Assembly: GCA_003635265.1 (NCBI GenBank)
Contig: PYIZ01000048.1
Coordinates: 248,001 to 312,000 of the forward strand
Origin: Candidatus Poribacteria bacterium
GTDB lineage: Bacteria; Poribacteria; WGA-4E; PCPOR2b
Reading direction: 5' to 3'
DNA length: 64,000 bases
The position numbers were made by a program, and so were the translations under genes. A model generated the notes under the pieces. That model saw nothing but the letters and a program-made list of their open reading frames with translations, had not been told where the DNA came from and searched no databases. Of this stretch, positions 1 through 64,000 are shown in pieces; the stretch's first letter is position 1, and each line of letters begins with the position of its first letter.

Positions 1-732
1 ATTGGAGCGACGGAAACAGGATTAGTCAAACTAGTCAACGATGTGACATGGGTGAAGAAAAATCCAACACCGCGCCAGTTTAGACGGCGACTAGTCAGCA
101 GCACCGAGCCGTTTTTTCATTTTGTCAAGACAGCAGATTACTTTTACAACCCCGATGCGTTCATGGCAGACGAGAGCGTTCCCCAAAAATTGCGATCCCA
201 AAGGATGAATGTAGGGCAGAAATATTTTGAGTTGATTGATCAATCAGATTTATCCGAAGACGAAAAACATAACGCTCGCATTGCCTTGGAAGATGCAATC
301 CAAGAGGTTCGGCGTGGTGAAATTGCTGGATTACGGATGAAAATTCGTGGTATCCACGCAGCGGCATTTGGTGGACAGGATGGTGGACGTAAGATTCAGA
401 TCGAAAAAAATGGTTTTACACTTATTCGGTTACGAGGTAATAAACTCAAGCGCGATGTGCTCGAACACTCCGTTGAGTCAATTAAAGGAATCAAGCACCC
501 AGCAATTTATCCTGTAAAAATCGTTGAAGAATTTCTATACCTTCTCACACGCCCTGGCGATGTCGTGTTGGATCCCTTCATCGGTTCTGGTTCCACGGCC
601 GTTGCCTGCAAACAACTCGGACGGTATTTTATCGGCTATGATATTAACCCGGAGTATTGCGAATATGCCCAAAATCGGGTTGAGATGATGACCAATGAGA
701 ATACATCGCCTTTGTTTGGTAATAGCTTATAG
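1..732 (+). CDS. DNA methyltransferase, C-terminal part (gene cut by window edge)
   Basis: The reading frame is open from base 1, so this is the 3' part of a gene that begins outside the window; 243 residues are visible. Near residue 190 there is a DPFIGSGST motif, the S-adenosylmethionine-binding FxGxG loop, followed by a segment ending in GYDINPEYC. A SAM motif at the C-terminus is the order of beta-class amino-methyltransferases (N4-cytosine or N6-adenine); their catalytic (S/D)PPY box would lie upstream, outside the window. The segment around NPTPRQFRRR also resembles that family. No restriction endonuclease follows, so this may be an orphan enzyme, but the upstream side is unseen. The internal GTG at 43 is not the true start. 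Confidence 0.85.
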   Translation: MGATETGLVKLVNDVTWVKKNPTPRQFRRRLVSSTEPFFHFVKTADYFYNPDAFMADESVPQKLRSQRMNVGQKYFELIDQSDLSEDEKHNARIALEDAIQEVRRGEIAGLRMKIRGIHAAAFGGQDGGRKIQIEKNGFTLIRLRGNKLKRDVLEHSVESIKGIKHPAIYPVKIVEEFLYLLTRPGDVVLDPFIGSGSTAVACKQLGRYFIGYDINPEYCEYAQNRVEMMTNENTSPLFGNSL

Positions 733-815
733 ATATTCCTTTTCCCACATCGCTGAGAAAGGTGGGTTGAACCACGATCAGTATTGTTCCCACTCTTGAA
801 GAGATTCAGACACAG

Positions 816-2240
816 TTGACGGCTTTTGGTCTCTTTCAGCTGTTGGCTGATGAACCGCACAGTTTTTTCCTTGATAGCGGTATGGATGCCCCCAGTCCCG
901 CAAAGCGAGGATTCCGCTACGCGGAACTTGGACGCTACTCGTTCATCGGTTCGCATCCTTTCCTGATTTTTCGCAGCAAAGGGACAACCCTCCAGCTAGA
1001 TTGGAGGGACCGGGTCGAACAACGGTCGGGCGATCCGTTTGACGCGCTTCGAGAAATTTTGAATCGACTTCAGTCAGCCCCTCTGCCCGGCGACCTGCCA
1101 TTTATCGGTGGAGTTGGATATTTGGGATATCCCCTTCGCTGCTTCATCGAAGAACTGCCCGCGACAGCACACGATGATCTCAAGCTGCCCGATTGCTACT
1201 TTGCGTTCTACGATGCCATTGTTGCATTTGACCATCTTTCCAATCAGGTCTATCTATGCCGATCCGATGTCAACGATGGTTCTGTGAATCGACCTCAACA
1301 GCGGGTCGAAAAACTCCGCTCGATTCTCCAATCCGAAAATCACCATCCGCAGCTGCACTCCGAAGGGTTCAAGTCTCGCGCTGCGCATTTTACGAAATCC
1401 CCAATCAGATCCAACTTTTCCAAAATAGACTATCTTTCGACCGTGCAGCGGGCAAAGGCTTACATCGCTTCGGGCGACATCTATCAGGTCAATTTATCGC
1501 AACGACTATCAACACTGATTGACTTGCCTCCAGCAGAGTTATACGCCCGCTTGCGTCAATTAAGCCCCGTTCCTTATGGTGCATACCTCCACTGTGGTGA
1601 TTTTCATGTTCTGAGTGCTTCTCCTGAGCGGTTTCTCCATTTTTCGCCAAGCTGCCGAACCGTCGAAACCCGTCCAATCAAAGGGACCCGCCCACGTGGC
1701 TTGACGCCGGAGCTAGATCGTAAGCTAGCAATAGAGTTACTGCATAGCGAAAAGGATCTCGCTGAACTGTTGATGATTGTTGATCTTGAGCGGAATGACC
1801 TCGGGCGCGTCTGTGAGATCGCCTCCATTCATGTACCGGAGCGCGTTGCACTTGAAAGTTATTCCAACATACACCATCTCGTTGCGACTGTCAGAGGGAC
1901 GCTCCGCAGCGACGCTGACCGGATCGATTTACTCAACTCGTGCTTTCCCGGCGGCTCGATCACCGGTGCGCCAAAGATTCGAGCGATGGAACTGATTGAT
2001 GAACTTGAGCCGACGAATCGTGGCGTGTATACCGGCGCAATCGGCTACTTCGGGTTCGACGGGACGATGGATCTCAATATCGCTATTCGGACCTGTATCC
2101 TCAAGCAGGGGCGTGCCTACTTTCACGTTGGCGGTGGTATTGTTGCGGATTCCGAACCCGAGGCAGAATATCAGGAGACGCTAGATAAAGCGAGCAGTTG
2201 GCTGGCTGTTTTGGAAGGCGATATGAAACATGATAGGTAA
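816..2240 (+). CDS. pabB: Aminodeoxychorismate synthase component I (PabB)
   Basis: Chorismate-binding enzyme that makes 4-amino-4-deoxychorismate for folate synthesis. The C-terminal two thirds carry the chorismate-binding domain: IASGDIYQVNLSQR near residue 220, RPIKGTRPRG near 290, then FPGGSITGAPKIRAMELI and YTGAIGYFG. The PIKGT form, with lysine, is typical of PabB; anthranilate synthase (TrpE) usually has PIAGT. No pabA or pabC lies next to it. The first canonical start is the TTG at 816, but the frame is open from 771, and a Shine-Dalgarno-like AAAGGTGGG at 758-766 sits 10 bases before an ATC at 777. The true start may therefore be about 13 codons earlier at a rare codon. Confidence 0.88.
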   Translation: MTAFGLFQLLADEPHSFFLDSGMDAPSPAKRGFRYAELGRYSFIGSHPFLIFRSKGTTLQLDWRDRVEQRSGDPFDALREILNRLQSAPLPGDLPFIGGVGYLGYPLRCFIEELPATAHDDLKLPDCYFAFYDAIVAFDHLSNQVYLCRSDVNDGSVNRPQQRVEKLRSILQSENHHPQLHSEGFKSRAAHFTKSPIRSNFSKIDYLSTVQRAKAYIASGDIYQVNLSQRLSTLIDLPPAELYARLRQLSPVPYGAYLHCGDFHVLSASPERFLHFSPSCRTVETRPIKGTRPRGLTPELDRKLAIELLHSEKDLAELLMIVDLERNDLGRVCEIASIHVPERVALESYSNIHHLVATVRGTLRSDADRIDLLNSCFPGGSITGAPKIRAMELIDELEPTNRGVYTGAIGYFGFDGTMDLNIAIRTCILKQGRAYFHVGGGIVADSEPEAEYQETLDKASSWLAVLEGDMKHDR

Positions 2241-2299
2241 AATGTCGAATCTGTTGGATTGTGTTTGACTGTTAAACTTGTGATTATGAGGAGAACATC

Positions 2300-3349
2300 G
2301 TGAGCCAAACAAGAAAAGTTGTTGTGATGGATAGCAACGGAAAAATCTGGACGGAGGAGCAGCCCACCCCTGAACCTGAATCGGGACAATTGCTGGTGGA
2401 AGTCAGAGCCTCTATGGTAAGCCCTGGCTCTGGACTCGGTGGGGTCAAGGGTAGACGCGCAAACCCAGAACCGAATCCAACCAAGCGTCCCTTTGGCTAT
2501 ACCAATGCCGGTGTCGTCATCGGCACAAAAGGGGATTGCGATGAATTCTCGATCGGTGACCGTGTGTCGGGAATGGGAGGTGGATACGCACTGCACGCGA
2601 CACATGCCTGTATTCCGCACAATCTTTGTGCAAAGATCCCTGATAATGTGAGTGATGCGGAAGCGGCGTCCAATCATCTCGCAGCTACTGCCTTACACGC
2701 CGTGCAGCGCGGACGTATCGTAATTGGCGAGAGTGTCGTTGTGGCAGGGCTGGGGCTGGTGGGACAGTTATCCTGTCAGATTGCGCAGATTGCCGGTGCG
2801 TATGTCATGGGGTTGGATCACTTCCCCCGGCGTGTGCAGATTGCACAAGAAGCTGGCGTAGATCTGCCAATTCAGTTGGGCGATGTTGACCCGGTGCCGA
2901 TTGCAAAAGAGTTCACAAAGGGATACGGGATGGACTGCGGAATTATTGCATTCGGCGGCGATGGCACGGAAGCGTTTCGCCAAATTCGCAGCATGCTCAA
3001 GACAGCACCGGATACGCATAAGATGGGACGCATCGTTATCGTCGGTGGTGCAACTATTACGCACGGCTTTGCTGCTGGCGTTGGTAATGTGGATGTAATC
3101 AGCGCAGCCCGGACGGGTCCCGGCTATCATGATGAGGCTTATGAACATGGGGCAGACTATCCACCGGTTTTTGTCGATTGGCCCACGCAACGGAATCTGG
3201 AATTGGTGCTCCAACTCATGTCTGACGGCAAGCTAAAGGTGAAACCGCTTATTACCGATATTGTCCCAATCGATCAGGCCGCCGACGCATGCGAGAAACT
3301 CATCCAAACCCCGAATGAAGCATTAGGAGTTGTCTTCACTATGCCGTGA
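2300..3349 (+). CDS. Medium-chain dehydrogenase/reductase, zinc-independent type
   Basis: 349-residue MDR-superfamily oxidoreductase. The N-terminal GroES-like domain is followed by a Rossmann domain whose nucleotide-binding turn reads GLGLVGQLSCQIAQ near residue 160. The cysteine cluster of the structural zinc lobe seen in alcohol and threonine dehydrogenases is missing, and the region around SNHLAATALHAVQ replaces the usual zinc-ligand pattern, so zinc dependence is doubtful. The GTG start is preceded by GAGGAGAACATC, a good ribosome site. It is 60 bp downstream of pabB with no functional link. Substrate unknown; in such genomes these proteins often accompany Gfo/Idh/MocA sugar oxidoreductases. 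Confidence 0.7.
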   Translation: MSQTRKVVVMDSNGKIWTEEQPTPEPESGQLLVEVRASMVSPGSGLGGVKGRRANPEPNPTKRPFGYTNAGVVIGTKGDCDEFSIGDRVSGMGGGYALHATHACIPHNLCAKIPDNVSDAEAASNHLAATALHAVQRGRIVIGESVVVAGLGLVGQLSCQIAQIAGAYVMGLDHFPRRVQIAQEAGVDLPIQLGDVDPVPIAKEFTKGYGMDCGIIAFGGDGTEAFRQIRSMLKTAPDTHKMGRIVIVGGATITHGFAAGVGNVDVISAARTGPGYHDEAYEHGADYPPVFVDWPTQRNLELVLQLMSDGKLKVKPLITDIVPIDQAADACEKLIQTPNEALGVVFTMP

Positions 3350-3424
3350 TTCGCAGACGAAAAATGAATTGACAACGGAGATACAATGCACTATATTTTA
3401 TTGTTGAAAGGCGGGTGAGACACG

Positions 3425-4276
3425 ATTTTCCGAAAAATTAAGATCATTCTCGACATGATCAAATTTGAGCACACAATCTTCATGCTGCCCTTTGCAATCA
3501 TGAGCGCATTCATCGCTTCAGGTGGGTTGCCAGCGTTAGACAAGTTTGCTTGGATACTCGTTGCCATGGTCGGGGCGCGGAGTTGTGCCATGGCGTTTAA
3601 TCGACTCGCCGATGCTGAGATTGACAAAGCGAACCCACGCACGTCAATGCGAGCCATTCCCGCCGGATTGATCGCAAAGGGAGCGGTATGGGTGTTTACA
3701 CTTGTTTCCGCTGCACTGCTCGTATTTGCTGCATATAACCTCAATCCACTTGCCTTTGCGCTTTCACCTGTTGCGATTGTAGTGATTATGGGATACTCCT
3801 ACACCAAACGCTTTACCTCCCTCTCTCACCTTTGGCTCGGGATTTCCCTCTCAATTGCGCCGATCGGTGCGTGGATCGCCATCAAGGGTCAATTTGATTG
3901 GACGCCTATGCTGCTCGGATTGGCAGTGCTGCTTTGGACAGCGGGATTTGACATCATCTACGCTTGTCAAGATTTCGATTTCGATCGCAAGCATCGATTG
4001 TACTCAATTCCTGCGAAATTTGGCATCAGACCGGCATTATGGATTTCATCGGTGCTGCATATAGTGATGGTTGCGGTCCTGCTTGGCGTTACATTATTGA
4101 CGGATCTTGGTGGTGTCTATCTGGTCGGCGTTGGAATTGTCATCATTATTCTGATTTACGAGCACACTATCGTTAAGCCACACGATCTTTCACGGGTAAA
4201 TCTCGCTTTCTTCACGCTAAATGGCATGGTGAGTCTGGTGCTCATGGCGCTATCTGTTATAGATTTGGTATGGTAG
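3425..4276 (+). CDS. UbiA-family prenyltransferase (menaquinone/ubiquinone-type), probable AUU start
   Basis: Integral membrane aromatic prenyltransferase with about eight hydrophobic helices. It has both Asp-rich motifs of the family: NRLADAEIDKANPRT near residue 60 and YACQDFDFDRK near residue 180. It most resembles the 4-hydroxybenzoate octaprenyltransferase-like enzymes of the futalosine menaquinone route, but the acceptor cannot be fixed from sequence. The first ATG is at 3455. I extend to 3425 because the ten codons upstream read IFRKIKIILD, which matches the usual N-terminus before MIKFEHT in this family, and because GGTGA at 3414-3418 lies 6 bases before an ATT at 3425. An in-frame stop at 3416-3418 rules out a start further up. 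If AUU is not used, the gene starts at 3455. Confidence 0.85.
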   Translation: MFRKIKIILDMIKFEHTIFMLPFAIMSAFIASGGLPALDKFAWILVAMVGARSCAMAFNRLADAEIDKANPRTSMRAIPAGLIAKGAVWVFTLVSAALLVFAAYNLNPLAFALSPVAIVVIMGYSYTKRFTSLSHLWLGISLSIAPIGAWIAIKGQFDWTPMLLGLAVLLWTAGFDIIYACQDFDFDRKHRLYSIPAKFGIRPALWISSVLHIVMVAVLLGVTLLTDLGGVYLVGVGIVIIILIYEHTIVKPHDLSRVNLAFFTLNGMVSLVLMALSVIDLVW

Positions 4277-4365
4277 CGTTACATGAACAATGGCTTTAAC
4301 CGTCGATCAAGTAGAGGCATTATCTATCCTTCCAATCTGAAATCTTCATAGAAAGAGGCAAAATT

Positions 4366-5295
4366 ATGGACATCAGCTTTAGTACGGGTGCCGGTGCGGG
4401 TGCATGGAGCCTCGAAGAGTGTGCCGAATGGGCAAAAGCAAACGATTTTGATGCGATTCGCCCTAATGCTAGTGGCACGTTTGATCCTGATCATATCCTG
4501 CAAGCAGGCGGTGATGAGATTAACGAAACCTTGCGATCGCACAATATCTATCTTGCCGCGCTAAGTGCGCACAACAATTTACTTGACGACGATCTCGAAA
4601 CACGCGAAGCCGCTCGTGAAAACCTCAAACGAGCGATTGAGGCGACAAGCCTCCTCGGTGCGCCGGTCCTCGTGACCTATGCGGGCAGCCCTGTCAGTTG
4701 GCATTTTTACGGACAATTTTCCTCAAACCCCGGCAATCCGGATGATAGATCAGTCGAGCTAGTAGGCAGGTTCAAAGAGATGTGGACGCCAGTTATCCGC
4801 TTTGCTGAGGAGAAGGGTGTGACAATTGCGCTTGATTGTGCGGTACGAATGGGCAACATCGCCTGTAATCCCGAGATGTGGGAACGCATTCTTGACGCGA
4901 TCCCCTCCGACAACCTAGGGTTATCTTGCGATCCCTCCCACTGGCTCTGGATGGGGATTTTGCCGGCAGAGGACGCTATCCGCATGTTTTCCAGCAAGTG
5001 GTACTATGCCGATGTGAAGGATTGTGAAGTCAGTCCACAGATGCGTTTCCGTCAAGGAATTATCGGAAACTGGTGGTGGCAATATCGCGTTCCCGGACGT
5101 GGACAATTGAATTGGGGAACAATCATCGGTGCACTGCTTGAGTCCGGATATGATTATGTCCTTTGTGTTGAAAATGAAGATCGAGGGATGCCGGGACTTG
5201 CCGGGTTCGCATTGGGTGGGCGCCATCTGCGTCAATTTCTGCCCCAGCGCGGGGAAGCCTACGCTCCAGCAACTCTCTGGAAGGTCAGAAACTAA
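4366..5295 (+). CDS. Sugar phosphate isomerase/epimerase-like TIM-barrel protein
   Basis: 309 residues of the xylose-isomerase-like TIM barrel superfamily (AP-endonuclease 2 fold). Candidate metal ligands occur in the usual order: ALDCAV near residue 165, CDPSHW near 187, ADVKD near 218 and VENED near 268. There is no signal peptide, so it is probably cytoplasmic. The ATG at 4366 is preceded by AGAAAGAGGCAAA. The family covers many keto-sugar and inosose isomerases and epimerases; the exact reaction is unknown. The gene stands apart from the carbohydrate genes at 32-52 kb. A stem-loop just downstream probably ends its transcript. Confidence 0.75.
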   Translation: MDISFSTGAGAGAWSLEECAEWAKANDFDAIRPNASGTFDPDHILQAGGDEINETLRSHNIYLAALSAHNNLLDDDLETREAARENLKRAIEATSLLGAPVLVTYAGSPVSWHFYGQFSSNPGNPDDRSVELVGRFKEMWTPVIRFAEEKGVTIALDCAVRMGNIACNPEMWERILDAIPSDNLGLSCDPSHWLWMGILPAEDAIRMFSSKWYYADVKDCEVSPQMRFRQGIIGNWWWQYRVPGRGQLNWGTIIGALLESGYDYVLCVENEDRGMPGLAGFALGGRHLRQFLPQRGEAYAPATLWKVRN

Positions 5296-5306
5296 AGCGT
5301 TTACCG

Positions 5307-5360
5307 AAAAGTATCTGCCGACTCCTTACACGGAACTTCGAATGCACGGCAGATACCTTT
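5307..5360 (+). terminator. Long inverted repeat, likely terminator of the sugar isomerase gene
   Basis: The arms GTATCTGCCG (5311-5320) and CGGCAGATAC (5347-5356) are perfectly complementary. Pairing extends outward through AAA/TTT with one mismatch, and the right arm runs into CTTT. The 26-base loop is long for a simple terminator, so it may be a dispersed palindrome doing that job. It lies between the isomerase stop and the yggS promoter. Confidence 0.5.
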
Positions 5361-5370
5361 CAGGTTGCTC

Positions 5371-5400
5371 TTGCAATCGCTTCTTAGAATATGCTATCAT
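5371..5400 (+). promoter_or_regulatory. Sigma-70-type promoter for the yggS-proC-yggT run
   Basis: TTGCAA at 5371-5376, an 18-base spacer and TATCAT at 5395-5400. Transcription would start near 5407, about 43 bases before the yggS start, in the gap after the preceding stem-loop. It is the only clear promoter ahead of the long plus-strand housekeeping run. Confidence 0.55.
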
Positions 5401-5449
5401 TTAGCGGTTTTGTGTATCTCTATTAATTCGCTCTTGCGGGAGGAGGACA

Positions 5450-6148
5450 ATGGCTTCTATTCACGAAAATCTTTCACGGATTCAAGATCGGATTGCTGCA
5501 GCTGCCACACGCGTTGGACGCGACCCAGATTCAATAGAACTCGTTGCTGTTGCTAAAACCAAGCCTGTCAGGCTAATTGTAGCAGCAATTGAGGCAGGGA
5601 TTACCCACATTGGCGAGAATCGCGTCCAAGAAGCACAAAGTAAGCATCCCCAAATCGATCTCCCTGTGAAGTGGCATCTGGTCGGTCATCTGCAGAGGAA
5701 CAAAGTGAAACAAGCTTTACAGATTTTTGATCTCATCCACTCCGTGGATAGCCCTCGCCTTCTTGCTGAAATCGATCGGCGCTCTGCAGCGTCGAATCGC
5801 ACGACAGAGATACTGATTCAGGTCAATACCTCCGCGGAACCCAGCAAGTACGGACTGGAACCAGATCAGACGCTAGACTTCATTGAGAGTGCACACCCTT
5901 ACCCCCATGTCCGGATTAAAGGATTGATGACAATCGGTGCCTTTTTGCCAGATCCTGAAGCGGTGCGTCCGATGTTCGCATTGCTGCGACAACTCCGGGA
6001 GAAAATTATCGCCCAGCAGTTTCCGAACGTTGAGATGGACACCCTATCAATGGGAATGACCAATGATTTTGAGGTTGCGATTGAGGAGGGTGCAAATCTC
6101 ATCAGGGTTGGGACAGCAATTTTTGGAGAGCGGGAAGAAAACGTTTGA
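5450..6148 (+). CDS. yggS: YggS/PROSC-family pyridoxal phosphate homeostasis protein
   Basis: 232-residue single-domain PLP-binding TIM-barrel protein that handles vitamin B6 balance and indirectly affects amino acid pools. The PLP lysine lies in LVAVAKTKPV near residue 35. GENRVQEA, WHLVGHLQRNK and the C-terminal MGMTNDFEVAIEEGANLIRVG are family signatures. The ATG follows GGGAGGAGGACA, a strong ribosome site. It is the first gene of the conserved yggS-proC-yggT order. Length is normal. Confidence 0.93.
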   Translation: MASIHENLSRIQDRIAAAATRVGRDPDSIELVAVAKTKPVRLIVAAIEAGITHIGENRVQEAQSKHPQIDLPVKWHLVGHLQRNKVKQALQIFDLIHSVDSPRLLAEIDRRSAASNRTTEILIQVNTSAEPSKYGLEPDQTLDFIESAHPYPHVRIKGLMTIGAFLPDPEAVRPMFALLRQLREKIIAQQFPNVEMDTLSMGMTNDFEVAIEEGANLIRVGTAIFGEREENV

Positions 6149-6169
6149 TGCGAATAGGAGCATAGCACT

Positions 6170-6985
6170 TTGGATACAAAACTTCGAGTTGGTTTCATCG
6201 CTGTTGGCAATATGGGAGGTGCGATTGTCAGAGGCGTTGTACGTGATTTACTACCGCCCGATCAGGTTTGGATAACAGATGTCTATCGTCCCCTCGTTGA
6301 CCAACTATGTGAGGAGTTAGGGGTCAATAGTGCGGAAGACATCGCGCAATTGGTGGAAAATGTGGACTGTCTGTTATATGCAGCCAAGCCGAATAATGTG
6401 CCAGAAGTCTTCCCAGAGATTGCTGCCACTCTCCAATCTCCGTCCCAGTGGATTATATCCATTGCAGCAGGCGTCTCGACAACCCAATTAGAATCCTACT
6501 TTACCTCTCCGCCACCGCCAATTGTCCGCGTAATGCCAAATATCGCCGCGTCTGTGGGAGAAGCAATCTCCGCAATCACGGCGGGCACCACTGCCACGGC
6601 TGAACATCTCACTGTAACGGAAGAAATTTTCAACGCTGCGGGTAAGTCGTTGATCATGGAGGAGAGACACTTAAATGCTGTTACTGGTTTGAGTGGCAGC
6701 GGCCCCGCGTTCGTGTTCCTTTTCATTGAAGCCTTCGCTGATGCAGGAGTGCAGGTCGGCCTGACTCGTCCCGACGCATATCAACTTGCCGTACAAACCG
6801 TGCTCGGAGCGTGCAGGATGCTTGAGGAAACCGGCGAACATCCAGCGGTCCTAAAAAACCGAGTAACAACACCAGGGGGAACAACGGCAGCGGGATTATA
6901 TGCGTTGGAGGATGGACGGCTGCGCGCGGTTATCGCTGATGCTGTGAGTGCTGCTACAAAACGCTCCGAAGAACTTGCAAATTGA
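6170..6985 (+). CDS. proC: Pyrroline-5-carboxylate reductase
   Basis: Last step of proline synthesis: NAD(P)H-dependent reduction of pyrroline-5-carboxylate. The N-terminal dinucleotide-binding loop reads GNMGGAIVRGV near residue 13. The C-terminal dimerisation domain has LSGSGPAFVFLFIEA and TTPGGTTAAGL. Length 271 is typical. The start is TTG at 6170, with AGGAG 9-13 bases upstream, only 21 bp after yggS. The gene runs directly into yggT. Confidence 0.95.
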   Translation: MDTKLRVGFIAVGNMGGAIVRGVVRDLLPPDQVWITDVYRPLVDQLCEELGVNSAEDIAQLVENVDCLLYAAKPNNVPEVFPEIAATLQSPSQWIISIAAGVSTTQLESYFTSPPPPIVRVMPNIAASVGEAISAITAGTTATAEHLTVTEEIFNAAGKSLIMEERHLNAVTGLSGSGPAFVFLFIEAFADAGVQVGLTRPDAYQLAVQTVLGACRMLEETGEHPAVLKNRVTTPGGTTAAGLYALEDGRLRAVIADAVSAATKRSEELAN

Positions 6986-7009
6986 GTGAGATTGGAAGGG
7001 CCCTCAACT

Positions 7010-7285
7010 ATGGAAATGTTGATACCTCTCATGATTGAAGTGATTGGGATTTACTCAATCATCGTCTTTGCTAACGTTATATTATCTTGGGTTGTGAATT
7101 TATCTGGCAATATGGCAGTAAGACAAATTTATTGGCTGACAAATCGACTTGTTGACCCAGCGCTAGATCCCATTCGCCGTGTGCTTCGTCCCATGACAGG
7201 GGGTTTGGGAATTGACATCTCACCACTTATTTTATTAATTTTTTTGCAAATACTGCGGAGGATGTTGATTCAAACCCTTTATTAA
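7010..7285 (+). CDS. yggT: YggT-family membrane protein
   Basis: About 91 residues with two hydrophobic helices flanking the family's SWVV segment, and a second half around DPALDPIRRVLRPMTGGLGIDISPLI, typical of YggT. The role is linked to membrane or osmotic functions but poorly defined. The frame is open from a GTG at 6986 directly after the proC stop, but ATG at 7010 is preferred because GGAAGG lies 11 bases upstream. Its place between proC and an ileS-like gene is the classic gene order. Confidence 0.85.
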   Translation: MEMLIPLMIEVIGIYSIIVFANVILSWVVNLSGNMAVRQIYWLTNRLVDPALDPIRRVLRPMTGGLGIDISPLILLIFLQILRRMLIQTLY

Positions 7286-7341
7286 GTATCCGTTTGTTTA
7301 GAACTTTTGAATCCTGTGACTATAGGTATCCCTAACGGTGA

Positions 7342-9708
7342 TTGAAAATGCTGACCGAAGAAAAAATCCTGAAATTATGGGATGAAATTGATGTCTATGC
7401 CCAACTAACCCAACAGGCGAAATCGACACCCTACATCCTTCGCGAAATGCCTGCAGCTACCCATCATTTGAAATTAGATATGCTCACAGGTAAGATCTGC
7501 CAAGACATTTTTCTTAAGTCTAACATGATGCAAGGGATAGGTGTAGAGTATGTGCCGCATTGGGATTATTATACTCCTGCTGTTGAAACGAAGGCGTTAA
7601 ATCGGGAGTATAAGGATGGCACCTTTGATGCAATTCGATTTCGCCGGCAATGTCGACGTGAGTTCCAGCGTGAGGTTGACCAACAGCAAAACCAACTGCG
7701 AGCAGTTGGGATTTTTGGAGATTGGAAGAAGGGCAAAACTCTGGATTCACGCGATGAAGCGAAAATCATCAACGCTTTCAGCGCGCTGCAGGAGTTAGGG
7801 TATTTGAATAAGGATCAAAAATTGGGAGCTTGGTGTCCAAAATGTAATACTATACTAGACGTGGATGAGATGAAAAATCACCCATCTCCGGTGTATTCTG
7901 GGTACGTCAAATTTCCTGTCAGCATCGGTTTGGAAGAGTTTGGCGAGGACGTTTACCTATTAGCGTGGCTTCAAGATTTATGGTATCTTGCTGGAAGCAT
8001 TGCTATTGGGGTGGAGGAAAATAGCGAATATTGGCTTGTTGAGCTAGATGGTGAAATCCTGCTCCTTACTGAGGACAATCTCTCAGCTTGCTTTCCACCG
8101 GATCAGCAGGCAGATATAAATCGATTGCAAACCTGCCCGGTTGAGGTCCTGACGGATTGCTTTTGCGCCCATCCGTTTCTAGGCAAAGACCTTCAGGTAG
8201 TTGTTATTCCGGATATTTCTGAGCAAGGCGAGATGTTAGACGAAGGGACAAGGCATAAACCAACGACCGGAGTTAGGCCACTCACCCCGGGGCACCGTCC
8301 CGATGATTATCAAATTGCTCAAACTCTACAACTTCCGATTACATCGGTTATTGATGATGCTGGACGTTTAACGGAGGATTCTGAACAGTTTTGTGGTCTT
8401 GAAGTTTCCGACGCCGGAAAATTCATTGCTTTTGAATTAGAAAAACGGGGTTATCTAATATCAGCGGGAAATGAGGAGATGAATCAACCTCATTGTTGGC
8501 GGTGTGATATACCAGTCTTGTTTCGTTCAATTCAACAATGGATTTTTTCCTTGGACAATAACCAACTGCGTGATCGTGTGCTTTGTTCAGATGAACATTT
8601 AGCATACTATAGTCCTAAAGATAGAGATTGGATACAAAAAACGATTCAAAAACTCTCACCTCCACCGGTTTCACGCCACAGAGGTTGGGGTACTCCAATT
8701 CCGATTTTTCAGTGCCAAAAATGTGGAAGAGAACTTTCTGACACCCGGATTATCAAAGCCATCCGTACTCTGGTAAGTCGTCGCGGCGCCGACAGTTGGT
8801 TTAAGCTGAATGCTGAGGATTTGTTGCCTCCGAATACCCTATGTCCTAACTGTGATGGAAAGGAGTTTCGGAAAGAATTCACAACCCTTGATGGACGCTT
8901 CGCGATGCTTCTCAATGCAATTAACAATTTTGGAACCAAGGGAAATACGGTGAATCCGGTTAATGTTTATTTCTTTTACCCGAATCAATTTAATAAATGG
9001 TTCGCTCAGTTCGTTTTGACTTCAATTGCTATCTCCGATGTGGAGCCGTTGAATGTGGAGTTGACAGGAGATCATTCAAATGTCCAATCGGTTGATGTTG
9101 ACCAAAGTTGGACGGAGGAATATCCAAAGGATGTGCTGCGCTTGTGCTGCATCCAACCTAATGTGGACCCGTCATCAATCGAGACGCATCTCCAACAGTG
9201 TCAGCAAGAATACAGTGCCCTCCAAGAACTCTGTGCCGTGATATTAAGTCATCTCGAAGATTTTACCCTTGATCCAGATTCCCCCCAACTAGAACTGATA
9301 ATTCCGGATACACAGGAGTTATCCACTACTGCTAGCGTACTGCAATCTGTAGATTCCGCCTACCAGCGACGCGACTATTATCAAGCGTGGTGTCTATTAA
9401 GAGACTTCTGCCAATCAGATCTTCAGCAGTTTGTTGATAATTGGTTCAAGGCATCAGAAACAGTACCAGAAAAACAACCTTACCAAGCGATGCTATTAGA
9501 GATTTTGTATGTCTTGGTACAGCGGTTTGCACCAATCATTCCCTTTTTCTCCGAACAAACCTACGCTTCAATCCAAATGTGGGTAGATACGACTTCGCTT
9601 TCGGAGGACACCCCAAACCAAGATGAATCTGAATTGTCGAGCATTTTTTTGAAAAATTGGATTTCCCATGCTGATTTTCCCTGCTTTGCCGGTGCAGATA
9701 TGCTCTAA
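7342..9708 (+). CDS. Isoleucyl-tRNA synthetase-like protein lacking catalytic motifs (pseudo-IleRS)
   Basis: 788 codons without interruption, aligning by eye to isoleucyl-tRNA synthetase over most of its length (usually above 900 residues). Recognisable parts are the N-terminal PYVPxWD-like segment (YVPHWD near residue 74), WCPKC near 169, PHCWRCDIPVLFRS near 385, SRHRGWGTPIPIF near 440 and the zinc-like CPNCDGKEFRKE near 510. The signature residues are gone. The HIGH position reads HHLKLD, HGLPxE reads YYTPAVE, the DVWFDSG block reads LDGRFAML, and the KMSKS region reads VELTGDHSNV. The editing-domain TTTPWTLPAN is also lost. The gene sits exactly where ileS sits in the yggT-ileS-lspA order and is intact, so it is probably made as a non-catalytic protein. 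A functional ileS must lie elsewhere. Its role is unknown. Confidence 0.8.
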   Translation: MKMLTEEKILKLWDEIDVYAQLTQQAKSTPYILREMPAATHHLKLDMLTGKICQDIFLKSNMMQGIGVEYVPHWDYYTPAVETKALNREYKDGTFDAIRFRRQCRREFQREVDQQQNQLRAVGIFGDWKKGKTLDSRDEAKIINAFSALQELGYLNKDQKLGAWCPKCNTILDVDEMKNHPSPVYSGYVKFPVSIGLEEFGEDVYLLAWLQDLWYLAGSIAIGVEENSEYWLVELDGEILLLTEDNLSACFPPDQQADINRLQTCPVEVLTDCFCAHPFLGKDLQVVVIPDISEQGEMLDEGTRHKPTTGVRPLTPGHRPDDYQIAQTLQLPITSVIDDAGRLTEDSEQFCGLEVSDAGKFIAFELEKRGYLISAGNEEMNQPHCWRCDIPVLFRSIQQWIFSLDNNQLRDRVLCSDEHLAYYSPKDRDWIQKTIQKLSPPPVSRHRGWGTPIPIFQCQKCGRELSDTRIIKAIRTLVSRRGADSWFKLNAEDLLPPNTLCPNCDGKEFRKEFTTLDGRFAMLLNAINNFGTKGNTVNPVNVYFFYPNQFNKWFAQFVLTSIAISDVEPLNVELTGDHSNVQSVDVDQSWTEEYPKDVLRLCCIQPNVDPSSIETHLQQCQQEYSALQELCAVILSHLEDFTLDPDSPQLELIIPDTQELSTTASVLQSVDSAYQRRDYYQAWCLLRDFCQSDLQQFVDNWFKASETVPEKQPYQAMLLEILYVLVQRFAPIIPFFSEQTYASIQMWVDTTSLSEDTPNQDESELSSIFLKNWISHADFPCFAGADML

Positions 9709-9737
9709 AGGAACTGCTAGAGGAAAGGATATTCCCA

Positions 9738-10238
9738 ATGCGGAGAAACATACTGAAATTGATTTTACCTATATTTGGTGTTGCATTGCCTGTGTTATTA
9801 GTGGATCAATTCACTAAGTGGTTGATTCAACAAAATATTCCGCATCATGGTCAACATGTGATAATTCAGGGCATATTAAACCTACGCCATGACACGAATG
9901 ACGGTGCTGCATTTGGCCTGATGCCGGGACAAAGCGTACTGCTAGTTATTATCTCAATTGTTGCGATTGGCTTCATTGCCTACTACTACAAACAATTCCG
10001 CGAGAGTTTGTGGATGAAGATTGCGCTCAGTTTTCTGCTCGGGGGTGCACTTGGTAACTTTATTGACCGTGTTCGCTTGGGGGAAGTCACAGATTTTATT
10101 CAATTTCGATTACCCGGTTTCTGGTGGCCCACTTTCAACGTTGCCGATGTCGCCGTTTGTATCGGTGCAGGGATGTTGATGATTTACCTATTTCAGCATC
10201 GAGGAGACTACGATGAAGCGAAACAGATCGAAAATTAG
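9738..10238 (+). CDS. lspA: Lipoprotein signal peptidase II
   Basis: Four-helix inner-membrane aspartyl protease that removes signal peptides from prolipoproteins. Motifs in order are VDQFTKWLI near residue 21, the NDGAAFG block near 53, GGALGNFIDRV near 101 carrying the first catalytic Asp, and FNVADVAVCIG near 132 carrying the second. Length 166 is normal. ATG at 9738 follows AGGAAAGGATATTCCC. It follows the IleRS-like gene in the standard order, and its 3' end overlaps the next gene by 26 bases. Confidence 0.95.
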   Translation: MRRNILKLILPIFGVALPVLLVDQFTKWLIQQNIPHHGQHVIIQGILNLRHDTNDGAAFGLMPGQSVLLVIISIVAIGFIAYYYKQFRESLWMKIALSFLLGGALGNFIDRVRLGEVTDFIQFRLPGFWWPTFNVADVAVCIGAGMLMIYLFQHRGDYDEAKQIEN

Positions 10239-10713
10239 GTTACTCATTGTTCTGATGTTAACCGTGATGGTTGCGACGAATGCTTTTGCCCAATTGGAGG
10301 AAAATCCGGAAGAAGAGGCATCGTCTGCCAGTCGGCAGGAAGAAGAGGTTTACCATGAAAGCACGTTACGCCGCTTTGAAATTATTACCATCATTGCGCT
10401 GCCGTTTACAGCGATTCATAGCTATGTAGGTGTACGGGGTATCCGAATGATTCAGCAAAACGAGTTCGCGCCAGAACTCTCTCCGACGGATTTCAGAATT
10501 ATCGGGGCATCTGCGGTGTCGCTTGCTCTCCTTATCGGTTTCTGGGATTGGTTGCATACACATGACAAAAATCCTTCAGAAGAACTAATTCCTACTTCGC
10601 CGCAACCTAGAGTCCCTCCACGACGAGCCCCAATCCGAGGTGTTGGACAGAACGATTGGAACACCGATGAGCCGCAGGGGTTTGTTGTGCCGCTCGCTCA
10701 CATTCGGTTTTGA
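10213..10713 (+). CDS. Hypothetical protein with signal peptide and two membrane helices
   Basis: 166 residues, no family recognised. An N-terminal signal peptide ends at NAFAQ near residue 26. It is followed by a Glu/Ser-rich stretch, two hydrophobic segments (about residues 55-75 and 95-115, the latter ending GFWDWLHTH), and a Pro/Arg-rich tail. The start overlaps the lspA end by 26 bases and is preceded by GAGGAG, indicating translational coupling. A cell-envelope protein is the most that can be said. Confidence 0.65.
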   Translation: MKRNRSKIRLLIVLMLTVMVATNAFAQLEENPEEEASSASRQEEEVYHESTLRRFEIITIIALPFTAIHSYVGVRGIRMIQQNEFAPELSPTDFRIIGASAVSLALLIGFWDWLHTHDKNPSEELIPTSPQPRVPPRRAPIRGVGQNDWNTDEPQGFVVPLAHIRF

Positions 10714-10781
10714 TGGGTTAACGACTCAGATTATTTTAATTGATTTATCGATTTGCTCTTTTACGCATTACGTCCCATATT

Positions 10782-11297
10782 ATGGCCGTTTTAGAAATCC
10801 AAACCAATGATGCTCTTATCTTACGACAAGAGGCTGCTCCTGTCCCAGAAATCAACGCAGATCTACAGCCGTTTATCGAAAATATGTTTGAGACGATGTA
10901 CGAGGCACAAGGGATTGGTTTGGCAGCACCGCAGGTCGGTGTGTCCAAACGGATTGTCGTCATTGACATCGAAGAGCACCATCCGGAGTACCCGCGGATT
11001 GCGTTGATTAATCCCGTCATTACAATGACCATCGGTGAAGAGTTGGGTGAAGAGGGTTGTCTAAGTCTGCCGGGAGTGCGAGGAATGGTTCGACGGGCAG
11101 CGATTGTGAAGGTGGAAGGACTGCTGCCAGATGGAAACAAAATTGAGTTTGACGCTAGCAATCTGATGGCAAGGGTTTTGCAACATGAAATTGACCATCT
11201 GAACGGGATTCTGTTTACTGATCTGCTGCGTCCCGAAGATCAAGAACTGCTTGAACCTCGACCAGAATCATCTGAAAAAAGCGGTGATCAAGAATGA
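10782..11297 (+). CDS. def: Peptide deformylase
   Basis: Metalloenzyme that removes the formyl group from nascent proteins. The three signature motifs are present: GIGLAAPQVG near residue 43, EGCLSLPG near 88 with the metal-binding Cys, and QHEIDHLNG near 130 with the two metal-binding His and the catalytic Glu. The open frame extends back to a TTG at 10740, giving an odd tail YRFALLRITSHI. ATG at 10782 restores the normal N-terminus MAVLEI, so it is preferred, although no clear Shine-Dalgarno sequence precedes it. The upstream bases contain a TTTTACGCATTACG repeat word also seen at two other loci. Its end overlaps fmt by 4 bases. Confidence 0.93.
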   Translation: MAVLEIQTNDALILRQEAAPVPEINADLQPFIENMFETMYEAQGIGLAAPQVGVSKRIVVIDIEEHHPEYPRIALINPVITMTIGEELGEEGCLSLPGVRGMVRRAAIVKVEGLLPDGNKIEFDASNLMARVLQHEIDHLNGILFTDLLRPEDQELLEPRPESSEKSGDQE

Positions 11298-12325
11298 AGA
11301 TCCTCTTCATGGGAACAAGTGAGTTTGCGGTTCCGAGTCTCGAAAAATTGATTGCGGAGCGATTTGAACTCGTTGGGGTTGTAACACAACCGGACCGTCC
11401 AAGTGGTAGGGGGAAGCGGCTTACTCCACCTCCCATCAAGGGTGTCGCCGCTGCTCACAATCTCCCGATTTATCAGCCGGAACGGGTCCGGCACCGTGAT
11501 TCTGTTCGTATGCTGAGAGAACTTCAACCCGACGTGATCGTTGTCGTTGCTTTTGGTCAGATTCTTCCGAAATCAGTGCTAGAACTGCCTCCTTATGGCT
11601 GTCTCAATGTGCATCCCTCGTGTCTCCCAAAATATCGGGGGGCTGCTCCGATTCAATGGGCGCTGATTAACGGCGAAACGGAAACAGGGGTCACAATTAT
11701 GCTGCTCGATGAAGGAGAAGATACAGGGGATATTATTCTGCAAAACAGTCTTCCGATTGATGTTTTGGATGATGCAACTACCCTTTCAATCCGATTAGCA
11801 AATTTGGCTCCTTCCCTGCTAATTCAAGCGTTAGAACGCATCTCAGATGGTCCGCCACCGCATCAACCCCAAGATCATTCCCAAGCAACCCATGCCCCTC
11901 GACTCACCAAGGAGGTTGGTCAAATTGATTGGAGCCAGCCGGCAGATCAGATTCATAATCTGGTGCGTGGCGTTTCGATGTGGCCTGGTGCGTATACGTG
12001 GATAAAAGCGGACAAACAGGCTGCAGATGATGATCTCCGTTTGAAAATAACTGCTTGCACTGTTGTCGATTATCTGAATTCTACAGAGCTTTCCAGCGGT
12101 ACAATCGAGGTTACATCTAACAAAGAACTCGTTGTCTTTACAGGGAAGGGTAGTCCAGATAGAGCCGGGATGCAAAGTGACCGCGACGGATTGGGAGGCA
12201 AGCATTTACGATTAGACCGTGTCCAACCCGCAAACAAGAAGGAAATGGACGCTAGTGCCTTTATAAATGGATATCGGTTAAAAACGGGCGATCAGCTTTT
12301 TCGTAAGGAAACGCCAACAGATTAA
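11294..12325 (+). CDS. fmt: Methionyl-tRNA formyltransferase
   Basis: Formylates initiator Met-tRNA using 10-formyltetrahydrofolate. The N-terminal Rossmann-like domain begins FMGTSEFAVPSLEKL. The catalytic block NVHPSCLPKYRGAAPIQWA near residue 105 holds the Asn and His of the active site, and DEGEDTGDI follows with the Asp. The C-terminal OB-like domain contains WSQPADQIHNLVRG. Length 343 is slightly above the common 310-320. The ATGA overlap with def indicates one operon, as in many bacteria. Confidence 0.95.
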   Translation: MKILFMGTSEFAVPSLEKLIAERFELVGVVTQPDRPSGRGKRLTPPPIKGVAAAHNLPIYQPERVRHRDSVRMLRELQPDVIVVVAFGQILPKSVLELPPYGCLNVHPSCLPKYRGAAPIQWALINGETETGVTIMLLDEGEDTGDIILQNSLPIDVLDDATTLSIRLANLAPSLLIQALERISDGPPPHQPQDHSQATHAPRLTKEVGQIDWSQPADQIHNLVRGVSMWPGAYTWIKADKQAADDDLRLKITACTVVDYLNSTELSSGTIEVTSNKELVVFTGKGSPDRAGMQSDRDGLGGKHLRLDRVQPANKKEMDASAFINGYRLKTGDQLFRKETPTD

Positions 12326-12336
12326 GTAGGTTGAAC

Positions 12337-13320
12337 ATGCGCCGAAATGCCATATTATTTGCTGTTATTAAAGTCTTGATGGTATTTCTCGGAGTGCTCG
12401 GTGTTATCGGGCTGGTTTTCCTCTTTTGGATCATTCCGCAGCAAGTCCGCACTCCGGAAGTTGCTGTGCCCAACTTAATAGGACAAAGTTACCAACAAGC
12501 GGTGTTACTTATCACGAGTTCAGGATTGGCAGTCGATCCTGTGCTGGAAAAAAAGCCAAGCCCTGACTTTCCAGAAGGACAAGTCATCGAGCAAGAACCA
12601 TCAGCAAATTTCAAAATTAAGTTGAACAAGCCCATTCGACTTACCTTGAGTTCGGGCAGCGAACTGGTGGCGATACCCGACGTGACGGGAAGATTACTGA
12701 GCGATGCCGATATTTTACTGACAGATGTTGGATTGCGACGGGGAAGGGTTGCAGCAGTCTACACCGATCGATATCCAGAGGTGCACACTGTTATCGCGCA
12801 AACCCCTCGAGCAACTACGCTGCACCCATACGATGGCGAGGTTCATTTGCTATTAAGTTTGGGTGTCCGCCCAAAATTGTTACGAATGCCTGACCTCAGC
12901 CTTATGTCGATCGATAAGGCGCGTCCCTTACTTGAATCACACGGACTCCAAATTGGTGAATTGGTGTATAAACCACACCCGGAAATTGACCAAGGTGTGA
13001 TTATCAATCATCGACCGAGTGTGGGTGAACTACTTCGGGTTGGGCAGGTGATCAATTTTGAAGTCAGCGGGTCGCAGCGGAAGGAAGAGGACAAGGGAGG
13101 CTTTCTGGATATAAAGCACGAAGTCTCCTCGACCGGTGCGACTCACAAACGGGTGCGGATTGTCATAGAGGATGAGCGCAACAAGCTGATTAAAGTTGTT
13201 GATGGCCGGTATAAGTCCGGTACACTTATCGAAAAACCGCCGGTCCGTGTTGTGGGTAAAGCGACAATGCGTATCTATGAAGACAACCGATTGGTCGACA
13301 CACGGGAGTATGATTGGTAA
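12337..13320 (+). CDS. Membrane-anchored PASTA-domain protein without kinase domain
   Basis: About 327 residues. One N-terminal transmembrane helix (residues 8-33) is followed by three PASTA repeats, beginning near VAVPNLIGQSY, VAIPDVTGRLL and LRMPDLSLMSI, and a basic C-terminal domain of about 80 residues that I do not recognise. PASTA domains bind peptidoglycan fragments and normally sit on PrkC-type kinases or penicillin-binding proteins; neither catalytic part is here. The place after def-fmt and before rpe is where Firmicutes carry prkC, so this looks like a kinase-less counterpart. The frame also opens at a TTG at 12331; ATG at 12337 follows AGTAGGTTGAAC. Confidence 0.8.
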   Translation: MRRNAILFAVIKVLMVFLGVLGVIGLVFLFWIIPQQVRTPEVAVPNLIGQSYQQAVLLITSSGLAVDPVLEKKPSPDFPEGQVIEQEPSANFKIKLNKPIRLTLSSGSELVAIPDVTGRLLSDADILLTDVGLRRGRVAAVYTDRYPEVHTVIAQTPRATTLHPYDGEVHLLLSLGVRPKLLRMPDLSLMSIDKARPLLESHGLQIGELVYKPHPEIDQGVIINHRPSVGELLRVGQVINFEVSGSQRKEEDKGGFLDIKHEVSSTGATHKRVRIVIEDERNKLIKVVDGRYKSGTLIEKPPVRVVGKATMRIYEDNRLVDTREYDW

Positions 13321-13393
13321 GTAGGATTTAACTACCCGCCTGATGAAATAGATCGAATTGGTCAAGATTAGTTAAGTAGTATGAGGTGAGCAA

Positions 13394-14065
13394 TTGTCGG
13401 AACGAAAAATTATGATCGCCCCCTCCATGCTCGCATCGGATTTTAGCCGAATTGGGGAGGAGGTTTGCCGGGTGGCTGAAGCGGGTGCCGACCTCATCCA
13501 CCTTGATGTGATGGATGGGCACTTTGTTCCCAACTTAACAATGGGACCTCAACTGATTAAATCGATCCGGTCCTATACAGACCTCCCTTTTGATGTACAC
13601 CTGATGATCACTGAACCACAGGCGTATGTTGATGCTTTTGTTGATGCGGGTGCGGATCTTATCACGGTTCACATTGAGCTAGAGGAACAGTTCCCAACTA
13701 TTATCGATCAGGTTAAGAACAGTGATGTCAAAGTTGGCATAGCCCTGCGGCCCAAAACACCTATAGCAACAGTTGAACCGTACCTCGGTGATATTGACTT
13801 GGTTTTGCCAATGAGTGTCGAACCCGGATTCGGAGGTCAATCGTTCCAAACGGATACACTCGACAAGATCGATCAGTTATCACAACTGATTCAAACCCGA
13901 AAACTGAATGTCGCAATCGAGGTTGATGGCGGAATCAACCAAGAGACTGCGGCGTTGGTTGGGCGTTGTGGGGCAACAATTTTAGTGGCTGGCACCGCAA
14001 TTTTCGGACAAGATGATCTCCGGAGTGCAATCCACGGCTTACGCCAAGCGGCTTTGTCAGGGTGA
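13394..14065 (+). CDS. rpe: Ribulose-phosphate 3-epimerase
   Basis: Pentose phosphate pathway TIM-barrel epimerase interconverting ribulose-5-phosphate and xylulose-5-phosphate. Motifs are IAPSMLASDF at the N-terminus, HLDVMDGHFVPNLTMG near residue 34, DVHLMI near 68, MSVEPGFGGQSF near 141 and EVDGGIN near 176, which hold the metal and acid-base residues. Length 223 is typical. The start is TTG at 13394 with GAGGTGA 5 bases upstream. The stop overlaps an open frame leading to the following TPR gene. Confidence 0.95.
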   Translation: MSERKIMIAPSMLASDFSRIGEEVCRVAEAGADLIHLDVMDGHFVPNLTMGPQLIKSIRSYTDLPFDVHLMITEPQAYVDAFVDAGADLITVHIELEEQFPTIIDQVKNSDVKVGIALRPKTPIATVEPYLGDIDLVLPMSVEPGFGGQSFQTDTLDKIDQLSQLIQTRKLNVAIEVDGGINQETAALVGRCGATILVAGTAIFGQDDLRSAIHGLRQAALSG

Positions 14066-14154
14066 GAAGCAGTTCGGGTGGATCAGTAAAAGCATACACC
14101 TTTGACCTTCAAGTTGAGTCGGGACATTCCCCCGGTAAATTTTTTTTATACTCC

Positions 14155-15099
14155 ATGAAATTGACATCCCCTTTTTTGTTTTTCTGTTGTCTCTATCTCT
14201 TGCTCTGCATAGCTTTTCCCGTCCATTCACAAAACTTTAATGCTGATAATCTATTGGGCTTTGCGCAATCCCTCTTTCGGGAAGGGGACTATCTAAATGC
14301 TGTACATGAATATCAACGTTACCTGTTCCTTTACCCGGGCACAACCGAAGCAGATTTTGTTCAACTCCATATCGCTGCTGCGTATCAGAATATGGGAAGA
14401 TTGGACGCAGCTATAGAAACCTACCAATCACTAATTCAAAACTACCCACAAAGCCCATTTATTCAGCGCGCTCGATCTAATATAGCGCAGTGTCAGCTCT
14501 TGAACGGCAATCAAGCCACATCAATTACATCGTTACGTCAATTCTTGTCGGACTATCCTGAAAGCGGGTTAGCGCCGCGAGCGCAGTTTATTATTGCAAC
14601 AATCTATATGAATGAAAAAGATTGGACAGCTGCAGCACGGGAGTGGCAGCAGGTGCGGACCAGATACTCACAAACCCCGTTTGCGGAAATGAGTGATCAA
14701 TTGATACGCATAGCCCGACAGGCAGAATCCCTTCCACGTCGATCTCCTAGTGCCGCTGGGTTGCTCTCGACATTTCTTCCGGGACTTGGACAAATCTACA
14801 GTGGGCACTATTCAGCTGGTGTGTATTCCCTGTTAGTTGTCGGTGCGACTGCTGCTGGAACGGCTCACTATATCGATCAGGAACGCTACGAGGTTGCGAT
14901 TCCAGTGGGTATCATCGGACTATTTTTTTATATCAGCAGTATTTATGATAGCTTACAGTACGCCAAGGCTTTTAACCACCAGCACGAAGATCAACTCCGT
15001 GATAGGCTCCGAAATCGGATTTCTGAATCCGATCTGTTCAGCGCTTCGGATACGCCTCCGACTGATATGGCACTTGTATTTTTTGCCACTCGCTTTTAG
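14155..15099 (+). CDS. Secreted or membrane TPR protein with C-terminal PGLGQIYSG membrane module
   Basis: About 314 residues. A signal peptide ends at VHSQ near residue 24. Tetratricopeptide/outer-membrane-lipoprotein-like repeats cover residues 30-180 (for example AQSLFREGDYLNAVHEYQRY and TYQSLIQNYPQSPF). A C-terminal module with two hydrophobic helices starts LSTFLPGLGQIYSGHYSAG near 202. The frame is open from 14062, but ATG at 14155 gives the signal peptide and is preferred. The next gene is a paralogue with the same layout. The TPR part recalls BamD/YbgF-type envelope proteins. Function unknown. Confidence 0.7.
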   Translation: MKLTSPFLFFCCLYLLLCIAFPVHSQNFNADNLLGFAQSLFREGDYLNAVHEYQRYLFLYPGTTEADFVQLHIAAAYQNMGRLDAAIETYQSLIQNYPQSPFIQRARSNIAQCQLLNGNQATSITSLRQFLSDYPESGLAPRAQFIIATIYMNEKDWTAAAREWQQVRTRYSQTPFAEMSDQLIRIARQAESLPRRSPSAAGLLSTFLPGLGQIYSGHYSAGVYSLLVVGATAAGTAHYIDQERYEVAIPVGIIGLFFYISSIYDSLQYAKAFNHQHEDQLRDRLRNRISESDLFSASDTPPTDMALVFFATRF

Positions 15100-15159
15100 T
15101 TCTTTCCAGCATTCTTTTCTCTTCTGAACTGCTTTTGCTTAATTTGGGGCAATTTACCG

Positions 15160-16035
15160 ATGATCGCCTACTTTTTGGTTTCCTTGCTCACCATCGTTCA
15201 ACCCCAATCCGACCTGCGTCAGTTCCTCTACGCCGAGCACCTTTTCGACCAACGTGCCTATCGCTCCGCAATCCTTGAGTATAAGCGGTTACTTTTTCAT
15301 CATCCTGATATACCTAGGGCAGACCTTGCACGCTACCGGATTGGGTTGAGCTATTATCATCAAGGCAACCGAGAGCTGGCTCGACAGAAATTTGAGGAAG
15401 TTACGCAGAAGTTTCCCCATTCCCCACTTAACCTCCAAGCGCAATTGATGCTCGGCAGGACATATTTTGATGGTAAAAACTATTCCACCGCCCGATCAAT
15501 CTTTTTTCCGATTGTTAGCGCAGATGGAGGCGGAGAGACAGCAGCGCAGGCACGATACCTACGGGGCTGGTGTTATATCCATGAACGGGCTTGGTTCAAA
15601 GCGATAACAGAGTTCCGCACCGTTCAACAACTTCAGCCGGATACCCCACTCAGCCAAATCTCCAATCAGCTAGCCGATGTTACTTATGCAAACACGCCTT
15701 TACCCTTCAAGTCGCCTCGACTGGCTGAGTGGCTGTCCACCTTTTTTCCGGGGGCTGGACAGATCTACGCTGGCAAGCTAGAAAGTGGATTAATCTCTGG
15801 CGCATTCCATACAGCTATATGCTACCTATTGGTGGATTCAATACTTGACGAGCGTTATGTGGATGCGGTTGGGATATGCTTGGTAGGTTCGCGCTTTATT
15901 ATGAACAATCGAGTCAACGCGAGAGAATGGGCGATTAAACATAACCAGAGACTTGAAGCTGACTTCATCCGTCAATTGAGGCAACAGGTACAGGATAACA
16001 CGCCGCCAGATTTCCAACCAAAACTACCGGGTTAA
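15160..16035 (+). CDS. TPR protein with C-terminal PGAGQIYAG membrane module, paralogue of the previous gene
   Basis: 291 residues with the same architecture as the upstream gene: an N-terminal hydrophobic segment, TPR-like repeats (EHLFDQRAYRSAILEYKRL, RQKFEEVTQKFPHSP), then WLSTFFPGAGQIYAGKLESG near residue 198 followed by hydrophobic helices. It is 60 bp downstream in the same direction and closes the plus-strand run that began at yggS. The pair probably arose by tandem duplication and has diverged widely, since only motif-level likeness is left. A scaffold role at the envelope is inference. Confidence 0.68.
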   Translation: MIAYFLVSLLTIVQPQSDLRQFLYAEHLFDQRAYRSAILEYKRLLFHHPDIPRADLARYRIGLSYYHQGNRELARQKFEEVTQKFPHSPLNLQAQLMLGRTYFDGKNYSTARSIFFPIVSADGGGETAAQARYLRGWCYIHERAWFKAITEFRTVQQLQPDTPLSQISNQLADVTYANTPLPFKSPRLAEWLSTFFPGAGQIYAGKLESGLISGAFHTAICYLLVDSILDERYVDAVGICLVGSRFIMNNRVNAREWAIKHNQRLEADFIRQLRQQVQDNTPPDFQPKLPG

Positions 16036-16122
16036 TGCTATAGACAGAACGTGAGCAGTTTCATCAAAGACAACGGTACTGTAGCCGATCCATCAACAAC
16101 TCTCTATCCTACAAAACCGACG

Positions 16123-16938
16123 CTATGCAGCAGCTTCAGCAAGCACGCGTTCCACTTCTTGTTCCCAAGTTCCTTCGATCTTAACACCATATTCCTTCAA
16201 GCCACCAGTTGCTTCTATCCCTGTCAGGTAGGGGCGAGTCGTCCGATTTTCCTCAACTAGCTGCGGTTCAGCATAATCGGTATGCAGAAAATGAATCGCC
16301 AACCCGGCGCGCGATTTGGAGGTGTTGTTGGGACCGGTCGCATGGGCGGTGCCGTAACAGAAAAATGCAACGCCTCCGGCAGGCAACTCAAGGGATATAG
16401 CGCGTTCTTCTGGCGGGTAACATCGGATGTGGTGATCGCTATGGGGATCGCGGGAGTGTTCATACTGTTCCCGATGAGATCCGGGAATGACGCGGAGGGT
16501 TCCGTTGGCGACTGTTGCATCGTGGATGGCTGTCCACATGGCTGTGCCGCGCAAAGGATCACTAATCTTGAAGTAGGCGTTGTCTTGATGCCAATTGGTA
16601 GGTGAGCCGGTATTGCCCGGTTTCAGAAAAATCTGGTCCAGATGCTCGATGATCCTGTCCCCGATGAGTTGTGTTACCACGTTAATGATTTTAGGGTCAA
16701 ACGGCATTGCTCTGAAGAAATCACTCTTGTGATAAATCGGGCAAATCTGGAAATTGAACTGTGTGGTTGAATGTGTTTTTCCGTCACCATCCGTTGCAAC
16801 GTTCCGCAACAAGCCGTCTCGAAACAGGCGGTCGAGTTCAGCCTGCAGCGCTTTTACCTCACGCCGAGAGAAAAAATCGGGAATGACGAGATACCCCTGC
16901 TCCTGAAAGTGGTGGATGTCCTGTTGCGTTAGCTCCAT
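16123..16938 (-). CDS. Phytanoyl-CoA dioxygenase (PhyH) family protein
   Basis: 271-residue Fe(II)/2-oxoglutarate-dependent oxygenase of the PhyH family. The iron-binding HxD is in NWHQDNAYF near residue 119. The distal His is in GTAHATGPN near 202, and the Arg that should bind 2-oxoglutarate follows in SKSRAGLAI. It begins with the usual QQDIHHFQEQGYLVIPDFF. It is one of three PhyH genes in the window and converges with the TPR gene. Its start faces the mtnB promoter region. Substrate unknown; the family hydroxylates many small molecules. Confidence 0.87.
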   Translation of the reverse strand: MELTQQDIHHFQEQGYLVIPDFFSRREVKALQAELDRLFRDGLLRNVATDGDGKTHSTTQFNFQICPIYHKSDFFRAMPFDPKIINVVTQLIGDRIIEHLDQIFLKPGNTGSPTNWHQDNAYFKISDPLRGTAMWTAIHDATVANGTLRVIPGSHREQYEHSRDPHSDHHIRCYPPEERAISLELPAGGVAFFCYGTAHATGPNNTSKSRAGLAIHFLHTDYAEPQLVEENRTTRPYLTGIEATGGLKEYGVKIEGTWEQEVERVLAEAAA

Positions 16939-17032
16939 TGTGTTATCTCCTGCTCATGATTTTATGATGGATTTGGTAATTAGAAATGCCCTGATTCTGT
17001 GCTTGCCTATGTTCTTCAGGTGCTGCTTTCGC

Positions 17033-17061
17033 TTGATGTCTACTGCGAAATGCGCTACAAT
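17033..17061 (+). promoter_or_regulatory. Sigma-70-type promoter for mtnBDC
   Basis: TTGATG at 17033-17038, a 17-base spacer and TACAAT at 17056-17061. Transcription would start near 17068, leaving a leader of about 90 bases before the TTG start of mtnB. I do not recognise a known S-adenosylmethionine riboswitch in that leader. Confidence 0.6.
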
Positions 17062-17157
17062 ATTTTACCCTGTTCTGTTTCTTTGTCAAACGAAAAAACG
17101 GAAAATACCTGAAACACCGCTTCACATTTTTCGACAGTAAACCATAGGGAGAAACCC

Positions 17158-17835
17158 TTGGATCTATCCGAGACACCCCTTACGGGCTTTGAAAAAGAGA
17201 TAGACGCGCTACGCGAGGTTGGTAGTCACTTTCACGCACGTGGTTGGTCTCTTGGCACCAGTAGTAATTACAGCGTGGTGACTCGTCGTGAGCCGCTGGA
17301 GTTGTTAATTACCGCTAGCGGGAAAGATAAAGGCTGCCTATCACAAGGCGATTTTGTGCGTGTAGATCGCGATGGTCTCCCCACCGTTGTTAATCAGCCG
17401 AAAGCATCTGCAGAGACGCTGCTACATATTGCTATCGCTGAACAACCTGATGTTGGATCAGTGATGCACACACACTCCATCTGGGGTACGCTGCTCTCAG
17501 ATTTTTATTTTTACGACAGGGGTTTCAGGATTGAAGGTTATGAAATGCTCAAGGGACTTGCCGGCGTAACGACCCATGAGCATGCTGAGTGGGTGCCGGT
17601 ATTTGACAATACACAGGATATCCCCGCGCTAGCTGAACAGGTGCGCCAATGCTTGAAGGATTCCGAGTCTCCTATTCAGCACGGATTTTTAATTCGGCGG
17701 CACGGTCTGTATACATGGGGATGCGATCTAGACGAAGCGAAACGGCACATCGAAATTTTTGAGTTTCTATTTGAATGCGTCGCTCGGCGTCTGACCTTTG
17801 ACGGAGCGATGCTAGATTCACCCAATAATCCTTAA
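17158..17835 (+). CDS. mtnB: Methylthioribulose-1-phosphate dehydratase
   Basis: Class II aldolase-fold zinc enzyme of the methionine salvage pathway. The N-terminal [14 protein letters not shown] near residue 26 and [11 protein letters not shown] near 58 are typical of MtnB. MHTHSIWG near 102 supplies two zinc His, and RRHGLYTWG near 180 the third. EGYEMLKGL is also characteristic. Length 225 is normal. The start is TTG at 17158 after GGGAGAAACCC. It is the first gene of a three-gene salvage cluster; no mtnA, mtnK or mtnN lies in the window. Confidence 0.92.
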
Positions 17836-17847
17836 CTTGAATCGTAG

Positions 17848-17900
17848 GGGCGAGGTTGCCTCGCCCGATGGGTTGGAACACCCAACCTCAGTGAGGAGGT
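17848..17900 (+). repeat. Three consecutive hairpins between mtnB and mtnD
   Basis: GGGCGAGG (17848-17855) and CCTCGCCC (17859-17866) form a perfect 8-bp stem with a 3-base loop. GGTTGG (17871-17876) pairs with CCAACC (17882-17887). CCTCA (17886-17890) pairs with TGAGG (17892-17896), covering part of the mtnD ribosome site AGGAGGT at 17894-17900. The second and third stems share bases, so they exclude each other. The first hairpin resembles dispersed REP-like palindromes. Confidence 0.6.
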
Positions 17901-17905
17901 ACATC

Positions 17906-18487
17906 ATGGCTCGCATTCGAGTGCAAGACGAAAATCGAGAAATCACCGATCACCAAGAGATTCGCGAATTTCTGGAACCGTTCGGCATCTCGTATGAAAA
18001 TTGGGATGTCGAGGGCCGCATTGGTTCCGAGGCGACAAACGAAGAGATTCTGGACGCTTATGCCCCAGAAATCGAACGTCTCAAAGAACAGGGTGGATTT
18101 GTGACGGCAGATGTGATTAATGTCACGCCAGAGACACCCGGCTTAGACGACATGTTGGCAAAATTCAACAAAGAGCACACACACAGCGAGGATGAAGTTC
18201 GCTTCACTATCAGGGGAAGTGGACTCTTTCATATTCATCCAGATAACGCGCCTGTATTTGCAATCCAAGTGGAAAGCGGTGATCTGATCAGTGTCCCAAC
18301 TGGGACTCAGCACTGGTTCGACCTGTGTGATGACCGCACCATCCGATGCATTCGCTTATTTGAGGACACGTCGGGTTGGACACCACACTATGTTGACAAT
18401 CCCGTCCATGAAAATTACACGCCTGTTTGCATGGGACCAGCTTACCTGTCTCCTGCCAGCGATATTGAGTCTGTGGTAAAAGTCTGA
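17906..18487 (+). CDS. mtnD: Acireductone dioxygenase
   Basis: Cupin-fold metal enzyme of methionine salvage that cleaves the acireductone made by MtnC to the keto acid precursor of methionine (iron form). Metal ligands are in [10 protein letters not shown] near residue 92 (HxH and Glu) and GTQHWFDL near 134 (His). The frame is open from 17837, but ATG at 17906 has a strong AGGAGGT 5 bases upstream and gives the normal MARIRV start and 193-residue length. It overlaps mtnC by one base. Confidence 0.93.
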
Positions 18488-19227
18488 TGAAATTTTCTGG
18501 ACGTGGAATCCTGCTTGATATCGAAGGCACGACTTCGTCGGTCAGCTTTGTCTACGATGTGATGTTCCCTTTCGTCCACCGCGAATTGGATGAATACTTG
18601 TCCGCGAATTGGGAATCGGCAGCGTTAAACGAGGTATGCGATCTGATTGCCACAGATGCCGGTTACGAATCTTTCGTTGCGTGGTGTGGGACCGAAACTG
18701 AGGTAGGCAAACGGCAGCAACTGCTCCGGGCGGAGGTCCTTCGACTGATGGATGGCGAGGTCAAAGCGACGGGATTGAAAGCGCTTCAAGGCTTAATCTG
18801 GCGGTCTGGCTTTGAAAATGGTGAAATGCGGGCGCACATCTTCGATGATGTTCTGCCTGCGATTCAGGCTTGGAATGACGCTGGGTGCGATGTGCGCATT
18901 TTTTCATCTGGGAGCATTGCGGCGCAGCAACTATTTTTCGGGCATACTGTAGTCGGGAATATTCTGCACCTGTTTCGAGGCCATTACGACACGACCACCG
19001 GTCCAAAAAAGGAAGCAGCGAGTTACCAAGCAATTGCCAAAAACTTTGGTTTGCCGCCGGCACAGATTCTTTTTTTAAGCGATGTGCCTGATGAGTTGGA
19101 GGCAGCCCGTGCTGCCGGACTACAAACCGGCTTGTGCAAGCGTCCGGGCAATGCGAAAGTTGGGGCGGGGCATGGCCATCCAGAGATTATGTCATTTAAT
19201 CAGATAGAGTTGTTGCGTGGGGTCTAA
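18487..19227 (+). CDS. mtnC: Enolase-phosphatase E1
   Basis: HAD-superfamily enzyme that enolises and dephosphorylates 2,3-diketo-5-methylthiopentyl-1-phosphate. The nucleophile Asp lies in LLDIEGTTSSVSF at the N-terminus, a signature specific to MtnC. The HAD motif II region is IFSSGSIAAQQLFFG near residue 140, and the Lys in GPKKEAASY and acidic motif FLSDVPDELEAA near 198 complete the active site. Length 246 is normal. The ATG shares a base with the mtnD stop (TGATG), so the two are coupled. Confidence 0.94.
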   Translation: MKFSGRGILLDIEGTTSSVSFVYDVMFPFVHRELDEYLSANWESAALNEVCDLIATDAGYESFVAWCGTETEVGKRQQLLRAEVLRLMDGEVKATGLKALQGLIWRSGFENGEMRAHIFDDVLPAIQAWNDAGCDVRIFSSGSIAAQQLFFGHTVVGNILHLFRGHYDTTTGPKKEAASYQAIAKNFGLPPAQILFLSDVPDELEAARAAGLQTGLCKRPGNAKVGAGHGHPEIMSFNQIELLRGV

Positions 19228-19263
19228 AGGACATCACCGCCGTGTCGCTATGGTTGATTCTGT

Positions 19264-20436
19264 CTATCTAAAAGTGGCAGCGCTCGCCGCCTCAAACCCT
19301 TCAACTGCTGTCTCTAAATCTTCAGTTGTGTGAGATGCAATCACAGAGATCCGCAATCGGCTCGTTCCTTCCGGCACGGTGGGCGGTCGAATAGCGGGAG
19401 CGTATACGCCGTGTGAAAGCAGCACTTCGGCGAACCGTGACGCAACATCCGCAGCGCCGAGAATCAGCGGAAGAATTTGGGTCTGACTCGGTAGGAGTTG
19501 GAATCCTCTCTCCAACAAAGCGTTTTTGAGCAGGAGAACGTTGGAGAACAGTCGTTGGCGTAATTCGGGGTTAGAACGGATTACGTCAATCGCTGCCGAA
19601 GCGCCTGCCAACGTTGCGGGCGGGAGCCCTGTTGTGAAAATGAAACTCCGCGCTCGATTTATTAGGAAATCAATCAAAGCAGTGCTGCCGGCGACGTATC
19701 CCCCCAATCCGCCGATCGCTTTGCTCAACGTTCCCATCTGAATAACTCCGCGATTCTCCAATCCGAAATGTTCAATTGTCCCGCCCCCGGTTTCTCCTAA
19801 AACCCCAAAGCTATGCGCGTCATCAACCATTACGGTTGCATCATATCGTTCAGCCAGCCCACAGATTTCAGGGAGTGGCGCGATATCACCATCCATGCTG
19901 AATACCCCATCGGTCACAATAAGCCTGTGTCTGAGTTTCATTGATTGTGCCAGCAGCGATTCTAGATGCTCGACATCGCAATGTCGATAGATCTGTTTGG
20001 TTGCTTGACTGAGCCGGCATCCATCAATAATGCTTGCGTGATTGAGGGCATCACTAAGGATAAGATCGCCCTCGCCTGCCAACACAGGAATTGTTCCAAT
20101 ATTCGCTAGATATCCAGAGCCGAAAACGAGGGCAGCTTCTGTCCCCTTCGCTTCAGCAATCTTTGTTTCAAGTTCGGTGTAAAGGTGACAATTGCCTGAC
20201 ATTAGACGGGAAGCGCTGGCACCCGTTCCGTATTTCTGCACTGCTGTAGCAGCAGCTTCAACCACTACCGGGTGTACACTCAGACCGAGGTAGTTGTTTG
20301 ATCCAAGCAGAATGACTTCGCGTCCATCAAGCAGGGTGCGTCCTGTTGGTGCGGTCATGACGGAACGGAGTGATCGCGAAAGCCCAGCTTGGTTTAGCTG
20401 GGCTAATTCGGATTTCAGCCAGTGCTCTTTAGGCAT
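19264..20436 (-). CDS. bioF: 8-amino-7-oxononanoate synthase / 2-amino-3-ketobutyrate CoA ligase family
   Basis: 390-residue PLP-dependent alpha-oxoamine synthase, most like BioF of biotin synthesis. Motifs are LGSNNYLGLS near residue 45, YGTGASASRLMSGN near 90, DALNHASIIDG near 133, DDAHSFGVLG near 203 and the PLP lysine in GTLSKAIGGLGGY near 235. The C-terminal RPPTVPEGTSRLRIS near 350 is typical of BioF, but a CoA ligase or serine palmitoyltransferase-like role cannot be excluded. No other bio genes are nearby. It converges with mtnC. Confidence 0.82.
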   Translation of the reverse strand: MPKEHWLKSELAQLNQAGLSRSLRSVMTAPTGRTLLDGREVILLGSNNYLGLSVHPVVVEAAATAVQKYGTGASASRLMSGNCHLYTELETKIAEAKGTEAALVFGSGYLANIGTIPVLAGEGDLILSDALNHASIIDGCRLSQATKQIYRHCDVEHLESLLAQSMKLRHRLIVTDGVFSMDGDIAPLPEICGLAERYDATVMVDDAHSFGVLGETGGGTIEHFGLENRGVIQMGTLSKAIGGLGGYVAGSTALIDFLINRARSFIFTTGLPPATLAGASAAIDVIRSNPELRQRLFSNVLLLKNALLERGFQLLPSQTQILPLILGAADVASRFAEVLLSHGVYAPAIRPPTVPEGTSRLRISVIASHTTEDLETAVEGFEAASAATFR

Positions 20437-20486
20437 GGGGTATCTGAGAGGCGGGTTCTGTCAATCAATCGCTCTGAGGGTATGCA

Positions 20487-20508
20487 CCTCACGATGACAT
20501 ACGTGAGG
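20487..20508. repeat. Small hairpin upstream of bioF
   Basis: CCTCACG (20487-20493) and CGTGAGG (20502-20508) are perfect arms around an 8-base loop. The next bases read GCGTAAAACG, the reverse of the CGTTTTACGC word of the ACGCATTACG repeat family seen near 10755, 29565 and 58105. It lies between bioF and the CBS gene, both on the minus strand. Confidence 0.45.
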
Positions 20509-20567
20509 CGTAAAACGGGATGGGCACGTGGTGATTTCAATCATTCCAAGATGGCACGAAGAATTCG

Positions 20568-21539
20568 TTACGACGAACCTGTTAATTTCTGTGTGACACT
20601 GTCCCAACCACCAGATTCTTTGTCGGAATCCTGCGACGGTAGCTTATTGGCGTGGATCACAGTGATACCGTAATCAAAGACCTCATCAACGGTATATTCG
20701 ATAGTGTCATAGGTCACTTTTTCACCCTGTTCCGGCAACCGACCAATAAGTTTGAGTACAAATCCCCCAATCGTATCGGAGCGATCTTTGGGAATGTTCG
20801 TGGTGAGTGTTGTATTAACAATATCTATTGGTGTTCGTGCATCAAGTGTCCATGAATTGTTCCCAAGTGCTTCGACATGTAGCGGTTGCCGTTTATGGGA
20901 ATAGCGAATCTCACCCACAATTTGTTCAAGGAGATCGTCGAGCCCTATAAATCCAACGCAGCTACCGTGTTCATCAATAATGATTGTCACAGGTTCTGTG
21001 GCAAGACGCAATTCTTCAAGTAATTCACCTATCAGCTTTGTTTCTGGGATATAGTATGCAGGCCTGATGAAGGGGCTGAGCTCGTTCGTGCCCTGCGGAG
21101 CGTACAAAATGTCCATGACACTTACGATTCCTGTTAACCGATCAATCCGTTCTTCATAGACTGGAACAAATTGATAGTTAGAATGCTGCACCATCGCTTT
21201 TGCCTGCTCGATCGGCGTGGCAATATGAAGCGCCACCATTTCCGATAAGGGAATCATGATTTCCCTTGCAGTGGTCTGTGAAAGAGAAAAAATCCCGTGC
21301 AACATCCGCGCGTCAGTTTCTGGAAAAGCGTTGACATTGTCAAGTACAATCTGTTTAATCTGCTCTGCTTTTGGATCTCCCTTAAGTTTCCGTTTTCCGA
21401 AGAAGCCACGTTCTAGTTTAGCTGTACTTGCCGGCGTGGGAAGTGTTTGTGTTGGTCTGTTTGCTACAACTAGTGAATCGGTTGTCTTTTTCGTGGTTTC
21501 TGAGTCTTTTTCCGTGGATTTGGATCGATTTGTTTTCAA
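20568..21539 (-). CDS. CBS-pair / CorC-HlyC domain protein without membrane domain
   Basis: 323 residues. The first 60 are polar and low in complexity. A CBS pair follows: the first begins near TAREIMIPLSEM (residue 90), the second near TEPVTIIIDEHGSCVGFIGLDD (residue 170). A transporter-associated CorC/HlyC domain ends the protein (DTIGGFVLKLIGRLP near 265). Full-length relatives carry an N-terminal DUF21 membrane domain; this one is soluble, like CorC, linked to magnesium/cobalt efflux. The start is TTG at 21539, preceded on the minus strand by GGGAGTGAAATACAA. Confidence 0.82.
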   Translation of the reverse strand: MKTNRSKSTEKDSETTKKTTDSLVVANRPTQTLPTPASTAKLERGFFGKRKLKGDPKAEQIKQIVLDNVNAFPETDARMLHGIFSLSQTTAREIMIPLSEMVALHIATPIEQAKAMVQHSNYQFVPVYEERIDRLTGIVSVMDILYAPQGTNELSPFIRPAYYIPETKLIGELLEELRLATEPVTIIIDEHGSCVGFIGLDDLLEQIVGEIRYSHKRQPLHVEALGNNSWTLDARTPIDIVNTTLTTNIPKDRSDTIGGFVLKLIGRLPEQGEKVTYDTIEYTVDEVFDYGITVIHANKLPSQDSDKESGGWDSVTQKLTGSS

Positions 21540-22096
21540 TTGTATTTCACTCCCATTTTCAGATAATCGAGATAGCTCTGTTGAAAGAAATTGTATGATA
21601 TGATTGAGGTTTGACCTACAAAACCAAAATGATTATAGCACATCTCACAAGTATCTTCCAAAAAAAAGATCTATCTATTTTAGACATTATACATCGCACT
21701 CAGTTCTATTGCTGATTTCTTTCAACTGAGCGCCGTTTGGATTACACAAAAATTTTACAACAGTTTCAAGCATTCGGTCAACCTGTTTGCTGGATGGTTC
21801 CCAATTTCAACGCGCAGCTGCCCAGTCTACAAGTACGTTAAAATGCTTTTATGGTAAGGTCATTTTTTTCCGCTTGCCAACGATTAGAGAAGGTGCTACA
21901 ATACACATTTCGTATGTTACAAGGGTATGTGTTTTGGTTATTTAATCTGCCTTTAGTTCTAAAACCTAGGTCTGTTGGACGATTCCAATACTCACAGAAT
22001 CGTGGATGCAAGGTTCTTTAAGCCCCGAGACACGTTCAGGTACACTGAACCGAAACTTAACCTGTGAGAGTATGTCAACAAAAAGGATTTTATGAT
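21540..22096. other. Intergenic region between divergent genes with promoter and folded leader
   Basis: About 550 bases without a credible gene. It is A/T-rich, with a run of A near 21660. It holds a sigma-70-type promoter at 21874-21902 and, after it, a leader of about 190 bases with two clear hairpins: ACGATTC/GAATCGT around 11 bases near 21980-22005, and GTTCAG/CTGAAC around 5 bases near 22035-22050. No known RNA family was recognised. Confidence 0.5.
21874..21902 (+). promoter_or_regulatory. Sigma-70-type promoter upstream of the 22097 oxidoreductase
   Basis: TTGCCA at 21874-21879, a 17-base spacer and TACAAT at 21897-21902. Predicted transcription start is near 21909, giving an unusually long 5' leader of about 190 bases before the coding start at 22097. 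Confidence 0.6.
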
Positions 22097-23074
22097 ATGG
22101 TCAATTTCGTAGTTGTGGGTTTAGGCGTGGGTAGCAGCCGCGCTCGGATGATTAAAAACACCGAAGGTGCTGAACTGAAGTGCGTCGTCGATTTGAACGA
22201 AGTTCTTGCCAAACAGATCGCTGAGGAGCTTGACACGGAGTGGACACCAAATCTGGATGATGTCTTGGGACGGAGCGATATCGACTGCATTATGGTGATG
22301 ACGCCAAGCGGGACCCACGCAGCACTCGGCATCCGCGTAGCACAGGCGGGGAAGCATGTGATTACTACCAAGCCGATGGACGTTTCGACCGAAGCCTGTG
22401 ATCGCCTTATCGCTGCCTGTGATGGGGCTGGTGTCAAGTTGGCTGTCGACTATCAGAGTCGCTATGTAGACACCAACTATCGTGTTGCGGAAGCCCTTCG
22501 CCGTGGGTGGCTTGGCAAGCCTATTCTGGGCGAGGTCCGCTTCAAGTGGTTCAGAGCCGACGAGTATTTTGAGCGGAACGGGGGCTGGCGTGGAACGTGG
22601 GAAATGGATGGTGGCGGATCGTTGGCGAATCAGGGGGCGCATCTGCTAGATCTTATTTCTTGGTTCATGGGCGATTTTGAATCGGCCTACGGCGAGATGG
22701 CAATTATGAATCACGACATTGAAACCGAGGATATCGGGCTTGCAATTGTGAACTTTAAGAGCGGTGCCAAAGGGGTCATTGTTGGGACAACAACCTTTCC
22801 GACGAGTGTCTATTTCAGCGCTGAAGTACACGGGACTGAAGGCGGGATTCTCGTTGACGATGTGCTGGGCGGGAAGATGCGTGTCTTCGGTGAAGGGTTG
22901 GAGGAACGGCTCCAACAGATTGAGAACCCCATTCACAGTATCATCGAAGATGTTGTTCAGGCTCTTGAGGAAGGTGGAGATCTGAGAGTTGATGGCAGGG
23001 AAGGACGCCGAACCGTTGCACTGTTGGAGAAAATCTACCAATCAGCCAGAGAAGGGAAAGTCCTGAGTGTCTGA
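22097..23074 (+). CDS. Gfo/Idh/MocA-family oxidoreductase
   Basis: About 325 residues. The N-terminal Rossmann fold begins MVNFVVVGLGVGSSRARM, and the family Lys-Pro motif reads TTKPMDVS near residue 95 (usually EKP). The C-terminal dimerisation domain carries the possible catalytic block GGSLANQGAHLLDLISW near 178, with His in the usual place. The frame is open from 22064, but ATG at 22097 follows AAAAAGGATTTTATGAT and gives a normal start. NAD(P)-dependent sugar or cyclitol oxidation is the family role. A permease-like gene and an aldo/keto reductase follow in the same direction, suggesting a small uptake-and-oxidation unit. Confidence 0.88.
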   Translation: MVNFVVVGLGVGSSRARMIKNTEGAELKCVVDLNEVLAKQIAEELDTEWTPNLDDVLGRSDIDCIMVMTPSGTHAALGIRVAQAGKHVITTKPMDVSTEACDRLIAACDGAGVKLAVDYQSRYVDTNYRVAEALRRGWLGKPILGEVRFKWFRADEYFERNGGWRGTWEMDGGGSLANQGAHLLDLISWFMGDFESAYGEMAIMNHDIETEDIGLAIVNFKSGAKGVIVGTTTFPTSVYFSAEVHGTEGGILVDDVLGGKMRVFGEGLEERLQQIENPIHSIIEDVVQALEEGGDLRVDGREGRRTVALLEKIYQSAREGKVLSV

Positions 23075-23124
23075 GGACATACGAAGTCTGTTTTTCGTGT
23101 CATTTGTGAAAATGGAGATTGTGA

Positions 23125-25062
23125 TTGGAAGAGATTAAAACACAACGGCGGAATAAAGGAGCGACGGGACGCGCTGTCCTAATCGGTCTGGCACTTGTCG
23201 CCTTCAATGCCTATTGGGTCACAATTACGGAGATGAAATACCGAGCGGAAGCAACTGCGCTGCCGATATTCATCTATCCGATCTTTCTCCTGTTCTGGCT
23301 GGTTGTGCTCAACAACGGTATATTGCGACTGTGGCCACGGTTTCAATTCTCAATGGGAGAGCTTCTCACTATCTACTCGATGATCGTGGTTTCGACTTCG
23401 ATTGCATCGTATGGGATGTTGCAGGATCTTTTCGCTATCGCTCTCCACCCCTACCAATTTGCAACCCAAGAGAATGAATGGAAGGAACTGTTTTTCCATT
23501 ACATCCCACCTTGGTTTACTGCCAGCGCACCCGATGCCGTATTAACCGGATACTACGAAGGGGACACTTCCTTTTACGAGCCTAAGCACTTCAAAGCATG
23601 GATGCGTCCCGTGATAGTTTGGACGGTGTTCACGCTAGTCTTGTTATTCATGCTCCACTGCATCAACACCCTCGTTCGACGGCAGTGGGTGCATACTGAA
23701 CGGCTCGCATTTCCAATCATCCAACTACCTGTAGCGATGGCGCAGTCGTCACATTTTTTACGGAATGGTCTACTATGGGTAGGATTTTCTATCCCTTTCG
23801 TTTTGGACCTCATGAACGGATTACATGTCCTTTTCCCGTCTGTTCCATACCTCCACCTCAAGCTAAACTTTATCGGTAGACAGCTCACCGAAAAGCCTTG
23901 GGATGCGATGTCCAATACGATGATATCCTTCTTTCCGTTCATGATCGGGCTCGGTTTTTTTCTACCGTTGGACCTGTCGTTTACCTGCTGGTTTTTCTTT
24001 CTGATACGCCAGTTCAGCCGTGTATTAAGTAGTTATCTTGGATTGGACACGCTCCCCGGATTCCCCTACTTCTATGAACAATCTGCTGGTGCATGGATTT
24101 GCATGTGCCTCATTGCTATTTGGGTGACGCGGAGGCACTTGGTTTTTGCGTTTCGAACAGCATTTTCTGAAAAATCAGCTGCCGATGCGGACGAGCCGAT
24201 GCGCTATCGGACAGCGCTCTTTGGACTGGTTGGCGGATTTTTGTTCCTGTTTATTTTCTCTTATCAAGCGGGCATGTCGATAATAGCCATTCCAGTTTTC
24301 TTTGGACTCTATTTTGCTATCGCTATTGCTGTGACCCGTTTAAGAGCGGAGTTCGGCGCCCCCCACGGTATCTTCAACCATCCTGCGGACATGATGGTAA
24401 CCGCTCTAGGGACGCTGACTTGGGGTGGTGGTAGTTTAACTGTAATGAGTTTCTATCAGTGGTTCAATCGAAGTTATCGGTCCCACGCGATGCCAAATCA
24501 GTTTGAGCCGCTCAAAATGGCTGAAGTTGCTCGCATCAATGGGCGTCGATTGGTAATTGCGATGATGGTTGGGGCAGCTGTAGCGCTCATCGTTGGGATG
24601 TGGACAAACCTAGACATGATGTACCGAGACGGTGCAGCGGCGCGGGTATCATTCTTCAAGGGTTGGGTCGCCAATACTGCTTGGACCCGATTAGAAAACT
24701 GGTTATTTCACCCAATGCCGCCCGACGTGCCACGCACTACATTCATGGGCGTTGGTATGGCGATTGTGATAGTTCTTCATGTCTTACGAACCCGTTTCTT
24801 TTGGTGGCCTCTTCACCCTGCGGGTTACCCGCTTGCGGTTAGTTTCGCTATTGATTACTTTTGGTTTACTTTTCTCATTAGCTGGACAGTGAAAGCCATT
24901 ATTTTGCGGGTTGGTCAGGTCAGAGGGTATCAACGTTCCATTCCGTTCTTCTTCGGCTTGATTTTAGGTGACTTCATAACTGGAGGGCTCTGGATGATCT
25001 ACGGCGTTCTGACACAGCAGCAGACGTATATGATCTACTTGAATGGCGGGACGTGGTATTGA
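23125..25062 (+). CDS. Large multi-pass membrane protein, DUF6785/OPT-like permease
   Basis: 645 residues with a dozen or more hydrophobic segments, and loops such as GELLTIYSMIVVSTSIASYG near residue 75 and the AEFGAPHGIFNHPADMM region near 410. It resembles the large uncharacterised membrane proteins of Planctomycetes and Poribacteria annotated DUF6785/DUF6784, distantly like oligopeptide-transporter permeases; this is recognition by pattern only. The TTG start has GGAG 7 bases upstream. Its place between an oxidoreductase and an aldo/keto reductase suggests transport of their substrate. Confidence 0.62.
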   Translation: MEEIKTQRRNKGATGRAVLIGLALVAFNAYWVTITEMKYRAEATALPIFIYPIFLLFWLVVLNNGILRLWPRFQFSMGELLTIYSMIVVSTSIASYGMLQDLFAIALHPYQFATQENEWKELFFHYIPPWFTASAPDAVLTGYYEGDTSFYEPKHFKAWMRPVIVWTVFTLVLLFMLHCINTLVRRQWVHTERLAFPIIQLPVAMAQSSHFLRNGLLWVGFSIPFVLDLMNGLHVLFPSVPYLHLKLNFIGRQLTEKPWDAMSNTMISFFPFMIGLGFFLPLDLSFTCWFFFLIRQFSRVLSSYLGLDTLPGFPYFYEQSAGAWICMCLIAIWVTRRHLVFAFRTAFSEKSAADADEPMRYRTALFGLVGGFLFLFIFSYQAGMSIIAIPVFFGLYFAIAIAVTRLRAEFGAPHGIFNHPADMMVTALGTLTWGGGSLTVMSFYQWFNRSYRSHAMPNQFEPLKMAEVARINGRRLVIAMMVGAAVALIVGMWTNLDMMYRDGAAARVSFFKGWVANTAWTRLENWLFHPMPPDVPRTTFMGVGMAIVIVLHVLRTRFFWWPLHPAGYPLAVSFAIDYFWFTFLISWTVKAIILRVGQVRGYQRSIPFFFGLILGDFITGGLWMIYGVLTQQQTYMIYLNGGTWY

Positions 25063-25102
25063 ACTTATAGTGGATCTTAGAATTAATGAGACACTCTAAA
25101 CC

Positions 25103-25118
25103 TCCCGATAAATCGGGA
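25103..25118. repeat. Palindromic repeat TCCCGAT-ATCGGGA
   Basis: TCCCGAT (25103-25109) and ATCGGGA (25112-25118) with a 2-base loop. Further complementary flanks are ACCT/AGGT and ACACT/AGTGT. A second copy with the same arms and a 5-base loop is at 32792-32810, so this is a dispersed intergenic palindrome. It may end transcription of the membrane protein gene. Confidence 0.55.
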
Positions 25119-25197
25119 TACCGAGGTGGTGAAAGTGTATATTTATTTTTAGACTTCACTACAGATTGCAAAAATTTCAGCAAAGGGAGACAGGATT

Positions 25198-26181
25198 GTG
25201 GAATATGTAAACTTTGGAACCGCTGGGGTCCAAGTGAGCAGGCTGGCTTTCGGGTTGGGTTTCAGAGGGCAGCCCGACGAAGCAGAAGCCCAGAGGGTCA
25301 TTGAGCACGCTTTTGAACTTGGGATCAACCTCATCGATTGTGCAAATTGGTATGGTCCAATGGACGATCGAGCCAATCAGGGGCGTTCAGAGGTGATTTT
25401 AGGCAAGGCACTGAAGGGTAAGCGGGATAATGTTGTGATTACCACGAAGGTCGCCGCCCCCACAGGATCCGGTCCAAACGATGAAGGCTTATCGAGATAT
25501 CACATCATGCGCGAAGTAGAACGGTCACTCAAGCGGTTGGACACAGACCATGTTGATGTCTATCTGGTCCATCGCTTCGATGAATTAACACCACTTGAGG
25601 AAACGATACGGGCGTTGGACGATATCGTTCGGGCGGGTAAGGCGCGTTATGTCGGGTGTTGTAACTATGCAGCGTGGCAAGTTTGCAAATCGCTCTGGAT
25701 TGCAGACAAGCACAACGTAACACCCTATATGTGCGTCCAAAATCTATACAATCTGCTAAATCGTCAGATGGAAGGCGAGATGTTTAGTTTGGTAAGGGAT
25801 ATGGGATTGGGTGCGATGGCGTTTAGTCCATTGGCGGTCGGTCTTTTCAGCGGGGTATATTCACCGGATCGCCCACCGCCATCGGGAACTCTTTTTGCGG
25901 GACGTGAGGACGATTTTGCCCGTATGATGGAGGAACGTTCCGCGCAGGTTATAACAACTGTTAGGCAGCTCGCTGATGAACTGGGAAAAACACCTGCACA
26001 GTTGGCTATAGCTTGGGTGCTTTCGCATCCAGAAATCACGGTCGCTATCAGTGGTGCCGACACAATCGAACACCTGAACGATAATATTGGTGCCGTCGGC
26101 TGGACGCTTGATGATTCCGTCCGAGAAAAACTGGATGCTGTCTCCGAATCATTCGTCGGACGACCCCAAGGAAGTTTCTAG
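25198..26181 (+). CDS. Aldo/keto reductase
   Basis: 327-residue NADPH-dependent TIM-barrel oxidoreductase. The catalytic tetrad is visible: Asp in NLIDCANWYG near residue 42, Tyr in the same motif, Lys in ITTKVAAP near 82 and His in YLVHRFDE near 123. The C-terminal phosphate-binding segment AVAISGADTIEHLNDN near 280 is present. The start is GTG at 25198 after AAAGGGAGACAGGATT. It probably acts on a sugar or related carbonyl compound, in line with the oxidoreductase and permease upstream. Confidence 0.88.
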   Translation: MEYVNFGTAGVQVSRLAFGLGFRGQPDEAEAQRVIEHAFELGINLIDCANWYGPMDDRANQGRSEVILGKALKGKRDNVVITTKVAAPTGSGPNDEGLSRYHIMREVERSLKRLDTDHVDVYLVHRFDELTPLEETIRALDDIVRAGKARYVGCCNYAAWQVCKSLWIADKHNVTPYMCVQNLYNLLNRQMEGEMFSLVRDMGLGAMAFSPLAVGLFSGVYSPDRPPPSGTLFAGREDDFARMMEERSAQVITTVRQLADELGKTPAQLAIAWVLSHPEITVAISGADTIEHLNDNIGAVGWTLDDSVREKLDAVSESFVGRPQGSF

Positions 26182-26185
26182 AGTA

Positions 26186-26220
26186 TCTCAAGTTGAAGGG
26201 AAGCAGCTTCAAACTTGAGA
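26186..26220. terminator. Bidirectional terminator-like hairpin
   Basis: TCTCAAGTTGAAG (26186-26198) pairs with CTTC-A-AACTTGAGA (26207-26220) with a single bulged base and an 8-base loop. It sits between the convergent aldo/keto reductase and LamG genes. There is no long T run on either side. Confidence 0.55.
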
Positions 26221-26250
26221 CACACTATACGCTTTTTCCTATTTTGGGGG

Positions 26251-27153
26251 CTAAAACCCGCGTTTCACCTCGCCCCACGTGACGGCGAGTTTGCCAGCTG
26301 GCTCAACCGATAACGAGTTTTTCACATTTTTGTTAATTTCATCTGAACTGAGTGCCCGGTCGTAGACGCGATAGATAGCGATGGAACAGTTGCAGGTTCG
26401 CTGCTGTTCAATACGGGCAGAAGTAAATATACCGTGCTGTAGCATTTGGTGCGCGGGATCCCACTCCACCTCGGTTGGAGTATTGGAAACCTCGGTGCCA
26501 TCTCGGTAGATTTTTATACTTTCGCCGCTTTTGAAGGCGATATGCACCCAGTGCCACTCCTTCTGCCCGATGTTCAGCTTGTTTTTGCGTTTTGCTAAGT
26601 CTTGGCGATGTTGCACGACGTTCTGGGCGATGCTTATGTTTTGGAATATCCCACTACCGTTAGCATCTAACCAGACTCGAACGATCTGATCCCTCGGTGC
26701 TCCGGCATTCCAGCCGTCTTTAATGGGAGCCCACGGGCCAGTCTGGAGCCCAAAAACCTGGTGCTCCTCCAAAAAGAGGGGACCATTTATTCGCATAAGG
26801 AGCCCGACGGTAAAATCTTGAAGATGGACGATAGGTGCATTTTTATCCTCCTCGTCGTTAGCAAAAACGTCCTTGGACTGAGTTGCGGTATACCAAGCGG
26901 CATTGTCCGACTTAACGCCAATTGAAGGGATTTCAATGGTGCCGTGTTCAAGGTTCGGCTTGCCAAACCCTTTTTTTAGTTGTCCGCCAGCCGTGCCAGC
27001 GTTCCGCCACACACCGTCTTTTTTCTGCTGGTGCGTTTCTACAGGATTAAAGTAGAGCACGGGGTCCCTGACTGGGCTCACGGCAAACGCCACGGACGAG
27101 ATGAGAACTGCAATCAGTACCACACTCAGAATCGTACTGTTAGACGTTTTCAT
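26251..27153 (-). CDS. Secreted LamG/concanavalin-like protein with C-terminal TWG motif
   Basis: About 300 residues. A signal peptide ends at SVAFA near residue 25. The body is a LamG-like jelly roll with the usual signs: FTVGLLMRING, WHWVHIAFKSGESIKIYRDG near 195 and IAIYRVYDRALSSDEI near 260. The protein ends GKLAVTWGEVKRGF, a motif shared with the next gene, the LamG protein at 31358 and the Kelch protein at 53295. ATG at 27153 is chosen because AGGAGGTGACTGAA lies just upstream; an in-frame GTG-type start at 27162 is less likely. Probably exported, with carbohydrate or protein binding. Confidence 0.8.
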   Translation of the reverse strand: MKTSNSTILSVVLIAVLISSVAFAVSPVRDPVLYFNPVETHQQKKDGVWRNAGTAGGQLKKGFGKPNLEHGTIEIPSIGVKSDNAAWYTATQSKDVFANDEEDKNAPIVHLQDFTVGLLMRINGPLFLEEHQVFGLQTGPWAPIKDGWNAGAPRDQIVRVWLDANGSGIFQNISIAQNVVQHRQDLAKRKNKLNIGQKEWHWVHIAFKSGESIKIYRDGTEVSNTPTEVEWDPAHQMLQHGIFTSARIEQQRTCNCSIAIYRVYDRALSSDEINKNVKNSLSVEPAGKLAVTWGEVKRGF

Positions 27154-27277
27154 TTCAGTCACCTCCTAGTAGATTCTGTGGGAATCTGATATTCCTTTAT
27201 TAGGTGAATCACTTAATTAAACAGAAATTAAAGCAATAATGAAACGTTTGAGAAGAATCTGTCGGCAAATCCCCAAA

Positions 27278-28153
27278 CTAAAATCCACGTTTCATCTTGC
27301 CCCAGGTGACAGCAAGTTTGCCAGCCGGGTCAACCGATAGTGAGTTTCTCACATTTTTGCTGACTTCGTCCGCGTTAAGCGGCCGGTCATAGACGCGATA
27401 GATTGCAATTGAGCAGTTGCAGGTGCGCTGCTGTACCTCAAAATTAGAGGTAAATATTCCGTGAAGATTCAGATCGTGTGCTGGATCCCACTTAACTTCT
27501 GTTGGATGGGAGGCGGCCTCTGTGCCATCGAGGTAGGTGGTCACACTCACACCACTTTCAAAGACGATATGAATCCAGTGCCACTCGTTTTCTCCAAGCT
27601 TCAGCTTATTTCGCCTGTTTGAAAAGTCGTGACGGGCTTGTATAACATTTTGGGCGATACTTACGTTTTGGACTATGCCTTTGCCTTGGACATCTAACCA
27701 TATCCGAACAACCTGCTCATGCGCCCGAGGCGGTATCTTTCCCTCGGTTTGTATACCGATAACGATGTTTTCCTCTGCGAAATATGGACCATTCACCCGC
27801 ATAAGGAGTCCAATGGTGAAGCTTTCGAGATTAAGGACAGGTGCTTTGCGGTCCTCTGCTTCGTTGGCGAAAACTGTCTTCGAGCGAGTTGCGGTATACC
27901 AGGCGGCATCGTCCGCCTTAAGACCGATTGATGGAATTTCAAGGGGACCCATTTCAAGGACCGGTTTGGCTTCGCCCTTGCTAATTTCTCCGCCAGCGGT
28001 GCCGGCATTCTTCCAAGCGTTGTCCCCCTTGGCTTGCCGAGTTTCTAAGGGGTTAAAATAAAGCACAGGTTTCTTCACCGGGCTCGCGGCAAGTGCTATG
28101 GAGGAGGTCAGCACCATAATAAGGGTGAAGATAATTATGTTAGACAATTTCAT
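27278..28153 (-). CDS. Secreted LamG-like protein, tandem paralogue with TWG motif
   Basis: About 291 residues, clearly a duplicate of the gene at 26251: the signal peptide ends at SIALA, the mature N-terminus ASPVKKPVLYFNPLETRQ matches closely, and the LamG core repeats the WHWIHIVFESGVSVTTYLDG pattern. The end reads GKLAVTWGKMKRGF. The frame is open to 28252, but ATG at 28153 is preferred because GGAAGGAGAGATTCAAT precedes it and the signal peptide starts there. The two genes are separated by about 120 bases, so they are probably co-transcribed. Confidence 0.8.
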   Translation of the reverse strand: MKLSNIIIFTLIMVLTSSIALAASPVKKPVLYFNPLETRQAKGDNAWKNAGTAGGEISKGEAKPVLEMGPLEIPSIGLKADDAAWYTATRSKTVFANEAEDRKAPVLNLESFTIGLLMRVNGPYFAEENIVIGIQTEGKIPPRAHEQVVRIWLDVQGKGIVQNVSIAQNVIQARHDFSNRRNKLKLGENEWHWIHIVFESGVSVTTYLDGTEAASHPTEVKWDPAHDLNLHGIFTSNFEVQQRTCNCSIAIYRVYDRPLNADEVSKNVRNSLSVDPAGKLAVTWGKMKRGF

Positions 28154-28295
28154 ATTGAATCTCTCCTTCCGCATTCTGGTAGAGGAGAGTTTTATACTCT
28201 CCCCGTTGAGCAACCGATAGCTTGTGTGATTCTCCTCGCGGAAGCTCCGCAATAGAATCTAAAAAACACCTATACAAGTTTAACAAAAAATCACG

Positions 28296-28322
28296 CAATT
28301 GTCTACAAAAAATCAACAATTG
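28296..28322. promoter_or_regulatory. Inverted repeat CAATTGT-N13-ACAATTG upstream of the TPR gene
   Basis: Perfect 7-bp arms at 28296-28302 and 28316-28322, about 18 bases before the ATG at 28340, in the gap between divergent genes. Spacing of about two helical turns suits a dimeric DNA-binding protein. No assignment to a regulator is possible. Confidence 0.35.
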
Positions 28323-28339
28323 TGTCGAGGTAATATCAG

Positions 28340-29524
28340 ATGGTCAATTTACATAACAGGTGGATTTCCTTCTTCCTGATCGTGGCTTTCCTGAATTTGT
28401 GCAGCTTCCCCCTTTATTCAGAGTCGGAATTTCAGACGCATCTCCAGAAGGCAGATCTGTACGCGAGTCAACGCGAATATTTCAAAGCGGTCGAACATCT
28501 CTCGGAGGCGATCAAGATTCGTCCGCGAGAGGTTGAGGTATACGTTCAATTTGCAATTGTCTGCAGCAGACAGGGCTGGATTGATAAGGCAGTTGAATAT
28601 TACGCAATCGCGCTGCAGCTTGATCCCGACTCACCAGGTGCACAATACGGCTTAAAGGTGCTCGGACACTACCAAATCGGTTTAATCTATGCGAGGAAGG
28701 GGGCATTTGAAAAAGCGAAAACCCAATATCAACTCGCCATCGAATTGGATCCGGAACTAGCACTGCCACATTTCCAACTCGGCTACCTCTTGACCCAACA
28801 AGCGAAGTTCGAGGAAGCCGTTCCTTTTTACCGAAAAGCGATAGCACTTTATCCAAATCACACAGGTGCCTACTATCAACTGGCGAACGCCTATTTTCGG
28901 ATGGGCAAACAGGAGGAAGGGAAACGTCAGTTGGAAAAGTTTCGGGAGATTAAAGCGAAGGAACGGTTTAATCTCGCAGAGCAATCGCTGAAGGAGGGAG
29001 AGATTGACCAAGCACTGACAGCATTTCAGCGGGCACTGGATATGGATGCCGCCTTCGCGCCGGCTTATGCGCGACTCAGTGCCATTGCTCTCCAACAGAA
29101 TGATTTGCAAACCGCAGCGGAATATCTCCAACAAGCTCTTGAGATTAGACCCAATTTTGCTGCGGGTTACTATCAACTGGGCAGTATCTATCACAAACAG
29201 GGTGAAGTCGAGAAAGCAATTGAATCGTTTGAGACCGCTCTTCAACTTCGCCCAAATTTTGCCCCGGCTTGTAATGCACTTGCTTGGCTCTATGCTGAGA
29301 GCGAGAAGAACATAGATAAGGCTATTACACTGGCGAGAAGGGCGGTTAAGTTGAAACCAACCGCTTCTCATTGGGATACCCTTGCTTACGTCCTTTATAA
29401 AGCACAAAGATACAAGGAAGCCGCCGAAGCTATTGCCACGGCACTTGACTTACAACCCAATGATCCGGACTATATAGCACGCCAGAAATTGATTCAAAGA
29501 GTAATCGCGGAACAGCAGAAATGA
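28340..29524 (+). CDS. Secreted tetratricopeptide repeat protein
   Basis: 394 residues. A signal peptide (FFLIVAFLNLCSFPLYSES, ending near residue 29) is followed by about nine TPR units from residue 35 to 390, with typical helices such as YFKAVEHLSEAIKIRP, AYYQLANAYFRMGKQEEG and AGYYQLGSIYHKQGEVEKA. Probable periplasmic or surface scaffold. The stop overlaps the next gene's start by four bases (ATGA), so it is coupled to the FG-GAP/ASPIC protein. A 7-bp inverted repeat CAATTGT/ACAATTG at 28296-28322 upstream could be an operator. Confidence 0.78.
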   Translation: MVNLHNRWISFFLIVAFLNLCSFPLYSESEFQTHLQKADLYASQREYFKAVEHLSEAIKIRPREVEVYVQFAIVCSRQGWIDKAVEYYAIALQLDPDSPGAQYGLKVLGHYQIGLIYARKGAFEKAKTQYQLAIELDPELALPHFQLGYLLTQQAKFEEAVPFYRKAIALYPNHTGAYYQLANAYFRMGKQEEGKRQLEKFREIKAKERFNLAEQSLKEGEIDQALTAFQRALDMDAAFAPAYARLSAIALQQNDLQTAAEYLQQALEIRPNFAAGYYQLGSIYHKQGEVEKAIESFETALQLRPNFAPACNALAWLYAESEKNIDKAITLARRAVKLKPTASHWDTLAYVLYKAQRYKEAAEAIATALDLQPNDPDYIARQKLIQRVIAEQQK

Positions 29525-31224
29525 GGAAAAGCAGAATGGAAGAAAGGTTACTTTACGCAATACGCATTACGCATTACGCATTACGTTTCACGTTTCACCT
29601 TCTCATCCTCTTGCTAATTACTTCTCTAACTTTCGCAGCCCAAACACCAACCTTCACTGACGTGACCGCGGAAGCTGGCATCAATTTCAAGCATACAAAC
29701 GGCAGGAGTGGTGAATTTTACTTTGTCGAACAACTTGGTTCAGGGGCAGCATTTTTTGATTATGATAATGATGGGCATCTGGATCTCTACTTCGTTAATG
29801 GGGCGGATTTGCCCGGTTTTCAATCGGAGAAGCCACCAACAAATCGCCTCTATCGAAATGATGGCGACGGGACTTTCACTGATGTGACAGAGTTTGCCGG
29901 GGTTGGCGACAAGAGTTATGGGGTTGGCTGCTGTGTCGGGGATTATGACAACGATGGGCATCCCGATCTGTATGTAACCAATTTTGGGCCAAATCGACTC
30001 TACCGCAATAACGGAGATGGCACTTTCACCGATGTGGCGGACCAAGCCGATGTCGCAGATGGGCGTTGGGGTGCCTCTTGCGCTTTTGCGGATTATGATA
30101 ATGATGGGCATCTGGATCTCTATGTAACCAACTATATTCAGTACCAACTGGATAAAAACAAAATCTGCGAAAATAAAGGGGTGCGCACATATTGCAACCC
30201 GCAGGAATACGTGGGCGAGGCGGATATCCTCTATCGAAGCAATGGAGACGGAACATATACGGAGGTCACCCAAGCAGCGGGCGTTTACCAACCGCGGAGC
30301 AGAGGCCTTGGAATCGTCTGGGGCGATTACGACAGCGATGGTTATATTGACCTCTATGTGGCGAACGACACGAATGAGAACCACCTATTCCACAATAACG
30401 GCGATGGATCATTCTCCGACATGGCTTTTTTTGCGGGCGTTGCGTTGAATGAAAACGGCGAGATGGGGAGCGGCATGGGCGTTGATTTTGGGGATTATAA
30501 CAATGACAGTCGCTTGGATATTATGGTGACTAATTTTCAGGACGAAGTGGCAACTCTATACCACAATGACGGCGATGGTTTTTTCTCTGACGCTTCTTAT
30601 ATTTCTGGGACAGGGGAAAGCACTTATGCATCTTTGGGATGGGGTGTCTGTTTCTTCGACTATGACAACGATGGTGCCAAGGATATATTTGTTGCGAACG
30701 GTCATATCTTCGGCAATGTTGAGGAGTTCAACCCTGAAACGACTTACGCGCAGATCAACCACCTTTTCAGGAATCTAGGGAGTGGAGTTTTTCAAGAGGT
30801 TACTGCTAATGCCGGACTCGATCTATCCCAAAAGGCACCTAGCCGGGGGGCTGCATTCGGAGATTATGATGACGACGGTGACATAGATATATTAGTTACC
30901 AACAGCGATGGAAAGCCGCAACTGCTCAGAAACGATGGTGGAAACCGGAACAATTGGGTGAAAGTGCACCTCCGTGGAACTACAAGTAACCGGGCAGGGA
31001 TTGGAGCGCGGGTCGAAGTCGTTACCGGGGATGTTTCACAGATGGCTGAAGTCAAAAGCGGCTCCGGCTATCTTTGCCAAAATGCACTCGCTCTGCATTT
31101 TGGTTTAGGCGATCATACGGTCATTGATAAAATCATTGCAACGTTTCCAAGTGGATATGTTTATACAATGGAAACGGTTCCAGTCAATCAAATTATCGAA
31201 ATTACAGAGTCCAACAGGAAGTAA
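29521..31224 (+). CDS. FG-GAP/VCBS repeat protein with ASPIC/UnbV domain
   Basis: 567 residues. After a signal peptide come repeated FG-GAP/VCBS blades with calcium-loop sequences such as FFDYDNDGHLDLYFVN and DYDNDGHPDLYVTN, from about residue 70 to 470; they should form a beta-propeller. The C-terminal 90 residues form an ASPIC/UnbV domain (NRAGIGARVEVVTG, LHFGLGDHTVIDKI). This CRTAC1-like layout is common in secreted proteins of marine bacteria. The signal peptide is encoded by a tandem ACGCATTACG-type repeat (29562-29598) reading YAIRITHYALRFTFH, which also occurs at the start of the lipoprotein at 58.1 kb. Coupled to the TPR gene by ATGA. Confidence 0.85.
   Translation: MRKSRMEERLLYAIRITHYALRFTFHLLILLLITSLTFAAQTPTFTDVTAEAGINFKHTNGRSGEFYFVEQLGSGAAFFDYDNDGHLDLYFVNGADLPGFQSEKPPTNRLYRNDGDGTFTDVTEFAGVGDKSYGVGCCVGDYDNDGHPDLYVTNFGPNRLYRNNGDGTFTDVADQADVADGRWGASCAFADYDNDGHLDLYVTNYIQYQLDKNKICENKGVRTYCNPQEYVGEADILYRSNGDGTYTEVTQAAGVYQPRSRGLGIVWGDYDSDGYIDLYVANDTNENHLFHNNGDGSFSDMAFFAGVALNENGEMGSGMGVDFGDYNNDSRLDIMVTNFQDEVATLYHNDGDGFFSDASYISGTGESTYASLGWGVCFFDYDNDGAKDIFVANGHIFGNVEEFNPETTYAQINHLFRNLGSGVFQEVTANAGLDLSQKAPSRGAAFGDYDDDGDIDILVTNSDGKPQLLRNDGGNRNNWVKVHLRGTTSNRAGIGARVEVVTGDVSQMAEVKSGSGYLCQNALALHFGLGDHTVIDKIIATFPSGYVYTMETVPVNQIIEITESNRK
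29562..29599 (+). repeat. ACGCATTACG tandem repeat inside a signal-peptide coding region
   Basis: Three tandem copies of the word ACGCATT followed by ACGTTTCACGTTTCAC. The reverse-strand relative at 58094-58127 has the same order of words and encodes the same peptide core. A partial copy (TTTTACGCATTACG) lies before def near 10760. Confidence 0.65.
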
Positions 31225-31281
31225 CATCAAAAAATGGTTGCAATCATTTGTGAAAAATGCTAATATTAAATACTAGACGAA

Positions 31282-31296
31282 GCGGCAGTGTGCCGC
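31282..31296. repeat. Short hairpin GCGGCA-GTG-TGCCGC
   Basis: Perfect 6-bp arms with a 3-base loop in the 133-base gap between the ASPIC gene and the next LamG gene. No T run follows, so it could be a weak terminator or a REP-like palindrome. Confidence 0.4.
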
Positions 31297-31357
31297 CAAA
31301 TTCTTGATTCTGCTGGAACGACTCAGCATCGACTAGTAAATATCAGGAGGTCCACGA

Positions 31358-32257
31358 ATGAACACGGTGTTAAAATCGACCTTGGTGTGTGTCAGTCTTA
31401 TCGCTCTTGGGCTGATTTTCACTTATCCAGGGTATACCAAAATTGAACTTGCCGACGAGGACATTGTAGGAATCTGGCTCTTTGATGAGGCAGATGGCGC
31501 TGCAATCGTTGATGCAAGTGGCCACCACGCAGATGGTACAATCAATAACGTTACCGCAGGCGGTGTAACTAGAGAACCCGGTAAATTTGGAGGGGCGCTT
31601 AAGTTCCCCCACGTAGATGGGGAAATGAATAACGTCACAATCCCGAATCCACAGAACTATAATGCCTTTGACGAGTTTACCATATCCCTGTGGGTTAAGG
31701 CACAATCTACTCCTAACTTGAATCAACGTATGTTTTCGAACGAATCGTTTCCGGGCGGAGATGGAAGCCGGAATATCGTCTGGGAGCTGAACTTCGGCGC
31801 AGGAGAGACAGCGCGTATTGTTTTCGGTGCCGATGGATGTTGCAAGTGGGCTGATGCTCCAGCACCACGCGACAAGCTAACAGATGACGTATGGCATCAT
31901 GTCGTTGGACTCTGGAAACAACCATCCCTACTCGTCTATACCGATGGAAGAAAAGGGTTAGAAAAATGCTTCGATGGGGATAGCCCAAATGGTGACGATC
32001 CGTGTAACGCACTGCCAGACCTCAAGGCAGCAGGGGATCCATTCATCATCGGCACCCGTCCGAACGATACCGGCAATTTCAACGGGCTTATGGACGATGT
32101 CGCGCTGCTCGATCGTGCATTGAGTGAAGATGAAATTAAGACCGTCATGGACGATGGGTTTGAGGCAGGTGCACTTGCTGTTAGCCCGAAGGGCAAAGCT
32201 ACCACAACTTGGGGTGCCATCAAGAGTCGAAATACTCGAACGAATTTTAGCAGGTAG
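31358..32257 (+). CDS. Secreted LamG domain protein with TWG motif near the C-terminus
   Basis: 299 residues. The signal peptide ends near YPGYTK (about residue 28). The LamG-like fold begins IVGIWLFDEADGAAIVDASGH near 35 and continues with FTISLWVKAQ, VWHHVVGLWKQPSLLVYTDG near 190 and DVALLDRALSEDEIKTVM near 248. It ends with GKATTTWGAIKSRN plus eight residues, a variant of the motif seen in the genes at 26-28 kb. ATG at 31358 follows AGGAGGTCCACGA. Probably surface-exposed or secreted, binding unknown. Confidence 0.82.
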   Translation: MNTVLKSTLVCVSLIALGLIFTYPGYTKIELADEDIVGIWLFDEADGAAIVDASGHHADGTINNVTAGGVTREPGKFGGALKFPHVDGEMNNVTIPNPQNYNAFDEFTISLWVKAQSTPNLNQRMFSNESFPGGDGSRNIVWELNFGAGETARIVFGADGCCKWADAPAPRDKLTDDVWHHVVGLWKQPSLLVYTDGRKGLEKCFDGDSPNGDDPCNALPDLKAAGDPFIIGTRPNDTGNFNGLMDDVALLDRALSEDEIKTVMDDGFEAGALAVSPKGKATTTWGAIKSRNTRTNFSR

Positions 32258-32274
32258 CACTCCGTTAATTTTTT

Positions 32275-32667
32275 TGAAGATACTGGAAACAATCCCAATG
32301 CTTTAGCGTTGGGTCAGAAGGCTTAATTTTGCTTACTTTTCTTAGCAAAAGTATGGTATATTTCTGATACGTCCTAAAACGGGAGAATCTCACCCCTGCA
32401 CCCTGTAGGGTCTCCCGTCCTCTCCAGTGAGATTGAGGGATTGGACGAGTGGCTAATCCAGCCACATTCAGGACGAAAACCAAGTCCGAATACTGTCGCG
32501 GCGGGACACGCCGAGACATTAAAATGCCTGTGGAGGGACGGTAAGCCCACAACAAGTTATCCGTGGCACATCTCATTGAAGCAGGTATACGGCTGGGGTG
32601 CCCTTAACGGTGCACATCCGTAAGTCCGTTAAAAGAATCCCAAGTCTTTAGGCTTGGGAGTAGGTCA
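32275..32667 (+). mobile_element. Internally deleted IS605-type (TnpB-family) element relic
   Basis: The ends match the intact TnpB element at 59.5-60.9 kb in layout. The left hairpin CCCAATGC-TTTA-GCGTTGGG (32294-32313) is followed by a GTATGGTATA promoter-like word, then a hairpin with arms CGGGAGA (32380) and TCTCCCG (32411-32417). The right end has CCCAAG/CTTGGG and finishes GGGAGTAGGTCA at 32667, against GGGAGTATGTCA in the intact copy. Between them only a short frameshifted piece of TnpB is left. The left boundary is approximate. It may be a non-autonomous relative or plain decay. Confidence 0.7.
32441..32579 (+). pseudogene. Frameshifted C-terminal fragment of TnpB
   Basis: The frame reads GRKPSPNTVAAGHAETL and then shifts. 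Dropping one A from the AAAA run at 32521-32524 continues it as NACGGTVSPQQVIRGTSH and a stop at 32577. That tail (GHAETLNACG) is typical of IS605 OrfB/TnpB C-termini. The RuvC and zinc-ribbon parts are gone. Confidence 0.65.
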
Positions 32668-32676
32668 GTCAACTCA

Positions 32677-32711
32677 AACCTTGCGAGGGTTTCAAAAACC
32701 TTCGCAAGGTT
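32677..32711. repeat. Long palindrome AACCTTGCGA-TCGCAAGGTT
   Basis: Perfect 10-bp outer arms at 32677-32686 and 32702-32711, with an inner GGGTTT/AACC pairing, give an imperfect stem of about 15 bp. It lies just beyond the right end of the IS605 relic, in the gap before the isochorismatase-like gene. It resembles dispersed REP-like palindromes. Confidence 0.6.
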
Positions 32712-32791
32712 ATATCTGTTTTATCACCTCCCACCTCCGAACTTCACCCTCCTGAACCACCCGCCGCTTGGAGTGACCGTGTGCTTCTTAG

Positions 32792-32810
32792 TCCCGATCT
32801 TGTATCGGGA
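32792..32810. repeat. Second copy of the TCCCGAT-ATCGGGA palindrome
   Basis: Arms at 32792-32798 and 32804-32810 with a 5-base loop, the same arms as the copy at 25103-25118. It is 39 bases before the ATG at 32849. The rest of the 32712-32848 gap shows nothing recognisable. Confidence 0.55.
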
Positions 32811-32848
32811 TAAAGCTGTTTATCTAGCCCCCCGAAAAGGAAACTAAC

Positions 32849-33622
32849 ATGTCAACGCTGGATCTGCGTGTCCGATATTTTCAGGACAGCACCCCCATAG
32901 AGGTGCCATGTCGCGAGGAACACTTTATCCGACGCGAAATCACGATGCCACTGCCTATTGAGCAAACTGCGTTTGTGCTGGTTGACGTCTGGAACGTACA
33001 TTTCATTGAGAGTTGGATTGAACGCGCAAAGGACGTAACCGTCAACGCGATTGTTCCTGCGCTGAACGCTGCTCGTGAGGCGGGGTTGACAATCGTGCAT
33101 GCCCCCTGCCCAGAGGTTGCCGGACAATTCCCTCAACTGAGTCGGCATGCCGCTCCCCAAGTCCAGGCTCCGCCCGATTGGCCCCCACCGGAATTTCGGA
33201 GTCGGACTGGCGAATACGCTGCCTACCGGGGCCCGCGCAGTCAGCCGCCGAGCATTGGCATCCATTGGGACAGCCTTGCTGACAAATTGGGGATGTCTCC
33301 GGCAATCGAAGTGCAAGACGATGACTTTGTAATCGCAACGGGGGAGCAGCTGCATGAACTCGCGAAGGAGCGCGGCATCTTACACCTGCTCTATGTCGGC
33401 TTTGCAACCAACTGGTGCGTCGTTGGTCGGGACTACGGCATCCGTGCGATGACTCGGCGGGGATATAACATCATCCTCCTCCGCGATGCGACCACAGGTG
33501 TGGAGTTCCCGGATACGCTCGACCAGCTTTTCACCACCGAAATTACGATTCGGGAGGTTGAGCAGCAGTGTGGCTTCACTGCATCGAATGAGGACTTCTT
33601 TGCGGCGTGCCGTGCCGTGTAA
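32849..33622 (+). CDS. Isochorismatase-family cysteine hydrolase
   Basis: 257 residues. The catalytic Asp is in VLVDVWNVHF near residue 47, and the nucleophile Cys in VGFATNWCVVGRDYGIRAM near 190, followed by the usual ILLRDATTGVE. A Lys candidate lies between them. The family includes isochorismatases, nicotinamidases and N-carbamoyl hydrolases; which one cannot be told. The first 35 residues are longer than in most members. ATG at 32849 follows AAAAGGAAACTAAC. It starts the plus-strand catabolic cluster; the next gene is 46 bp away. Confidence 0.82.
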   Translation: MSTLDLRVRYFQDSTPIEVPCREEHFIRREITMPLPIEQTAFVLVDVWNVHFIESWIERAKDVTVNAIVPALNAAREAGLTIVHAPCPEVAGQFPQLSRHAAPQVQAPPDWPPPEFRSRTGEYAAYRGPRSQPPSIGIHWDSLADKLGMSPAIEVQDDDFVIATGEQLHELAKERGILHLLYVGFATNWCVVGRDYGIRAMTRRGYNIILLRDATTGVEFPDTLDQLFTTEITIREVEQQCGFTASNEDFFAACRAV

Positions 33623-33668
33623 CAGTTCTTGAGAGGCAAAACAAAAAAATATTCAACGGGAGAACTAT

Positions 33669-34763
33669 ATGAAAAAAGTGCGTATTGGCGTTATTGGCTG
33701 TGGGGCAATTGCTCAGGTCCATCATCTACCCAACCTAAAAGCCCTTCAGGACGAATTTGAGGTGCCTATCGTCTGCGATGTGTCGCAGGGTGCTGCAGCG
33801 TATGTTTCCGAGATTTTTAATATCCCTCGCTATGTGACAGATTATCGCGATCTCCTCGCATCCGATGTAGATGCTGTTTTGCTCTGCCACTCTGATCCGA
33901 AGACAAGGGCCGCCGTGGAAGCGTTCAATGCGGGTAAGCATGTCTTCATTGAGAAACCGATGTGTTTTTCGATTCAGGAGGCGGATGCTATCGGTGCTGC
34001 GTGTCAGGCCTCGGGCAAGGTTGGGCAAGCGGGGTATATGAAAGTGCACGACCCCGCATTTGAGTTAGCAAAACGTGAAGTTGATACGATGGACGACATC
34101 CGGTTCGTTCAGGCGAATCACTTGCACTGTGGTAACGACCTACATCTCCAAAATTTCCGGATCAAGCGGTTTGATGACGTTCCGCCGGACGCTATGCGTG
34201 AAGCGGGTGAAGATGGCGCGAAAGCGCGTCACGATGCTATTGGAGATATATCTGGCGATGCGGGGAGTGCTTTCTCCACACTCTCAGGCAGCGGCATCCA
34301 CGATCTCTACGGTTTTCGTGCCATGCTTGGTGTGCCCGAAGCGGTGGCTAGCACGGAGTTGTGGAATGGTGGGCGTGGTATCACGACGATTCTTGAATAT
34401 CCAAACGAAGTACGCCTCGTTTATACATGGGCAGCTATCCCCGGCTTGTGGGACTTCAAGGAAACATTGGAGGTTTATGGCGATACCAAACGCGTGATTG
34501 TCAAATATCCCACAGGATTTTCACGCGGCATCCTTTCTACCGTCACAGTACATGAGATTGAAGCAGACGGTACGACGGTTCTCAAAGAGCCTGCGATAGT
34601 GTGGGAGAGTGCGTTCAGCCGTGAAATTCGCCACTTCCATGCCTGCATCACCGAGGGAATTCCGTGTCGTACATCGGTGGTCGATGCCCGTAACGACATC
34701 GCGTTGATTATCAATATCGTCAAATCCTACACTGAACATGCACGCATTCCGAGTGACTGGTAG
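33669..34763 (+). CDS. Gfo/Idh/MocA-family oxidoreductase
   Basis: 364 residues. The Rossmann motif is GVIGCGAIAQVHHLPNL at the N-terminus, and the EKP motif reads FIEKPMCFS near residue 97. The C-terminal domain holds SGSGIHDLYGFRAMLG near 215, a variant of the usual His-containing catalytic block. The ATG follows ACGGGAGAACTAT. It is not closely related to the copy at 37367. Together with the dehydratases downstream it suggests oxidation of a sugar or cyclitol followed by dehydration. Confidence 0.88.
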   Translation: MKKVRIGVIGCGAIAQVHHLPNLKALQDEFEVPIVCDVSQGAAAYVSEIFNIPRYVTDYRDLLASDVDAVLLCHSDPKTRAAVEAFNAGKHVFIEKPMCFSIQEADAIGAACQASGKVGQAGYMKVHDPAFELAKREVDTMDDIRFVQANHLHCGNDLHLQNFRIKRFDDVPPDAMREAGEDGAKARHDAIGDISGDAGSAFSTLSGSGIHDLYGFRAMLGVPEAVASTELWNGGRGITTILEYPNEVRLVYTWAAIPGLWDFKETLEVYGDTKRVIVKYPTGFSRGILSTVTVHEIEADGTTVLKEPAIVWESAFSREIRHFHACITEGIPCRTSVVDARNDIALIINIVKSYTEHARIPSDW

Positions 34764-34829
34764 GATTGCTAATATCGATTCAACCTTGTTTTACGAGGAG
34801 AGACCAAAGCCAAAGAACAATCTATCTTA

Positions 34830-36023
34830 ATGAAAATTACAGACCTAAAATGCACTGTCTTGGGTAGCAACCCCGTAGTTCGCATAACAACCGACGAGGG
34901 AATCAGTGGGCTGGGGGAGGTGGCAGCTCGTAAATACTACCTAAAACCTCATATTATGTTTTACAAGGATTTCATAGTCGGTGAAGACCCCACCGACGTG
35001 GAACGGGTGATGATGCGAATCCGCAAAGGCGGCGGTTTTAAGCCGTGGGGCTGCGCAGTGAGTACCATAGAAATGGCGCTCTGGGACATCGCTGGCAAAG
35101 CAGCAGGCGTTCCGGTCTACAAGTTGCTGGGCGGTAAAATCCGGGACAAAGTTCGGGTCTATAATGGTGCGGTCAGGTTTCCAATGGACGGAAATTCCCC
35201 GGAAGCCTATGCTGCGAATATGAAAAGGATGAAAGCCTCTCCTGAAGGTTTCACCATTATTAAGCAGGGGGTCGCATTTCATAGCGGAATGCCAAATCAG
35301 GTGCCGGACTACTTCTACGGTGAAGTCCAAACAGGACGTTTTGCAAGAACTAGCGGCCCCTTGACTGAGCGCGGGCTGAAATATACGATTGATTGTATTC
35401 AGGCGATGAAGGAGGTCTTGGGCGACGAGGTCGGACTAGCTTTGGACTGTGGGCCCGGCTTGACAGTTCCTGACGCAATTAGGCTGGCGAAGGCTGTGGA
35501 ACCGTTAAACGTGATGTGGCTTGAAGACATGATCACTGGAGACTATGTGCCGTACGTTTTGGCGGATCTTTACCGGGACGTAACGCAGAGCACATCAACA
35601 CCGATTCACACCGGCGAACAGATCTACCTCCGACAGAACTTCAAAGACCTAATCGAGAAGCGGGCTGTGGATGTGATCGGTCCTGACCCGGGTGACATCG
35701 GCGGTATTGCAGAACTGAAGTGGGTTGCGGAATATGCAGACCTGCACGGTATTCTTATGGCGCCCCACGGTGTATTCATTGGACTCATCGGTCTTGCTGC
35801 CCTCGTTCAGGTGTCGGCGACCTTACCCCAAAATTACATTGCTTTCGAGTATACGGTCGGAAGCCCCAAGTGGTGGTACGATATAGTTGAAGGGCTGCCA
35901 GACCCCATTGTCAAGGATGGATTCATCACGGTTTGGGACGCGCCCGGCATGGGAGTTGATCTTAACGAAGAAGCTGCGAGACAGTATCTCTCCGAAGGCG
36001 ACGAAGACTTTTTCGATGATTAG
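34830..36023 (+). CDS. Mandelate racemase/muconate lactonizing enzyme family, copy 1
   Basis: 397-residue enolase-superfamily enzyme. The N-terminal capping domain is followed by a TIM barrel with metal ligands ALDCGPGLT near residue 207, WLEDMI near 232 and HTGEQIY near 263, plus an APHG motif near 310 with the candidate catalytic His. It resembles D-galactonate dehydratase-type members, but the substrate is unknown. About nine in ten residues are identical by eye to copy 2 downstream. Differences include DPGDIGG versus DPCDIGG and HGVFIG versus HGVLDG next to the APHG motif. The ATG is 34 bases from the nearest strong ribosome site, so initiation may be weak. Confidence 0.85.
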   Translation: MKITDLKCTVLGSNPVVRITTDEGISGLGEVAARKYYLKPHIMFYKDFIVGEDPTDVERVMMRIRKGGGFKPWGCAVSTIEMALWDIAGKAAGVPVYKLLGGKIRDKVRVYNGAVRFPMDGNSPEAYAANMKRMKASPEGFTIIKQGVAFHSGMPNQVPDYFYGEVQTGRFARTSGPLTERGLKYTIDCIQAMKEVLGDEVGLALDCGPGLTVPDAIRLAKAVEPLNVMWLEDMITGDYVPYVLADLYRDVTQSTSTPIHTGEQIYLRQNFKDLIEKRAVDVIGPDPGDIGGIAELKWVAEYADLHGILMAPHGVFIGLIGLAALVQVSATLPQNYIAFEYTVGSPKWWYDIVEGLPDPIVKDGFITVWDAPGMGVDLNEEAARQYLSEGDEDFFDD

Positions 36024-36026
36024 GGG

Positions 36027-36138
36027 AATGGACATTAGGCGAGAACACCGATTCAAATTCCAGTTTGAGCAGTTCAACATTCGCCATTGGACACAGGACT
36101 ACCATTCGATTATTAGTGGTGGGATCGCAGAGGATTAA
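36027..36138 (+). pseudogene. Relic of a Gfo/Idh/MocA gene left by a tandem duplication
   Basis: Bases 36024-36035 match 37357-37368, the start region of the oxidoreductase behind copy 2. Bases 36037-36118 match 37475-37556 inside that gene (REHRFKFQFEQFNI against REHRLKHQCEQFNI). The 105 bases in between are missing, exactly 35 codons, and the rest of the gene beyond is gone. A 36-codon frame remains (36027-36137). The bases just after resemble the leader of dehydratase copy 1, marking the edge of the duplicated unit. Confidence 0.75.
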
Positions 36139-36165
36139 ACCAAATCCAAAGGACAATTTATATCA

Positions 36166-37356
36166 ATGAAAATTACAGACTTAAAATGCACTGTCTTAGG
36201 TTCCAACCCTGTGGTTCGCATAACAACCGACGAGGGAATCAGCGGGCTGGGAGAGGTAGAGGCTAGTAAACGCTACCTGAAGCCTCATATTATGTTTTAT
36301 AAGGACTTCATAGTCGGGGAAGATCCCACGGACGTGGAACGGGTCATGATGAGGATTCGCAAAGGCGGCAGCTTTAAGCCGTGGGGCAGTTCGGTAAGTG
36401 CGATAGAGATGGCGCTCTGGGACATCGCTGGAAAAGCAGCGGGTGTTCCGGTCTACAAGTTGCTGGGCGGTAAAATCCGAGATAAGGTTCGGGTCTATAA
36501 TGGTGCGGTCAGGTATCCAATGGACGGAGATACGCCAGAAGCCCACGCTGAGAATATGAAAAGGATGAAAGCCTCCCCCGAAGGTTTCACCATTATTAAG
36601 CAGGGAATCGCGTTTCATAGTGGTATGCCAAATCGACCGGACTATTTCTACGGTGAAGTCCAAACAGGTCGTTTTGCAAGGACAAGTGGTGTCTTGACTG
36701 AGCGCGGGTTGAAATATACAATTGATTGTATTCAGGCGATGAAGGAGGCTTTGGGAGACGAAGTCGGTCTGGCTTTGGACTGTGGGCCCGGATTAACAGT
36801 TCCTGATGCACTTAAACTTGCAAAGGCTGTGGAACCGTTGAACGTGATGTGGCTCGAAGATATGATCACTGGAGACTATGTGCCGTACGTTTTGGCAGAT
36901 CTTTACCGGGACGTAACGCAAAATACATCGACACCAATCCACACCGGCGAACAGATCTACCTCCGCCAGAACTTCAAAGACCTAATCGAGAAGCGTGCTG
37001 TGGATGTAATCGGTCCCGACCCATGCGACATCGGCGGGATTGCAGAGTTGAAATGGGTTGCAGAATACGCAGACCTGCACGGTATTCTTATGGCACCCCA
37101 CGGTGTACTTGATGGGCTTATTGGCCTTGCCGCCCTCGTTCAGGTATCGGCGACCTTGCCTCAGAATTATATCGCCTTTGAGTATCCGACCGGAAACCCC
37201 GCGTGGTGGTACGATATAGTTGAAGGGCTGCCCGATCCCATCGTCGAGGATGGATTCATCACGGTTTGGGACACGCCCGGCATGGGAGTTGATCTTAACG
37301 AGGAAGCCACAAGGCAGTATCTCCCTGAAGGCGACGAAGACTTTTTCGATAATTAG
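36166..37356 (+). CDS. Mandelate racemase/muconate lactonizing enzyme family, copy 2
   Basis: 396 residues, tandem duplicate of the gene at 34830 with the same metal-ligand motifs (ALDCGPGLT, WLEDM, HTGEQIY) and APHG. One residue is missing relative to copy 1 near residue 166 (PNRPDY against PNQVPDY). The ATG follows AAAGGACAATTTATATCA, a better ribosome site than that of copy 1. The stop is 10 bases before the next oxidoreductase, so the two are co-transcribed. Both copies keep all catalytic-looking residues, so they may differ in substrate or dose. Confidence 0.86.
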   Translation: MKITDLKCTVLGSNPVVRITTDEGISGLGEVEASKRYLKPHIMFYKDFIVGEDPTDVERVMMRIRKGGSFKPWGSSVSAIEMALWDIAGKAAGVPVYKLLGGKIRDKVRVYNGAVRYPMDGDTPEAHAENMKRMKASPEGFTIIKQGIAFHSGMPNRPDYFYGEVQTGRFARTSGVLTERGLKYTIDCIQAMKEALGDEVGLALDCGPGLTVPDALKLAKAVEPLNVMWLEDMITGDYVPYVLADLYRDVTQNTSTPIHTGEQIYLRQNFKDLIEKRAVDVIGPDPCDIGGIAELKWVAEYADLHGILMAPHGVLDGLIGLAALVQVSATLPQNYIAFEYPTGNPAWWYDIVEGLPDPIVEDGFITVWDTPGMGVDLNEEATRQYLPEGDEDFFDN

Positions 37357-37366
37357 GGGAACGGAC

Positions 37367-38425
37367 ATGGCGAAAATCAGATTGGGTGTCATCGGTGCCG
37401 GTGGCATCGTTTGTCGGCTGCATCTTCCTGCCCTTGTTGCCGGAGAGGACTTTGAGGTTGCCGTACTAGGCGGTAGACGGGAACATCGACTCAAGCACCA
37501 GTGTGAGCAGTTCAATATCCCTCGCTGGACGCGGGACTACGATTCGATTATCGCGGATGACTCGCTTGATGCTATTCTGGTTGGTACGCCGCACCCGCTC
37601 CATGTGTCTTGGGGAGTCAAAGCACTGGATTCAGGGAAGCATGTTCTGATGCAAAAACCGTTGTGCGGTGACATGGACGAAGCCAATCAATTTGTGGAAG
37701 CGACAGAAAGAAATCGCCTCACGGTGATGTGTCTCCCTCACGCAAATGCCTCCATCGGCAAGGCGCGTCAGTTGTTGGCAGAAGGCGCGATTGGCAAGGT
37801 TTCAGGAGCACGGTTCAGAAGCAGTCACGGCGGTCCGGAAATCTATTACGCAGAAATTCGAGATATTTTCGGTGAGAAAGATGACGATCTCTGGTTCTTT
37901 GACGCCAAGCGAGCGAGCGTCGGAGCACTCTTTGATATGGGTGTCTATGCTGTCTCCGGATTGGTCACAATGCTAGGGACGTTTAAGCGTGTCACCGGTT
38001 TCGTAACCACCTTCGATAAACCAACTGAATTGGAAGATGTGGCAACTCTTGTTCTCGAAATGGAATCGGGGGGCATCGTCACGGCTGAAACAAGTTGGTG
38101 CGATCCCGCTCGGACGTGGGGCGCAAGCATTCACGGCACCGCAGGCAAACTCACACTGCCGGGGGAGGATGGGGCTGCACTGAGTCAATGGACACCGACA
38201 TCTTACACCCGCGAAACAGCGCCTGTAGATTTGAAAGCGATCGATTGTTCAGATGCTGATCTCGGCGATATGCACACGCACTTTGCAGAATGTATCCGTG
38301 AAGGTAAGCAGCCACCGCTGTCGCACGTTTATGCAGCGCGTCATGTTACTGAGATTCTATTGGCTGGTATGGCCTCTGCTCGGACAGGCAGAGCAATTGA
38401 GTTAGTGACTAGAGCTGATGCTTGA
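37367..38425 (+). CDS. Gfo/Idh/MocA-family oxidoreductase
   Basis: 352 residues. The N-terminal GVIGAGGIVCRLHLPAL is the nucleotide-binding segment; the EKP-type motif reads LMQKPLCGD near residue 95, with Gln in place of Glu. The second domain has GALFDMGVYAVSGLVTML near 190, lacking the usual His, so it may act as an oxidase or a different reductase type. ATG at 37367 follows AGGGGAACGGAC; the upstream open frame to 37220 only shadows the dehydratase. It is the intact partner of the relic at 36027-36138. Confidence 0.87.
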   Translation: MAKIRLGVIGAGGIVCRLHLPALVAGEDFEVAVLGGRREHRLKHQCEQFNIPRWTRDYDSIIADDSLDAILVGTPHPLHVSWGVKALDSGKHVLMQKPLCGDMDEANQFVEATERNRLTVMCLPHANASIGKARQLLAEGAIGKVSGARFRSSHGGPEIYYAEIRDIFGEKDDDLWFFDAKRASVGALFDMGVYAVSGLVTMLGTFKRVTGFVTTFDKPTELEDVATLVLEMESGGIVTAETSWCDPARTWGASIHGTAGKLTLPGEDGAALSQWTPTSYTRETAPVDLKAIDCSDADLGDMHTHFAECIREGKQPPLSHVYAARHVTEILLAGMASARTGRAIELVTRADA

Positions 38426-38465
38426 ACCGTTATCCTTAACACTGTTTGGTTGAAAGGAGCTAAAA

Positions 38466-39329
38466 ATGCTAACCCAAGAGCAGATTGACTTTTACAATGA
38501 AAATGGTTATCTCGGCGTCGAAAATGTGCTTTCGGCGGAAGAGGTTGCTGACCTTCAGCGTACCACTGATGAATTTGTTGAGAAATCCCGCGAGGTTACG
38601 GATCATACCGATGTGTTTGACCTTGAACCGGGGCATACCCAACAAAACCCGCGTGTGCGCAGGATCAAAAACCCTGTTCTGCACCACATTGTCTATGACC
38701 GAACGCTGCGCCATGACCGCATCCTTGATATTGTTGAACAGTTGATTGGTCCCGGTGTGAGTCATAATGGACACAAACTCAACATGAAATACCCCGAATT
38801 CGGCAGTCCTGTCGAATGGCATCAGGATTGGGCATTCTATCCCTATACCAACGACGACCTGCTGGCGGTTGGCGTAGCAATTGACGATATGTCGTTAGAA
38901 AACGGTTGTCTGATGGTTGTGCCCGGCTCCCATAAGGGACCGACCTATGACCATCACCAAGATGGAGTCTTCGTCGGTGCGGTAACGGATCCCAACTTCA
39001 ATGCGGATAACGCCGTCCCTGTGCAAGTCAAAGCCGGTGGCATCTCGATTCACCATGTCCGTACGCTGCACGGTTCAGCACCCAATAGCTCCAGCAACCC
39101 CCGCCGTCTGTTGTTGCTTCAGTATTGCGCTCTTGACGCTTGGCCCATAGCAGGCACAACTTGGGAGGTTTTCAAGTCCTTCGTTCTCCGTGGCGAAGCC
39201 ACAAATCAGCCACGTGTTGTCCCTGCTCCTATTCGTATCCCTCAACCGTATGCAGAAAAAACGGGATCGATCTACGAGGTGCAAACACTTCTGGATAATC
39301 CCATCTTTGCACAGCAGAAAGCCAAATAA
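38466..39329 (+). CDS. Phytanoyl-CoA dioxygenase (PhyH) family protein
   Basis: 287-residue Fe(II)/2-oxoglutarate oxygenase. The N-terminus TQEQIDFYNENGYLGVENVL is typical. Iron ligands are in EWHQDWAFY near residue 118 and TLHGSAPNSS near 200, and a following SSNPRRLLLLQY supplies the 2-oxoglutarate Arg. NGCLMVVPGSHKG near 150 is the family turn. The ATG follows AAAGGAGCTAAAA. It lies 40 bases downstream of the oxidoreductase and is probably part of the same catabolic operon. Confidence 0.9.
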   Translation: MLTQEQIDFYNENGYLGVENVLSAEEVADLQRTTDEFVEKSREVTDHTDVFDLEPGHTQQNPRVRRIKNPVLHHIVYDRTLRHDRILDIVEQLIGPGVSHNGHKLNMKYPEFGSPVEWHQDWAFYPYTNDDLLAVGVAIDDMSLENGCLMVVPGSHKGPTYDHHQDGVFVGAVTDPNFNADNAVPVQVKAGGISIHHVRTLHGSAPNSSSNPRRLLLLQYCALDAWPIAGTTWEVFKSFVLRGEATNQPRVVPAPIRIPQPYAEKTGSIYEVQTLLDNPIFAQQKAK

Positions 39330-39389
39330 ACAACGCCATCCTTCAGAGAAGATGATAAGTGGAGGCAGAAGACTCAAGGAGACGATGTC

Positions 39390-40181
39390 ATGGGAAATGG
39401 TATTGTGAGGGACAAATTCTGGATCTGGGGGCACCATGCCGGGAGCCACAATGATCACTGGGGATTGACTGCTAATTCACGGATGACGCCAGCAGAAGGA
39501 GCTTTCTATCTTAACGTGCCGAATATCATATTAGTCCGTTATCATGATCTGCCGCAACCGCCGTTTGAACAGTACGCACTAGCGTTTCGTCCGTTGAAAC
39601 AGGTGGTTTGGTCTATCGTCGGGGCGGGCGGCGCCACGGAAAATTACGAAATCGAAGCAGCGCGCAAGCTCGCAGCAAAGTTCCCGAATTTTACCGGCGT
39701 GATGATGGATGATTTCTTCAGTGATCCTGCAACCGGTAAGGTTGCTGTCCATGATGTCGAATCGCTGGATGCCATTCAAAAGCAGTTAACCGTAGCGGAT
39801 CGGAAGTTAGATCTGTGGGTCGTTCTCTACAACCATCAGCTTGAACACCCTGTCGGGCCGCATCTGGAAACCTGTGATGTTGTCACCTTCTGGACGTGGA
39901 CTTCCGACCAGTTGGTAGATCTGGAGAAAAACTTCAACCGTGCTGAAGAGCTTGCGTCGTCGCCACGTAAAATACTCGGCTGCTACATGTACGATTACGG
40001 TACTCGCAAACCGATGCCGGTTGATTTGATGCAACATCAGTGCGAAATCGGTCTGCAATGGCTCCGTGACGGTCGTATTGATGGGATGATCTTTCTCGCC
40101 AGTTGTATCTGTGATTTGGAATTAGCAGCCGTCGAGTGGACGCGGGAATGGATTCAGAAAGTCGGCGATAAGCCACTCTGA
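39390..40181 (+). CDS. Uncharacterised protein, TIM-barrel-like
   Basis: 263 residues with no family I can name. It starts DKFWIWGHHAGSHNDHWG and has alternating beta and helix segments, an acidic VMMDDFF near residue 105, WVVLYNHQLEH near 148, VVTFWTWTS near 168 and a C-terminal IDGMIFLASCICDLE. The layout, with a strand ending in two Asp, recalls glycoside-hydrolase-like barrels, but this is inference. There is no signal peptide. It lies between a PhyH oxygenase and a beta-helix protein in the same direction, so it may act on the same carbohydrate-like substrate. Confidence 0.6.
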   Translation: MGNGIVRDKFWIWGHHAGSHNDHWGLTANSRMTPAEGAFYLNVPNIILVRYHDLPQPPFEQYALAFRPLKQVVWSIVGAGGATENYEIEAARKLAAKFPNFTGVMMDDFFSDPATGKVAVHDVESLDAIQKQLTVADRKLDLWVVLYNHQLEHPVGPHLETCDVVTFWTWTSDQLVDLEKNFNRAEELASSPRKILGCYMYDYGTRKPMPVDLMQHQCEIGLQWLRDGRIDGMIFLASCICDLELAAVEWTREWIQKVGDKPL

Positions 40182-40202
40182 TAAGGAGCAGGCACGGATA
40201 TC

Positions 40203-41402
40203 ATGATAGAAGCCACTCAAAATGTGACCGATTTTAACGAGAAGGGCTCTTTCACCTCTGGATTGCAGGAGGCGATTGATGCCCTCCCCAAGAGTGGAGG
40301 CATTGTCTGGGTGCCGCCGGGGGTTTATACGCTGCACCGCCATGTACGGCTGCGTGAAAATGTCACGGTCCGTGGCGCAGGACAATCCAGTCGCATCGTC
40401 CGGACGCCGGAGGTTTCTTCCCCACTTATGAGCGAAGCCGATGCGGGTGATACTTCTGTTCATATCCAAAGCGGATCGGAATTTACCGTTGGCATGGAAG
40501 TCAGCGTGTTCGACAAGGTACAACACGGGTGGTACGCCACACACGCTTTCATTGTGGGCATCAGCGAAAACCGGCTCCATCTGGATCGACCTATCAATCG
40601 TCCCTGCCATCCAGAGCGGGATGGCAGGGTGGCTCACGCTTTCTCGGCATTTGTGGGTTGGGAAGAGCGCGGGTGTGAGTTGGAATCGCTCTGCATTGAC
40701 GGGAGTAATGCGAACGGTCAGAGTGTTTTTGTTGACTTTACCGTGTCTGCCATACATCTGGTACGGACGGTAGATGCTCGCGTGAGGGGCTGCATCGTCC
40801 AGCATTGGCTGGCAGACGGCGTAAGCGTTCAGGGAGGGGTTGGAGCGATTGTCAGCGATTGCCTCGCTGAAGGCTGTCTAGGACACGGTTTCCATCCCGG
40901 CACGTCCGTCCAGCACAGCCTCTGGACAAACAACATAGGGCGGGATAATGGGCGTGATGGGCTCTATTTCTGCATGAACGTCCGCCATTCCGTTGTCAGC
41001 GAAAGCACCTTTTACGGCAACCGTCGGCACGGCATCGGCGGTCTAGCTGACGGCGGTGACCAATACAACGTCGTTGCCAACAACACCTGTGTGGACAATG
41101 CTCATCACGGCATCGAAGCCTCTCGTGGTAAAGATAACACAATCAACAGCAATATCTGCCTAAATAACTCGCAAGAGGAACCCGGCAGGTATAGCGGAAT
41201 TGCCCTGATGGATGTCACCGGGATGACGGTCACCGGCAATAGATGTCTCGACGATCAAGAGGCACAAACCCAAACCTACGGGGTTGAAGAAAGTGGGACA
41301 AGCGATAAGAACCTCATTGTTGCCAACCATTGTCATGGGAATCTGGTGGGGGGTGTGATCACCGTTGGGGCTGATACAAAATCTGCGGACAACCTTGAAT
41401 AG
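40203..41402 (+). CDS. Right-handed parallel beta-helix protein (pectate-lyase-like fold)
   Basis: 399 residues. The N-terminal SGLQEAIDALPKSGGIVWVPPGVYTL is the classic cap of pectate-lyase/polygalacturonase-like folds. From about residue 170 to 390 it has repeated turns with Asn ladders and NN or GN motifs (VVANNTCVDNAHHGIE, NTINSNICLNNS, MTVTGNRCLDD). Probable polysaccharide lyase, hydrolase or epimerase. No signal peptide is visible, which is unusual for extracellular polysaccharide enzymes and suggests cytoplasmic action or leaderless export. The ATG follows AAGGAGCAGGCACGGATATC. Confidence 0.8.
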   Translation: MIEATQNVTDFNEKGSFTSGLQEAIDALPKSGGIVWVPPGVYTLHRHVRLRENVTVRGAGQSSRIVRTPEVSSPLMSEADAGDTSVHIQSGSEFTVGMEVSVFDKVQHGWYATHAFIVGISENRLHLDRPINRPCHPERDGRVAHAFSAFVGWEERGCELESLCIDGSNANGQSVFVDFTVSAIHLVRTVDARVRGCIVQHWLADGVSVQGGVGAIVSDCLAEGCLGHGFHPGTSVQHSLWTNNIGRDNGRDGLYFCMNVRHSVVSESTFYGNRRHGIGGLADGGDQYNVVANNTCVDNAHHGIEASRGKDNTINSNICLNNSQEEPGRYSGIALMDVTGMTVTGNRCLDDQEAQTQTYGVEESGTSDKNLIVANHCHGNLVGGVITVGADTKSADNLE

Positions 41403-41442
41403 AACTAGTTGGATCATCTAAAAAATGGTATAAGGCACGAAA

Positions 41443-41475
41443 AGAAACCGGGTTTTTGACAAAAACTCGGTTTCT
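41443..41475. repeat. Long palindrome GAAACCGGGTTTTTG-CAAAAACTCGGTTTC, bidirectional terminator
   Basis: 15-bp arms with one G-T wobble and a 1-base centre at 41444-41474, flanked by A and T. It lies between the convergent beta-helix and cupin genes, so it could end transcription from both sides. Palindromes of this GAAACCGGGTTT type are dispersed in many large bacterial genomes. Confidence 0.65.
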
Positions 41476-41517
41476 CTCGCGCTGATACAAAATGCCTCCA
41501 CCATCCAAAAAATCCTG

Positions 41518-42171
41518 CTATTCCGGTTCATTCTCCGCTGCCCGTGGCGCAAGTTCATTCCACACTTCACCAAATTCATAGACCTTCTTGTACATCGTGT
41601 AGACCCCTTCCCACATCGCTTTCCGCGCCGCAACGGCAGCGGGATTATCCCCATTAGCGTGAAGTTCCTTGAGTTTAGCCCCCATCTCTTTTTGTGCACG
41701 GGCACAGGCTTGTGCTGCCTCCGCAAGACTTTCAGCGACCTCAACGTGATGGTCAATCAATTCTTCGATCGGTTTGTTTGGATCCTCATCTAGATCGTAG
41801 GCGTTGGGCGATGCGAACCGATGCGGCAGCCGTTCTCCCTCCTCCGTCCGCGGGGTATGGGTCGGATGGATGTGTGGTGTCACTGAGAGGTACATAATCA
41901 TCGGTTCATCCCCGATTACGCGTACTCGGTGAACCTCGTCGGCTAACGCAACGCACATTTGACCGGGTCCCAGTTTCTCAACCCCATCACCAATCTCAAA
42001 TATGACCCGCCCTTCAAGGATTAAGAAAATTTCATGTCCCAAGTCGTGGCTGTGAATATCGGCGACTGAACCGGGCTCCATCCGCAAAAAACGGGAGCGG
42101 ATCTGTGGGGTAACCAACACATTACGAATGTCCTCTTCGTTGTGATAATCGTAGATAGCAAAACTCATCAT
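41518..42171 (-). CDS. Cupin-domain protein with helical C-terminal extension
   Basis: 217 residues. The cupin barrel occupies residues 15-100, with DIHSHDLGHEIFLILEGR near 38 (two His and a Glu as metal ligands) and ADEVHRVRV near 77 (third His). The second half is helical and charged (EELIDHHVEVAESLAEAAQACARAQKEM). The role may be sugar or organic acid isomerisation or sensing. It is divergent from the oxidoreductase at 42580 across a 408-base gap. ATG at 42168 or 42171 are equally possible. Confidence 0.78.
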   Translation of the reverse strand: MMSFAIYDYHNEEDIRNVLVTPQIRSRFLRMEPGSVADIHSHDLGHEIFLILEGRVIFEIGDGVEKLGPGQMCVALADEVHRVRVIGDEPMIMYLSVTPHIHPTHTPRTEEGERLPHRFASPNAYDLDEDPNKPIEELIDHHVEVAESLAEAAQACARAQKEMGAKLKELHANGDNPAAVAARKAMWEGVYTMYKKVYEFGEVWNELAPRAAENEPE

Positions 42172-42579
42172 TATCCTCCAATTTTCGATATCGGTTGATG
42201 GTAATACAATTTTCTTAGATAATCGAAAAAATCCTTAAATTACCTTCAAGTGTATCAAATTTCGCTAAAAAATCAAAGCCATTTTATCGCATAAAAAAGC
42301 CTCATTCAAATCAAGCGGATGAAGTTTTATCGCTCTTATGTGTTGAACGTCAACTTGGAATAGTTCTGTGGTAAAAGGGTCGGAACGATTAGGTAACCCC
42401 GAACGTAAAATCTGAAAAGATAACCTATTGAAAAACGTTTACAATATAAGACATAAGACAGATCCAATGCTAAAACCGCATCTCTACGCTGTGAAGGTGT
42501 TTTTGTATTGACCAACCTTCTTCAATTACGTATAATGACAGAGAGTGTATTTAACACCAACTAATAAGGAGAATCAGCG
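42172..42579. other. A/T-rich divergent intergenic region
   Basis: 408 bases between the minus-strand cupin and the plus-strand oxidoreductase without a credible gene. It holds a near-consensus promoter for the plus side at 42508-42536. Nothing else was recognised with confidence. Confidence 0.5.
42508..42536 (+). promoter_or_regulatory. Near-consensus sigma-70 promoter for the 42580 oxidoreductase
   Basis: TTGACC at 42508-42513, a 17-base spacer and TATAAT at 42531-42536: five of six and six of six consensus bases. Predicted start is near 42543, leaving a leader of about 37 bases with AAGGAG before the ATG. It is the strongest promoter seen in the window. Confidence 0.75.
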
Positions 42580-43632
42580 ATGGCAGAAAAGAGATACCGC
42601 GTCGGCGTGGTTGGGCTAACAGGGATCGGGGCAAATCGCCTAGAAGCGGATTCAGGGGCGGTGCTCAACACTCCGATGCCGGGTTCGCATGTCGCATCTT
42701 ACGAAGCACTCCCACACACAGATCTGGTCGCGGTGTGCGACCTAAAAACGGAGCTGTTTGATCAATTTAGGGAACGGTGGGGCGATGTGCTTCCTGACGT
42801 GCAGACCTATACAGACTACCGTGAGATGCTTGACAAAGAGAACCTCGACATCCTCAGCGTTGTCACCTCCGACAATCGCCACACCGATATTGTGGTTGAC
42901 GCAGCAAATGCGGGGATAAAGGGTATAGCTTGTGAAAAACCGCTTGCCACAACGGTTGACGACTGCAATCGCATGATCGCTGCTTGCGATGCGAACGGTG
43001 TGCCAATTTCGATTGACCACACCCGAAGATGGTGGCCCGCCTATCATCGCGCACGCAAGGCAATCCGCGAAGGGGCCATCGGTGGTGTGCGTCGCATTGT
43101 GGCACACATGGGCGGTCCGAGAGCCATGTTGTTCCGCAACGGCACGCACCTGATTGACGGTGTCTGCTTCTTTGCCGAATCAGAGCCGGAGTGGGTGTTT
43201 GCAGAGTTAGATGAAGGGTTTGAAGACTACTTCTCCTACCGTGGAGATGGTGGACGTAGCCCGGCTGGTGACCCCGGTGGAAGCGGATATATCCATTTCA
43301 AGAACGGTGTCCGTGCATTTGTGAACGGATCGAAGGGGCAGGCGAGTGGTTTTTGCCTTGAGATTATTGGTGAGGAAGGGCGTATAGATGTAGAAAACAC
43401 TGTGACATTGTTCGCTGGTGCTGGCAAATCTGAGCTGCTTGATCTACCGCCACACATGATAACCGGTATCCCCGCCCTCATTGAAGAGCTTATTCGGGTA
43501 ATAGAGAACGGCGGTGAATTGCTCTCTCCTGCATCAGAGGGGAAGAAAGTGGTCGAGATTATTATCGGATTCCTCAAGTCACAAGAGCGCGGAAATGTGC
43601 GCGTAGATCTGCCACTACCGCCGGGAAATTGA
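42580..43632 (+). CDS. Gfo/Idh/MocA-family oxidoreductase
   Basis: 350 residues. The N-terminal Rossmann segment is YRVGVVGLTGIGANRLE, with a longer than usual first loop (residues 20-45). The EKP motif reads ACEKPLATT near 115, followed by DHTRRWWPAYHRARKAI near 146 and a second domain with RNGTHLIDGVCFF near 186, where His is in place. It is preceded by a near-consensus promoter and AAGGAGAATCAGCG. The bicupin gene follows after 49 bases, giving a likely two-gene unit. Confidence 0.88.
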   Translation: MAEKRYRVGVVGLTGIGANRLEADSGAVLNTPMPGSHVASYEALPHTDLVAVCDLKTELFDQFRERWGDVLPDVQTYTDYREMLDKENLDILSVVTSDNRHTDIVVDAANAGIKGIACEKPLATTVDDCNRMIAACDANGVPISIDHTRRWWPAYHRARKAIREGAIGGVRRIVAHMGGPRAMLFRNGTHLIDGVCFFAESEPEWVFAELDEGFEDYFSYRGDGGRSPAGDPGGSGYIHFKNGVRAFVNGSKGQASGFCLEIIGEEGRIDVENTVTLFAGAGKSELLDLPPHMITGIPALIEELIRVIENGGELLSPASEGKKVVEIIIGFLKSQERGNVRVDLPLPPGN

Positions 43633-43681
43633 TATCTTATCCAATAGCTACATCGTTAGATGATTTGCCAAGAGGTGGAAT

Positions 43682-44437
43682 ATGCACATTCAGTATACAG
43701 ACCTACCCGAACCAAAATCACTGCCTGAAGGAGCGACGCTTGAGTACGCGACACAGGACCAAGACTGTCGTTCTCTTGAACGGTTCGCTATCCGCACCCT
43801 CAACGCAGGGATGCATACTCCAGAGATTATTGATGAGTCGCGTGAATCATTTTGGATTATCATCAGTGGGGAAGGGACGATGACGCGTGGCGACGAAACC
43901 ACCCCAATCCGACCGCGAGACCTTATTATCACACCGCCGGGAGTTCCCCATTCACTCACCGCTGGAGATACGCCCGTCAAATGGTTTGACGTTGCATTCC
44001 ATTCCGCCACTTGGGAGATTGCTGCGGAAGCATTGGAAGATGGGGTTGGAGATTCGCACGGCGATCATGTCAAAGGAAAGCCATCACTGGTACGGGGCGA
44101 AGAGCTGCCGCCACAGGAAGGAGATTCTTGTTACCGGTATCCACACGCTCGACCGCATTCAACGTTGGATCATTGGGACCAGAATAGCAGCGAGCCGGGG
44201 GCACGTGCCGCTAACCATGTCCACGACAGCCACGAGGAGTTCTGGTATATCCATGAAGGTTCAGGGCATGTCGAACAAAACGGGCAGATCTTTGAGGTTT
44301 CAGCGGGAGATCTCATCGGACATGCACCCGGTGTTCATCACACGCTCATCGCTGAGAAGGAGCCAATCCGTTGGTACTGCTTCTGTATGAATCGTTGGCT
44401 GATGCCACTTGTCAAAGACGCGCTTGTTGAGGCTTAG
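43682..44437 (+). CDS. Bicupin protein
   Basis: 251 residues with two cupin barrels. The first (residues 30-110) has GMHTPEIIDESRESFWII and GVPHSL and seems to lack part of its metal site. The second (about 165-240) has the full set: HVHDSHEEFWYIHEGSG with HxH and Glu, and GVHHTL with the last His. Proteins of this layout act as dioxygenases or sugar isomerases; the role here is unknown. ATG at 43682 follows AAGAGGTGGAAT. Probably co-transcribed with the upstream oxidoreductase. Confidence 0.83.
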   Translation: MHIQYTDLPEPKSLPEGATLEYATQDQDCRSLERFAIRTLNAGMHTPEIIDESRESFWIIISGEGTMTRGDETTPIRPRDLIITPPGVPHSLTAGDTPVKWFDVAFHSATWEIAAEALEDGVGDSHGDHVKGKPSLVRGEELPPQEGDSCYRYPHARPHSTLDHWDQNSSEPGARAANHVHDSHEEFWYIHEGSGHVEQNGQIFEVSAGDLIGHAPGVHHTLIAEKEPIRWYCFCMNRWLMPLVKDALVEA

Positions 44438-44498
44438 CCGTGCGGAACAATCTGCCATAATTTCAATATGGAATCCCTCTATATTTGAAAAAAACTAA

Positions 44499-47171
44499 AT
44501 GAATGAACTCGCCAAAATTTTAGCAACAATCCGCCGTCCATTTCAGCAAGAAATTCGGAGCGGTTGTAAAGACAGTGTGGTGATTAATGGCTTAGGTGCT
44601 TACGTCCAACTCTGGGTTAGGAATGCCGAACAGCTAGCACTCAGTCCCACTGAGAAGCAGATGCTGACTTCGCTTGCAGATCTATTTTCAGATTACGGGG
44701 CGCTATCGCCGACAAAACGACGGGAGGTCGTGGAATCAGCCATTGAGCAGCTCGAAGGGATGGCATCTGAAAATCAGAAGGCATCACCCACGAGAAAATC
44801 TGCGGCAACAGCGGGGGTGGATGATCTTTCCTTGTTTCAATCATTGCCCAGCCAATCGTCGAAGCTGCCCGCTTCTCCGGTGAAGCGTAAAAGTCAACCA
44901 ACGCTTTTTCCTGCCACTCCAGAGGGCAGCGCAACGTCAGAGACGGTTGAGTCCTCCCCTAGTCGCACCGTCCGTCCCGATCCATCAGAATCTCACGTTT
45001 TGCGCCCTGATCCACAACCTACGCCTCCAAAGAAGGTACGGATTAAAGATGTTCCCATCTCGACTGATCCGGCGTCGCTGAAATTTTTGGAGACGGAGAT
45101 CCAATATGCAAGTGGGATCGGCCCGCGTCGAGCGGCGAGACTGATAGCGGAACTCAATATCCGTACTGTCCGCGAACTACTGGAATACTACCCGCGCGAC
45201 TATCTCAATCGTGGGCATTTCCGATCGATTTATGATGTGGGACGTACCGGCGAATATGAGACGATTCAAGGCGTAGTGGTCAATCGAAGCGAATTCACGC
45301 CGAGCCGCAAGGGGGCAAAGACTGTCGGAAAGATTGCTGTCTATGACCAAGTCGGTGTGGCGCAGTTGGTCGGGTTTGGACGTCGTGCCGGTTATCTCAA
45401 GCACCTGCTGAAAGTTGGAACGCCTGTTGTCGTAAGCGGTAAATTTACCCGCCGTAACAACGAAATCCAAACCACCGATTTTGAATTTGAAGTGCTTGAA
45501 CAAGAGGATGCAGATCTCATCCATACGGGCAGGATTGTGCCTCAGTACGCACTGACAGCGAAACTGACCCAACGGATGCTACGGCAGTGGACCAAAACGG
45601 TTATAGACGCGTATGCAGAGGGGTATCCAGAGATTTTACCGCTAGACATCCGACAACGAAATCAGTTGATAGATCGGTGCACGGCGATTCAAGAGGTTCA
45701 TTTTCCTTCATCAGAGGGGTATAAAGACGCAGCGCGAAGACGGTTGGCGTTTGATGAGTTTTTCTTACTGGAGTTGGGGCTTGAACTGAAAAAGCAACGC
45801 TGGAAAACGGAGGAGAAGGGGATCGCTTTTCAAGTCGAAGGTCAACTGCTAGATCGGTTTATTGGGGCATTGCCCTTCCAACTGACATCTGCACAGAAGC
45901 GGGTGATTGAGGAGATTAAGTCGGACATGGCAAACGCAGAGGCGATGAACCGGTTGCTGCAAGGGGATGTCGGATCCGGCAAGACAATCGTTGGAGCGGT
46001 TGCACTGTTGTGTGCGATTCAGAGCGGGTATCAGGGGGCGTTGATGGTGCCCACAGAAATCCTCGCTGAACAACATACTTACAACTTATCGGAATTGCTT
46101 GAACCGTTGGGCTTGAAAGTCGTCCTACTCAAAAGCGATCTGTCCAAATCGGAACGTGACGAAGCCCTCGCTGCCATTGCCGATGGCTCGGCTCATGTCG
46201 TTATCGGAACACATGCCCTGATTCAAGAGGGTGTGGAGTTTCATCAGCTTGGACTCGTAATCATTGACGAGCAGCACCGCTTCGGTGTCATGCAGCGGGC
46301 GACACTCCGTGACAAAGGGACAACCCCGGATGTCTTGGTTATGACGGCGACCCCCATCCCGCGGACACTTGCCCTGACAGTTTATGGCGACCTCAATGTG
46401 TCCGTGATTGATGAAATGCCGCCGGGACGGAAGAAGATTACGACAAGATGGGTCAGGGAAAAGGATCGCGACAAACTGTACGCACAGATAGAGAAAGAGG
46501 TCCAGCGTGGGCGACAGGCGTACATCGTTTATCCGCTTGTCGAAGAATCGGAGAAGTTAGAGGAAATTAAAGCAGCAACAGAGATGGCGGATCACTTTCA
46601 GACGAATGTGTTTCCGCACCTGCGGGTGGGGTTGTTACATGGACGGATGCGATCGGTGGAGAAGCAGGATGTGATGGGCCGCTTCAAAGATAGAGAGATC
46701 GATATTCTGGTGTCCACCACCGTCATCGAAGTTGGAATTGACGTGCCCAACGCCACACTCATGGTAATAGAAAATGTAGAACGATTCGGACTTTCGCAAA
46801 TGCATCAGCTACGCGGGCGTGTCGGGCGCGGCACATACAAATCCTCTTGTCACCTGATTAGCGGTCCAATGACCGACGATGGAGTACGTCGAGTCAGGGC
46901 GATGACACGCACCAATGACGGTTTTGAGCTTGCGGAGGCAGATCTGGAAATTCGGGGTCCCGGCGAATTTTTTGGGACTCGCCAATCCGGGCTTCCAGAC
47001 TTCAAAATTGCCAATATCCTCAGAGATGCGTCGTTGCTTGAAATCGCTAAGTCGGAGGCGAATCGGCTTGCTAAAATGGATCCGAGCTTGAGTCAACCCG
47101 CGCATCAGGTATTGAAAGAGGTGTTACAGACGCAGTGGTGCGGACATTTGAAAATGGCATCAATCGGTTGA
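44499..47171 (+). CDS. recG: ATP-dependent DNA helicase RecG
   Basis: Helicase that remodels stalled replication forks and Holliday junctions. Motifs in order are the wedge domain with GIGPRRAARLIAEL near residue 205, Walker A GDVGSGKTIVG near 490, the DEQHR box IIDEQHRFGVMQR near 590, the MTATPIPRTLAL motif III near 620 and QLRGRVGRG near 770. The length of 890 exceeds the usual 680-780 because of a polar, Ser/Pro/Thr-rich N-terminal region of about 200 residues. No ribosome site stands out at ATG 44499. It is a housekeeping gene set among catabolic genes. Confidence 0.94.
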   Translation: MNELAKILATIRRPFQQEIRSGCKDSVVINGLGAYVQLWVRNAEQLALSPTEKQMLTSLADLFSDYGALSPTKRREVVESAIEQLEGMASENQKASPTRKSAATAGVDDLSLFQSLPSQSSKLPASPVKRKSQPTLFPATPEGSATSETVESSPSRTVRPDPSESHVLRPDPQPTPPKKVRIKDVPISTDPASLKFLETEIQYASGIGPRRAARLIAELNIRTVRELLEYYPRDYLNRGHFRSIYDVGRTGEYETIQGVVVNRSEFTPSRKGAKTVGKIAVYDQVGVAQLVGFGRRAGYLKHLLKVGTPVVVSGKFTRRNNEIQTTDFEFEVLEQEDADLIHTGRIVPQYALTAKLTQRMLRQWTKTVIDAYAEGYPEILPLDIRQRNQLIDRCTAIQEVHFPSSEGYKDAARRRLAFDEFFLLELGLELKKQRWKTEEKGIAFQVEGQLLDRFIGALPFQLTSAQKRVIEEIKSDMANAEAMNRLLQGDVGSGKTIVGAVALLCAIQSGYQGALMVPTEILAEQHTYNLSELLEPLGLKVVLLKSDLSKSERDEALAAIADGSAHVVIGTHALIQEGVEFHQLGLVIIDEQHRFGVMQRATLRDKGTTPDVLVMTATPIPRTLALTVYGDLNVSVIDEMPPGRKKITTRWVREKDRDKLYAQIEKEVQRGRQAYIVYPLVEESEKLEEIKAATEMADHFQTNVFPHLRVGLLHGRMRSVEKQDVMGRFKDREIDILVSTTVIEVGIDVPNATLMVIENVERFGLSQMHQLRGRVGRGTYKSSCHLISGPMTDDGVRRVRAMTRTNDGFELAEADLEIRGPGEFFGTRQSGLPDFKIANILRDASLLEIAKSEANRLAKMDPSLSQPAHQVLKEVLQTQWCGHLKMASIG

Positions 47172-47178
47172 TTGAAAG

Positions 47179-47194
47179 GATTTACTAGTAAATC
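47179..47194. promoter_or_regulatory. 16-bp perfect palindrome upstream of the Nramp-like gene
   Basis: GATTTACTAGTAAATC reads the same on both strands. It lies 43 bases before the ATG at 47237. Two copies of TTGAAAGGA flank it (about 47173 and 47220), the second serving as ribosome site. It could be an operator for a dimeric, possibly metal-responsive regulator. Confidence 0.4.
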
Positions 47195-47236
47195 TAATAT
47201 TTCAGGTATTCACTCTAAATTGAAAGGACTGAATTT

Positions 47237-48646
47237 ATGGCAGAAAACGAAGATATAAATGCAGAGAGACACTCTGAAGATCCCTATGCTCTGCGGAGCG
47301 AATATATTCAAGAACCTCCCGTTGGTTTTTGGAATACGGTCAAATTTCTCGGACCGGGATTGATTTTAGTTGGTTCCGTGGTCGGATCAGGCGAAATTAT
47401 TCTTACAACAACGCTCGGGGCAACGGTCGGTTTTATCATGCTCTGGTGGATGCTACTCAGTTGCTGGGGCAAAAGTATTGTGCAGGCGGAACTGGGACGT
47501 TATGCTGTCTCATCGGGACAAACCGCTCTCTCTGCGTTCAACGACATCCCCGGCAAGTTTCCCTTTTTCCGCAGCAAAATGTCTTGGTTTATTTTATTGT
47601 GGTTCCTGCAACAGATTCCCGGTCTCATGGGTGGTGGTGGAATTTATGGAGGCGCAGGACAGGCGATGAGCATGATGATGCCATTTCTGGACTCAAGGTA
47701 TTGGACTATTGTCGTTGCTATAGTGACAGCGACGCTGATTCTGAGCGGCACCTATCGCTTCCTCGAAAAGTTACTAACCTTTATGGTGGTGACCTTCACC
47801 TTCATCACGTTGGCGTGTGCGGTTCTGTTGCAATTCACAGAGTATGCTATCACGTGGGCAGACGTGGGAGCTGGACTGAGGTTTGATTTCCCTGCTTTTG
47901 CAATTGCAGCCGCATTGGCGGCTTATGGAGGAACTGGCGTCAATGCCGGTGAGTCGATGGCGTACACCTACTGGTGCACCGAAAAGGGCTATGCCCGTTT
48001 CACGGGACCGACCGATGATAGCGAAGGTTGGGTAAACCGGGCGCGTGGCTGGATTCGCGTTATGCAGACCGATGTGGTTCTGACGCTAATTGTCCTAACC
48101 TTTGCAACGATTCCTTTTTACATGCTGGGCGCTGGTGTACTGAATCGCATGGGGCAGATGCCTGATGGGTTGGATACGCTGAGTATTCTCTCTAACATGT
48201 ACACGCAGACGTTAGGTCAATGGGCATGGTGGCTGTTCATGTTTGGAGGATTCTTTGTGCTTTTTTCAACGGTGGTTTCGGGGCTTGGTGGTGGTTCGCG
48301 AATGATGGCTGACGTAATGGGTGTCATTGGCGTGATTGACCCCAACGATTACAAAGCGAGAGTCCGCGTGCGACGAATCTGGGCGGTAGCTGCACCAGCC
48401 ATTCAGTCGGTGTGCTACTTCTTTATCAAGAATCCGGTCTGGATGCTCACTATCAGCGGTACGATTGGAGCTATGATGATGCCACTCGTTGCAGGAAATA
48501 CAATCTACCTGAGATATTTCCGCGTTGATCGTCGCATCGCACCGGGACGGAAATCGGATGCAGTGCTTTGGCTCTGCTTCCTTGCGATGATCGGGCTGGC
48601 AATCTACGCTATCTATCTTCAGTTTACTAAACCCGCATCGTTATGA
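47237..48646 (+). CDS. Divergent Nramp-family membrane transporter
   Basis: 469 residues with about eleven hydrophobic helices. The first helix reads FLGPGLILVGSVVGSGEIIL near residue 45. Classical Nramp metal transporters have DPGN where this has GSGE, and the sixth helix has AAYGGTGVNAGE instead of the metal-binding AxxMPH motif. It therefore keeps the fold but probably not the manganese/iron site; relatives of this kind may carry other substrates. The polar N-terminus of about 35 residues is cytoplasmic. The PhyH gene starts directly after the stop. Confidence 0.75.
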   Translation: MAENEDINAERHSEDPYALRSEYIQEPPVGFWNTVKFLGPGLILVGSVVGSGEIILTTTLGATVGFIMLWWMLLSCWGKSIVQAELGRYAVSSGQTALSAFNDIPGKFPFFRSKMSWFILLWFLQQIPGLMGGGGIYGGAGQAMSMMMPFLDSRYWTIVVAIVTATLILSGTYRFLEKLLTFMVVTFTFITLACAVLLQFTEYAITWADVGAGLRFDFPAFAIAAALAAYGGTGVNAGESMAYTYWCTEKGYARFTGPTDDSEGWVNRARGWIRVMQTDVVLTLIVLTFATIPFYMLGAGVLNRMGQMPDGLDTLSILSNMYTQTLGQWAWWLFMFGGFFVLFSTVVSGLGGGSRMMADVMGVIGVIDPNDYKARVRVRRIWAVAAPAIQSVCYFFIKNPVWMLTISGTIGAMMMPLVAGNTIYLRYFRVDRRIAPGRKSDAVLWLCFLAMIGLAIYAIYLQFTKPASL

Positions 48647-48660
48647 AAGGAAGGGATTTG

Positions 48661-49392
48661 ATGCTTACCTCCGAAGAAAAGCGATCTTACGATGAGAACG
48701 GTTTTATTTTGAAAAAAGCCCTTGCTTCCCCCGAAGAGATAGAAAAAATCCGTGAAGAGATCGAGGACATTCACAATCGCATGGCAGAACAACCGGTCGA
48801 GGGGGTTAATCTCTCTTGGGAAGAGTTTGATGACCCCAATTTACCCCCACGCCTTAAGCAGCTGATGAATAGTGAGGTGATAAGCCCGACACTGAACAAA
48901 ATCTTGCGCTCAGATACAATGTTGGACATTCTTGAACAGATGATTGGTCCCGATATCTCACTATATCACAGCAAACTGCTGCCCAAAGATGCCAAAGATG
49001 GCACAGCGATTCCGTGGCATCAGGATTATGCCTATTGGACCCGGGACGATAACCGCCCGCTGATGGTGAATTGCCAACTTGCAATTGATGCCACAACGCG
49101 GGAAAATGGCTGCATCCAATTTGTTCCCGGCAGCCATAAATGGGGTTTGCAGGAACATCAACGACGTCAACAGACGTTTGGCGTATTTTTGCCGGGGCAC
49201 TACCATGAACGTGAGGACGCTGTCCAAGTAGAGATGGAACCAGGGGATGGGGTCTTTTTCAACGCATTGATTATTCACGGTTCTGCCGCTAACACCTCTA
49301 ATCTGCCTCGACGGATGAACACCTTTGCCTATAACGTCACCGGCAACGGCTTGATGCAGTGTCGGCAGGCATTGCGCGGTAAACCGCTGTGA
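48661..49392 (+). CDS. Phytanoyl-CoA dioxygenase (PhyH) family protein
   Basis: About 243 residues. The N-terminus reads LTSEEKRSYDENGFILKKAL. Iron ligands are in PWHQDYAYW near residue 117 and LIIHGSAANTS near 203, with NLPRRMNTFAYN carrying the 2-oxoglutarate Arg. NGCIQFVPGSHKW is the family turn. The frame opens at 48643, overlapping the transporter stop as ATGA, but ATG at 48661 has AAAGGAAGG 7-8 bases upstream and is preferred. Close coupling suggests the oxygenase acts on what the transporter brings in. Confidence 0.88.
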   Translation: MLTSEEKRSYDENGFILKKALASPEEIEKIREEIEDIHNRMAEQPVEGVNLSWEEFDDPNLPPRLKQLMNSEVISPTLNKILRSDTMLDILEQMIGPDISLYHSKLLPKDAKDGTAIPWHQDYAYWTRDDNRPLMVNCQLAIDATTRENGCIQFVPGSHKWGLQEHQRRQQTFGVFLPGHYHEREDAVQVEMEPGDGVFFNALIIHGSAANTSNLPRRMNTFAYNVTGNGLMQCRQALRGKPL

Positions 49393-49447
49393 TATGTGCA
49401 ACACGATGGAGCGTTTTTCTGTTTTGATACGAAAGTAGGGATATAAT

Positions 49448-51439
49448 ATGGCTTCAAAGAAAACTGTTGCTTACAACGAACTTTTGGATTCTAACGACTC
49501 CACGATTTACGATCTGGAAACCCATTCACCCGGTCCTGAGGGCAGTCTGCCACTGACGCCGGAAATGCTGCTCAATTTGCCGAGCGGAGATGTCTTCGCA
49601 TGGAGTCATAATGCAGGTATGGGATGGGCACCCGGTGAACTCAATCGAAGAGAGTTCCTCATCCTGAGCACACAAGGAGGTATCCGTGCGCCGGATGGGA
49701 GTCCTATTGCACTTGGCTACCACACCGGACATTGGGAGGTTGGCTTGTTGATGCAGGCTGCCGCGGAAGAATTCAAGGAACTCGGCATGATCCCGTTTGC
49801 CGGGTTCTGTTCGGATCCGTGCGACGGACGCACACAGGGCACCCCCGGTATGATGGACAGCCTCGCCTACCGTAACGACGCCGCAATCGTTTTCCGGCGG
49901 CTCATCCGGTCGATGCCGACGCGCAAAGGGGTGATGATGGTTGCGACCTGTGACAAGGGACTCCCCGCGACGATGATCGCAATCGCTGCGATGCGCGATC
50001 TGCCATGTGTATTGGTCCCCGGCGGCGTGACGTTACCGCCGACCGAAGGTGAGGATGCAGGCATGATTCAGTCCATCGGTGCACGTTTTGCACATGGGGA
50101 GATCTCCTTGGAGGACGCTTCTGACTTCGGATGTAAAGCGTGTGCAAGTCCGGGCGGTGGTTGCCAATTTCTTGGGACGGCTGGGACATCGCAGGTCGTT
50201 GGTGAGGCGCTAGGGATGACACTGCCTCATTCCGGGCTAGCACCATCGGGTCAGCCGATCTGGTCGGATATGGCAAAGCGGTCCGCCCGTGCTTTGGTCA
50301 ACCTCGACGCAAAAGGCATCAAGATGGGAGACATTTTGACAGATGAAGCGGTGCGGAATGCCATGATTGTCCACGCCGCCTGCGGAGGTTCGACCAACCT
50401 ACTCCTGCATATCCCTGCCATCGCACATGCGGCGAAACTCAATCGCCCAACCGTCGAAGATTGGATGGAGATTAATTGGCAAGTGCCTCGTCTCGTCGAT
50501 GTCCTACCTAATGGTCCTGTCGGTCATCCAACGGTTCAGCTCTTTCTAGCGGGCGGTGTTCCTGAAGTGATGCTGCATCTGCGGGCGTTAGGTCTGTTGA
50601 ACGAAGATGTGCTCACCGCCTCAGGCGAACCCCTTGGGCGAAACCTCGATTGGTGGGAGAAATCAGAACGCCGCCAACGTGTTCGGGATCTCTTGATGGA
50701 ACGGGACGGAGTCGATCCAGACGATGTAATCATGACCCCGGAAGCCGCAAAGGCGCGTGGGTTGACTAGCACGGTCACCTTTCCGCGTGGGAATCTTGCG
50801 CCAGAAGGCTCCGTCATCAAAAGCACCGCGATTGATCCCAGCGTTGTTGATGGGGATGGCGTCTACAGAATGACCGGGCGGGCGCGTGTCTTTGTGCGTG
50901 AGCGGGATGCGATTCGAGCGCTCAAAAGCAGTGAGGACGACCAGATCAAACCGGGAGAGGTAATGGTGCTTTGTTCCCGTGGTCCAATGGGGTCTGGTAT
51001 GGAGGAGGTCTACCAGATCACTGCAGCGCTCAAGCATCTTTCATTCGGCAAGCATGTCGCCCTAATCACCGATGCGCGATTCTCCGGCGTATCAACCGGT
51101 GCGTGCATCGGGCACGTTGGCCCAGAAGCGTTGTCGGGTGGTCCCATCGGCAAGTTGATTGACGGCGATCAGATCCAGATCCACGTTGATCGGAATCGGC
51201 TTGAAGGAAGCATTGATTTAGTCGGTCATGGAGACCATATCTTCGGTGTTGAGGCTGGTACGCAGGTATTAACCGAGAGGTCGCCCCGTCCGGATCTTGC
51301 CCCCGACGATCTGATACCGGACGATACGCGTCTGTGGGCGGCACTCCAGAGTGTCGGTGGTGGGACATGGGGCGGCTGCGTCTACGATGTAGATACAATT
51401 ATCGAAACTCTTGAAGCCGGTATAAAGCGTGAAACGTAA
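49448..51439 (+). CDS. IlvD/Edd-family dehydratase, YjhG/YagF (sugar-acid) type
   Basis: 663-residue iron-sulfur dehydratase. Cysteine ligands are in [12 protein letters not shown] near residue 119, TCDKGLPA near 159 and [15 protein letters not shown] near 222. The pattern [21 protein letters not shown] near 75 and the length above 650 point to the YjhG/YagF subgroup, which dehydrates D-xylonate and related aldonates to 2-keto-3-deoxy acids. The ATG follows GTAGGGATATAAT. With the oxidoreductases and MR/MLE enzymes nearby it supports a non-phosphorylating sugar-acid pathway; which sugar is unknown. Confidence 0.87.
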
Positions 51440-51527
51440 AAAGTAAGCAGAACTCAGACCTTAATTAAGAGAAAGGAGTCCGCGGATCCTATCTCAGTTA
51501 TTCTGGGATGGGAGTTGCGGGATTATT

Positions 51528-52634
51528 ATGATAGCACACACGAATCTCGTCGGTTGTCGTAAGGAAGAACTGGACACGCCGGCGCTCCTCATTGATTTGC
51601 CGACGATGGAGCGCAACATTGACCGGATGGCGTCGACCATTATTCACGAAGCTGGGGTAAACTGGCGACCCCATACGAAAGGGATGAAAAGCCCGGCACT
51701 CGCCCATAAACTCCTCGATGCAGGTGCCATTGGCGTCACCTGCGCCAAGCTCGGTGAGGCGGAAGTTATGGCTGCTGGCGGTGTAAAGGACATCCTCATC
51801 GCTAATCAAATTGTCGGACCGCAGAAGGTTGCCCGTTTGGTTAATTTACGGAAACATGCCGATGTCATGGTTGCTGTTGACTGCGAAGAGCATGTAGAAG
51901 CTATTGATCGTGCAGCCCGTGAGAAAGGCGTATGTGTTCGCCTCGTCATTGAGCTCAATACGGGTATGGATCGAGCCGGCGTGGATCCGGGAGAACCAGC
52001 GCTCGCTTTGGCTCGTAAGATCCACGGTAGAGAAGGGGTGCAACTTGCAGGTCTCTTTACATGGGAGTCGATCGCGCTCCGTATTGAAGATCCGGAAGAG
52101 AAAAAGCAGATGATCGACGATGCGCTGACCTCCGTCACTGACACCGCGCAGAAATGCCGTAACGAAGGGATGCCCATTGATGTTATCAGTTGTGGCGGGA
52201 CGGGGACTTACTGGATCAGTGCTTTCCAACCGGGTATCACAGAGATTCAGGCAGGCGGTGGAATCTTCTGTGACGTTATCTACCGTCATCAGTATGGTGT
52301 TGAACACCCGTACGCCCTCACAGTCCTTGCTACGGTTACCAGTCGTCCGGCCCCCACGCGGATTATCTGCGATGCCGGGAGAAAGACCATGAGTGTGGGC
52401 GCAGCAGATCCAGATCCTATCGGAATTTCAGGCGTGGAATCGGTAGGGATGTCGGCGGAGCATGGGACGGTGAAACTCACAGAACCGAGCGAAACGCCGC
52501 GTGTCGGGGACAAAATCGAGTTTGTTATCGGCTACTCAGATGTTACCGTTGCACTACACGATGAAATCTACGGCATCCGCGATGGTATTATCGAAACGGT
52601 TTGGCCCCTTCTCGGACGTGGACGACTGCAATAG
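51528..52634 (+). CDS. DSD1-family PLP enzyme (D-threonine aldolase/D-serine dehydratase-like)
   Basis: 368 residues with an alanine-racemase-like barrel. The PLP lysine is in WRPHTKGMKSPALAH near residue 50. EIQAGGGIFCD near 247 and SDVTVALHDEIYGI near 335, with the metal-binding His-Asp region, follow. The family cleaves D-3-hydroxy amino acids to glycine and an aldehyde, or deaminates D-serine. The ATG has only a weak ribosome site. It lies 88 bases behind the sugar-acid dehydratase and closes the catabolic run. Confidence 0.84.
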   Translation: MIAHTNLVGCRKEELDTPALLIDLPTMERNIDRMASTIIHEAGVNWRPHTKGMKSPALAHKLLDAGAIGVTCAKLGEAEVMAAGGVKDILIANQIVGPQKVARLVNLRKHADVMVAVDCEEHVEAIDRAAREKGVCVRLVIELNTGMDRAGVDPGEPALALARKIHGREGVQLAGLFTWESIALRIEDPEEKKQMIDDALTSVTDTAQKCRNEGMPIDVISCGGTGTYWISAFQPGITEIQAGGGIFCDVIYRHQYGVEHPYALTVLATVTSRPAPTRIICDAGRKTMSVGAADPDPIGISGVESVGMSAEHGTVKLTEPSETPRVGDKIEFVIGYSDVTVALHDEIYGIRDGIIETVWPLLGRGRLQ

Positions 52635-52693
52635 GAAAAGAGTGAGGGGTTTGGGCGGAATGCTTGCGGGTATTCTACAGAAGGATCGTTTTC

Positions 52694-53308
52694 TCAGGCG
52701 TATCCATCAAGGGGCGACTGTTCGTTGATCAGCATGATGGGTTGTCCATCAGCAACGATACGATAGGTGCGACTGAGAAACGGTTTCCCTTCCAAATGAA
52801 GAAGCGCCTCTGGCAAATCTGTCGGGCGTTTAAGCCCCCACCACAGCAGATCGCGTCGGCTTTCTAGACCGCTGCGCTGCAAGAGGTGTCCCAAACCTTG
52901 ACCTTTGAGCGTCAAGCCTTCTCTGATGTTTTGCGAAATTCGATTTAGCACAATGATTGAGGTCGCGTAAGCGTGGATGATTGGCTGTTGAGCGTCCTTT
53001 TGCTCCGTTTGCAGCACTACCTGACGGGCAACGACTTCCGTTCCTTTTTCAGCCTTGAGCCAATCATGACTGGTCGGTAGGGTTTGCGTTTCTTGGTGGA
53101 GCAGCACAATTTCAACTGGAGAGAATGTGTAGGCTTCAATGAATTGAGTAACTGTTCCATCGATGACCAATAGTGCCCGCTGAAACGGCGTCAATTGACT
53201 CAGGTTCATTTCCTCTAAGTCCGATGGTTTAGCAAACTGGGCGGCAAAGAGATCTTTCATCCGCTTCTTAGAAACGTGGGTTTGCGGCGTCATCTCATTC
53301 AATGTCAT
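52694..53308 (-). CDS. Chorismate-lyase-like (UbiC_2/DUF98-type) protein
   Basis: About 204 residues. The core LTPFQRALLVIDGTVTQFIEAYTF (split motif near residues 40-62) and IREGLTLKGQGLGHLLQRSGLESRRDLLWWG in the second half match chorismate pyruvate-lyase-like proteins, which make 4-hydroxybenzoate or bind chorismate-like ligands. ATG at 53308 is chosen over an open frame to 53389 because GAGGGGATTATAACA precedes it. It overlaps the Kelch gene by 14 bases, so the two are translationally coupled, an unexpected pairing. Confidence 0.65.
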   Translation of the reverse strand: MTLNEMTPQTHVSKKRMKDLFAAQFAKPSDLEEMNLSQLTPFQRALLVIDGTVTQFIEAYTFSPVEIVLLHQETQTLPTSHDWLKAEKGTEVVARQVVLQTEQKDAQQPIIHAYATSIIVLNRISQNIREGLTLKGQGLGHLLQRSGLESRRDLLWWGLKRPTDLPEALLHLEGKPFLSRTYRIVADGQPIMLINEQSPLDGYA

Positions 53309-54335
53309 TGTTATAATCCCCTCGCTTGATTTGCCCCCACAGCGTTGACACCCTTTCTTTTCTTTCAACATGCAACGTGCCGGTATCAAATTCCTCCATG
53401 GCAGGGAGAATGGCTGGTCCTAACCCCTCTGCGACCCCACCAGCGGCATAAATCTTGTTGTCCACAATACCCGCTCCCAAAAAAACTCTTGCCGTTGGCA
53501 TATCCGTTTCCTTCGACCACGTATCATTCGTGGGATCATACCGCTCAACCGCTGACAAACCCGGACCTTGCACGATGTCAGTGCCCCCAATCGCGTATAT
53601 GTGCTTTCCAACAACGCCGGCTGCTAGTGCACTCCTTTTGCTTGGCATATCTGTTTTCGGTGTCCAAGTCTCTGTCGTGGGGTCGTATTCCTCAACGGTT
53701 GCAAGTACGGGTCCTTGCACATTAGATGTGCCGCCAAACAGATAGATTTTCCCACCTACAGTTGCGGAAGCCATTCCTGACCGAGGATTTGGCATGGCAG
53801 CTTTTTGGTCCCACTTGTCAGCCACTGGATCGTATACTTCAACAACCGGTAGCACCGGACCGAAGTTTGTCGCGATACCACCAATTGCGTAGATTTTTCC
53901 GTCCGCAACGGCGGTCGCGAAAAACACCCGTGCTGTGGGCATGTCCGCTTTCTGTGTCCATCTATCGGTTGCCGGATCGTATTCTTCTACCGTCGAAAGT
54001 GCAGGAGCTTCATTGTTCCAGCCACCGATGGCATATATCTTTCCATTGACAACGGCAGTCACAACTCCCGCGCGTGCTGTTGGCATATCTGCTTTCTGTG
54101 CCCATGTATCAGACGCTGGTGCGTAAGTATCGACCCTCGCAATCGGTTCAGCGAGCATGCCGCCGATAACATAAACCAACTCACCCGCTGCGCTTACCGA
54201 GAAAAACAGTCTTGGAAATGGCATGTCCGTTTTTTTGGACCATTCCCCCTCTGCTGCAAGACTAATCGGCGATGGGACTAGTAACCCGCTTAAAACCAAT
54301 CCAATCCCAAGTAGCCAAATCAAGAAGTGTCTCAT
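53295..54335 (-). CDS. Secreted Kelch-repeat protein with C-terminal TWG-like motif
   Basis: 346 residues. The signal peptide ends at ISLAA near residue 28. Six Kelch blades of about 48 residues follow, each with the double-Gly motif and a TDMP or ADMPTAR turn, as in GKIYAIGGWNNEAPALSTVEEYDP, forming a beta-propeller. Just before the end comes VSTLWGQIKRG, matching the motif in the three LamG proteins, then DYNNDIE. The ATG follows CAGGAGTTTCTTC. Probably periplasmic or extracellular. Its stop lies within the start region of the chorismate-lyase-like gene. Confidence 0.85.
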   Translation of the reverse strand: MRHFLIWLLGIGLVLSGLLVPSPISLAAEGEWSKKTDMPFPRLFFSVSAAGELVYVIGGMLAEPIARVDTYAPASDTWAQKADMPTARAGVVTAVVNGKIYAIGGWNNEAPALSTVEEYDPATDRWTQKADMPTARVFFATAVADGKIYAIGGIATNFGPVLPVVEVYDPVADKWDQKAAMPNPRSGMASATVGGKIYLFGGTSNVQGPVLATVEEYDPTTETWTPKTDMPSKRSALAAGVVGKHIYAIGGTDIVQGPGLSAVERYDPTNDTWSKETDMPTARVFLGAGIVDNKIYAAGGVAEGLGPAILPAMEEFDTGTLHVERKERVSTLWGQIKRGDYNNDIE

Positions 54336-54384
54336 GAAGAAACTCCTGTGTTTTTCAACTGTCGTTCGTCACACATTGATTGCC

Positions 54385-56652
54385 TTACGGATTCCACCAA
54401 TACGTCATCTTTCCGACAACCGTTGATTCCGAGAGACCAATTGTCCCGTTGTCCTCATCATAAACTTGGTTAAACACAAAGTAGAAGTCGCTGCCCGGAC
54501 GGTAGATATAGTTGAGCAAGAAATTGGTTGAAACTACATCGTCTGCGCTATTCCACTGTGCGAACAATTTTGCAAAGAGGCGAGTAGAGAAGGAGTAGAC
54601 AATCCGGCTTGCCACCAAATTTGCATTGAAAGATCCCGCAGGGAGTTCGACTCGCTCAAATTGATACTGCGTTTCTACCACAAGCCGTCCACTTGGTTTG
54701 AAGCTGGCGTCAACTTCGACCCCTCGTCTCGTCCCGTCGAAGAAGTTCCCAACGTTCACGCCAAACTGTCCGGCGAACATCTTGCTTTCATCGGTTTCAA
54801 CCATTACGCGAACCCAATTAAATTCGTATTCGTCAATGGGAATGGTAATGTCATCGTATATATCGAAATCTTCGTCGAGATGCTCCGCTGTACGTGTGAC
54901 TTGAAACGTAATCCGCTCACCATTGTCGAGTTCAATCCGACTACCGAGTGTAAGATCGCGGGTTTCCAATTCATTGTCCTGAGTGAGAATATAGTCTATC
55001 TCTGGTCCCGCCTGAATTTCGCGAATGCCGAATTTACGAGGTCGGGGTGTGTACTCCATTTGACTGCGGAATCGACGACTTCCTTGGTGTCGAACGTACC
55101 CAACTTTTGGGTTGAAGTTATCACCGGTATCGGTATATCCCGCCGACAGGTCAAAGAGATTAGCCTGCCAATTTGAACCAATATACCACGCATTACTACT
55201 TCCGACATCGGTCTCGTCCTCTGAATCCGCTGTTCGTGCCCAGAACCCACGAATTTCCATTCTGTCGGCCGGACGATACGAAAAATCAAGTCCACCGGCG
55301 CGATTGTAGTTTTCTGAATCCTGCTTGTTAATGGTGATTAACCCGATACGAGAGCCGCTGAAAAGGTCGCGCGTCATTCTTAGCACAGAGTAGTTAGTGC
55401 GCAGCACATCAACAATGTCATCGGGATCGGTAGTTGATTCATCTGTGTGAAATTCGTTGGTGAACACATTGAGCAGCCCTACGCCGTAGGGTCCCATTTT
55501 TCCTGTAATTTTGCCACCTCCGAGGATTGGAATAGCATGCCCGTCTTCGATACCGATGCGACGACTGTAGAAAAGGAGTAGTGGCGGCGGACGACGAAAG
55601 CTAGGACGCGGAACGCCGAAATCGAAAAGACTTGCTCCTTCCAAGAAGAATGGACGTTTCTCTGGGAAGAACAGACTGAAGCGGGTCAGGTTGACCTGTT
55701 CTTCGTCGGCTTCGACCTGTGCAAAATCTGTGTTAAATGTCAGATCAGCAATCAGATTCGTAGTCAGTCCGTACTTGAGATCTAATCCAACTTCAAACTC
55801 CCCATCCGTCTTATCATCTTCTGCGATTCGACTTAGGCCGGGTAAAACGTAAGGCAGAAACTCAATCTGCCTTTTCGGCTTGATTCCCTCTATGCCTACC
55901 AAGCTGCCCATGTAGGCAGTGCGATATTTTGCGCGTCCACCATACGATGAGGGAACTGGTGCCCATGTTCCTTCCTCATTAGTTCGACGGATGCCACGCG
56001 ACAAATTCAGTCCCCACGCCATCTGTTCGCTCTCTTTGAAACGGAGTTGACCGAAGGGGATAGAAATTTCTGATGTCCAGCGATCAGAATGAATTTGACT
56101 TTGACAATCTACCACCGCATCCCAATCCCGGTTAAAGCTATCGCCGCTGTTGCTTATTGCGGTATCCTGTACCGCTCCCAACGCATTAACGCGGAACGCA
56201 ACACCGCTCCGTTTATCGTTGTAGGTATCGAGGATGAGAAAAACGTAGTCGTTTTCATGTAACTCACGGGCATCGCGTCGCATGTCGTTGGCGACTAGCT
56301 TGGAAATATCTGAATCAAAACAGGTAAAGCCGAAGTAGACATTCTCTTCATCATAGAGAATGCGGACTTCGGTCGGCAGAGTCATCGGGTCACCCGCATC
56401 CGGTTCGACTTGGCTAAATTGCCCGACAGGTTTGGCTTCCTGCCAGTCTGGCTCATTAAAATCACCGTCAATCTCGATGCTACCAAAAGTCCGGTACGCC
56501 TTTGCCTGATATTCAATGGCGTTTTGGGATGCGCTGACCATAAGGGGCGTTAAAGCGAGCAAATATGTAAATAAACAAACGAGCGAATAGATATGGTAAG
56601 GTGCTTTCCCTAGAGGGAGGGAACGTCTCTGTGATTCACAATCCATAGACAT
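54385..56652 (-). CDS. DUF5916-type outer membrane protein with N-terminal CBM9-like domain
   Basis: 755 residues. The signal peptide (YLLALTPLMVSAS) ends near residue 44. A carbohydrate-binding-module-9-like domain occupies about residues 50-230 (IEIDGDFNEPDWQEA, VYFGFTCFDSD, NDYVFLILDTYNDKRSG). The rest is rich in alternating strands with FFPEKRPFFLEGASLFDF near 330, typical of DUF5916 beta-barrels, and the protein ends in aromatic residues (MTYWWNP), in keeping with outer membrane insertion. The role may be binding or transport of polymers. ATGs at 56652 and 56646 both fit the AAAGGAAAG site. Confidence 0.83.
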   Translation of the reverse strand: MSMDCESQRRSLPLGKAPYHIYSLVCLFTYLLALTPLMVSASQNAIEYQAKAYRTFGSIEIDGDFNEPDWQEAKPVGQFSQVEPDAGDPMTLPTEVRILYDEENVYFGFTCFDSDISKLVANDMRRDARELHENDYVFLILDTYNDKRSGVAFRVNALGAVQDTAISNSGDSFNRDWDAVVDCQSQIHSDRWTSEISIPFGQLRFKESEQMAWGLNLSRGIRRTNEEGTWAPVPSSYGGRAKYRTAYMGSLVGIEGIKPKRQIEFLPYVLPGLSRIAEDDKTDGEFEVGLDLKYGLTTNLIADLTFNTDFAQVEADEEQVNLTRFSLFFPEKRPFFLEGASLFDFGVPRPSFRRPPPLLLFYSRRIGIEDGHAIPILGGGKITGKMGPYGVGLLNVFTNEFHTDESTTDPDDIVDVLRTNYSVLRMTRDLFSGSRIGLITINKQDSENYNRAGGLDFSYRPADRMEIRGFWARTADSEDETDVGSSNAWYIGSNWQANLFDLSAGYTDTGDNFNPKVGYVRHQGSRRFRSQMEYTPRPRKFGIREIQAGPEIDYILTQDNELETRDLTLGSRIELDNGERITFQVTRTAEHLDEDFDIYDDITIPIDEYEFNWVRVMVETDESKMFAGQFGVNVGNFFDGTRRGVEVDASFKPSGRLVVETQYQFERVELPAGSFNANLVASRIVYSFSTRLFAKLFAQWNSADDVVSTNFLLNYIYRPGSDFYFVFNQVYDEDNGTIGLSESTVVGKMTYWWNP

Positions 56653-56721
56653 CTTTCCTTTCGTTTTCAGATAGCTCGAATGGCGGTCAAATATTCGAGG
56701 ATGATGGTTCTGATGGAGAAA

Positions 56722-58131
56722 TTACTCCCCTTGTAGATGTTGGATCAACATATCTCGCGTTACCGGTTGGTCAAAGAACATCAGATAGATTTGGAGGGTG
56801 CCGCTCCGGTCAGAGACAAAGACGAGTTTTTTCCCATCTGGCGAAAAGGCAGGTTGTACTGAGACACCGATGCCGTTGGTGATGCGGCGTTCATTTGTTC
56901 CATCTATATCCATCAGATAGATCTCAATGTCATCCATCCGCCCGGAGACGAAAGCCATGGTTTTTCCGTCGGGCGCAATCACCGGACTGTAGCAATCGTA
57001 AGGATTGGGATTCAGATGTTTTTCATCGCTGCCATCGATATTGATGGTATAGATCTGATGAAGTGGTTTGCTCCGGCCAGGTGCCGCGCGACGCGGACCT
57101 GTACCTTCTGGTCCCGCAGACACAAATGCGATCTGTTTGCCATCTGGGAAAAAAGTCGGACTACCCTCATCTGCCTCGCTATCAGTAATGGGTGTGGGGA
57201 TGATTGTGTGCGCCCCAATGTTTTCCAAATTGATGTCACGCAAATCTAGAGTGTATAGGTCTAAGGTTCTATTCCTGCTCGCCTCATAAACCACGCGCTT
57301 CCAATCTGGCGATAAACACGGTGCACGGACACCCAATCCAAGTGGTAACAGTTCGTGTGTTACTTCTCTATCGAGGTGAGTGGCATAAATACCCGCGTAG
57401 ACCGGCGTTGTTCCATCGCTCTGGAGGACAATATGGACTTCGCCAGCACTTTTCGGTTCGCGGCTGTGGACTATATACCGCGAATCGCCCAGAAATCTTG
57501 GCGTATCTTCATTAAAATCCGGTGTAGACGTTACCTGTTGCAGATTGCTTCCGTTCACATCTATCAGATAGATTTCGCTATTACCTAACCGCGATGATGC
57601 AAAGGCAATCTGTTTGCCATCAAGGGAGAAATTCGGCGAGAAGTTAGCTGGATTCCCCTTTGTAATCTGAATCACGTGGTAAGCATCGCTGACCAGTCCT
57701 GCGACCTGTTGTATCACCGCGTTATCTGATGTGGAATGAACAATTGCCCGCAGTTGATTGACTCCTTCTTTGCGAACCCCCAATCTCAGATAAATCTTCG
57801 CTAGCTGGAGTCGTGCCATCGCTCGGTCTTCGGGTTGGGCGACGTACAATCGAATTGCAGCTTTGAACTGGGGAATAGCGCGATCGTAGTTTCCCAGCGC
57901 TTCATGTGCCTGAGCCATCAGGATCCGAGCTTTTGGGTTCCGATCGTCGTCGGCAATAACCTGTGCTAGCAAAGCAACCGCTTCATCATGCTTGCCTGAA
58001 CGGATTAATTCCTCGCTCTGTCGAAGAGATTCGTCTGTTCCATCGCAGCCGATGATGAATAGGAGAAGTAGCAAAGTGCAATATAGGGCGTGGAATGTGA
58101 TGCGCAATGCGTAATGCGTAAAACGAGAGAT
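56722..58131 (-). CDS. TPR and PD40 (TolB-like) lipoprotein, possible AUC start
   Basis: About 469 residues. A lipoprotein signal peptide ends LLLLLFIIGC, with the Cys near residue 28. TPR-like repeats follow (HDEAVALLAQVIADD, NYDRAIPQFKAAIRLY), then from about residue 165 five WD40-like PD40 blades with FSLDGKQIAFASSR, FFPDGKQIAFVSAG and FSPDGKKLVFVSDR, as in TolB. The first canonical start is TTG at 58107. I extend to an ATC at 58131 because GGAAGGAGG lies 11 bases upstream of it and nothing fits before the TTG. The start region is the ACGCATTACG repeat reading THYALRITFH. Confidence 0.8.
   Translation of the reverse strand: MSRFTHYALRITFHALYCTLLLLLFIIGCDGTDESLRQSEELIRSGKHDEAVALLAQVIADDDRNPKARILMAQAHEALGNYDRAIPQFKAAIRLYVAQPEDRAMARLQLAKIYLRLGVRKEGVNQLRAIVHSTSDNAVIQQVAGLVSDAYHVIQITKGNPANFSPNFSLDGKQIAFASSRLGNSEIYLIDVNGSNLQQVTSTPDFNEDTPRFLGDSRYIVHSREPKSAGEVHIVLQSDGTTPVYAGIYATHLDREVTHELLPLGLGVRAPCLSPDWKRVVYEASRNRTLDLYTLDLRDINLENIGAHTIIPTPITDSEADEGSPTFFPDGKQIAFVSAGPEGTGPRRAAPGRSKPLHQIYTINIDGSDEKHLNPNPYDCYSPVIAPDGKTMAFVSGRMDDIEIYLMDIDGTNERRITNGIGVSVQPAFSPDGKKLVFVSDRSGTLQIYLMFFDQPVTRDMLIQHLQGE
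58094..58127 (-). repeat. ACGCATTACG repeat at the lipoprotein start
   Basis: On the minus strand this reads TTTTACGCATTACGCATTGC and continues into GCATCACATTCCAC, closely matching 29570-29599 on the plus strand. In both places the frame gives THYALR(I/F)TFH and provides the basic part of a signal peptide. Confidence 0.65.
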
Positions 58132-58239
58132 CGTCTGCTTTGCCTCCTTCCTCTGAAGAGGTGGTCAAAGTGAGGTTGGGGGAGATATTTAACCCAAACG
58201 TCTTCAGATGCTTTTTTGACGCCTTCGTGCTGAATTTGT

Positions 58240-59454
58240 TTATTCGTGTCTTAGCGCTTCAATTGGGGATAATCTCGCTGCCTTCCACGCCGGATACGCA
58301 CCGAAGAAAATACCAATCCACGCCGCAACGAAAAACGCCACCGCGGTGTACATCGGCGAAATAATCGTCCGCCACCCCCAGAGTGATGGCACCATTTTCG
58401 ACCCAAATATTCCAACGCCAATTCCAATCAGACCGCCGAGGATTGACAGCGTCATTGCCTCGATCAGGAACTGGATTAGGATGTCATGACGCTTTGCACC
58501 TACCGCCTTCCGCAAACCTATCTCCCTCGTGCGCTCTGTCACTGACACCAACATGATATTCATAATTCCAATCCCACCAACGATTAGCGATACGATTGCA
58601 ATGCCCATAATCATGTAGGTGAACGTCTGTCCCGATTCTTCAAGAGTCTCAAGGAACTCCGTTTGATTCCGCACGTTAAAATCGAGTGCCTTGTTAGCGG
58701 GGAGTTTGTGCTGTTTCCGCAAGAGGTTCTCTATTTCAGCTTGGGCTGGTTCCATCGCGTCACTACTGATCGCTTGTGCGTTAATACTTGATAGGTGATC
58801 CCTGCCAAAAACTCGTTTCATCGCTGTTGACACAGGAATAAAGACCTGATCATCTGGATTTCGCCAACCGCTTGCGCCTTTCTCCTTCATTACACCAAGC
58901 ACTCGGAAATTAAGTCCGCGAATCTTAAGCGTCTTGCCGATCGGATCTATCCTTTCGCCAAACAGTTCATCAACGACTGTCTTTCCCAACGTGCATACCC
59001 GTCGCCGAGTACGTACATCGTTCTCGGTAAAGAACGCGCCTTTCTCAACCGGGAAGTTCGCCGTAATCTGATACTCCGGCGTTGTACCGACGACCGTCGT
59101 GTTGTGGTTTTTGTTCCCATGCTTGACTTGAGTCCGTGAAGATACCTCCGGTGAGACGTAGAGAATATTCTTTGCGCGTTCCCTCAACACCATAGCATCT
59201 TCATACTTTAGACTCTGACGGTCCTGCCCTGAACTGCGTCCACGAAAACGACTCTGACCCGGACGGACCGCGAGGATGTTCGCTCCGAGCGTCTGAATAC
59301 GTTCCGTGATGTCCGCCTTTGCTCCCTCACCGATTGAGGTGGTGGTCATAATCGCTCCCACACCGATAATGACGCCAAGCATCGTCAACGCCGATCGAAG
59401 TTTGTTTGCTAATAAACTGCGTAACGCGTTCGCTAAACTTTCGAGCGTTCCCAT
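58240..59454 (-). CDS. MacB/FtsX-family ABC transporter permease
   Basis: 404 residues. It has one N-terminal helix (SALTMLGVIIGVGAIMTT), a periplasmic MacB-PCD domain (residues 45-260, with a SPEVSSRTQVK segment), and three C-terminal helices with the typical GGIGIMNIMLVSVTERTREIGLRKAVGA near 300. It ends ARLSPIEALRHE. The ATG follows GGGAGGAATCGCATAG. The partner ATPase domain is neither fused nor adjacent. The adaptor gene upstream is separated only by the inserted TnpB element. Drug, peptide or lipoprotein export is likely. Confidence 0.9.
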   Translation of the reverse strand: MGTLESLANALRSLLANKLRSALTMLGVIIGVGAIMTTTSIGEGAKADITERIQTLGANILAVRPGQSRFRGRSSGQDRQSLKYEDAMVLRERAKNILYVSPEVSSRTQVKHGNKNHNTTVVGTTPEYQITANFPVEKGAFFTENDVRTRRRVCTLGKTVVDELFGERIDPIGKTLKIRGLNFRVLGVMKEKGASGWRNPDDQVFIPVSTAMKRVFGRDHLSSINAQAISSDAMEPAQAEIENLLRKQHKLPANKALDFNVRNQTEFLETLEESGQTFTYMIMGIAIVSLIVGGIGIMNIMLVSVTERTREIGLRKAVGAKRHDILIQFLIEAMTLSILGGLIGIGVGIFGSKMVPSLWGWRTIISPMYTAVAFFVAAWIGIFFGAYPAWKAARLSPIEALRHE

Positions 59455-59474
59455 CTATGCGATTCCTCCCTTAC

Positions 59475-60882
59475 CTAATCTTGCGGGCAATGCCCCATCC
59501 CTTTAGGGTGGCGATGTAGTCCGCCAAAGCCCGTTAGTAAGTGAAAAGATGTTGATTTTGCAGATAGCATATGGTATAGTTGATTTGTCTTTCAGTGGGA
59601 GAGGTTCACGCCACCGCCCGGTGGTGTCTCCCCCACTTGTTGAACCGGCAATGAAAGACAGAAAGACGATTCCAGTGAAAACCTACAAGTTCAAAATGTA
59701 TAGCAATCACGGTAATCATGAATTGCAGAAAACGATTGATAGCCATGCTGAAGTATGGAATCACTTTGTAGCATTGTGTCGCCGGTACTATGCAATCTAC
59801 GGCAGATATCCGGGCAAAAAAGTGCTGATGCGGCACTTGACAAAGTTGAAAAGACTGTCCAGATTTTTCCATTGGAATCTGTTACCAAGTCAATCGTTGC
59901 AAGATGTAATAGACCGATTGGATAAAGCATACAGTAAAATGTTCGCTGACCGCAGAAGCAACAAGCGTTCCAGTCGTCCCCGTTTCAAGAAACGTAAACT
60001 ATACAAGTCCTATACCCTCAAACAAGCGGGTTGGAAATTGCTACAGAGTAACCATATTCGTATCGGCAAGCGGATATACCGCTATTTCAAGAGTCGAGAC
60101 ATACTTGGCACCCCCAAACGGTGTACGGTTAAGCGGGACAGCGTTGGAGATGTATGGATAATCATTGTGACAGATTATGTAGAGAGACCCTTGAATCGAC
60201 CCACGACGGGTAACAGCGCGGGGTTCGATTTTGGACTCAAGCGATATCTCACCGGGTCTGACTATAATGACTACGACTCTCCACTATTTTTCAAACGGAG
60301 TCTCAACGCTATCAAGCGTGCAAACCGCAACCACTCACGAAAGGTTAAAGGTTCAAACAACCGTGAACGTGCCAGACTCCATCTTGCACGAAAACACCGG
60401 TGTATTGCCAATCAAAGAGCTAATTTCCATTGGCAGCTAGCACATGAGCTGACAGACCGGTATGATTGGATTTCACTGGAGACCCTCAACATGAAGGGCA
60501 TGAAACGCCTTTGGGGACGTAAGGTCAGTGACTTAGGTTTCTATGACTTCGTGCAGAAACTGAAGTATATTGATTCTAAGAAACCGAATCGTGAAGTCCG
60601 ATTCATAGATAAGTGGTATCCATCAAGCCGCACCTGTCACGTCTGCGGTGCTGTTAATCAAGAATTGAACCTTCGTGATAGAACATGGCAATGTCCAAAT
60701 TGCCACACAGAGTTGGATAGAGACCGCAATGCTGCGATCAATATCCATAGGGTAGGGGCATCTACCCTCTCAGAAGAGGTCGTAAGTCCCAGTTTACCGG
60801 GCTGACTTCGTTGATAGAGCGATTCGACAGCCTATCGGGAACGGACGAGAATCCCCTCCCTTTAGGGTGTGGGAGTATGTCA
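59475..60882 (+). mobile_element. IS605-type element carrying only TnpB
   Basis: The left end follows a TTAC at 59471-59474, a known target of IS200/IS605 transposases. A hairpin around CCATCCC-TTTA-GGGTGG follows at about 59496-59510. A second hairpin with arms AGTGGGAGA and TCTCCC (59594-59637) precedes tnpB. The right end has a CCCTCCC-TTTA-GGG stem and finishes GGGAGTATGTCA. No tnpA is present, so movement would need help in trans. It separates the adaptor (minus) from its permease (minus). Confidence 0.8.
59651..60805 (+). CDS. tnpB: TnpB, RNA-guided nuclease of an IS605-type element
   Basis: 384 residues. All three RuvC acidic residues are present: Asp in GFDFGLKRY (residue 193), Glu in ISLETLNMKG (277) and Asp in ELDRDRNAAINI (about 358). 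The zinc ribbon has CHVCGA and WQCPNC near 330-350. ATG at 59651 gives the normal KTYKFKMY start; the upstream frame to 59549 crosses the hairpin and is unlikely to be coding. The protein looks active. In this family the omega RNA comes from the tnpB 3' end and right end, with the flanking bases as guide. Confidence 0.9.
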   Translation: MKDRKTIPVKTYKFKMYSNHGNHELQKTIDSHAEVWNHFVALCRRYYAIYGRYPGKKVLMRHLTKLKRLSRFFHWNLLPSQSLQDVIDRLDKAYSKMFADRRSNKRSSRPRFKKRKLYKSYTLKQAGWKLLQSNHIRIGKRIYRYFKSRDILGTPKRCTVKRDSVGDVWIIIVTDYVERPLNRPTTGNSAGFDFGLKRYLTGSDYNDYDSPLFFKRSLNAIKRANRNHSRKVKGSNNRERARLHLARKHRCIANQRANFHWQLAHELTDRYDWISLETLNMKGMKRLWGRKVSDLGFYDFVQKLKYIDSKKPNREVRFIDKWYPSSRTCHVCGAVNQELNLRDRTWQCPNCHTELDRDRNAAINIHRVGASTLSEEVVSPSLPG

Positions 60883-60885
60883 ATG

Positions 60886-62967
60886 TTACCGGCCTCCTCT
60901 GCCACCACCGCCGCCGGCGTTCCGCTGCATCCGTCTCATTGTCGAAGCCGGATTTCCCATCATACGTCTGAATCGCTCCATGTCCCCGCCGCCTCTACGC
61001 TCGAAGCCACCCACGGCGACGGCTTGCCCTTCGTCCAAGCCAGAGATGATCTCTGTCCTGTCGAAACTGCTCACGCCAGCCTCAATAGGTTGCGGGCGCC
61101 CCGGCTGACCATCTGTACCAATGACACGGACCATTTTTCGATTCCCGAAAGATAGAATCGCCTCATTTGGGAGAACCAATATATTTCGCTTGTTCGTGGC
61201 GGCGATCTCAACGGTCGCATTCATCCCCGGCTTCAAGAACGGCGTATCTGTATCTTCCGACGGGCTCTCCTCACCTTCCCAATCTCCCGCTCCTGGCCCT
61301 CCTTGACCGCCGAAGAAGTTATCTGCCATCGCCATCCACGGATCGGGTGATTCTGGGGGCGCAGCAGCCATTGAATTTTCGTCAGAGGTTCCAGCGTCCT
61401 CTGATGCTGTCGTTTCCTCCTGTCGCTGCTGCCGCATCTGTCGAAAGCGTTCTCGCTGCTCCGGCGTGAATTCACCACCGCCCTCGCCGCCACCGCGACG
61501 AAAACCACCGTCGCCACCACGATTTGAAAATGCACCGCCTCTTCCCCAACGTCCTCGTCCCCTTGGACGCGGATTCGTGATTTCAGTGATAACTTTGAAT
61601 GTCGTTACGTTTTGAACAACCTGTCCTTGCGGTGCTATACGAAGCACCTCTCCTGGCAGTGGCTGATCCGGGTAGGCTTCGACGGTGATGGTCACGGATT
61701 GCCCGACCTTCACCTTACCGATATCGGTTTCGTCAACCTCCGTTGCCACATACACCTTTTCGAGGTCTGCCATTGTTACCAACACCTGACCTTCGGACGA
61801 GACAGAGCCGCCCCTACCTCCGCCGCCGCTAAAGCTGGAGACAATTACCTGCCCTTCCTCCACTCTTTTTTCGAGAATTGTCCCGGAGATGGGAGCACGG
61901 ATAACCGTATCTTCATAGCTTTCTTGTGCAAGTTTCAAGGCACTCTGACTACGCATGAGTTGTGCTGTGGAACTTTCAAGGTCCTTTTCCTTCAGGTCAA
62001 TCTGCTTCTCATTAGCAAGTGCCAACTTCAAAGCATCTTTAGCTTGTGTGACACGATGTTGTTGAATCTTTATCTCTAGTTTGCGATACTTCTCTTTTTC
62101 GATCTGTTCGTTCGCTGCATCAATGGCGTACGCTGCTCTCCTAGTTTCCGCCTTCGAGAGCTCTAATTCCTCTGGGCTTGCCGGTTGTTTAACTAGCTCT
62201 AACTGCTGTAAAGCCGAGTCATATTGGGCTTTTGCCGATTCATGCTGCGTTGCAGCAGCGTCGAGATCCGATTTTGAGATGAATTGTTTGTCGAAAAGTT
62301 GCTGTTTTCGGTCATACTCTTTTTTCGCAAGATCACGGTTGGCTTTTGCTTGGTTCACACTTGCTTCTGCACGCTTTTTATCTTCTTCTCGTACCGTATC
62401 AGATGTCAGGAGTTGGTATCGCAACTTCGCCATCTCGTGGCTATTTTTCGCATCATTTAACTGGCGTAGATTCGTTATTTCTTCTATCCGTATCTGTTCT
62501 TTGAGCTGCTCCAACTGTTTTTCTGCCTCAGCCAGCTTTTCTCGCGCTTGTTGAATCTGGATTGCTGTTTGCTCCTTTTGCAATACGATATTAATCTCTG
62601 ATTGGTCAAGGCGTGCTTGAGAAGCGTTAAAGTCCGCCTTTGCTTGCTCCAGATCCGCTGCAACATAGGTGGTTTCGATACGCGCAATCACATCGTCCTG
62701 TTCGACATAATCCCCTTCTTCAACGGTGATTTCCAAAATTTTTCCGCTGGCTTTGGAGCTCACTTCGACGATGTTAAGCGGTTCAATGGTCCCGGTGGCG
62801 TCAATTGTCACCTCAATATTGCCCCGCTCAACCGTAGCGGTTCTGATCTCAGGTGCGCTGCTGGCATCCTCCTTGGTTGCCTTAGCAAATTGTCCACGCA
62901 GCAACAAGCCGCCGGATACGAGGATCACGACGGCAATCACTATGATAATGATCCATTTTTTCTGCAT
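60886..62967 (-). CDS. HlyD/MacA-type periplasmic adaptor with Gly/Arg-rich insert
   Basis: 693 residues, well above the usual 350-450. The N-terminal anchor WIIIIVIAVVILVSGGLLL is followed by a split lipoyl half, a long coiled coil (about residues 90-330, as in EEDKKRAEASVNQAKANRDLAKKEY split), the second lipoyl half at TVIRAPISGTILEKRVEEG, and a beta-barrel. From about 450 to 580 lies a low-complexity insert rich in Gly, Arg, Glu and Pro. The protein ends in GGGGGRGGR. The stop codon is three bases from the right end of the TnpB element. The ATG follows GAAGGGGGATAGCCG. It is the adaptor of the permease at 58240. Confidence 0.88.
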   Translation of the reverse strand: MQKKWIIIIVIAVVILVSGGLLLRGQFAKATKEDASSAPEIRTATVERGNIEVTIDATGTIEPLNIVEVSSKASGKILEITVEEGDYVEQDDVIARIETTYVAADLEQAKADFNASQARLDQSEINIVLQKEQTAIQIQQAREKLAEAEKQLEQLKEQIRIEEITNLRQLNDAKNSHEMAKLRYQLLTSDTVREEDKKRAEASVNQAKANRDLAKKEYDRKQQLFDKQFISKSDLDAAATQHESAKAQYDSALQQLELVKQPASPEELELSKAETRRAAYAIDAANEQIEKEKYRKLEIKIQQHRVTQAKDALKLALANEKQIDLKEKDLESSTAQLMRSQSALKLAQESYEDTVIRAPISGTILEKRVEEGQVIVSSFSGGGGRGGSVSSEGQVLVTMADLEKVYVATEVDETDIGKVKVGQSVTITVEAYPDQPLPGEVLRIAPQGQVVQNVTTFKVITEITNPRPRGRGRWGRGGAFSNRGGDGGFRRGGGEGGGEFTPEQRERFRQMRQQRQEETTASEDAGTSDENSMAAAPPESPDPWMAMADNFFGGQGGPGAGDWEGEESPSEDTDTPFLKPGMNATVEIAATNKRNILVLPNEAILSFGNRKMVRVIGTDGQPGRPQPIEAGVSSFDRTEIISGLDEGQAVAVGGFERRGGGDMERFRRMMGNPASTMRRMQRNAGGGGGRGGR

Positions 62968-63049
62968 CGGCTATCCCCCTTCGTTGGCGAGACAAAGAAC
63001 AAGAGGAGAATGGACGAATCCATCTCTCCCCTGTTTTGATGTGTATGAC

Positions 63050-63532
63050 TTAGCGGCCCCTGCCGCCGCCACCTCCTCTACCACCACCGCGATTCATCAT
63101 CTGCTGCATCCGTTCGGCTTGGAGTGTATCAAGTTTGGCTATCTGCTCTTCGGTTAAGACTGACTTCAAATCTGCCTTGAACTCGCTGCCAACCTTCCCG
63201 AAGGCTTCGCGTAGTCCGCCTCGATCCCCGGATTCACGAGCTTCTTTGAGGGTTTTCTGAAGACTATCGCGATGTTTTTGATAAACCGGACGGGCTTTGA
63301 TGAGTGTTTCATCATCGACCTTGACGGCAAATGTGAGGTCTGTCCACGAGTTGTCAATAATTGAGGTAGGATTAAAGGCGCGCATTCCGCCTCCACCACG
63401 TCTTTCGCCGCCGGCTCTATCGCGTCTTTCGCCGCGATCTGGGCGTTGGGCTTGGGTAACTTGATTGGTCAGGAAAACGGTAACTGCTGCCATTGCGAGA
63501 ATGGCGGTTAGAACGAACCATCTGCGTTTCAT
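63050..63532 (-). CDS. Spy/CpxP-like periplasmic protein with RG-rich segments
   Basis: 160 residues. The signal peptide ends at VTQAQ near residue 29. A Gly/Arg-rich stretch (DRAGGERRGGGGMRAF) is followed by a helical core with LTEEQIAKLDTLQAERMQQM near 130, the LTxxQ motif of Spy/CpxP-type envelope stress chaperones, and then a tail of RGGGRGGGGGRGR. The adaptor directly downstream has the same type of tail. The ATG follows GAAGGAGATTTTACC. Probably first gene of the adaptor-permease operon, sensing or buffering envelope stress (inference). Confidence 0.78.
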   Translation of the reverse strand: MKRRWFVLTAILAMAAVTVFLTNQVTQAQRPDRGERRDRAGGERRGGGGMRAFNPTSIIDNSWTDLTFAVKVDDETLIKARPVYQKHRDSLQKTLKEARESGDRGGLREAFGKVGSEFKADLKSVLTEEQIAKLDTLQAERMQQMMNRGGGRGGGGGRGR

Positions 63533-63802
63533 GGTAAAATCTCCTTCTTTCTTATCGAATGAATGTTGGAATAGTGCCGAACTACGGATATATTATCAAT
63601 AATATGTAGGTTTCGGCTGTCAATCTGTGTCTCTGCCCCTTTGGGCAGATGAGTTTGAATTAAGTTCGCAATTTTTTTAAGAAAAATGAATTGGGGTGCC
63701 ATCAATCCAGTCCGGTGAACGAGGAGGAAGGTAAGCGAGGGAGCGTGGAGGCGAGTGAAAATACACGCTCATACGCTTCCTCACATACTCACTACTTCTT
63801 GT
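63533..63802. other. Intergenic region with low-complexity purine/pyrimidine words
   Basis: 270 bases between the partial right-edge gene and the Spy-like gene. The right part (about 63715-63800) has repeated words of the GAGGAGGAAGG and CACGCTCATACGCTTCCTCAC type that resemble dispersed low-complexity repeats. No gene is supported. Confidence 0.45.
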
Positions 63803-64000
63803 TCAGGCTACGGGTCGCCAACGAATTGCTTGGACGCGTGGCATATACTGAAAGCCCTCCGGTGTCGCGGGACCTTCGCTACCCCAGTTGCGCTCCGATC
63901 GCTCACCGACGAGCGTCAGAATCATCCCCGGCTTGCCGTCCGCTAGATGAGGCGGTAGGACGCAGCTACCAGAGTAGCCCGGATACGAAGGTGTTGCGGT
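63803..64000 (-). CDS. Hypothetical protein, C-terminal 65 residues (gene cut by window edge)
   Basis: The minus-strand frame is open from the window end to a TGA at 63803-63805. The visible end includes GYSGSCVLPPHLADGKPG and ends QAIRWRPVA, with composition like a secreted or beta-rich protein. The GYS segment faintly recalls sialidase/BNR-type ends, but I cannot assign a family. The coding frame is supported by its freedom from stops and by balanced composition. It reads toward the Spy-like gene. Confidence 0.5.
   Translation of the reverse strand, partial: TATPSYPGYSGSCVLPPHLADGKPGMILTLVGERSERNWGSEGPATPEGFQYMPRVQAIRWRPVA

Follow-up and report, generated by a model that had tools for sequence, protein, structure and literature searches.

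The isoleucyl-tRNA synthetase (IleRS) gene at the old ileS site of Candidatus Poribacteria encodes a protein without the catalytic motifs of its family, and very probably this former synthetase now performs a different, non-catalytic function. The reading we favor, at a probability of roughly 0.6, is that the original type 1 enzyme (IleRS1) of the phylum was displaced, is catalytically dead and has been kept at its locus for a regulatory or scaffold role that involves no catalysis. That a non-catalytic function has been retained is surer than the mechanism by which it operates. The gene was identified in a window of 64,000 nucleotides, the whole stretch of DNA that was analyzed (GCA_003635265.1, contig PYIZ01000048.1, positions 248,001 to 312,000).

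Within the window, the gene lies between yggT and lspA, in the place of ileS as the initial annotation had proposed, and both neighbors were confirmed by profile matches. The gene order is:

6170 to 6985, plus strand: open reading frame that we take from its sequence to be proC, an upstream neighbor
6986 to 7285, plus strand: yggT (PF02325), the upstream neighbor of pseudo-ileS
7348 to 9708, plus strand: pseudo-ileS, 786 amino acids from ATG 7348, with an alternative start at TTG 7342
9738 to 10238, plus strand: lspA (TIGR00077), the downstream neighbor of pseudo-ileS

The frame from 7342 to 9708 is open over 788 codons, and ATG 7348 appears to be the likelier start because MLTEEK or MLTDEK is common to all six genomes of the genus. 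Residues 5–754 of the protein match TIGR00392 (ileS) with 281.1 bits, below the cut-off of 621.4, and four other dead copies score 155–297 bits against the same cut-off. Profile searches also matched the window protein to PF00133 and PF08264 (Anticodon_1, 33.9 bits). A T-box or other RNA leader at this site was rejected, as Rfam returned no match at the gathering threshold between window positions 5000 and 11000. At 10213–10713 the window contains a 166-residue open reading frame with hydrophobic stretches, which is found 3' of lspA in most loci read.

Motif positions in the window protein were read from an alignment with E. coli IleRS:

7471 to 7482, plus strand: HIGH position, reads K44-L-D-M47 after a one-residue deletion; dead, with no histidine at the site
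7570 to 7587, plus strand: HGLPxE position (HGLPIE in E. coli), reads YTPAVE; the Glu alone is kept
7834 to 7845, plus strand: cysteines of putative zinc site 1, first half, C165-x2-C168, retained; C165 is invariant in 19 aligned copies
7969 to 7986, plus strand: editing-domain TTTPWT position, reads LQDLWY; dead
8287 to 8310, plus strand: second editing element, PGHRPDDY; the Asp (E. coli D342) is present here and lost in most relatives
8494 to 8505, plus strand: cysteines of putative zinc site 1, second half, C385-x2-C388, retained
8713 to 8724, plus strand: cysteines of the putative zinc ribbon, first half, C458-x2-C461, invariant
8842 to 8853, plus strand: cysteines of the putative zinc ribbon, second half, C501-x2-C504, invariant
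8890 to 8910, plus strand: DVWFDSG position, reads DGRFAML (TLDVWFDSG to TLDGRFAML); dead
9076 to 9081, plus strand: KMSKS loop, mostly deleted, with its junction at S579/N580; KMSK is absent (TGDHS----NVQS)
9211 to 9246, plus strand: IleRS1 anticodon-domain helix YRxIRNTxRFLL, reads YSALQELCAVIL; the basic residues are lost

The alignment agrees with the original observation that HIGH, HGLPxE, DVWFDSG and KMSKS have been lost from an IleRS-like protein. The accompanying claim that the editing motif is gone holds for TTTPWT but not fully for the second element, which in this copy is changed yet partly kept.

The same losses are seen across families, and sequencing error or decay in a single genome was rejected on these grounds. 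Motif columns were read in 38 copies (30 plus 8 further), with which a set of 54 copies from named Poribacteria genomes partly overlaps. None of the 38 contains an intact catalytic motif at these columns, with L049, which begins after the HIGH region, read at the others only. HIGH, as either HXGH or GXHH, is absent from 30/30 copies and from 7 of the 8 further ones, the eighth being L049. Every copy read at these columns has lost the same motifs, which is far from a chance outcome. The strict patterns HxGH, GxHH, KMSKS, MHKS, WFDSG, HGxPxE and TTTPWT each matched 0 of the 54 copies from named genomes. Looser patterns gave a few stray matches in dead copies (e.g. HxG[HT]), all at other positions, and in controls they matched 14–15 of 15 IleRS1 and 19/19 functional Poribacteria IleRS. 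A gene piece from G059, which belongs to another class of the phylum, is dead at both DVWFDSG and KMSKS.

Residue retention was then scored in 62 dead copies at 187 columns that are conserved in 14 IleRS1. H65, G67, H98, G99, P101, T241–T243 and M603 were kept in none of the 62, and P57, P93, W187, C188 and C406 in all of them. At KMSKS, M603 is kept in 0% and S604 in 2% of copies, and 45% have a Lys in the K605 column; persisting IleRS1 residues include E103 (97%) and K72 (85%). By sequence comparison, the cysteines of both putative core zinc sites are retained across copies, and WCxxC is present in 28/30, 8/8 and 52/54 copies of the three sets.

An unseen ileS had been supposed to do the charging. 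A search of the window genome (5.3 Mb, 53 contigs, 88% complete) located a complete, separate IleRS of 1133 amino acids on contig C44 (G000:C44:23504-26242; L002 886-4284), which scores 695–696 bits, above the TIGR00392 cut-off, and would be the charging enzyme judging by its sequence. The possibility that this genome lacks a second IleRS was rejected on the basis of this copy. Across the phylum, an IleRS over the cut-off is present in 74 of 84 genomes and was not found in ten (G005, G007, G008, G050, G058, G063, G067, G069, G070 and G080). Three of these (G008, G069 and G067) contain IleRS pieces, and the other seven are assumed to reflect assembly gaps. GVHH occupies the HIGH site in 18 of 19 aligned functional Poribacteria IleRS, and GXHH alone is catalytic in IleRS2 according to PMC10485003. 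Four altered signatures occur together in the functional IleRS of G000, G001 and G006 (f1) and of G009 and G012 (f2), at L002 and L076-L079: GVHH for HIGH, QGLWxE for HGLPxE, WLDAG for WFDSG and MHKS for KMSKS. MHKS is absent from the main text of PMC10485003. Frame L047 of G060, considered as a further pseudo-ileS copy, was rejected since it is the IleRS2 of that genome.

The window gene descends from a type 1 IleRS (ileS1) and stands at the ancestral operon site. In a tree of 45 rows (17 dead, 10 IleRS1 and 18 functional Poribacteria IleRS), built by a quick search with no bootstrap and with three dead rows as very long branches, the 17 dead copies form one clade (SH-aLRT 100) that the 10 IleRS1 adjoin (96). 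Both are joined at 100, and this group is apart from the 18 functional Poribacteria IleRS. An Omnitrophota genome has the order yggS-proC-yggT-ileS-lspA, with a motif-intact IleRS1 in the same slot. From the tree grouping and this gene order we infer, as the simplest history, that ileS1 resided in the operon, ileS2 arrived, catalysis was lost before the phylum diversified and the protein was kept.

The IleRS fold appears to be retained in the dead protein, as predicted by an AlphaFold2 model of the window copy (38 sequences; pLDDT 82.5, pTM 0.80). Foldseek ranks 1–18 with this model were all IleRS, and the best solved match was Priestia megaterium IleRS1 (E 2.1e-42, TM 0.69 by query length). 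Copies of family f3 (L027-L046) carry a basic, Lys/Arg/Ser/Thr-rich N-terminal extension that the window copy does not have; an f3 copy (34% identity) was modeled with pLDDT 79.2 and pTM 0.78, its basic N-terminus (residues 1–26) at low confidence.

Dead copies are under purifying selection. The suggestion that the protein is selected was examined by measuring dN/dS (omega) across relatives, and omega ranged from 0.08 to 0.38 (median 0.17) in 103 pairs with dS of 0.05 to 1, drawn from 56 copies; random decay in relatives was not observed. Within the window genus, omega for pseudo-ileS is 0.18–0.23 (dS 0.17–1.0, 7 of 15 pairs), as compared to 0.07–0.09 for proC, 0.09–0.18 for lspA, 0.05–0.29 for yggT, 0.15–0.36 for the 166-residue frame and, from one pair, 0.058 for the functional IleRS. 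Pseudogene signs (stops, frameshifts or omega near 1) were not seen in the copies examined. There are no stops inside the matched stretches of the gene in the listed genomes, and in G011 and G014 the profile match overruns the gene's own stop codon at the C-terminal end. Constraint is nonetheless moderate, since in 65 of 66 genome pairs the functional IleRS is better conserved than the dead protein (in pairs that include G000 or G001, the functional enzymes compared are of two IleRS types). Across families f3 and f4, identity is 29–30% for the dead protein and 66–67% for the functional IleRS. For L050-L051 (G064-G065), omega is 0.079, and identity is 92% for the dead protein versus 90% for the functional enzyme. 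In 23 representatives, 51 conserved columns are common with IleRS1 and 22 are more strongly conserved than in IleRS1; 16 of these 22 differ from the commonest IleRS1 residue (e.g. V68, R137, G196, E198, R475, P734 and F769).

The gene is present as an open frame of 746–1011 residues in 74 of 84 Poribacteria genomes and as pieces in three more (G059, G060 and G062), G060 having it in two pieces (L165 and L191). The order proC-yggT-X-lspA, where X is the dead gene, was found in almost every locus read, the exceptions being L049-L052, where yggT was not detected, L038, where lspA was not, and pieces that are without one side. The G071 locus is cut at a contig edge, and lspA was not found in G058, G066 or G067. 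The dead protein is dispensable, as it is cleanly absent from 3/84 genomes (G006, G009 and G012), in which yggT is followed by lspA with no gene frame between; no tblastn match to the gene better than E 0.35 was found in the 10.5 kb read. At these loci (L162, L163 and L164), ∼180–540 bases are left between the yggT and lspA frames. Being in the operon does not by itself force the gene to be retained, since these three genomes dropped it and kept both neighbors. The same genomes speak against an obligatory partnership with YggT or LspA, a role that the initial annotation had raised. All three have an MHKS-type IleRS, but a link between gene loss and IleRS type was rejected, as G000 and G001 have this type together with the gene. 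The IleRS pieces of G008 and G069 match the MHKS-type IleRS at 63% and 79% identity, and the loss events are too few to use for this comparison. Outside Poribacteria, a narrow scan with two peptide patterns yielded 68 loci, 54 from Poribacteria and 14 from elsewhere. Among these 14, 11 have HxGH and 3 have HxGT at the HIGH position, and 13 contain KMSKS or AMSKS, the remaining locus being truncated.

Judging from the residues present, catalysis, editing and canonical tRNA recognition by the dead protein are unlikely. The C-terminal zinc domain cysteines (C901, C904, C921 and C924) were found in 0/62 dead copies, retention of basic residues in the YRxIRNTxRF helix is 0–8%, and because of these losses canonical tRNA-Ile binding, a further role suggested earlier, is disfavored. 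With these activities set aside and canonical tRNA-binding residues gone, a selected, folded platform is left, which points toward a protein-binding regulatory or scaffold role. A scaffold is argued for mainly from missing features. In this scheme, a type 2 IleRS presumably took over charging before the ileS1 motifs decayed. By sequence, ileS1 no longer encodes the residues needed to bind ATP and isoleucine, to edit or to recognize tRNA in the canonical way, and its product has been kept under the observed selection as a folded protein, as modeled, with its zinc cysteines. The Rossmann, editing and helical domains would now form a platform to which another macromolecule binds, much as HisZ serves HisG; speculatively, the first candidate partner would be the functional IleRS or another translation factor. 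A narrower version of this scheme is possible but tentative: a class Ia synthetase may have turned once, early in the phylum, into a pure regulator, a HisZ-like pseudoenzyme of class I origin that binds and tunes IleRS2 or another translation or amino-acid enzyme and that has its own signature of FP-x3-G-x-E-x2-G, a Cys4 ribbon and SIF.

Alternatively, the protein could be an RNA-handling factor that binds tRNA in a non-canonical way or binds the ribosome (as a chaperone, in sequestration or under stress) through its helical domain and the f3 basic extension. Its ancestor bound tRNA, the Anticodon_1 domain is still recognizable and the f3 extension is rich in Lys, Arg, Ser and Thr, but the C-terminal zinc cysteines and the helix basic residues are those lost above, and we consider such a role unlikely. 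The window copy also has no extension and is acidic (pI 4.70), which counts for little, given that the functional IleRS encoded in this genome is itself acidic (pI 4.87).

A new enzyme with a remodeled pocket, for example one built on a lineage-fixed REMP and QD[IV]FLK at the former HDGPP..HIGH, is improbable. QD[IV]FLK occurs in 54/54 and [RQ]E[MLI]P in 47/54 copies of named genomes, and when omega was calculated by region in two pairs, residues 1–100 were low in both (0.11 and 0.10), with 0.10 and 0.18 for residues 101–200 and 0.17 and 0.10 for residues 301–400. Seven charged residues (E198, D338, R447, R475, D597, R600 and E738) are among the 37 invariant in 19 diverse copies, but 22 of the 37 are Trp, Gly, Pro or Cys. 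Moreover, REMP is replaced in f5, f7 and f8 copies and in G016 (HEAP, HDIP or HDVP, QHVP, HEVP), and the ATP and isoleucine residues are gone.

It is very improbable that the gene is a slowly decaying relic held only by its operon position. While its conservation below the functional IleRS and its loss from three genomes fit such decay, omega exceeds 0.38 in none of the 103 pairs, the listed matched stretches are free of stops (aside from the G011 and G014 profile rows that overrun their own stop codon), yggT and lspA evidently do without the gene where it was cleanly deleted, and the core cysteines never vary although retention of catalytic residues is zero or close to it. Least credible of all is that the protein works on its own as an editing factor in trans on mischarged tRNA-Ile. 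Although His338 is kept in 98% of the 62 copies, the D342-equivalent Asp in 21% (the window copy included) and the whole protein, editing region included, is predicted to be IleRS-like, T241–T243 are kept in none, His333 in 11% and D342 is lost from most, together with the tRNA-binding parts.

HisZ derives from a class II synthetase. The regulatory or scaffold protein proposed here would resemble it as a bacterial synthetase paralogue without adenylation activity (here judged from motifs) that exists beside a working synthetase; unlike HisZ, whose partner is known, it is of class I and sits at the ancestral synthetase locus. HisZ is described in PMC9437257 as a HisRS paralogue that acts as the regulatory subunit of ATP phosphoribosyltransferase. 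Type 1 IleRS (TIGR00392; PDB 8c9e, 1qu2) shares with the window protein the modeled fold, domain order, operon position, ancestry and core cysteines, but the window protein is without HIGH, KMSKS, HGLPxE, DVWFDSG, the C-terminal zinc domain and the threonines of the editing site. SbzA, another IleRS relative beside a working IleRS and the closest IleRS-like protein with a different function found in the literature search, is an aminoacyl transferase in an antibiotic cluster that shows weak charging (PMC6331615 and PMC12945691). The window protein is not an SbzA because SbzA keeps HIGH and KMSKS sequences (PMC6331615), whereas the window protein has neither these nor an antibiotic cluster. IleRS2 with GXHH likewise has an altered HIGH motif, but these enzymes stay catalytic according to PMC10485003, and the window protein has no histidine there and no KMSKS. 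ThrRS T1/T2 is a precedent for a synthetase duplicate that functions through association with a further subunit (PMC4787780).

Synthetase paralogues without catalysis are known singly. In Poribacteria, a distant IleRS2 encoded elsewhere seems to have replaced the original copy of an essential enzyme, whose dead remnant was kept in place phylum-wide. A search of the open-access literature, by titles and abstract openings, found no report of an IleRS-derived pseudoenzyme or of Poribacteria synthetases; synthetase-derived non-catalytic proteins are known, but one derived from IleRS at its ancestral locus across a phylum is not, as far as found here. The system constitutes a natural experiment, with 74 copies of 746–1011 residues, deletions that arose naturally, and an outgroup whose gene order is the same and whose motifs are intact. 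It also carries a warning for annotation, as a gene matching IleRS at the Poribacteria ileS site is not the charging enzyme. Two genomes, G005 (95% complete) and G007 (91% complete), in which no functional IleRS was found, represent either an assembly gap or something odder, and G052 contains two full IleRS over the cut-off (G052:C84 and G052:C74, with 983 and 964 bits).
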